Source of the DNA: Thraustochytrium sp. TN22 | Lineage: Eukaryota > Sar > Bigyra > Thraustochytrida > Thraustochytriidae | Reading direction: 5' to 3' | Length of the DNA stretch: 24,857 nucleotides | Assembly: GCA_013306675.1 (NCBI GenBank) | Contig: JABLUY010000373.1 | Location: forward strand, 1-24,857 | Shown: one piece after another, positions 1 through 24,857 of the stretch | Layout: the number at the start of each line of letters is the position of its first letter | Numbering within the stretch: position 1 is the first letter of the stretch | The notes under the pieces: generated by a model | Databases searched by the model: none | What the model saw: the letters and a program-made list of their open reading frames with translations, nothing else | What the model was told of the DNA's origin: nothing | Made by a program: the position numbers and the translations under genes

Positions 1-1019
1 AGCCGCCGCCTCCTGCCTCCTGCCGCCGCGCTGCGCCGCGCTGCGCCGCGCTGCGTGCGCTCCGCGCGGGCGCGGCGGTCTGCCGCGGGGCCGCGCGCCG
101 CCGGGCTCGGGCTTTGATTCAAACTGCTCGCTTGATCGGCGGCCTCTTGGAGCGCGCGGGTAACGTCCACGCGGCGCGCGCGCCTTACGCGCGGCGGTTT
201 GCGCCCGCCCGCCTGCTCCGCGCGCCGGGACGCCCGCGCCCCGTCGCGCGCGCTAAGGCGGGTACGGGCGCGGGGACTTGGACGGGGACGGCCTCGAGGG
301 CTGGGAGAGCGTCGCCGAGGGGGGCGCCATGCAGCGCGAGAGGGAGGGGGCCAAGGGAGGTCGGGCTGCGATGGTTTCGGCTCCTGGAGGCGCTGTCCCG
401 GCCTGCTGGCGCAGTTTGGCGGGGGTGGGCGGGGCCTGGCAAGGCCGTGCGACACCAAGCAGCGTGAAGATGGATGGCATCATGGCACAGATCAAGTGCT
501 GCCTGCAAGAGAGAGAGAGAGGGAGAAGATGTAGAGACGAGAGCACAATACCATGGTAGTTGAAAGAATTCGTTGTCCATACGAGCTTGCTCCCCTCCGA
601 GATGCACCGATGGGAGTCCGCAATGCGGTTCAAGATCAGAATGGCGTGCCAGGCGAGCTCAGACGCGAAGACTTCCTCAGAGTCAGGAGCGCGACGGCGA
701 AGTCGGCAGCTTTTGATGGCAGTCGTTGGCCCTCGGGCCTTTGAGAAGTAGCAAGGTAAGCGGCCTGGCGAGAAGTGACCAAAAGGCCCGTACGAGACGA
801 GGTCGCTCGCACGAACTAGCCCTCCGTCACCGTCAACGTCGCCGCCGCCTCCATCCAGCGGCCAGCGGCAAACCGCGAAGCGCGAGGCGCGCGGGCAGCG
901 ACGACGCGGCGTGGCGCGCGGGCTGCGCCGGCGCCCTGGCCGGCGCAGCAGGCCGGCGCAGTGGGCCGGGAGGCGGCGCAGGCGCAGGCGCCAAAGGCGG
1001 CACGCGCAGCGCCACCACC
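1..1019. other. GC-rich leader/upstream region of the sulfotransferase gene
   Basis: No convincing gene. The first 60 bases hold short tandem copies of a ctgcgccgcg unit, and 508-525 is a GA-rich simple repeat. A strong splice-donor match (AAG|GTAAG) lies at 755/756, and CAG acceptors such as the one ending at 858 follow, so a 5'-UTR intron of about 100 nt before the sulfotransferase start is possible. A short upstream ORF (ATG at 716, stop 749-751) precedes the donor. On the minus strand about 545-690 reads like protein (for example the stretch EVFASELAWHAILILNRIA) but has no clear start and runs into simple sequence. Confidence 0.5.
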
Positions 1020-2210
1020 ATGGTGGCCGCGGCGACGGCGACGGCGGCGCGGCGCCACAAGCCGCTGAGCGCGCTGGCGGTCATGATCCTCGCGCTGCTG
1101 GCGGCCGTGGGCGCGAGCGTGCTCATGGCCGCGCACATGGCCCTCGGGAGCACCGGAACGGGCCCTGGCGCCGGCGCCGTGGTCGTGGTGAACGCGGCGA
1201 CAGCGCCCACAACACTGCTGCGCCAGCCAGCGCCTCAGGTGCAAGTAACATTAGGTAGTTGGCCCAAACCCGGAGTCGAGCTCGAGCCCAATGATCCCAG
1301 GTCTGAGCCTGAGCCTGACACGAAATCCGTTCCTGAGCCCGAACCTGCGCTGGAGCAGGCGGCGAGGGAGGCAGGAGAGGACATGGAACTGTGCAGTGAG
1401 CCGCTCCAGCTCATGTCGCTGCAGCGGCCGCACGTCCGCGTGCAGCTGGCGTCGTTCCCAGGGTCCGGGAACACGTGGATCAGGCACGTAATCCAGCAGG
1501 GCACGCGCAGGCTGACGGGCAGCATGTACAGGGACGCGTCGCTGCTGAGCGTGTTTCCCATGGAGAAGGTGTACAACGAGTCAGTGGTGGTGATCAAGAC
1601 GCACTTCCCGTGCACGCGGTGCTGGCCGCACCCGAAGCGGCCAGACGCCTTCGTGCGCACCTATGCGTCCGGCGACGTGCCCCATGCCGCGCACACGCTC
1701 TACATTCTGCGGAGCCCCTTCGACGTGATCTTGGCCGAGTTTCAGCGCCTGCGCTCCAGCAACCACACGGGCAGCCTGGAGGCCGCTGCCTTCGAGCAGG
1801 CGGAGTGGACCGACTTCGCGCTGGACCGCGCCAAGGTGTGGGCTGCCCACGCCGACTACTACCTGGCCGAGCACACGGCCGGTCGCGCCTGGGTGGACCG
1901 CCGCGGCCGGCCCGTGACGCTATTCATCTTTGAGCACTTCGTCCGCACCTTCGAGCGCGAGACCGGAGACCTCATCGACAGCCTGCGCGCGCTACATGGT
2001 GCCGGCGAGATCGCGCCGACGCGAGCGGCGCTGGCCTGCATCGCAGCGGACCGCGCGGGCTCCTTCCAGCGCCCGGCGAAGCACCGCATCAACCCGTACT
2101 CGGCATCCGTAGCGGCGTCAATCTGCGCGATCGTCGCGCGCCACTGGCGCGAAGAGGACTGGGGCCCGTGCTCTGGCCAGATGCAGTGGCAGCGCACCAT
2201 CGCCATGTGA
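1020..2210 (+). CDS. WSCD-like type II membrane sulfotransferase
   Basis: Predicted to transfer sulfate from PAPS to a sugar or protein acceptor in the Golgi lumen. The 396-residue product has a short basic N-terminus, one hydrophobic anchor at about 16-42, a Pro/Glu/Asp-rich stalk at about 85-120, then a sulfotransferase fold. The 5'-phosphosulfate loop is FPGSGNTWIRH (146-156), followed by IKTHFP (192-197) and the 3'-phosphate-binding stretch LYILRSPFDVILAEFQR (227-243). This spacing and the PFDxILAEFxR form resemble the WSCD1/WSCD2 group rather than cytosolic sulfotransferases. N-glycosylation sequons are seen at NES (186-188) and NHT (248-250). The start at 1020 was chosen because its context (gccaccaccATGG) is an excellent Kozak match; the frame is open upstream but has no ATG. 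The acceptor cannot be inferred. The next gene converges on it after 172 nt. Confidence 0.85.
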   Translation: MVAAATATAARRHKPLSALAVMILALLAAVGASVLMAAHMALGSTGTGPGAGAVVVVNAATAPTTLLRQPAPQVQVTLGSWPKPGVELEPNDPRSEPEPDTKSVPEPEPALEQAAREAGEDMELCSEPLQLMSLQRPHVRVQLASFPGSGNTWIRHVIQQGTRRLTGSMYRDASLLSVFPMEKVYNESVVVIKTHFPCTRCWPHPKRPDAFVRTYASGDVPHAAHTLYILRSPFDVILAEFQRLRSSNHTGSLEAAAFEQAEWTDFALDRAKVWAAHADYYLAEHTAGRAWVDRRGRPVTLFIFEHFVRTFERETGDLIDSLRALHGAGEIAPTRAALACIAADRAGSFQRPAKHRINPYSASVAASICAIVARHWREEDWGPCSGQMQWQRTIAM

Positions 2211-2382
2211 CGGGGCGGGACGCGAGACTTGAAAGGATCTGCCTTCCTGCGCGAGCAAATCGCAAGTGTACCAGCTGGTCTTCGGGCGCCGGCGTGTTCA
2301 AGTATGGAAAATTCACGCTCCCTCCAGACCGCCCGGGCATACCAGCTCGCGAGACACCGTCCCCGGCTTCTTTTACACTCAA

Positions 2383-3309
2383 TTACATCGGGGAAACTTG
2401 CTTGTATGTGATAGCTACGTCGAGTGACTTGCAGATGCGCTTGCACTCCGCGGATGGCTCGGCGCCGAAGAGCACCAGGCGTGGCCGCTTGCCCGTGGCC
2501 TTGCCGTAGCACAGCGCCTGGCCCACGCCGTGCACCCAGTCCTGCGTCGGCTTGACTTCGATCACGGTGCTCTCCGTCTCGACGTCCGCGAAGCCCACGG
2601 AGTTCCTGGCCTCCGCGCGGCCGCCCGTGGAGGCCGCGATCTCATCTCGCACTCTATCGTGCTCGCTCTGCGACGCGCCGCGCTCCACCTGGCAGGCCGC
2701 GGCTGCTTCCTCGGCCTCCGCGAGCGCGAACGCTTTGGCCTCCGGGCTGGCGTACTTTTCGTAGGCCGAGTTCATGGCGAGCAGGATCGCCACGAAGGCA
2801 TCCCTGCGCGGCGACTGCATCGTCAGGAGCAGCCTCTGAGCGAAGTTGGGGGCCACGAAGGGATACTTGGTTGCGTGCCCAGCGCTCGACTTGATCTCGA
2901 GCACCTCGCCGTCCGTGCCGGGAATGGGGAAGGCAATATTGGATTCCAATCGGAATTCTTCGAACCTGCCCCCATTGTCCTTGGTTCCGAAGATCTCCGC
3001 CCGCGGCAGGAAGGCCCAGTCAATGCCCGTCCCGTGCTCGCTAAGTACATGGCGAATAAAATCGCGCTGGTGTTGACTGGTGCTCCAAGCCCTGCCAGCG
3101 ACGGCGGCGACGAGCATGGCAGGAACGCATTTGGTGCCCCTACGTTCCGGGTTGATGGCGAAGTTGGTGAGCCAGAGGAATGCGGTAATGAGCTCGCGCG
3201 GGGCGATGATCTCGCTCGAAAGCTGCTCGCACTGCGTGGTGGTGAGCCGGCCGAAGCGCTCGTTGAGCTCCTGGACCTCCTGGTCCGTGATGACGACGGG
3301 CTCGTCCAT
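2383..3309 (-). CDS. MSV199-like/PD-(D/E)XK nuclease-like protein, copy A
   Basis: Not a recognised housekeeping gene. The 308-residue product has an N-terminal alpha-helical part. Its middle (about 135-185) looks like the end of the MSV199/antirepressor-type DNA-binding domain of large DNA viruses, with the pattern APNFAQRLLL...AILLAMNSAYEKY. The C-terminal nuclease-like core has Asp242, the Glu251-Val-Lys253 ExK pair and a following Gln264, in the motif EVKPxxxWxHGxGQA. The plus-strand neighbour has the same motif, so the two are paralogs in divergent orientation. The frame also offers an ATG at 3396, whose extra 29 residues are coded by the GTL-type repeat; the ATG at 3309 has a better Kozak context (A at -3, G at +4). 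The gene looks whole. A virus-derived or selfish-element origin is inferred; activity on DNA is untested. Confidence 0.65.
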   Translation of the reverse strand: MDEPVVITDQEVQELNERFGRLTTTQCEQLSSEIIAPRELITAFLWLTNFAINPERRGTKCVPAMLVAAVAGRAWSTSQHQRDFIRHVLSEHGTGIDWAFLPRAEIFGTKDNGGRFEEFRLESNIAFPIPGTDGEVLEIKSSAGHATKYPFVAPNFAQRLLLTMQSPRRDAFVAILLAMNSAYEKYASPEAKAFALAEAEEAAAACQVERGASQSEHDRVRDEIAASTGGRAEARNSVGFADVETESTVIEVKPTQDWVHGVGQALCYGKATGKRPRLVLFGAEPSAECKRICKSLDVAITYKQVSPM

Positions 3310-3355
3310 GCTGCTCTCCGGCCAGCGTTGCGCGTCTGCCGCTGGCGGCCGATCG

Positions 3356-3499
3356 AGCGTCCCAAGCGTCTTAAGTGTCCCAAGCGTCCCAAGCATCCAC
3401 GTGGAAGGCTGTTAGCCGTGCCAAGCCAGGCAATGAAGAATCAAACCCGAGCGTCTCGAGCGTCCCAAGCGTCCCAAGCATGCAACGTGGAAGGCTGTT
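3356..3499. repeat. Duplicated repeat in the divergent promoter region
   Basis: Two direct copies, about 3356-3412 and 3450-3499, lie between the divergent nuclease-like genes. Each begins with tandem 10-mers of the type agcgtcccaa and ends with a shared tail containing acgtggaaggctgtt. The last 38 or so bases agree at nearly every position, with one small gap. The left copy overlaps the alternative N-terminal extension of the minus-strand gene. They could be paired regulator-binding sites or the trace of a local duplication. Confidence 0.8.
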
Positions 3500-3546
3500 T
3501 GTCGAGACGGGGCCGTGGCAAAACCAAACCCCAGCACCGAGCAGCG

Positions 3547-4326
3547 ATGAGTGAGCGCGTGACCGAGGCGCTGCTGCGGGCGGCTGGAGTGGCCGCCTGC
3601 GACCTCGAGCAGGCCGACCAGCTCGCGCGCGTCCTCTGGGACCACGCGGGCGATGCCGACGATGCCTTCGTCATTGACATCGAGCTCGTCTGCGAGCTCT
3701 TGCAGCAGCGCAAGGAGAATGCACTGCGCGTCCTCAAGGGCGAGCGTGGCCACGGCCTCGCGGAGGACGTGGATTACCAGAAAATGCATTCACGCCCCGA
3801 GAGAAAGCCGCGCCGTGGCCGCAACAAGGTCACCTACATGCTGACAAGAAAAGGCTTGGTGAAGTTCCTGGCCAACAGCCGATGCCCTCAGGCACAGGCC
3901 TGGACCACGTTCCTGGTGAAGCTCGGGGTTGCGCATGCCGACGCCCTTGAAGACGAGGAGTGCTACCACCCGGAGCGCTACCACGTGCATCAGCGGCGCT
4001 GCGCGGATGAGCTCAGGCACGATCTCGAGGCGGCCGAGATGAAGGAAAGCAAGCACGACTGCGTGCGCGACAGACTGGCACGAGAGCTTGGTGGCGTTGC
4101 AGAGGCCCGTCTCTCGCATGGCGTCCGAGCTGACGTCTTGTGCTCGGACGTCGTGATTGAGGTGAAGCCCGTCGAAGAGTGGATGCACGGGATGGGCCAG
4201 GCGCAGGCGTACGCTTACTCTAGCAAGCGGCGCCCTCGGCTACATCTTCTGTCCAAACCGCCCGCCTTCGTCGAACCAGTGTGCAGGTCCCAGGGCGTAG
4301 AGCTCACCTGGGAGGCCGCTGCGTGA
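3547..4326 (+). CDS. MSV199-like/PD-(D/E)XK nuclease-like protein, copy B
   Basis: The 259-residue product has two recognisable halves. Residues about 42-126 match the MSV199/AntA-like pattern of poxviruses, iridoviruses and other large DNA viruses: IDIELVCELLQQRKENALR, then a VDY element, a basic loop, YMLTRKGLVKFL and a closing helix. Residues about 185-240 form a PD-(D/E)XK-like core with Asp196, Glu205-Val-Lys207 and Gln218, in the motif EVKPVEEWMHGMGQA shared with the divergent neighbour. A predicted DNA-binding module joined to a nuclease-like module suggests action on specific DNA, but this is inference. The start at 3547 has G at -3; an in-frame ATG at 3433 would add repeat-coded residues. 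The frame stays open upstream to 2530 only because it is antisense to copy A. The gene looks whole. Confidence 0.65.
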   Translation: MSERVTEALLRAAGVAACDLEQADQLARVLWDHAGDADDAFVIDIELVCELLQQRKENALRVLKGERGHGLAEDVDYQKMHSRPERKPRRGRNKVTYMLTRKGLVKFLANSRCPQAQAWTTFLVKLGVAHADALEDEECYHPERYHVHQRRCADELRHDLEAAEMKESKHDCVRDRLARELGGVAEARLSHGVRADVLCSDVVIEVKPVEEWMHGMGQAQAYAYSSKRRPRLHLLSKPPAFVEPVCRSQGVELTWEAAA

Positions 4327-4484
4327 GTGGCCCGGCTTCGTAGACCTAAGAAACAGAGATTAGATGATCTTGTTGTGACCGCCAGGGCCTGGCGAGGCCG
4401 CCGGTAGTGCGCCACCCCGCTCAGCTCAGCTCAGCTCACTCGCTCGCCCGCTGCGCGCGGCGCAGACAGACCTGAGTCGGAGGC

Positions 4485-4532
4485 GCGAGGGCGAGGGCGA
4501 GGGCGAGGGCGAGGGCGAGGGCGAGGGCGAGG
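4485..4532 (+). repeat. (GCGAGG) hexanucleotide repeat, about 8 units
   Basis: Perfect tandem hexamers, purine-rich on the plus strand, about 70 nt before the ATG of the nuclease-kinase gene and so probably in its 5' UTR or core promoter. A related (GAGCGC)n run inside the gene codes for the Arg/Glu stretch at residues 19-33. The G-triplets could form a quadruplex. Confidence 0.9.
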
Positions 4533-4602
4533 CGGCGGCAGGCGCACGCGGCGAGAGGCGCGCGCTCTGCGCCGCGCAGCGTAGCGAAGCGCGGCCGGCA
4601 GC

Positions 4603-6477
4603 ATGGGCAACATCTTCGGCGGCAAGGATCGCGAGTTGCAGCGTGCTCTCGAACGCGCCGAGCGCGCCGAGCGCGAGCGCGAGCGCGAGCGCGAGGCCCG
4701 GCTGGCGGCGGAAGAGGGCCGGCTGGCGGCGGAAGAGCGACTGCAGGAGGTGCTGAGACCCGTCTGGGAGCTCTTGGGCGGGGCGCTCTGCGGCCGCGTG
4801 CTCCGCGGGCGCGTGTCCTCCTCCACGCGCACGACGGCGCCGGGGCAGGTGGATCGCGACCGCTTCATACTGCCGCCCGAGGTCCGCCGCTGGAGTACTT
4901 TCGCGAGGGACATAGGCCTTCACCAGAACCAGACCAACGACCGGGTCGCAAACGTGGATGTCTGGCCCACCTACGGCACCCTCGATGCCGGAGTCAGCGA
5001 GGCGTCGCTTCTCAACAAAATGTCAATTCTTGTCTTCAACGGCACTCAAAAGTTCTTGAGAGAGGAGCTTCCGGCGCAAGCGATCGACTTCGAGCTCGAG
5101 AATGGAATCTGGTTAGGCGGCCGCGTGGACCTCAGCTGGACCCGCGCCGGCGCCGCGACGGATTCCTCGCTCGTCGCGCTCTCTACCAGGACGACGGTTG
5201 ACACGGAGAATTTGCGCAGCATCTTTGTTGTCCACGAGCACAAGGCCGGCATGGTATTCCCCTTCAGGGCAGTCTTGGAGAGGACCACGCGCAGCGGTAC
5301 GACGAGGCGCTATGAGATCAGCACCGATATCGTGTCTCTCTGGAACGATTACTCGAATGATGCAAGCAACTTCCGGCTCGTGGCTCCGATCGCGCAGACC
5401 TTCACGTACATGATCCAAATGGCGCTCAAGTACGCTGTATTGTCCACGACGATCCACACCTACTTTCTCAAGCGCGACAAGAATGGCACTCTCTTTGTAT
5501 CGCCCGTGTTCTCCGCCGAAACAGGCGGGCGCAGTTCGACGCGGCGCGCCTACCTGACTTTTCTGTTGCATGCGCTCGGCGACGAGGAGACCCAGGGCCT
5601 GGGGATCGACCAGGACGGCCCGCTCTATCAGTCCATGCGCAACGGCGAATACCGCGCTTTCGCCGACGCACTCGCCGACGTGGTCGTGCTCACGCGCGAT
5701 GTGCACAGGAGATTAGGAAGGACATTCGACGCCTTCGCGGAATACTGCCGAGATAACCTAAGTGACTGGGACCCGAGCGCGAACGCGCGATCGCGCGCGC
5801 GAGAGGATGTCCTGGCGCTGCTCCCGGTGGCGGCGGCTGACTTCGTCCTGCCGCTGCCCTCCGCCGGCAGCGAGTGCCTCCTGTGCGATAACTTCAAGCT
5901 CGTCGAACGGTCCAACACGATGGGCATCCCGATGGTGACCAAGAAGTGGTTCGGCCGCCTGATCCCGAAGCACGAGGGTGAGAACGATGCCGCGGACGAG
6001 GCCCTCCGGCGCGAGGCGAGCATGTACAAGCACCTGCGCGCGTTGCAAGGCGTGGCCATCCCGATGCTCGTCTTCGCGGGCCGTTGCGGGCCGGTGCACC
6101 GCTTGCTCGCTGTCTCCGACGAGGGCGACTCGCTGGAGTGCCTGCTCGACGGGCTGCTTGGCGGCGACGCGGCCGAGCAAGTGCAAGTGCACGCGGACGC
6201 AGAGACGGAGGCCCGCGAGCAGGCCCTGCTGGATAAGCACTTTGAAGCTGCCCGGTCCGCGCTCGCCCAGTTGCACGCCGCGCACGTGCTGCACGGCGAC
6301 GTTGCGCTTCGCAACATCGTCGTGCACCCCGAGCGCGGCGTCAAGTTCATCGACCTGGAGCGCGCCGCCGAGTCGCGCGACAAGGCATTGTTCGTTGCGG
6401 AGATGGAGGAGCTGGCGGCGATCTTTGGCCAATGCCACGCGGATCATCCCCCCTCCGCCAAGCGGCACTGCCACTGA
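4603..6477 (+). CDS. Crinkler-type PD-(D/E)XK nuclease plus protein kinase fusion
   Basis: The 624-residue product has three parts. Residues 8-52 are a charged Arg/Glu coiled coil after MGNIFGGK, a weak N-myristoylation candidate. Residues about 160-290 carry a PD-(D/E)XK nuclease core: Asp176 in GGRVDL, Glu212-His-Lys214 in VVHEHKAG, and a later helix with Gln265 in APIAQTFTYM. Residues about 440-610 form a compact eukaryotic-type kinase: HGDVALRN (564-571) is the catalytic loop with HGD in place of HRD, and IDLE with Asp584 is the metal-binding site. This nuclease-then-kinase order is characteristic of Crinkler-related (CR) effectors, a family published analyses link to transposons. No Crinkler header or secretion signal is seen. 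The start has a GCAGCATGG context. The stop lies 11 nt from the end of the converging small ORF of the recombinase unit. The gene looks whole. Confidence 0.75.
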   Translation: MGNIFGGKDRELQRALERAERAEREREREREARLAAEEGRLAAEERLQEVLRPVWELLGGALCGRVLRGRVSSSTRTTAPGQVDRDRFILPPEVRRWSTFARDIGLHQNQTNDRVANVDVWPTYGTLDAGVSEASLLNKMSILVFNGTQKFLREELPAQAIDFELENGIWLGGRVDLSWTRAGAATDSSLVALSTRTTVDTENLRSIFVVHEHKAGMVFPFRAVLERTTRSGTTRRYEISTDIVSLWNDYSNDASNFRLVAPIAQTFTYMIQMALKYAVLSTTIHTYFLKRDKNGTLFVSPVFSAETGGRSSTRRAYLTFLLHALGDEETQGLGIDQDGPLYQSMRNGEYRAFADALADVVVLTRDVHRRLGRTFDAFAEYCRDNLSDWDPSANARSRAREDVLALLPVAAADFVLPLPSAGSECLLCDNFKLVERSNTMGIPMVTKKWFGRLIPKHEGENDAADEALRREASMYKHLRALQGVAIPMLVFAGRCGPVHRLLAVSDEGDSLECLLDGLLGGDAAEQVQVHADAETEAREQALLDKHFEAARSALAQLHAAHVLHGDVALRNIVVHPERGVKFIDLERAAESRDKALFVAEMEELAAIFGQCHADHPPSAKRHCH

Positions 6478-6488
6478 TACTTCGCCAA

Positions 6489-6713
6489 TTACGTTACGAG
6501 CAAGTGTTGCTCTGCGGCAGCTGCCGCTGCGGCGGTGTCCTGTCCCTGGTCCTGAAATTTCGCGAGGAGGCAGACGACGCGCTTGTGCTTGTCGAACATG
6601 TTGAATACCTTTGCCTGTGCTTCGTCGAATCCGTCGCTCCTGTTCTTCTTCCTGATGGCGGCTTTGCTCTTGCGGAGTGTTTCCTGGTCGAGGATGTGCT
6701 CCCAGGTTGCCAT
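6489..6713 (-). CDS. Small charged ORF at the 3' end of the recombinase unit
   Basis: 74 residues starting MATWEHILDQETLRKSKAAI, helical and rich in Lys, Asp and Glu, ending in an Ala run. Its composition is protein-like, whereas the overlapping end of the longer recombinase frame (after about 6740) turns into Ser/Thr/Arg-rich shadow sequence. So the recombinase either ends in this frame, by a one-base shift or an unseen intron, or this is a separate small gene overlapping it. I do not recognise the family. The stop is 11 nt from the converging kinase gene. Confidence 0.45.
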   Translation of the reverse strand: MATWEHILDQETLRKSKAAIRKKNRSDGFDEAQAKVFNMFDKHKRVVCLLAKFQDQGQDTAAAAAAAEQHLLVT

Positions 6714-9028
6714 GGGCGGCCCTTTTCCGCGAGACCCAGCAGGCCCATGCTCTCCGCAGGTTGGGTGGGTGTTCTCAGCCGCAGCACGTGCGTGGCCCAC
6801 TGCGTGACGATGCCAGGCGGCTGCGACTGTGGCTGTGGCTGTGGCTGTGGCTGTGGCTGCGACGGTGGCGCAACCACGGCCGCGGCCTCGCTCACGGCCT
6901 CGCTCACGGCCTCGCTTTCGTCGTCGTGGCCGTCGTCCTCGCTGTCACTGATGCAAAGGTCCAGGGCGTGTTGGTTGTCGCCTTGGCTCTCTTGGTCGCT
7001 TTGGCTCTCTGGGTCGCTCAGGCTCTCCTGGTCGCTTTGGCTCTCCTGGACGCATTGGCCCTCGTTGCCTGTTTTGCGCTTGCGAGCCGCGCACAGGATG
7101 ACTCTCTCCTCCTGCACTACGATGATGCGATGCGGCACGACGATGGCGCGTTGCGCGTAGCGGTAGACCAGGGGCACGACATCGCCGCAGTTGAGCGCGG
7201 TGGTGTAGTCCACGGTGAAGCGCGGCATGGGCTGCAGTGGCAGTGTCTCGATGAGTGCTCTGCGTAGACGCGTGTCGCCCGTGACGATGCCGGTCTTGTC
7301 GCGGCCGGCGAGGCACAGGTAGGGCGCGAGCCGCAGGAGGCGTTCGTCGCCGAGCAGGCGGCGCACGTTGCGCGGGTAGTTGTCGCGCACGCACCGCATC
7401 ATGGCGTTGCGCTCGTTGTGAACGAGGAACTGGGCGGCAGGACTCCATCCGGGCGCGTCGGGGTGGCGGTTGGCGGCCAGGCGGCCCACGACGCGGTGCG
7501 CGTCGGCCTGCATCGCGATGTAGTGGGAGCTCGCCTTGGAGGCTGTGGCCGCCTCGATGGCGTCGGTGTGGCCCGCGCGCACCTTGACGTGGTCGACATT
7601 GCCGTTGCGCAGTCCGCGCGCGGTCATGGTTGTGAGGAACATCTTGCGCAAGGAGTAGAACACAGAGCGCAGCTGCGCGCAGCGTGTCCAGTCCTGGCCG
7701 ACGGATGTCACGAGTTTGTCCCAGACGCCCGTGAGCTTGTCGGTGTGGCCGATTCCCTCGTCGAAGAAAGAGCCTGCCTTGGGCCCCTTCCAGCTCGTGT
7801 AGAGCACGGACAAGAAGTCCATGCGGTCTGTGAGTGCGATGCGCTCATCAATCTGCGTGAGCGCGATGGCCACGGCCGTGTGCGGGCATCGCGCCGGCTC
7901 GTTGAGGTCGGCGTAGAGCCAGGCGAAGCCGCCAGCCCAGTGCTCGCGCACGACGCCCTTGAAGTAGCGCACGGTGGCTCGCAGAAAGACATCCTGCTCG
8001 TCGCGGTCGTCCTCGGGCATGACGATCTCGGTCAGGTCGGCCAGCGTGGACTTTTTCAAGTCGGAGAGGCGGCAGCCGATGCTTCCGAGCAGCACCGTGA
8101 GCGTGTGCAGGAAGGCTCGCTGGCGCGGCTCGAGTCCCAGGTCGGTCTCGCTGAAGAGCGCCCTGCAGAGCGGCGTGTACTCCCTCGCGTAGTCCAGGTG
8201 GACTGCTCTGTTGTGCGCGATGCTTCCCTTGATGACGGCATCGATGTCTTGTTCTGCTTCTTCGCCGCCGCTGTCGAAGACAACGCGGCGCTCCCGCTCG
8301 CTCCGTTCCTTGTTGAGCTCCTTGAAGGTGGCGGCGAAGAGGCCCATGGCCGTGAGCTCGTTCCAGGATCTGCGCACGTCAGCGAGTCTGGGTGCGACGC
8401 TGGCCATCGCGCCCGAGTCGTCTTGCAGCATGGTGGCGACCAGTTTGGTCAGGCTCTGGAAGCGCACTTTGATGGTCTTGATCCGGGTCGACTTGATCTA
8501 GGCGCGGAGGAGGTTTTCGCGCACTCGGGCGCAGCGCTGCGCCTCGTCGCCGGCGCCGCCCACGAGCACGCGTAGGAAGAGCGCCGCGGAGGCTGCGAGG
8601 CTCGCAGGCGCGCTCGTCGCTTCCCTGGAGTGCTTGGTCTTGCCCTGTGCGGCGACCCATCGTCGCGCAGCGGTGGCCCACTGGTGCCCTGCCTCGCGCT
8701 CGACCGGGTGGTGGCCGTGGCCGTCGCCTCCTTCTGCCGCGGCCCATCGCCAGAAGGCGTTTGGCGCACCGGTCGCGTTGCTCTTGGTGCTTGCCGCGTT
8801 GCCGTGGTTCTTGAGCGTGGCGTCGGCAAGCCCCTTGAGCGTGTCGAGCATGGCCTCGACGCTGTTGTTGTCACCGGAGTTGCTGCATCCTCCTCCGTCG
8901 CTCGGTGGCAGTGGCGGTTGCGGTGGCGGTGGCGGTGCGATCGACGCGAGAGGGGCGCGCGCGCCGGGCGGCAGCGCCGGCGCCTCCTCCTCCCACTGCC
9001 AGCCGGGCTCCTGCTTCGCGAGCGGCAT
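6494..9028 (-). CDS. Tyrosine recombinase (Crypton- or captain-like)
   Basis: One frame from the ATG at 9028 (context gccaccaccATG) runs to 6494, interrupted once by TAG at 8498-8500. The N-terminal part is low-complexity, Pro/Ala-rich. After it comes a helical domain, then the catalytic domain: first Arg in GCRLSDL (about 8071), second Arg in YSLR (about 7648), His in AGHTD (about 7570) and the candidate Tyr nucleophile in SSHYI (about 7522). The H-to-Y gap of 16 is longer than in phage integrases. Sequence after the Tyr (ADAHRVVGRLAANRHPDA) recalls eukaryotic Crypton/captain proteins. The C-terminus has acidic Q-S-D/P-E repeats and a QP repeat. A 69-nt, frame-keeping candidate intron (8524 to 8456; GTGCGC...TTCCAG) would remove the TAG; a true nonsense change is equally possible. 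The AlphaBeta fold is inferred from motifs only. Confidence 0.65.
6828..7055 (-). repeat. Low-complexity coding repeats in the recombinase C-terminus
   Basis: 6828-6858 is a (TGTGGC)n run coding QP dipeptides on the minus strand. About 6975-7055 holds imperfect 18-nt units coding QSDQES/LSDPES-type hexapeptides. Both lie beyond the catalytic domain and probably form a disordered acidic tail. Confidence 0.8.
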
Positions 9029-9537
9029 GGTGGTGGCGGCGGGCGGTTTTACGGTATGGGGGCGAGCTAGTAGCAAGAGGCGCTGGGCCCGCCAGGGTGC
9101 GCGTGTGCGTGTGTGCGAGAGTGTGTGTTATGTCAGCAAGCTCAAAGAAAGGGAAAAGCAAGCGAAAAGCTGACTACGTTTTGATTACGGGGATCCTGTC
9201 CATGACCGTTTTAAAGAGGCCAGTTGAGCCAAGAATGATCTGCACCTGCGCCCGCATGCACTTTTCGGCTTGCGTGAGAGCCCCGAGTTCCTCGTCTTCG
9301 ACGACCCACTTAATATGGGGAGCTAGCCGGGAGTAGGTATCGCGATGGGCGGCACTAAATTTGTTGTCAGGAGCAGGCACGTTCTTCCTCTCGCAAAGGT
9401 AAAACACCAAATGATAGTCATTCACACGTTGCTTGCCTCTTATTGGTGCATAAGCTTACAGGGCGGCCCGCCCGCCACGGCGCACGCGCGCGCACGCGAG
9501 CCAAGGCTAGCCGGCACGGACATTCGCGCACCCATCG
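9029..9537. other. Spacer with a start-less ORF relic
   Basis: Base composition falls towards 50% GC between about 9130 and 9450, unlike the flanks. The minus strand is open from about 9459 to 9174 and reads as plausible protein (contains HLVFYLCERKNVPAPDNKF and APHIKWVVEDEELGALTQ), ending IPVIKT. There is no upstream ATG before an in-frame stop, so this is either an internal exon or a fragment of a gene. I do not recognise it. It lies just outside the recombinase gene and could mark the right edge of the accessory block. Confidence 0.4.
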
Positions 9538-10533
9538 TTAGACGCGCAAGACCTGGACCTTGTCGTCGAAGCCAATGCCGACCCAGTCGGGCGTCGACTG
9601 CGCCCACTGCAGGTTGTTGATGAAGGAGTCGGCCTTGTACGCGAGAATGGGCTCGTCGATCTCGCGAGGCAGGGTGGACAGCTCCCAGATGAGCGCCTGG
9701 GAGTCCTCGGCGACGGTGCAGATGTGGCAGGACGAGTGCGGCGCCCAGGCGACGGCGTTGACGGCGCCAGTATGGCCGCTGAGCTCGGCGTAGGGCTTGC
9801 AGGGCAGGCGCTTGTCGAGGATGATGGTCTTGTTGCTGTTGAGCGCCACAAAAGCAAGAAAGTTGGAGTCCTGCTTGTTCCAGGCCAGGCGCAGGAGCGA
9901 CTGGCGCGTGGAGTCATCGTCGTAGATGATGACGGAGCGCTCCATGGAGCGCAGGTCGAAGGTGCGGATGGAGCCGTCGGCGCTGGCCGTGGCGAAGGTG
10001 TTGCGGTCGCGAGTGGCCCACGCGATGTCGTAGACCTCCTCGTCGTGCGCGATGAGCTGCGCCTTGACGCACTGCGCCTCGACGTCCCAGACCGTGGCGG
10101 TGGTGTCGATGCTCGAGGTGGCGACCATGTTCAGGTCCACCTGGTTCCAGTCCAGCGAGGTGAGCGGCGCGCAATAGTCGTTTGTCTTGCTGTTGTTGAG
10201 CGTGCACAGCTGCACCACCTCGGTGTTGTCCGGCGCCACCTGCCAGATGCGCAGGTAGTCGCCGGTCGTGGCCAGCAGGTCTCGGACCGACCCGGACGGG
10301 TCCGGCACCCAGCTGATCTTGGTCGTCGGGTACGGGTGCTCGAACCCCGTCTTGTGCACGAAGTCGTCCTTCTCCTCATCGTACTGCACGATGTGCACCT
10401 GGTTCGTGTACTCCTCGCGGAAAGATCCCACCGCGAAGCGGAACTTGAACCTTTCGTTGGCGCGCTCCGAGAACGCCAGCGCGTACGAGTTCCACGGCGC
10501 TTTGTACGTGTAGATCTCCCTCTTCTTCGTCAT
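9538..10533 (-). CDS. DCAF7: DCAF7/WDR68/TTG1-type WD40 scaffold protein
   Basis: A 331-residue seven-bladed WD40 propeller, close to the length of human DCAF7 (about 342). The start MTKKREIYTYKAPWNSYALA, the blade motif TSLDWNQVDLNMVATSSID (126-144), the IAHDEEVYDIAW stretch (161-172), FATASADGSIRTFDLRSMERS (180-200) and the end IGFDDKVQVLRV are characteristic of this highly conserved family. In animals it scaffolds DYRK/HIPK kinases and associates with CUL4-DDB1 ligases; in plants the family (TTG1, AN11) partners MYB-bHLH factors. It acts in nucleus and cytosol. The ATG at 10533 has A at -3; the frame is open further upstream only through GC-rich leader coding Arg/Ala-rich sequence. No introns are needed. 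Confidence 0.97.
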   Translation of the reverse strand: MTKKREIYTYKAPWNSYALAFSERANERFKFRFAVGSFREEYTNQVHIVQYDEEKDDFVHKTGFEHPYPTTKISWVPDPSGSVRDLLATTGDYLRIWQVAPDNTEVVQLCTLNNSKTNDYCAPLTSLDWNQVDLNMVATSSIDTTATVWDVEAQCVKAQLIAHDEEVYDIAWATRDRNTFATASADGSIRTFDLRSMERSVIIYDDDSTRQSLLRLAWNKQDSNFLAFVALNSNKTIILDKRLPCKPYAELSGHTGAVNAVAWAPHSSCHICTVAEDSQALIWELSTLPREIDEPILAYKADSFINNLQWAQSTPDWVGIGFDDKVQVLRV

Positions 10534-10938
10534 GTTTCCTCCCTCGCCGCCCTCCGCGCGCGCGCGCCGCCGCCGCCGCCCCGTCGCCCGCCCCGTCGCC
10601 TGCCTGCCTGCCCGCCTTCGTGCGCGCGTGCGTGCGTGCGCACGCCGGCGCGGATTCCGAAGCGACGCGGACCGGCCGCGCTGCGCCGCGCCGCGCCTAG
10701 CGCCGCCGCCCTCCCGGCCCCGCCCGCGCGCGCGCCGCCGCCGCCGCCCGTGCCGCGCCGCCGCGTTCGGGCTCTGCCGGCGGTCGCGTGCGCGCCTCGC
10801 TGCTCCTTCTGCGTCGCGGCGGCGGCCGCCTTCCCCTCTTCCTTCGAGTTGGGCGAGCCCAACCACCGCCACCTGCAGCTGCAGCACGGGGCCGCTGCCG
10901 GCCGGAGTTCGGGCCCGACGCCGGCGGGAGCGCGCTCT
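10534..10938. other. GC-rich upstream region of the DCAF7 gene
   Basis: Dominated by CG- and CCG-rich sequence that leaves several frames open on both strands, all coding Arg/Ala/Gly-rich shadow protein. Probably the promoter and 5' UTR of the minus-strand DCAF7 gene. No TATA box recognised. Confidence 0.5.
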
Positions 10939-10954
10939 CTAGCTAGCTAGCTAG
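10939..10954. repeat. (CTAG)4 tetranucleotide block
   Basis: Four perfect CTAG units. A near-identical block lies at 11803-11818, so the two bracket an 850-bp gene-poor segment. CTAG is self-complementary, so the block has no strand. Confidence 0.95.
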
Positions 10955-10990
10955 GTCTGCGAAGCTTTCCTGCGGCCAGGCGCAGCAAGC

Positions 10991-11299
10991 ATGAATGTCT
11001 TGCCGGGACTGGGGGTACCATGGTACAGGGACAGCATGTTCAGGGCGGGCGTCGTGCGCGGTCGCGGGCAGCGCTTCTACGACTGGCGTGACGGCAACAG
11101 GTGGGTTGGATTCACCTTGAGCGAGGCGATGCACCGGCGCCTGCACCGCTTCAAGCCAAGGGCGCTGACGTGCGGCGTGGCACGGCGCGGCGCGGCGCGG
11201 CGCGGCGCGGCTCGCCGGCACGCCGGGGTCCGAGCTGGACACTGCTTCTCCAAAGAGCTGATGCGCGCTTCAATTTGGCGGAGAATCGTCGCAGCGTAA
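10991..11299 (+). CDS. Hypothetical short ORF
   Basis: 102 residues. The first half, starting MNVLPGLGVPWYRDSMFRAG and followed by GQRFYDWRDGNRWVGFTL, looks like real protein and the ATG has A at -3. The second half is coded by a (cggcg)-type simple repeat (about 11176-11215) and gives ARRGA repeats. A donor-like acag|gtgggt at about 11100 would allow the first 37 residues to splice elsewhere. No family recognised. Confidence 0.25.
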   Translation: MNVLPGLGVPWYRDSMFRAGVVRGRGQRFYDWRDGNRWVGFTLSEAMHRRLHRFKPRALTCGVARRGAARRGAARRHAGVRAGHCFSKELMRASIWRRIVAA

Positions 11300-11415
11300 A
11301 TGAATCAGCGTGAGCTTGCTCTGCAGGAGCTCGAGCTTACTGCTTGAAGCGTGCTTCAATTCAGCGAAGTTTTCCGCAGAACGACTGACTTGACGCGGGG
11401 ACTTGTTCTGCAACG
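11259..11415 (+). repeat. Diverged direct repeat, period about 86 bp
   Basis: Sequence starting tgatgcgcgcttcaattt at 11259 is matched by tgaagcgtgcttcaattc at 11345, and similarity continues through gcttgctctgcag versus acttgttctgcaa. Identity is roughly two thirds over 70 bp by eye. Confidence 0.55.
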
Positions 11416-11458
11416 CAATGCAGCCAAGGCGTCGAAATGAGAGTGTGCTTTACGATTG

Positions 11459-11541
11459 TTCGCTGCTGGCAATTGCGTGCGTGTCTCGTTCGCTGCTGGC
11501 AATCGCGTGCGTGTCTCGTTCGCTGCTGGCAATCGCGTGCG
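11459..11541 (+). repeat. 30-bp tandem repeat, 2.8 copies
   Basis: Units start at 11459, 11489 and 11519 with ttcgctgctggcaat; the first differs from the second at one base (aattgcg versus aatcgcg) and the third is cut after about 23 bases. The period is a multiple of three, so every overlapping frame shows a 10-residue repeat (HAIASSERDT on the minus strand). No frame here is convincingly coding. Confidence 0.95.
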
Positions 11542-11802
11542 GACCTTTCTTACTCAAGACCCAAACGAGCTCAAGAACCGCCACGTGAAGCTTGGTCATC
11601 CAACCCGAGTTCCTTGAAGGCTCGCTGCTCAACGCGCTTCTGCGACCTGGCTCGGAACGCACTACAAAGCTTGATCCGCAACGCAGTGCAGCAGGAGCAT
11701 CGGCCTCAATTGGTTCACGGCGAGGCAGAAAAGCCTCGCGCAGGGGCAGACTTCGTATGACATCAACAAGGCATTGCAGCATGGGCGGAACTTGCCTGCT
11801 TG

Positions 11803-11818
11803 CTAGCTAGCTAGCTAA
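11803..11818. repeat. (CTAG)n tetranucleotide block
   Basis: Three CTAG units plus ctaa, mirroring the block at 10939-10954. Confidence 0.9.
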
Positions 11819-12228
11819 CGCGCCGGGGCAAAGGTAAGCAACCAAGCACCCCTGCCCTGATACGACGTGCAAACTCAAAGAGAAGCGAGGATGCATCTGC
11901 TGTATATGAATGCGTTGGTCGCTCGGCCCGAATGCACAGCGTTGCTCCTTAAAATGAGAGTGGCAATGTATTCCCGTATGTGTTGTGTTTATGTCTTTTC
12001 GTCCTCAATGGCGTCTGCGTCTACATCCTCGATCTGGCTTCGTGGGGGAGCGCCGGGGCCGAAGCCTCGCTCGTTGGCTCCCCTGCGCCGGCAGAAGCGG
12101 ATCATTGGGGCGCACAGGGCGGAGGGGGGGCCGTGGCGAGGTGAGGGCGCAGCGCAATCCCGCAAACAGTGCTGTGCTGTGCTGTGGTGGTTGCAGTGGT
12201 GGTGGCGGGCGTAGCGCCGAGCCGGGCC
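11819..12228. other. Gene-poor region, probable 3' flank of histone H1
   Basis: Contains a donor-like aag|gtaagc at about 11831 (plus) and a 38-residue minus-strand ORF (12105-11989, MIRFCRRRG...DADAIEDEKT) too short to support. About 12170-12186 carries gtgct repeats. No histone-type 3' stem-loop recognised. Confidence 0.4.
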
Positions 12229-12738
12229 TTAGGCCTTGGCGGCAGCCTTCTTGGCGGGCGACTTGGGCTTGGCGGCCGCGGCCTTCTTGGCGGCGGCCGG
12301 CTTCTTGGCAGCGCCGGCGGCCTTCTTGGCGGCAGCGGGCTTCTTGGCCTTGGCGGGGGACTTGGCGCCGGCGGCGGCCTTCTTGGTGGGGGACTTGGCC
12401 TTGGCGGCAGCGGGCTTCTTGGCGCCGGCGGCGGCCTTCTTGGCGGGTGCCTTCTTCTTGGGGGTGCCGGCGGCGGCGCCCTCCTTCTTGGGCTTGGCGG
12501 CCGCGGCCTTCTTGGGCTTGGCGGCGGCCTTCTTGGGCTCGGCGGCCTTCTTGGACACCTTGTAGTGGCCGCCGTTCTTGAGCAGCACGCCGCTCTCGAC
12601 GCCGGTGCGCAGCGCCTTGTTGAGGAAGTGGTTCTTCTCCTTGGGCACGTCGAGCGCCGACTTGAGCGCGGGCAGCGTCACGCCCTTGCGCTCCTGCGAC
12701 TTCTTAATCGCCTCCACGACCTGCTCCAGCATCGTCAT
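12229..12738 (-). CDS. Linker histone H1
   Basis: Binds linker DNA at the nucleosome dyad and compacts chromatin. The 169-residue product starts at once with the winged-helix H15 domain (about 4-64: MLEQVVEAIKKSQERKGVTL, then NHFLNKALRTGVESG and a closing HYKVSKK). It then has a Lys/Ala/Pro-rich tail of about 105 residues. The tail holds KSPTKK, KSPAKA, KSPAKK and GTPKKK, which are S/T-P-x-K sites that cyclin-dependent kinases phosphorylate in H1. There is almost no N-terminal tail before the globular domain, unlike animal H1; short N-termini are common in protist H1. Starts are the ATG at 12738 or the one two codons later. Single exon, TAA stop. Confidence 0.95.
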   Translation of the reverse strand: MTMLEQVVEAIKKSQERKGVTLPALKSALDVPKEKNHFLNKALRTGVESGVLLKNGGHYKVSKKAAEPKKAAAKPKKAAAAKPKKEGAAAGTPKKKAPAKKAAAGAKKPAAAKAKSPTKKAAAGAKSPAKAKKPAAAKKAAGAAKKPAAAKKAAAAKPKSPAKKAAAKA

Positions 12739-14405
12739 CTTGCCTTTTCCTCTGTGTCTGCGAACGTTCGCCGCGCCGTCAGTCTCCCGCCTCTCCCGCT
12801 CGCTCGCGCGCTCCCTCTCCTCTGCGCGCCTCTCTTCCTCGCGCGCGCGCTCCCTCTCTTCCTCGCGCGCGCCGCCCGCGCCGCGCGCGCGCCGCCGCGC
12901 GCCGCGCGCGCCCTCTCTTCCTCGCGCGCGCGTCGGCGGCCGGCGGCGGCCCTCCCGCCGCGCCGCATCCCGGCCCCGCCTCCCGCCGCGCCGCCTCCCG
13001 CCTTCCGCCTCCCGCCGCGCCTCTGCGCCGCGCGCCGCGCGCGCGCGCGCGCCGCCGCCCACTCACCGCCGCGCCGCTGCCGCTGGCCGCTGCCTGCCGC
13101 GCGCTGCTGCTCGGCTTGGCTGCGCTGCTGCTCCGCTATTCCAGTCTGCTGCTCCCTCCCCTCTCTCTGCCGCGCCGCGCCGCGCGTGGAAAAAGGGGCG
13201 CGCAGCGGCGCGCGGGGGGCTGCGGGGCGCTGCGGGGCGCCGCGGGGGCCGGCGGCGCGCGGGCGCGCCCGCGCGGGCGCCGCAGGGGGGGCTGGGAAAA
13301 ACGGCGCCGCCCGGAGCGGTTGCAGGCCGCGCGGCTGCGGGCGGGGGGCGGCGGGGGTTCTGGCGGCAGCGGGCGGGGGGCGCTGCGGAGGAAAGCGAGG
13401 GGAGAGAGGGGGGGGCGAGGCCGGCAGGGGCGAGGGGGGGGCGGCGGGGGAGAGGGCCGCAGTGGAGGCGAAGGGGACGATGGCCACGACGCCGTGGTCG
13501 CCGGGTACGAGGCGAAGGAGGAGCGAGGGAAGAGCGCGGCCGGGCGGAAGGCAGCGCCTGGCCGCGCAAGGAGAGCGGGGCAGGACGCGGCGCTGCGCAG
13601 GAGCGCGGCAGCGCACGCGGCGGCGAGCGCCTCGCGCGCGACGACGCGAGGCGGGACCCGGTCGGCCGCGCCGATTTTTCCCTCCCGCGACCGAGCGCTG
13701 CTGGGTTGGGGGCGGACGGTGGTTGGGGCGGATTCCGCGCAGGCGGCGAGAGGTGCTGGGCGGATAGGGGCCGGGGGGGGGGCGCGGGCGCGGCGAGGGT
13801 GGGAGGCGCGTGTGGAGGGCGGGGTGACGCGCCGGGTGGCGGAGAGGGGCTCTGTATGGGGAAGGGGGGCGCGCGCTCGGAGTGGGCTGGCGGGGTGAGG
13901 CGCAACGAGCGGATTGGCCAGGCCGGGTGGAGCGAGAGGGGTGGACGGTTGGGCCCGGACGGGCGGCGAGATGTGCTGGCGCGATGCTGCGAGCCTGCGG
14001 CTGCAGCTCCAGCTGCAGTGCAGCTGCGCTTGACGGTGAATTTGAGGAGGCCGCACGTAAGCTAACGTTATACGTTACGTGAGAAGGCTTGTGGGCCGGG
14101 CGCGCCGGGCATGACTTCGTGCAGGTCTGGGTCCTTTCGTCGCCCAGGCTCTGCCCGGCCCATGGACCCCTGGCGCTCTGCGAGAGTGGTCTGTGGCATG
14201 CCAGCGCCATGTACGAGTCGCACGTTGAGCCACGTTCACGGTTCACCCTCCCTCCATGAGTCCATGGCCCAGGATTGACTCCGGGATCGCATTCACACGC
14301 ACGGACCGTCACAAGCTTCAGTCGGTGGCGGTGGACCACTGGTGGTGAGTCAAAAGGTTACCTACAATGCAAGCAAGCAATGTCGCGTGATGGCGCAAGC
14401 CGCCA
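12739..14405. other. 1.6-kb extreme-GC region with strand-skew switch
   Basis: Between the H1 start and the VWA8 stop there is no supportable gene. About 12780-13150 is rich in C and T on the plus strand; about 13190-13900 is rich in G with many runs of four to eight G. Stops are so rare that long frames open on both strands (up to about 530 codons), but they code only Arg/Ala/Gly/Pro-rich shadow protein and overlap one another. The part next to H1 is probably its promoter and 5' UTR. About 14000-14035 is a CTGCAG-rich quasi-palindrome. From 14060 the composition returns to normal, with aacgttatacgttacg near 14062. Confidence 0.6.
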
Positions 14406-17357
14406 TCACTGCGATACAACGTTGGTGATGAGGATCTCGCGAAAGACGCTGGGGAGCTGAGCAGTGTCGAGCAGGACGTGGGCGCGGCCCGACGGGAGCT
14501 CGCGCTTGAGACGCTGCGCCTCCTCCCCGAAGGAAGCGATGAAGAGCGCGTGCGCCTCGACGTCGGGGGAGGCCACGAGGCGGCGGCCGAGCTCCGAGGC
14601 CGGAATGCCGTAGCGGCGCAGATTGGCGTCGCTGACTACGATGACGAGCTTCTGGTCGGCGTCCTCCTCGTCCACCGCCTTGACGGCAGCCTCAGTGCCC
14701 TCGAGCGTCATGTCGCCGGACCAGCAGAACTGGGAGTGGGCGATCATGTGCTGGCAGACCTTGAGGCGGTCCTTGCGGGAGCGCGGCGGCGAGCCAAACT
14801 TGACGAGCTGGATGGCGTGGTCCTCGCCGGAGTGGCCCACGATGGAGTACTTGTAGCGGTCCCCAAAGGGCTCGAGCGCCTCCATGATCATGACCGCCAG
14901 CTCGCACTCGCGGCGCAGACGGCCGTCCTGCGAGTTGAAACGGTACATGGACCCGCTGCAGTCGAGCAGAAAGAGCAGGCGCTTGGGCAGCTCCTGCACG
15001 GCGCCCGGCATGGGGTCGCGCACGCCGCGCCGCTTGTACACGAGGCGCTCGCCCAGCGCGCAGTCCACCAGCTTGGAGTCGTCCAGGTCGCCAAAGGTCT
15101 CGTTCTTGAGCCACTCGCGCTCCTGCTTCTTCTTCTCGGCGGCGTCCAAAATCACCCGCAGCTGCGCAATCTCTTGCTCCACGTTGGCCAGGAAGCTCGT
15201 GTACTGCTCGTTCTCGTCCGCGCTCATCTCGATCTCCTGCAGGCGCTCCGCGAATGCCTTGCGGTTCAGCTCGCGCGCCTGCTGCATTGTGGCGTCGTCC
15301 ACCTCGCGCTTGGCCGCCTCCGACACCTGATGTACAGCGTGCCCTTTGTCCAACCGGTACGGCCCGCCGCGCCCGCCCAGGCCGGCCGTGTTGCTGCCGC
15401 CCGTGCCGCCGGCCCACGTGTTACCGCCCACGTGCGGCGCGTTGTCCGGGTCCTCCTTGCCGTGCTTGGGCGTCTCCACCTTGGGCGGCTTGGCCGACAG
15501 TCCGCCCGCGCCGCCCTGCACCTGCAGCTGCAGGAGGCTGCCGCCCGTGTTGGGGCCGCCCGCCGCGCCCTGCAGGCCGCCCGCCGCGGCCGACAGTCCG
15601 TGCATCTCCAGCCACTGCGCCAGTTCGCGCGACACCTCCTCGTGGTCCACCTGGAAGAGGCGCACGATGCCGTGCGCGCCCTGCCGCTGCAGCGTCACCA
15701 GCTCGCCGTCCTCCGTTTCGGCCAGCGCCACGTATTCAAGCGACTCGCCGCGGCTCTTGTTCTCGCCGCTGCCCCCACTCGTGTCGTCCATAAGCTTCAC
15801 GGGTGTGATGCGCTTCACGACCTGACGGTGCTCGTCCACCAGCTGGATGACCACATCGTCTGAGGCGCGCTCCAGCACCATGGCCACCTGGCCGGCGCGC
15901 GGCAGCGGCGTTGCTAGCAGGAGCGGCTCCGCAGGGATCTCTTGCTTCTCCGTCTTCTTCTTCTCCGTTTTGTTGTTGTTGTTGTTGCTGCTGCTGCTGC
16001 TGCTGCTCGTCGCGGTCTCCTGACCACCCGCCTCCAAGCTTTCCCTCTCCTCGGCAAGGACGCGCGGCACGGTCATGAGGCGCACCGCCTTGAGCCGGTC
16101 GCGCAGCGCCGCCATGTCTAGGGCGTCAATCTGTGCGCTACCCTGACCCGGCGCCTCCTCCGTGCCGTCGCCATCGCCCGCTAGCACGGCGCGCTGGAGC
16201 ACGGCGCGCGGGTGCGCAAAGGTGGCCGCGCCGCGCTCGCACCCGTGCAATGCCGTGGCGTCCGCCGAGTCCACCGACTGAAAGGCCTCCATGGCTGCGG
16301 CGGCCACGCCATCCTCAAAGTGCAGGTCTTGCAGCGACGCAAGCGCCTCCGAGAAGGACAGCCGCCGCTTATCCAGCGGCAGCACAACCGCCTCCCCGTC
16401 GCGCGCCGATACCGCCACCCAGGCCGGCCGCACCTCGCCCGTGGCCGCTTCCTCCAGCTCTGCGTACCACAGACCGCGCGAGCACACCGTCAGGTCGCGC
16501 AGCAGGTGGCCTTCCGGCGCGTGCACGCGTGTCACAGTCGGGAACTCCCCCGGCGCGCCGGCCTCCAAAATGTCCGCCGCGCCGCTGCCGTCGCTGCCGC
16601 CGTCTACGACCAGCATGCCACGGTGGCCGAGCGCCGCCAGCATGCGCGGCTCTAGCTTGCGCTGATTCACGGACGAGGTCCGGAAGAGAGCGTCAAAGAT
16701 ACTGCCGCGCTCCTCCGCGTCGTAGTCCGCGTCGCCCGTCGCCGTGCCTTGTGGCCGGAACGGATCCGGCAGCTTCGGTAGCGACAGCACGCGCACCTCG
16801 CCGCCCAGCGGCGACAGCAGCACCAAGGTGGCCATGCGCGGCAGAAACAGCGCCAGCTCGTCGCCCAGCGCGGCCAGCTCCGGCTTGGCCGCCCTGTATG
16901 GAAGCACCTCGTCCAGGTGCAGCCAGGACCGCGACGCGGCAGCCCCGCGCCGCTCGGCGCCAGCGCCAACGTCCCAGAACGAGTGGATGCCCACGGGCGA
17001 CTCGCTCAGCACGTGTACCCCGCCGCCGGCGCACGCCATGCCCACGACGCGCTGCCAGCTCGACTGCAGCGGCACCTGCCACCGCGAGCGCTCCTCTGTG
17101 AAGTGCTGCAGGCGCGCCTGGTCCGTCGCGAACCTCTGCGTGCTCGCCTCTGGAACACGCCCCTTGTACAGCCGGCCCTCCAGCGCCACCTTGTCCACGC
17201 GGCATCGCAGCGCGCGCTCGCTCAGCGCGCGTCGCTGCTGCTGCTGATGCCGCTGATGATGCTGATGCTGACGATGACGAGGCTGAGGCCGATGCTGCGG
17301 TGGCAAGAGGCCGGCGTACCTCGCGCGCAGCCTGCGCGTCGTCATGGTCACCGCCAT
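14406..17357 (-). CDS. VWA8: VWA8-type protein, C-terminal half with VWA domain, no AAA+ modules
   Basis: 983 residues matching the C-terminal half of VWA8, a mitochondrial matrix AAA+ protein of about 1,900 residues in human. Diagnostic is the glycine-rich signature DPDNAPHVGGNTWAGGTGG (636 onward), then GPYRLDKGH, a helical segment with LRVILD, LVYKRRG and the VWA domain with its MIDAS: DCSGSMYRFN (Asp799, Ser801, Ser803), GDMTLEGTE (Thr884) and VSDANLRRYG (Asp910). GHSGEDHA and AHSQFCWSGD are also family-typical. Between are Ser/Asn runs coded by a microsatellite. The AAA+ ATPase part is absent from the frame. The ATG at 17357 was chosen for its GACATGG context; the following arginine-rich, acid-free stretch (MTTRRLRARYAGLL) could be a mitochondrial presequence. 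The frame is open further upstream but without ATG. The AAA+ part may be a separate gene or lie on distant exons. Confidence 0.9.
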   Translation of the reverse strand: MAVTMTTRRLRARYAGLLPPQHRPQPRHRQHQHHQRHQQQQRRALSERALRCRVDKVALEGRLYKGRVPEASTQRFATDQARLQHFTEERSRWQVPLQSSWQRVVGMACAGGGVHVLSESPVGIHSFWDVGAGAERRGAAASRSWLHLDEVLPYRAAKPELAALGDELALFLPRMATLVLLSPLGGEVRVLSLPKLPDPFRPQGTATGDADYDAEERGSIFDALFRTSSVNQRKLEPRMLAALGHRGMLVVDGGSDGSGAADILEAGAPGEFPTVTRVHAPEGHLLRDLTVCSRGLWYAELEEAATGEVRPAWVAVSARDGEAVVLPLDKRRLSFSEALASLQDLHFEDGVAAAAMEAFQSVDSADATALHGCERGAATFAHPRAVLQRAVLAGDGDGTEEAPGQGSAQIDALDMAALRDRLKAVRLMTVPRVLAEERESLEAGGQETATSSSSSSSNNNNNKTEKKKTEKQEIPAEPLLLATPLPRAGQVAMVLERASDDVVIQLVDEHRQVVKRITPVKLMDDTSGGSGENKSRGESLEYVALAETEDGELVTLQRQGAHGIVRLFQVDHEEVSRELAQWLEMHGLSAAAGGLQGAAGGPNTGGSLLQLQVQGGAGGLSAKPPKVETPKHGKEDPDNAPHVGGNTWAGGTGGSNTAGLGGRGGPYRLDKGHAVHQVSEAAKREVDDATMQQARELNRKAFAERLQEIEMSADENEQYTSFLANVEQEIAQLRVILDAAEKKKQEREWLKNETFGDLDDSKLVDCALGERLVYKRRGVRDPMPGAVQELPKRLLFLLDCSGSMYRFNSQDGRLRRECELAVMIMEALEPFGDRYKYSIVGHSGEDHAIQLVKFGSPPRSRKDRLKVCQHMIAHSQFCWSGDMTLEGTEAAVKAVDEEDADQKLVIVVSDANLRRYGIPASELGRRLVASPDVEAHALFIASFGEEAQRLKRELPSGRAHVLLDTAQLPSVFREILITNVVSQ
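15970..16007 (-). repeat. (AAC)n(AGC)n coding microsatellite
   Basis: Read on the minus strand it codes Ser then Asn runs in the linker of the VWA8-type protein, before a Lys-rich segment. Confidence 0.95.
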
Positions 17358-18106
17358 GTCCGTCCGCTCCGCTCCGCTCCGCTCCGCCAGCGGCGACGGC
17401 CTCTTGTCGCGCGCGGTTATGCGCACGCGAGCGCCAGCGATCGCGAGCCGTGCAGCGCTCCTCGCCCGCTCACACCCGCGCGCCGCGCCGCGCCGCGCAG
17501 CCCCAGGCGCCGCCGGCCTGCGCCGCCTCTGAGGTTTGCAAGAAAGGGGGTGAGTGAGCTTGTGCGCGCGTCATGGCGCTCCATGATGACGACTAGGCCC
17601 ACGCCAGCAACCACGCCGTGCAGCGCATCAATCTCGCTAGAGGCCTGCTGCTGCTGTTGCTTCGCTGTTGCTGCTGCTGCTGCTGCTGCTGAAGAAGAAG
17701 AAGAAGATGATGATGATGATGAAGGAGAAGATACTCATGACATCAAGACGCCGCCCATGGCTCTGGCTCGTCCTGCCGTGGAGGCTTCCGGATCGTTCTC
17801 CTCCGCATCGAGGCGCTACATGACGGCACGGGCGAACACGCAGAGCAGCACGCCGACCAGAGGAGAACATGGCTGATAACTTACTTACCTGATACGGAAA
17901 AGGTAGATGAAGAACATGATGACGCGATGATGCAGTGCAGCTCGTTCGCTCGTTTCGCTCACTTGGTTCGCTTGCTTGGCTTGCTTGTTTGGGTTTGGCT
18001 CGCTGACACGCGTGCCATCGTGGTCGCGCGGTCGCACCAACCTCCCCGAGCATGGCCGCACAACGCAAGCAGCCATCTGCGCAAGAGCGACGTTCTGCAG
18101 CAATGG
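17358..18106. other. Spacer upstream of VWA8 with compound microsatellite
   Basis: 17646-17731 holds adjoining (GCT)n, (GAA)n and (GAT)n runs on the plus strand. These give an Ala-Glu-Asp reading in one plus frame, which I treat as a simple-repeat artefact. 17930-18000 has short gcttgctt/gttcgctt repeats. Apart from the candidate intron described separately, no gene is supported. Confidence 0.5.
17529..17888 (-). other. Candidate 360-nt intron 5' of VWA8
   Basis: On the minus strand a near-perfect donor (TATCAG|GTAAGTAAG) at 17889/17888 is followed by a pyrimidine-rich acceptor (CCCCCTTTCTTGCAAACCTCAG) ending at 17529. Removing this segment would take out the compound microsatellite and join an upstream exon to the VWA8 leader. 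It would be in frame with VWA8, but the joined leader codes only Arg/Ala-rich sequence, so the intron may equally lie in a 5' UTR. Confidence 0.4.
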
Positions 18107-19543
18107 TCAAGGCCCAGCCCGGCGGTCGAGCTCGTAGTGGATGTTGAAACCCAAGTCCGATGTGCCATAGGGAGACGGGACGCCATGGGCTGCGGAAACC
18201 GGTCCCGAGGACGAGGCCACCGAGGTGGCCGGGAACGACTGTGCTGAGTCCAGGCCCGCATCCGCAGTCAGCCGAGGCGCCGGGGCCGGCAACGACGACG
18301 CGGTACTAGCGCCTGGCGCAGGCTCGGGGACCGGGGACGGGTCTGTAGACGAGGACGAAGAGGACGCAGCAGCTTCACTGACAGCGTTGGAGAACGGGTG
18401 GCGGCTGGCCTGGCGCGCGGCTTGCGGCGGCGCGAGCGGCGCCGGACGGTCGGTGCCAAATCTGAGTTGCGTAAAGTGGTTGAAGGCCGTCTGCGCACGC
18501 GGGAAGAAGGTGTGATCCACGTACTGGATGCACTGGTAGCACCAGATGGAGAGGTCCTGAAAACTGAGACAGACCGGGTGGCTGGTGAGCTCGTGGTGAT
18601 GCAACATGTGGCCCATGCTGTAGCGGCCGCAAAAGACACTGCCGCAGGTGAGGCAAACCCAGTTCTCGCTCTGTGCGCTGGCGGGCTGCGTGGTCACACC
18701 CAGCGAGGCGCAGGTGGCGCAGGGCGCGTTGAGGTCCGTGACGCGCTCTGCCGCCTCCACGGACACACTGCCCATGTGCGAGCACATGAGCTCGCCCATG
18801 GGCCCTAGGTTTTCCCAAAAGAGCTGCGCCTCCTCGCCCTCGATGGCGTCGTCGCCGCCCACGAGCAGCGGCGCGTTTTGCGGCTCCTCGCGGTGCTTGA
18901 GCCGGTGCATGCGTGCAAAGAATCGGTAGAGCGTCGGGAAAAAGTCGTGGTTTAGGTACATGTCGCAGCCGTAGCACCACACCGAGAGATCCAGCAGCGA
19001 CATGCTGACGCAATGGCCGCTGTCGGCGTGGTGTTGAAGCATGTGCCGGTTCGCGAAGCGGCCGCAAAAGAACTCGTGGCACACCAGGCACAGCCAGTTC
19101 TCCTGCTTGGTCTGGCACGCGCTGCACACCACATTGTCCAGGTCGAGCTCGAAGTCGTCTCGGATCGGGCGCACCGTCACGATGTGCTGGCACTCGCGCG
19201 TCTTGAGCAGAAAGGACTCCGCGTCGAAGATGCGCACCTTGGTGCCCTCCGCCGTCGCCATGAGCGTGGCCCCGCCGCTGCGGCCGCCCCCCGCGGCAGC
19301 CGCCGCCGCGTTCAGGCTCGCCGCCATGTCCGCGCCGCGCAGCGTCGACGCCTTGGTCAGCGACCGCAGCGCCGACATGGCGCTCCCGCTGCGCTCCAGC
19401 GGCGCCTCCGCGCGGCTGTGCGCGGCCGCGGGGTCCTGCGCGGCCTGCGCGGCCTGCGCGGCCTGGTCGTCGTGCTCGCCGTCCGCATCTTCGCCATCAG
19501 CGCCGCGCGCCGCCACCGGCGCCAGCCCGCCCCACGCCTCCAT
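18107..19543 (-). CDS. Tandem ZnF-UBP (BUZ) ubiquitin-binding protein
   Basis: 478 residues. Two ZnF-UBP domains of the HDAC6/USP type lie at about 118-200 and 254-343. The first has CSAC, NWLCLVCHEFFCGRFANRHM, HH and WCYGC; the second has CATC, NWVCLTCGSVFCGRYSMGHM, HHH and WCYQC. All expected zinc Cys/His positions look present, and the second domain is especially HDAC6-like. Such domains bind the free C-terminal Gly-Gly of ubiquitin. No deacetylase, ubiquitin protease or RING domain is seen. The N-terminus is Ala-rich and acidic; the C-terminal 115 residues are Ser/Pro/Ala-rich and probably disordered. The ATG at 19543 (GGCATGG) was preferred; the frame is open upstream without ATG. The role as a ubiquitin reader or adaptor is inferred. 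Confidence 0.85.
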   Translation of the reverse strand: MEAWGGLAPVAARGADGEDADGEHDDQAAQAAQAAQDPAAAHSRAEAPLERSGSAMSALRSLTKASTLRGADMAASLNAAAAAAGGGRSGGATLMATAEGTKVRIFDAESFLLKTRECQHIVTVRPIRDDFELDLDNVVCSACQTKQENWLCLVCHEFFCGRFANRHMLQHHADSGHCVSMSLLDLSVWCYGCDMYLNHDFFPTLYRFFARMHRLKHREEPQNAPLLVGGDDAIEGEEAQLFWENLGPMGELMCSHMGSVSVEAAERVTDLNAPCATCASLGVTTQPASAQSENWVCLTCGSVFCGRYSMGHMLHHHELTSHPVCLSFQDLSIWCYQCIQYVDHTFFPRAQTAFNHFTQLRFGTDRPAPLAPPQAARQASRHPFSNAVSEAAASSSSSSTDPSPVPEPAPGASTASSLPAPAPRLTADAGLDSAQSFPATSVASSSGPVSAAHGVPSPYGTSDLGFNIHYELDRRAGP

Positions 19544-19900
19544 GCCGCGGCCCGGGCCCGAGCGTCGCCGCCGCCGCCGCCCGCGCAGCGCCGCCCATGC
19601 GCCGCGCGACCGGGTTCTGCGCTCCGCGACGGAGGCCGCGGCGCCGCTCTCCGCCGAGTCCACGGCCTCCAAGTTCGCCGCGTACCGCCCCGTCGTGCAC
19701 GCCGACGCCGGCCGCCAGGACCGCACCGGCCAGCCCGAGGGCGGCTCGAGCTCCGGCGCCTGGCTCGAGGATGCTGGCAGCTGGGCCTGGCTTGGCGGAA
19801 CTGCTGATTTGCTGCCAGCTCCTGCACGCGCTGCAGCAGCGCGAGCAGGTCCATGAGGAGCACCTCGACGAGTGAGGAGGGGCGGGGCGACGAGGAGGGG

Positions 19901-19995
19901 AGATGCAGCTCGACGAGCAGATGCAGCTTGGCGAGGAGATGCAGCTTGGCGCGGAGATAAGTTACAGCTTGGCGCGGAGGTGCGGCTTGAAGAGG
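19901..19995 (+). repeat. 18-bp tandem repeat, about 5 units
   Basis: Units begin agatgcagct at 19901, 19919 and 19937, then a longer unit at 19955 with a 5-base insertion and a diverged unit at 19978. One frame reads MQLDEQ-MQLGEE-MQLGAE. Confidence 0.9.
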
Positions 19996-20650
19996 TGCTC
20001 GACAGGTGGATTGGAGTGGATGACGATGCTTGGCGAGAAAAGAGGGAGGGCAGGCGTAAAGGCGTCGTGCTCGTCGCGTGTACCGCTCGTCAGATCGGCT
20101 TCGACGTGGGGATGGAGACGGGCGAGCGCCTTTCCGAGTCGCTGCGTGGGCATCAAGTCGCGCTGCCTGTTGAATTGAAGAAGTCGTCGCAAGTCGTTGT
20201 GCTCCGAAACTGAAGAACGCATGTCTGGGGGGCTGCTGGAATACTCACTGCAGAGACCCGCAAGCTACGCTGCATCATCGACGGCGAGGCCACAGCCTCG
20301 ATCTTCGAGCGCAACGGCCTCGTGAACACGCTCACTCCAGCTCAAGGATTCGGCGCGCCGAGTGAAATGGCAGGCACTGCCCGGTACCCGACGATCTCGG
20401 GCTCGGCACCGATCAACGCTTGGCCTCCCCGCGCGCAGCGGCAGGCCCAGCTCCTCTCCTCCGCGCCGCCCGCGTCCGCCGCCGCGCCCTCGCGCTACTA
20501 GTAGCATACTAGCAGCCGCCGGAAAAGAACAGTCCTGCGCCGCAAGCAGCGCAGCGTTCTGTTCCGCGCCTTTTTCCCGCGGCGGCGGCGCCGAGCTCGT
20601 TATCGCGATCAGAATCACAGCGCCGGGGCCTTCGCGCGGCGCGCGCGCGC

Positions 20651-20651
<1 letters not shown>

Positions 20652-20690
<39 letters not shown>

Positions 20691-20750
20691 GCGCGGCAGA
20701 CCGGCCCGGCCCCGCGCGGCGGCGGCGGCAGCGGCGGCGGCGGCGGCGGC
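20652..20750 (+). repeat. Two CGG trinucleotide blocks
   Basis: 20652-20689 is about 12 uninterrupted GGC units; 20717-20750 is a second run with one A interruption. They lie 125-225 nt before the ATG at 20876, probably in the promoter or 5' UTR, and next to alternating CG runs that favour Z-DNA. Confidence 0.95.
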
Positions 20751-20875
20751 CCGGAGCGGCATCCGGCGCGGCGGCGCCCTCGCGAAGCCCGCGCGAGCGA
20801 GGGCGCGCGCCGGCCCTTCGCGCGCGCGCGCGCGCAGCAGGGGCGCGCAGGGGCGCGCAGGGCGCGCGAGGCGAG

Positions 20876-23158
20876 ATGGAGGAGACCAGGACGCGCGCGG
20901 ACCTGCGCGCGGCGGCGGCAGTGCTGGGCCAGCTCAAGGGCCCCGAGGACGAGGAGGGCGCCGCGGGCGCCGCGACCGACGCCAACCCGGCCGGCAGTGC
21001 GACGACGACGGCGGCGGCGGCGGCGGAGGCGGAGGCGGAGGCGGGAGGAGGAGGCGGCAAGGACGCCGCCGCCGCGCCGCGCCGCACCAGCGAGCGGCGC
21101 AAGCGAGCCGCGTCCAACGGCGATGGCGGCGACGGCACCAGCACCGAGGAGGGCGAGGCGAGAGAGAACGGGGTCGTCGCGGACGACCTGGAGCCAGACG
21201 AGGCCGCGGCGGCGGCCAGGGCCGACGCTGAGACCGGCACGGCCTCGACGTCCAACAAGCGCCGCGCTGCGGCTGGCGCGTCGACCGGCGCCGGCGCCGG
21301 CACTGGCAAGACGGGGCCTGCGTCGAAGCGGGCCAAGACGAACGGGGCCAATGAAGACGCTGTGACGACTGAAGCGGCCGGGGACGAGCTCGACGCGGTC
21401 CAAGGCCAGGGTGGCAGCCAGGGTGGCGGCCAGCAGCAGCAGGACGGTCACCAGCAGCAGGACGGCCAGAAGGAGCAGGACGGCGGCGAGGCCGGCCAGG
21501 AGGAGGCGGGCGGGGCGCGCGCCGTGCCCACGGCTGCCAACGCCGACGCCGCCGACGCCGCGGCGGCTGCAGTCTCGTCAGCGAATTCCGTAGCGGCGCC
21601 GGGTATGCCTGCAGATGCGCCGCCGGGCCCGCCTGCAGAAGCACCGCCGGGCCCGTCTGCGGAGGCGCCGCCGCCCACCGGTGCACCGCGCGCCGCGGCC
21701 CTCGTTTTCCAGCCCCAGCAAGCGCAGCACGAGTCCGAGGGCGGCAAGACGGCCGGGCCCAAGAAGAACTCGCCAGACCCCCTGGGCCTCGACCAGTACA
21801 TTGAGCTGTACAGCGCCATCAGCACAGACCTGTGGACCAATATTCGGCAGGAGCGCGACTGGAACCAGCTGCATGAGAAGCTGCGCAGAAAGTACGCGTG
21901 GATGCCCAAGGCCTTCGCGTCCGTGAGCCTCTTCAAGCAGCGGTGCAAGCTTCTGCTCGAAGAGCGTAGGAAGCGCCAGCACGTGACCACCTGGAAGGTC
22001 ATCCAGGCCGCCAACACCGGGCCGGCCATCACCGTGGTCCTGGAGAAGCGCCTCAAACTGCTCGGCGTCTCGCCCGAGGTGGTATCCTGGGACTTTACCT
22101 TGCTGGGCGAGTACTTCGCGCAGCGCATATACCGGTCGGAGCGCTCGCCCGGATGTGTCCTGGACTGGCCCAGCGGCCCACGCACATCCATGCTCAACAA
22201 GCTCGTCGCCTTGCACAAGCATCACAACTACGGCAGCTTCTACCAGGTCCACGAGCACGTCGACCAACTCCTGCAGGCCTGCGAGGTGGAACTCGCTGTT
22301 CTCAGCGTGTGCGACTGCGCCGGCTGCGCGCTCTGGGAGCTCGGCGAGTACCGCAACAACAACGCGCAGACGTACGAACTGCGCCTGCGCTGGACTCGCA
22401 AGCGCGCCGAGATCATGCGCGATCTCCTCGTGCTGCATAAGGACAACTCGCACCTCGACATCGACGATCTCACCACCTTGGTCAAGGAGAAGATGCCGGT
22501 GCTTCGCAACTGGCGCCACAAGGACGTCATCACGCTCTTGCACGCAGCGCACTCCGCGCGTGACTGCCAAGCTTGCGACCCCGGCTCGCGACCCAAGCGT
22601 CCGTACCGCAATCGCAAGCTCGTGGCGCTCGAGGTCGCACAGGAGGGCCAGGCCGTCGCGGCTGCCAATCTCACCATTGCCGAGCAGGCCGCCTCGCCGG
22701 CTGCCAAGGAGGAGGCCCTGCGCAAGCTTCAGCGGGCCACTCAAGACGCCGAGGTCGCCATGAAGGCCGCCACGCCAATGCTCGACCCCCAGCACGCCAC
22801 CTCGCTTGTGGTGGCCGCCGCCACTGCCGCAGCTGCCGCCGCCGCCGCCTCGCAGCCACCAAGCACAGGTCTCTCCGGCGCGGCGGCTGTCGTTGCCGCC
22901 CCACTACCGCCGTCGACCTCCTCCTCCTCCTCCTCGTCGTCGTCGTCGTCGTCGTCATCATCCCTGACCCCGGCGGTGCATGATGCCAATAAGAGCGTGC
23001 CCACATACGGGGCCCACCCTGTCCTCGACAACAATGGTAGCGGCGAAAACAACAGCGCCAGCAACGACGAGCATGTACCAGGTCCGCCGCCCCCGGACGA
23101 CCTCCAGCAGCAGCAAGAGCCGCAGCAGCATTTACAGCAAGGGGGGTCCTCGACATGA
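20876..23158 (+). CDS. Unidentified 760-residue nuclear-looking protein
   Basis: I do not recognise a family. Residues 1-300 are disordered: Ala/Asp/Glu-rich, with basic clusters that could be nuclear signals (RRTSERRKR 69-77, NKRR 127-130, KRAK 151-154), a Gln-rich part (186-210) and an 8-residue PAEAPPGP repeat (245-268). Residues about 303-570 are well-ordered and mostly helical: LDQYIELYSAISTDLWTNI, then RDWNQLHEKLRRKYAWMPKA (possibly Myb/SANT-like), a basic LLEERRKRQ, a Cys motif CDCAGC (479-484), and a conserved-looking NWRHKDVITLLHAAHSARDC with a second Cys pair. The C-terminus has Ala, Ser and Gln runs. The ATG at 20876 has a GAGATGG context and the frame is intron-free. A DNA-associated role is inference. 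Confidence 0.75.
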   Translation: MEETRTRADLRAAAAVLGQLKGPEDEEGAAGAATDANPAGSATTTAAAAAEAEAEAGGGGGKDAAAAPRRTSERRKRAASNGDGGDGTSTEEGEARENGVVADDLEPDEAAAAARADAETGTASTSNKRRAAAGASTGAGAGTGKTGPASKRAKTNGANEDAVTTEAAGDELDAVQGQGGSQGGGQQQQDGHQQQDGQKEQDGGEAGQEEAGGARAVPTAANADAADAAAAAVSSANSVAAPGMPADAPPGPPAEAPPGPSAEAPPPTGAPRAAALVFQPQQAQHESEGGKTAGPKKNSPDPLGLDQYIELYSAISTDLWTNIRQERDWNQLHEKLRRKYAWMPKAFASVSLFKQRCKLLLEERRKRQHVTTWKVIQAANTGPAITVVLEKRLKLLGVSPEVVSWDFTLLGEYFAQRIYRSERSPGCVLDWPSGPRTSMLNKLVALHKHHNYGSFYQVHEHVDQLLQACEVELAVLSVCDCAGCALWELGEYRNNNAQTYELRLRWTRKRAEIMRDLLVLHKDNSHLDIDDLTTLVKEKMPVLRNWRHKDVITLLHAAHSARDCQACDPGSRPKRPYRNRKLVALEVAQEGQAVAAANLTIAEQAASPAAKEEALRKLQRATQDAEVAMKAATPMLDPQHATSLVVAAATAAAAAAAASQPPSTGLSGAAAVVAAPLPPSTSSSSSSSSSSSSSSSLTPAVHDANKSVPTYGAHPVLDNNGSGENNSASNDEHVPGPPPPDDLQQQQEPQQHLQQGGSST

Positions 23159-24790
23159 GGTCGCTTTGCTTGAACGGGACCCGGACTTTGCATGCACGAT
23201 ACGGACAAGAGCCTCCTTAACTTAGTAGACGTGGCACCAGCACAGCCAGACATTGAGATTCTCTCGTATGGAGGACCGCAAGTGTTGCTACAACTGCCCA
23301 AACTGCCCAGTGATGGTTGTGTGCAGGGCGCGCATAGCAACGTGCGGCAAGCTGCAAGTCCCACGCTCTTGATGCGCGCCACCTCGATTTCATGTCTTGC
23401 CTCGCCGACGGGGTTTGGCCCGAGCGGATTTTCCAGTCCTGAGACCTTCGGCCCGTCCGTGGAAGCTACTCGCTTGCCTTGCCGTCACCCTGCTCCTCCA
23501 CGGAGCGGGCAGGGCCCTTGAGATGCATAGTGGTACCCGCACGTTTGCCGCAACCACATTTTTGCTTGCTCGCGCATGCGCCAGTCTTCATCACGGGACT
23601 TGAATGCATGCGTCACGAAAGAGCATGCCGGACGAAGTCAGCCTTCTCCTTGGCGGAGGGACGTCGCGTCGGCAGCCACTCCTTCGCCTCCTCATACTAG
23701 AGATCAGCCGGCGCAATCTTCGGGAACTTGCGTCAATGCGGCGGGAGTCGTCTGGTGCTGGTCGTGGAGACCTGAGGTGTGGAGTTCTCATTAAAAAAGA
23801 TTGATTTATCAGAGATGCATGATCGAAAGACATTGGAGTTGAGCGTGCCTGCGCCGCGCCGCGCCTCGCAATTGACTCCCTCTCGTTCAGCGGGACCTTT
23901 GAAAACCAGCTTCTCGTGTCGTTTTCACCTCTTACGCAGCGGGTTTCGTCTTGCATTTCCGGCATCTCAGTCCAGATGCGTGGGCATGCGCAGTTTCTTT
24001 GCCCCCTGCCCATTTGGCACGAGTTTCGCACGCCGAGCGGGGACAGGCTTGGCAGCACGCCAGCCAGCTCGCTTGCCACAATCCAGTGGACGTACCGGTC
24101 GTCACGAAGATGCGGCATGGCAGCCTCAAACCGCTTCGCAGCGCTCGAGGCCATTGCGAAGACCGTCTCACAGCCGCCACGTTTCCTTGTACCTGTTTCC
24201 TGCGCGCTGCGCGCTGCCGTCTGCTGTCTCAAAATTGATGCAGACTATACCTTGACCTTGTCTTCGACATTGTCCTTGACCTGACGTTGGTCTTGCTCCT
24301 TGGCTCCATTCTAGCCTCAGCCTCAGCCTCAGTTGCAGCCGCAGCGGCACCACCGGCGCCCTCTTGGTTGCTATCGCCGTCCCCTTCAGCCACTTTCTCT
24401 AGCTAGAGGCCTTCTTGGCCGAGCACATTCGTCATGCTGACGTGATGTACGCAATTGCACGTGCCACACATTGCACGGAGGAATCAAGCGCGAAATCAGG
24501 AGCATGTCCATACGAGGAAAGCATCCCCAGCACATAACCTGCTCCATGCTGAAGTGGCCTCGCAAGTGTCCGAGACCGTGCCGGAGCTGCACCGGTCTTG
24601 CAAGTGCCTGTGCACTGTGATTACAAGCTGAATTCGAAGCTGGTTTCTGACCGCAACGAAGTGCCGCACTCGCAATCACATGGATAGTCACCAAAAGCAA
24701 AACAAAACAAACATGGCTTGGACCCGACTCGGACTCGAGACGTCTCAAGAACACACTCGCAAAGCGCCACATGCAGTTGCGAGCATCACC
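23159..24790. other. Gene-poor, less GC-rich tail
   Basis: No well-supported gene. Contains caactgccc duplications near 23290-23310, an A-rich stretch near 23790, a ctcagc repeat at about 24314-24332, several short minus-strand frames that read as protein without good starts, and one half of an inverted duplication. Composition suggests decayed or non-coding DNA. Confidence 0.5.
23591..24154 (-). CDS. Hypothetical ORF, doubtful
   Basis: 187 residues from an ATG with good context (GCAATGG). The first 50 residues (MASSAAKRFEAAMPHLRDDR, then YVHWIVASELAGVL) look like protein; the last 70 are Arg/Ser-rich and look like shadow sequence. No family recognised; it may be a decayed gene end. Confidence 0.25.
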   Translation of the reverse strand: MASSAAKRFEAAMPHLRDDRYVHWIVASELAGVLPSLSPLGVRNSCQMGRGQRNCACPRIWTEMPEMQDETRCVRGENDTRSWFSKVPLNERESIARRGAAQARSTPMSFDHASLINQSFLMRTPHLRSPRPAPDDSRRIDASSRRLRRLISSMRRRRSGCRRDVPPPRRRLTSSGMLFRDACIQVP

Positions 24791-24832
24791 TTACTGGAGA
24801 GCACGGCGAATGAGCTCGGCCAGAAAGGCCTC
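24406..24832. repeat. Diverged inverted duplication of a gene 3' end
   Basis: 24406-24437 (plus) matches the reverse complement of 24801-24832 at 27 of 32 positions. After a short unequal gap, 24442-24467 matches the reverse complement of 24764-24789 at about 20 of 26. The right arm includes the last codons of the edge gene; the left arm, read on plus, gives EAFLAEHIRHA after a TAG. So the left arm looks like a displaced, decayed copy. Confidence 0.7.
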
Positions 24833-24857
24833 CTCCTCGTAGTAGCGACGGCGAACG
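24791..24857 (-). CDS. 3' end of a gene cut by the window edge
   Basis: The last 21 codons are visible and end RRALQ followed by TAA (24793-24791). The reading VRRRYYEEEAFLAELIRRAL is helical and charged, and its inverted relative at 24406 keeps a similar reading (EAFLAEHIRHA), which supports it as coding. Too little is present to name the product. Confidence 0.55.
   Translation of the reverse strand, partial: VRRRYYEEEAFLAELIRRALQ

Follow-up and report, generated by a model that had tools for sequence, protein, structure and literature searches.

Cryptons (CryptonF and CryptonS, from fungi, oomycetes and a diatom) are elements with a tyrosine recombinase; Kojima and Jurka (2011; PMC3212892) describe short direct repeats of 4-6 bp at both termini, no terminal inverted repeats and, in some oomycete Cryptons, an extra protein gene encoding a C48 peptidase. 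Starships of the Pezizomycotina, as characterized in PMC12134995, are 15-700 kb long and have direct repeats and a DUF3435 captain gene. About one sixth of the C-termini of CR (Crinkler-RHS-type) proteins have an REase-kinase architecture (Zhang et al. 2016, cited via the review PMC5289972), and the same review gives a proposed origin of CR proteins in prokaryotic conflict systems and mobile elements.

The window, a stretch of 24,857 nt from Thraustochytrium sp. TN22, holds a block of four long ORFs, A, B, K and R, at positions 2383-9031 (locus C303). The first-pass annotation had placed four non-housekeeping genes between host genes there, and this description was borne out: the left-hand gene ends at 2210 and a WD40 gene follows at 9538-10533, so that at most 7.3 kb separates the flanking genes. 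The left flank gene is sulfotransferase-like by eye, and the right one is presumably DCAF7/WDR68-like. Neither Rfam nor a tRNA scan had a match in the window. The features are as follows.

1020..2210, plus strand: left flank gene, 396 aa from ATG (ORF call; low-complexity match only in Pfam)
2275..2336, minus strand: 63-bp stretch immediately beyond the stop of A, with 81% identity to the 3′ terminal part of a 194-aa ORF at locus C94
2383..3396, minus strand: gene A, 337 aa, with a C-terminal PD-(D/E)XK-like nuclease as in B (ORF; A/B tail)
3397..3546, no strand: region between the divergently transcribed A and B, containing 9-bp AGCGTCCCA-type repeats (repeat comparison)
3547..4326, plus strand: gene B, 259 aa, with a weakly Bro-N-like N-terminal part and a C-terminal PD-(D/E)XK-like nuclease (ORF; A/B tail; Pfam)
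4603..6477, plus strand: gene K, 624 aa, with a coiled N-terminus, a nuclease-like block and a C-terminal protein kinase (ORF; Pfam; family alignment)
6489..6800, minus strand: other-frame ORF holding the tail seen in the R of C339 and matched by R2 (copy comparison)
6494..8467, minus strand: gene R, putative tyrosine recombinase, its C-terminal tail out of frame (motifs; phage recombinase profile)
8069-8071, 7646-7648, 7568-7570 and 7520-7522, minus strand: candidate catalytic Arg I, Y-x-x-R Arg, GH His and Tyr of R (R/R2 alignment)
8498..9031, minus strand: ORF of 177 codons, upstream of R and in frame with it, with its TAG stop at 8498-8500 (ORF call)
9538..10533, minus strand: right flank, WD40 beta-propeller gene (Pfam WD40 models)

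The A-B-K-R block recurred in the same 37.9-Mb genome at C339, where it is inverted, and at C94, where it is degraded, with gene order and orientation within the block identical at all three loci. The finding of all four genes, or their remnants, together at two further loci places the block far beyond chance. A genome search located R-family sequence at four loci (C303, C339, C94 and C60) in addition to a weak match at C222 (E 0.05), and A, B and K accompany it at three of the four, the window included; at C60 the contig ends 55 bp from the R homologue (R2), on the K side. The first-pass annotation had proposed a cargo-bearing tyrosine-recombinase element and had named as evidence against it a recombinase never found beside such cargo elsewhere. 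That outcome did not appear, and with A, B and K at three of four R loci and with R at the edge, pointing inward, such an element is the best reading. The block is, in our view, probably the relic of a Crypton-like transposon and its passengers, among which the nuclease-kinase outlives the element.

The copies lie among different genes. C339 is flanked by a peptidase C1 gene and a DUF4147/MOFRL (glycerate-kinase-type) gene, and C94 by a ubiquilin gene and an IMPDH/GMP-reductase gene, these being the nearest Pfam-named genes among those scanned and not always the immediate neighbours. When the window, the whole of C339 and 20 kb of C94 were compared pairwise at the DNA level, no gene common to the copies appeared outside the block, and a 133-aa ORF outside A in C339 had no other occurrence in the genome. 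For all four genes C303 is closer to C339 than to C94; A, for example, is 75% identical at C339 and 64% at C94, with a further A fragment at C409. Ectopic repair that twice duplicated an ordinary cluster of four host genes, with R as a mere passenger, would fit the presence of only three copies, for which no exact ends were found, and the identity along the block is patchy (65-98.5% per 200 bp), which suggests conversion; inspection by eye of C331 and C332 also suggests that their K genes were duplicated together with part of an adjacent host gene. We regard such a segmental duplication as unlikely, however, since no two of the three blocks have a flanking gene in common, the shared part ends near the A stop, and the unit holds a recombinase-like gene found otherwise, the weak match aside, at a single locus.

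To find exact ends and any short target duplication, the first-pass annotation had proposed comparison with an allele or related strain lacking the block. When the three copies were compared on both sides and the genome was searched with both flanks, no exact ends, convincing target duplication or terminal repeats were found. Sequence shared by C303 and C339 begins some 30-50 bp in from the stop of A, and the right-hand ends of the copies differ because R is shortened at C339 and C94. CryptonS elements are described as often terminating in TATGG, and GTATGG occurs at 2302 and 9054 (TATGG at 2303 and 9055). As proof of termini this pair was rejected, since GTATGG is one of 28 six-mers common to both flanks and position 2303 falls within a stretch common to C303 and C94. 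Of eight inverted pairs 16 nt or longer, none coincides with both edges. A GTAGACCTAAGAA motif, present after the B stop in C303 and outside A in C339 (fetched loci only), was likewise set aside as a terminus and looks like a common gene end instead.

The stretch common to C303 and C94, at 2275..2336, was found by DNA searches of the genome in these two places only, and a protein search with the 194-aa ORF, which at C94 sits between A and B, yielded C94 only. The stretch is possibly a decayed fifth gene of the element. A by-eye resemblance of this ORF and of the A N-terminus to the B N-terminus received no support from shuffle tests. The 9-bp AGCGTCCCA-type repeats begin within the 5′ end of A (3356-3398) and appear again at 3446-3493; C94 has a similar repeat.

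Gene R resembles a tyrosine recombinase in its motifs. The candidate catalytic residues Arg 133, Arg 274, His 300 and Tyr 316 are kept in R2, Arg I and the Tyr having been placed by eye; the first His of HxxR is replaced by Tyr in R and by Asn in R2, and the R of C339 has His in place of the Tyr. An R profile aligned with a phage recombinase profile over the HxxR...GH box with a score of 32.8 (P 0.0019), which none of 100 shuffles reached (maximum 21.9); the reversed profile scored 14.0 and the control profiles 14.1 (K) and 17.7 (A/B). The hhalign probability for the R profile was only 14%, for a match that spans box II without Arg I. In single-sequence ranking (n=55) R2 and R came first and second, barely (23.2 and 22.7 vs 22.2 and 22.0). 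No library searched, including Pfam, PHROGs, PADLOC and NCBIfam, names R, which obtained one marginal PHROGs match (E 0.037) to a family of unknown function; Pfam PF00589 had no match anywhere in the genome. A single-sequence AlphaFold model of R (pLDDT 35.6) was of no use for the fold. The earlier assignment of a tyrosine recombinase at the right edge, transcribed inward, is borne out in part: R lies there in that direction and has recombinase-like motifs and a profile-level similarity.

None of the three cargo-bearing copies has a whole R. At C303 the tail is out of frame because about 95-100 bp of the C339 R are missing near 6716-6720, and at C339 and C94 the gene is cut short. With R damaged in all three, the block is a relic and no demonstrably working unit. 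The TAG at 8498-8500 interrupts the reading frame that runs from 6494 to 9031. ORF 8498..9031 could supply the 5′ portion of R or stand as an ORF of its own; since R2 starts at about the start of the R ORF, it is not necessarily part of R, and for the same reason the TAG was dropped as proof of a dead R. A genome DNA search found no second copy of this ORF except for a short repeat at 8903-8946.

The likeness to Cryptons lies in a tyrosine-recombinase gene as the likely mover, terminal inverted repeats not being seen here, and in the extra gene of some oomycete Cryptons (PMC3212892). The block differs in having three passengers, two nuclease-like and one nuclease-kinase, and in an R without GCR1_C, DUF3504 or any other above-threshold Pfam match and with its first catalytic His replaced; R2 likewise has no GCR1_C or DUF3504 match. 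An inward-pointing recombinase at one edge, followed by accessory genes, recalls Starships, degraded copies of which are mentioned in PMC12134995. Membership of the Starships was nevertheless not supported: neither R nor R2 has a Pfam match to DUF3435 (PF11917), the block, at no more than 7.3 kb against 15-700 kb, is far too small, and direct repeats were not found.

A and B have a C-terminal stretch of about 91 aa in common (46% identity, E 2e-18), in which a PD-(D/E)XK-type pattern (D, VIEVK, GQxxxY) was read by eye. Of the view of them as MSV199-like/PD-(D/E)XK paralogs, the shared tail was confirmed, and MSV199 was not supported as a firm annotation, neither gene having a match to it; B gave a Bro-N match below threshold (E 0.047, 14.8 bits vs the Pfam cut-off of 25.6) and A none. 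Bro-N/MSV199/KilA-N proteins are of viral and transposon types, and large DNA viruses often carry Bro-N-like genes and genes with a nuclease tail. The marginal Bro-N match of B, preceding a nuclease tail as in such proteins, would suit an integrated fragment of a DNA virus that supplied R as its integrase and A, B and K as nuclease and kinase genes of viral origin. No viral relative was found, however: viral contigs scanned with the K alignment, B and R gave none (single proteins reach close relatives only), B matched nothing in phage records, and no capsid, polymerase or packaging gene was present among the subset of ORFs scanned with Pfam in the three contexts. A viral origin consequently appears improbable. 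Relatives of R, K and B outside the genome were likewise not found among 5.8 billion proteins, in which the roughly 8000 candidates with most words in common were scored for R and K and 3758 candidates for B.

K and R lie tail to tail, and the reported spacing of 11 nt between the nuclease-kinase gene and the recombinase unit was confirmed for the 6489 frame (16 nt to the 6494 frame). The kinase of K was supported by Pfam (Kdo, 2.6e-5), by a K family profile against PDB kinases (2.1e-6) and by residues D566, N571 and D584; PADLOC and NCBIfam gave generic kinase matches only. The conserved block ahead of it (window 5098-5409), with E166, E212 and Q265 invariant and D176, K214 and Y269 near-invariant in the family alignment, looks like a PD-(D/E)XK nuclease and had no PDB match. 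An AlphaFold model of K made with no alignment (pLDDT 36.3) was usable for the N-terminal helix only. By joining an apparent PD-(D/E)XK nuclease to a kinase, K would have an architecture also seen in CR proteins. K differs from them in that no CR header model was among its Pfam matches up to E 1, the protein beginning with a charged coiled segment; its nuclease block is read from motifs only, and any effector role of K is hypothetical. Of the earlier Crinkler-type label, the kinase and nuclease-like motifs remain; the full label was not supported, no header domain having been found.

A, B and R are broken at C339 and C94, while K keeps an open frame in each of the three block copies. Frameshift gaps in K were expected to number 4.5 and 12.6 and 0 and 2 were found, the two gaps (2 and 19 nt) adding up to 21 and leaving the frame open; the expected numbers of stops were 4.0 and 7.4, and none was found. 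Purifying selection acts on the kinase half of K (dN/dS 0.15, p 1.6e-6, C303/C339), and the constraint on K is confined to this half. For whole K, dN/dS was 0.80 (p 0.26) against C339 and 0.71 (p 0.018) against C94; as the values against C339 were 0.52 for A, 0.80 for B and 0.41 and 0.75 for the R pieces, whole K is not more constrained than the other genes. Positive selection on the nuclease region is not claimed, as its dN/dS of 2.45 (C303/C339, p 0.02) rests on 6.5 synonymous changes and was not repeated against C94 (0.83, p 0.43).

K has 54 matches genome-wide, and within 1.5 kb of 23 other K loci examined R was found at none and A at one. These numbers would suit a K that is a branch of a large host kinase family, kept for an ordinary host function beside R, A and B as old neighbours and uninformative on transposition. 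Against this, the K genes of the three blocks group in a single clade (support 100/99; 11 K sequences in the tree), each with A, B, R or remnants, and we hold this explanation to be very improbable.

Under the preferred reading, a relic Crypton-like transposon, R would move a small DNA transposon with the PD-(D/E)XK-like nucleases A and B and the nuclease-kinase fusion K as passengers, excising the unit and inserting it elsewhere by strand exchange via its Tyr, the mechanism proposed for Cryptons. A and B might assist the element or compete with other DNA, and K could be a DNA-attacking enzyme, regulated by its kinase and used in conflict with rivals or hosts; the block may be a conflict-system unit, as the first-pass annotation suggested. 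After insertion R, A and B would decay and selection would keep K open, so that nuclease-kinase genes are left behind. More tentatively, and with less confidence than in the relic itself, the block could represent an undescribed group of protist cargo transposons with its own recombinase lineage and a nuclease-kinase built like CR effectors, in which K alone is kept by selection in dead copies and is a direct source of a host CR-like family.

An origin of CR genes from mobile or conflict elements needs such a gene to be physically linked to the recombinase of the element itself. Here a nuclease-kinase gene is found repeatedly in the company of a recombinase-like gene and two nuclease-like ones and is open where those break, which makes it testable in one genome how a transposon passenger turns into a host gene. 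Recombinases located at an edge with several cargo genes are perhaps not confined to ascomycete Starships, and the block may show mobile DNA seeding effector-like nuclease-kinase genes.

The genome comprises 37.9 Mb in 453 contigs, one of which (24,857 bases) is the window in its entirety. The genes of the window are intron-poor and GC-rich, and the eukaryotic neighbours of the block were identified by Pfam as a linker histone, a WD40 protein and a zf-UBP protein, features that are broadly consistent with a protist. The block itself consists of four ORFs:

2383-3396, minus strand: A, gene with a nuclease-like tail
3547-4326, plus strand: B, gene with a nuclease-like tail
4603-6477, plus strand: K, fusion of a nuclease-like part and a kinase
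6494-8467, minus strand: R, putative tyrosine recombinase

Common to A and B is a C-terminal region of ~91 aa (46% identity, E = 2e-18), in which a PD-(D/E)XK-like pattern was spotted by eye. In K, a coiled N-terminus precedes a conserved nuclease-like block, which is followed by a protein kinase. Between R and the WD40 gene, an 84-codon open stretch (9177-9428, minus strand) appeared coding-like by eye; it had no Pfam match, and a DNA search of the genome revealed no second copy.

The A-B-K-R block is a real, repeated unit. Searches of the genome with the four proteins yielded 12 matched stretches for A, 13 for B, 54 for K and seven for R, the latter confined to four contigs (the window, C339, C94 and C60). 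The first-pass annotation had called for a search for other loci at which the recombinase lies beside nuclease or kinase genes, and C339 and C94 are such loci; both carry A, B, K and R or remnants of them, with the gene order of C339 being that of the window inverted:

C339, 5573-7266, plus strand: R
C339, 7348-9207, minus strand: K
C339, 9504-10279, minus strand: B
C339, 10326-11332, plus strand: A
C94, 40782-41664, minus strand: A
C94, 42639-43386, plus strand: B
C94, 43603-45492, plus strand: K
C94, 45569-45745, minus strand: tail of R

DNA identity to the window over the aligned parts was 87.1% (C339) and 64.0% (C94) for A, 93.9% and 86.4% for B, 92.7% and 87.0% for K, and 84.8% and 67.7% for R, the last value from only 424 alignable columns; C339 was nearer to the window in all four genes. 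DNA comparison of the three regions showed no common gene beyond the block. The nearest Pfam-named genes were peptidase C1 and DUF4147/MOFRL on C339, and ubiquilin and IMPDH/GMP reductase on C94, with unnamed ORFs intervening. By eye, the C339 block is flanked by paralogous-looking secreted proteins (3196-4596 and 12574-13638), which looks like the pattern expected of an insertion into a gene array. Fragments of the A or B type were also found on C409, C33, C155, C313, C348 and C331; no R match was detected within 1.5 kb on each side of them in the fetched stretches.

R is not named a tyrosine recombinase by any family library. It gave one marginal PHROGs match, to a family whose function is not known (E = 0.037), and no convincing match to PDB sequences. 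A profile of the R family (R, its C60 relative R2 and two segments of R from C339) was compared with a profile of 17 phage tyrosine recombinases, 16 of them annotated as such and the 17th (ORF011 of Staphylococcus phage 71) chosen for its match to P2 Int. The top alignment paired (Y/N)SLRKM...GHTD in the R family with HxLRHT...GHSS in the recombinases, with a score of 32.8 (P = 0.0019; hhalign probability 14%). None of 100 column-shuffled controls reached this score (maximum 21.9), and the reversed profile scored 14.0. In a single-sequence ranking of 55 ORFs with a minimum length of 300 aa, R2 came first (23.2) and R second (22.7), by a narrow margin over the next ORFs (22.2 and 22.0). In R, GSIGCR was assigned by eye as the Arg I box and HY as the site of the Tyr, and the first His of HxxR is replaced by Tyr or Asn in the family. 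R is likely to be a tyrosine recombinase. R2 (C60:56-2092, minus strand; 678 aa, 43% to R) was the one ORF of the R family observed to be free of stops and to have an in-frame tail. This tail, which faces K in the other copies, lies 55 bp from the contig end, and the adjoining gene on the K side therefore cannot be read. With R2 as query, one extra weak match was obtained, on C222 (E = 0.05).

Sequence shared by the window and C339 starts ~30-50 bp inside the A stop codon. The right end of the unit is unreadable because R is truncated in both C339 and C94; a genome DNA search with window 8000-9600 found nothing past 8107 except a short repeat, simple repeats being ignored. A target duplication was looked for, and none could be fixed. 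A 63-bp stretch to the left of A (window 2275-2336) had a single match elsewhere, at the end of a 194-aa ORF that lies between the A and B genes of C94, and represents either a fifth element gene decaying in the window or a rearrangement of the copies. The ORF (C94:41811-42392, minus strand) lies inside an insert of ~840 bp; it had no Pfam match and, apart from its 63-bp 3' end, occurs once in the genome. A gene-end motif containing GTAGACCTAAGAA is common to window 4336-4375, after B, and to C339 just outside A (1359, minus strand, in fetched-stretch coordinates). Three spaced repeats, 72-83 bp apart, were also observed on C339, 100-300 bp away from where R is broken off (5280-5472 in fetched-stretch coordinates).

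The window R retains its motif residues in an open frame; its tail, read in the frame on which R2 and C339 agree, is out of frame, the window having lost ~95-100 bp near 6716-6720 relative to C339. On C339, R is truncated at the 5' end, contains stops and frameshifts and has His in place of Tyr, and on C94 the tail alone is left. A and B are open in the window and broken in both other copies. The K frame is open in every copy (624 aa in the window, 620 in C339 and 630 in C94). If frame-breaking gaps had arisen in K as often as in A, B and R, damage to the window R included, 4.5 such gaps were expected in K against C339 and none was found; against C94, 12.6 were expected and two found (2 and 19 nt, sum 21). 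Random substitutions would have produced ~4.0 and 7.4 stops, respectively; none was present. Selection along K is uneven: dN/dS of the kinase half was 0.15 (p = 1.6e-6) against C339 and 0.41 (p = 0.02) against C94, and the other three parts gave 0.93, 2.45 and 1.00, and 0.65, 0.83 and 0.76, respectively. For K as a whole the values were 0.80 (p = 0.26) and 0.71 (p = 0.018). Against C339, A gave 0.52, B 0.80 and two pieces of R 0.41 and 0.75; whole K is therefore no more constrained than these genes. The argument that K has been retained is therefore supported by its open frame and by the kinase half rather than by the protein in full.

In a tree of 11 K sequences the three block copies formed one clade (support 100/99); the program flagged some long branches, elsewhere than in this clade. 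At 23 K loci outside the block, examined with 1.5-kb flanks and with 24 of the 54 matched stretches left out, neither R nor B was found, and A was found at one (C409). K is therefore a member of a larger family, within which the block clade is the subset accompanied by R. The C409 locus, a second association of the A and K families, carries a broken A-type nuclease tail (59976-60265, minus strand) in a tail-to-tail arrangement with a gene of the K family, whose stop codon is ~60 bp away. At three of the 23 loci, on C57, C332 and C331, tblastn over 10 kb revealed no A, B or R, and nearby ORFs looked host-type by eye. The paralogs on C332 (3684-4739) and C331 (7003-8367; both in fetched-stretch coordinates) have, by eye, a translated stretch in common that comes from the end of an adjacent gene, which suggests copying of K along with a piece of host DNA.

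Cryptons carry a tyrosine recombinase, lack TIRs and in many groups have 4-6-bp terminal repeats, those of oomycetes sometimes with an extra peptidase gene (PMC3212892); in Starships, which are 15-700 kb long, a DUF3435 captain occupies the leading edge (PMC12134995); and Crinkler-RHS-type (CR) proteins include REase-kinase C-termini and are linked to mobile elements (PMC5289972). The block is placed in none of these families, because defining features were either not found in it or could not be established. No such unit appeared among the matches listed from the Crinkler, tyrosine recombinase and Crypton literature, a coverage outside which most subscription papers fall. The block behaves like a small cargo transposon, and is probably the relic of a recombinase transposon that carried passenger genes, and whose nuclease-kinase gene has been kept open after the death of the element.
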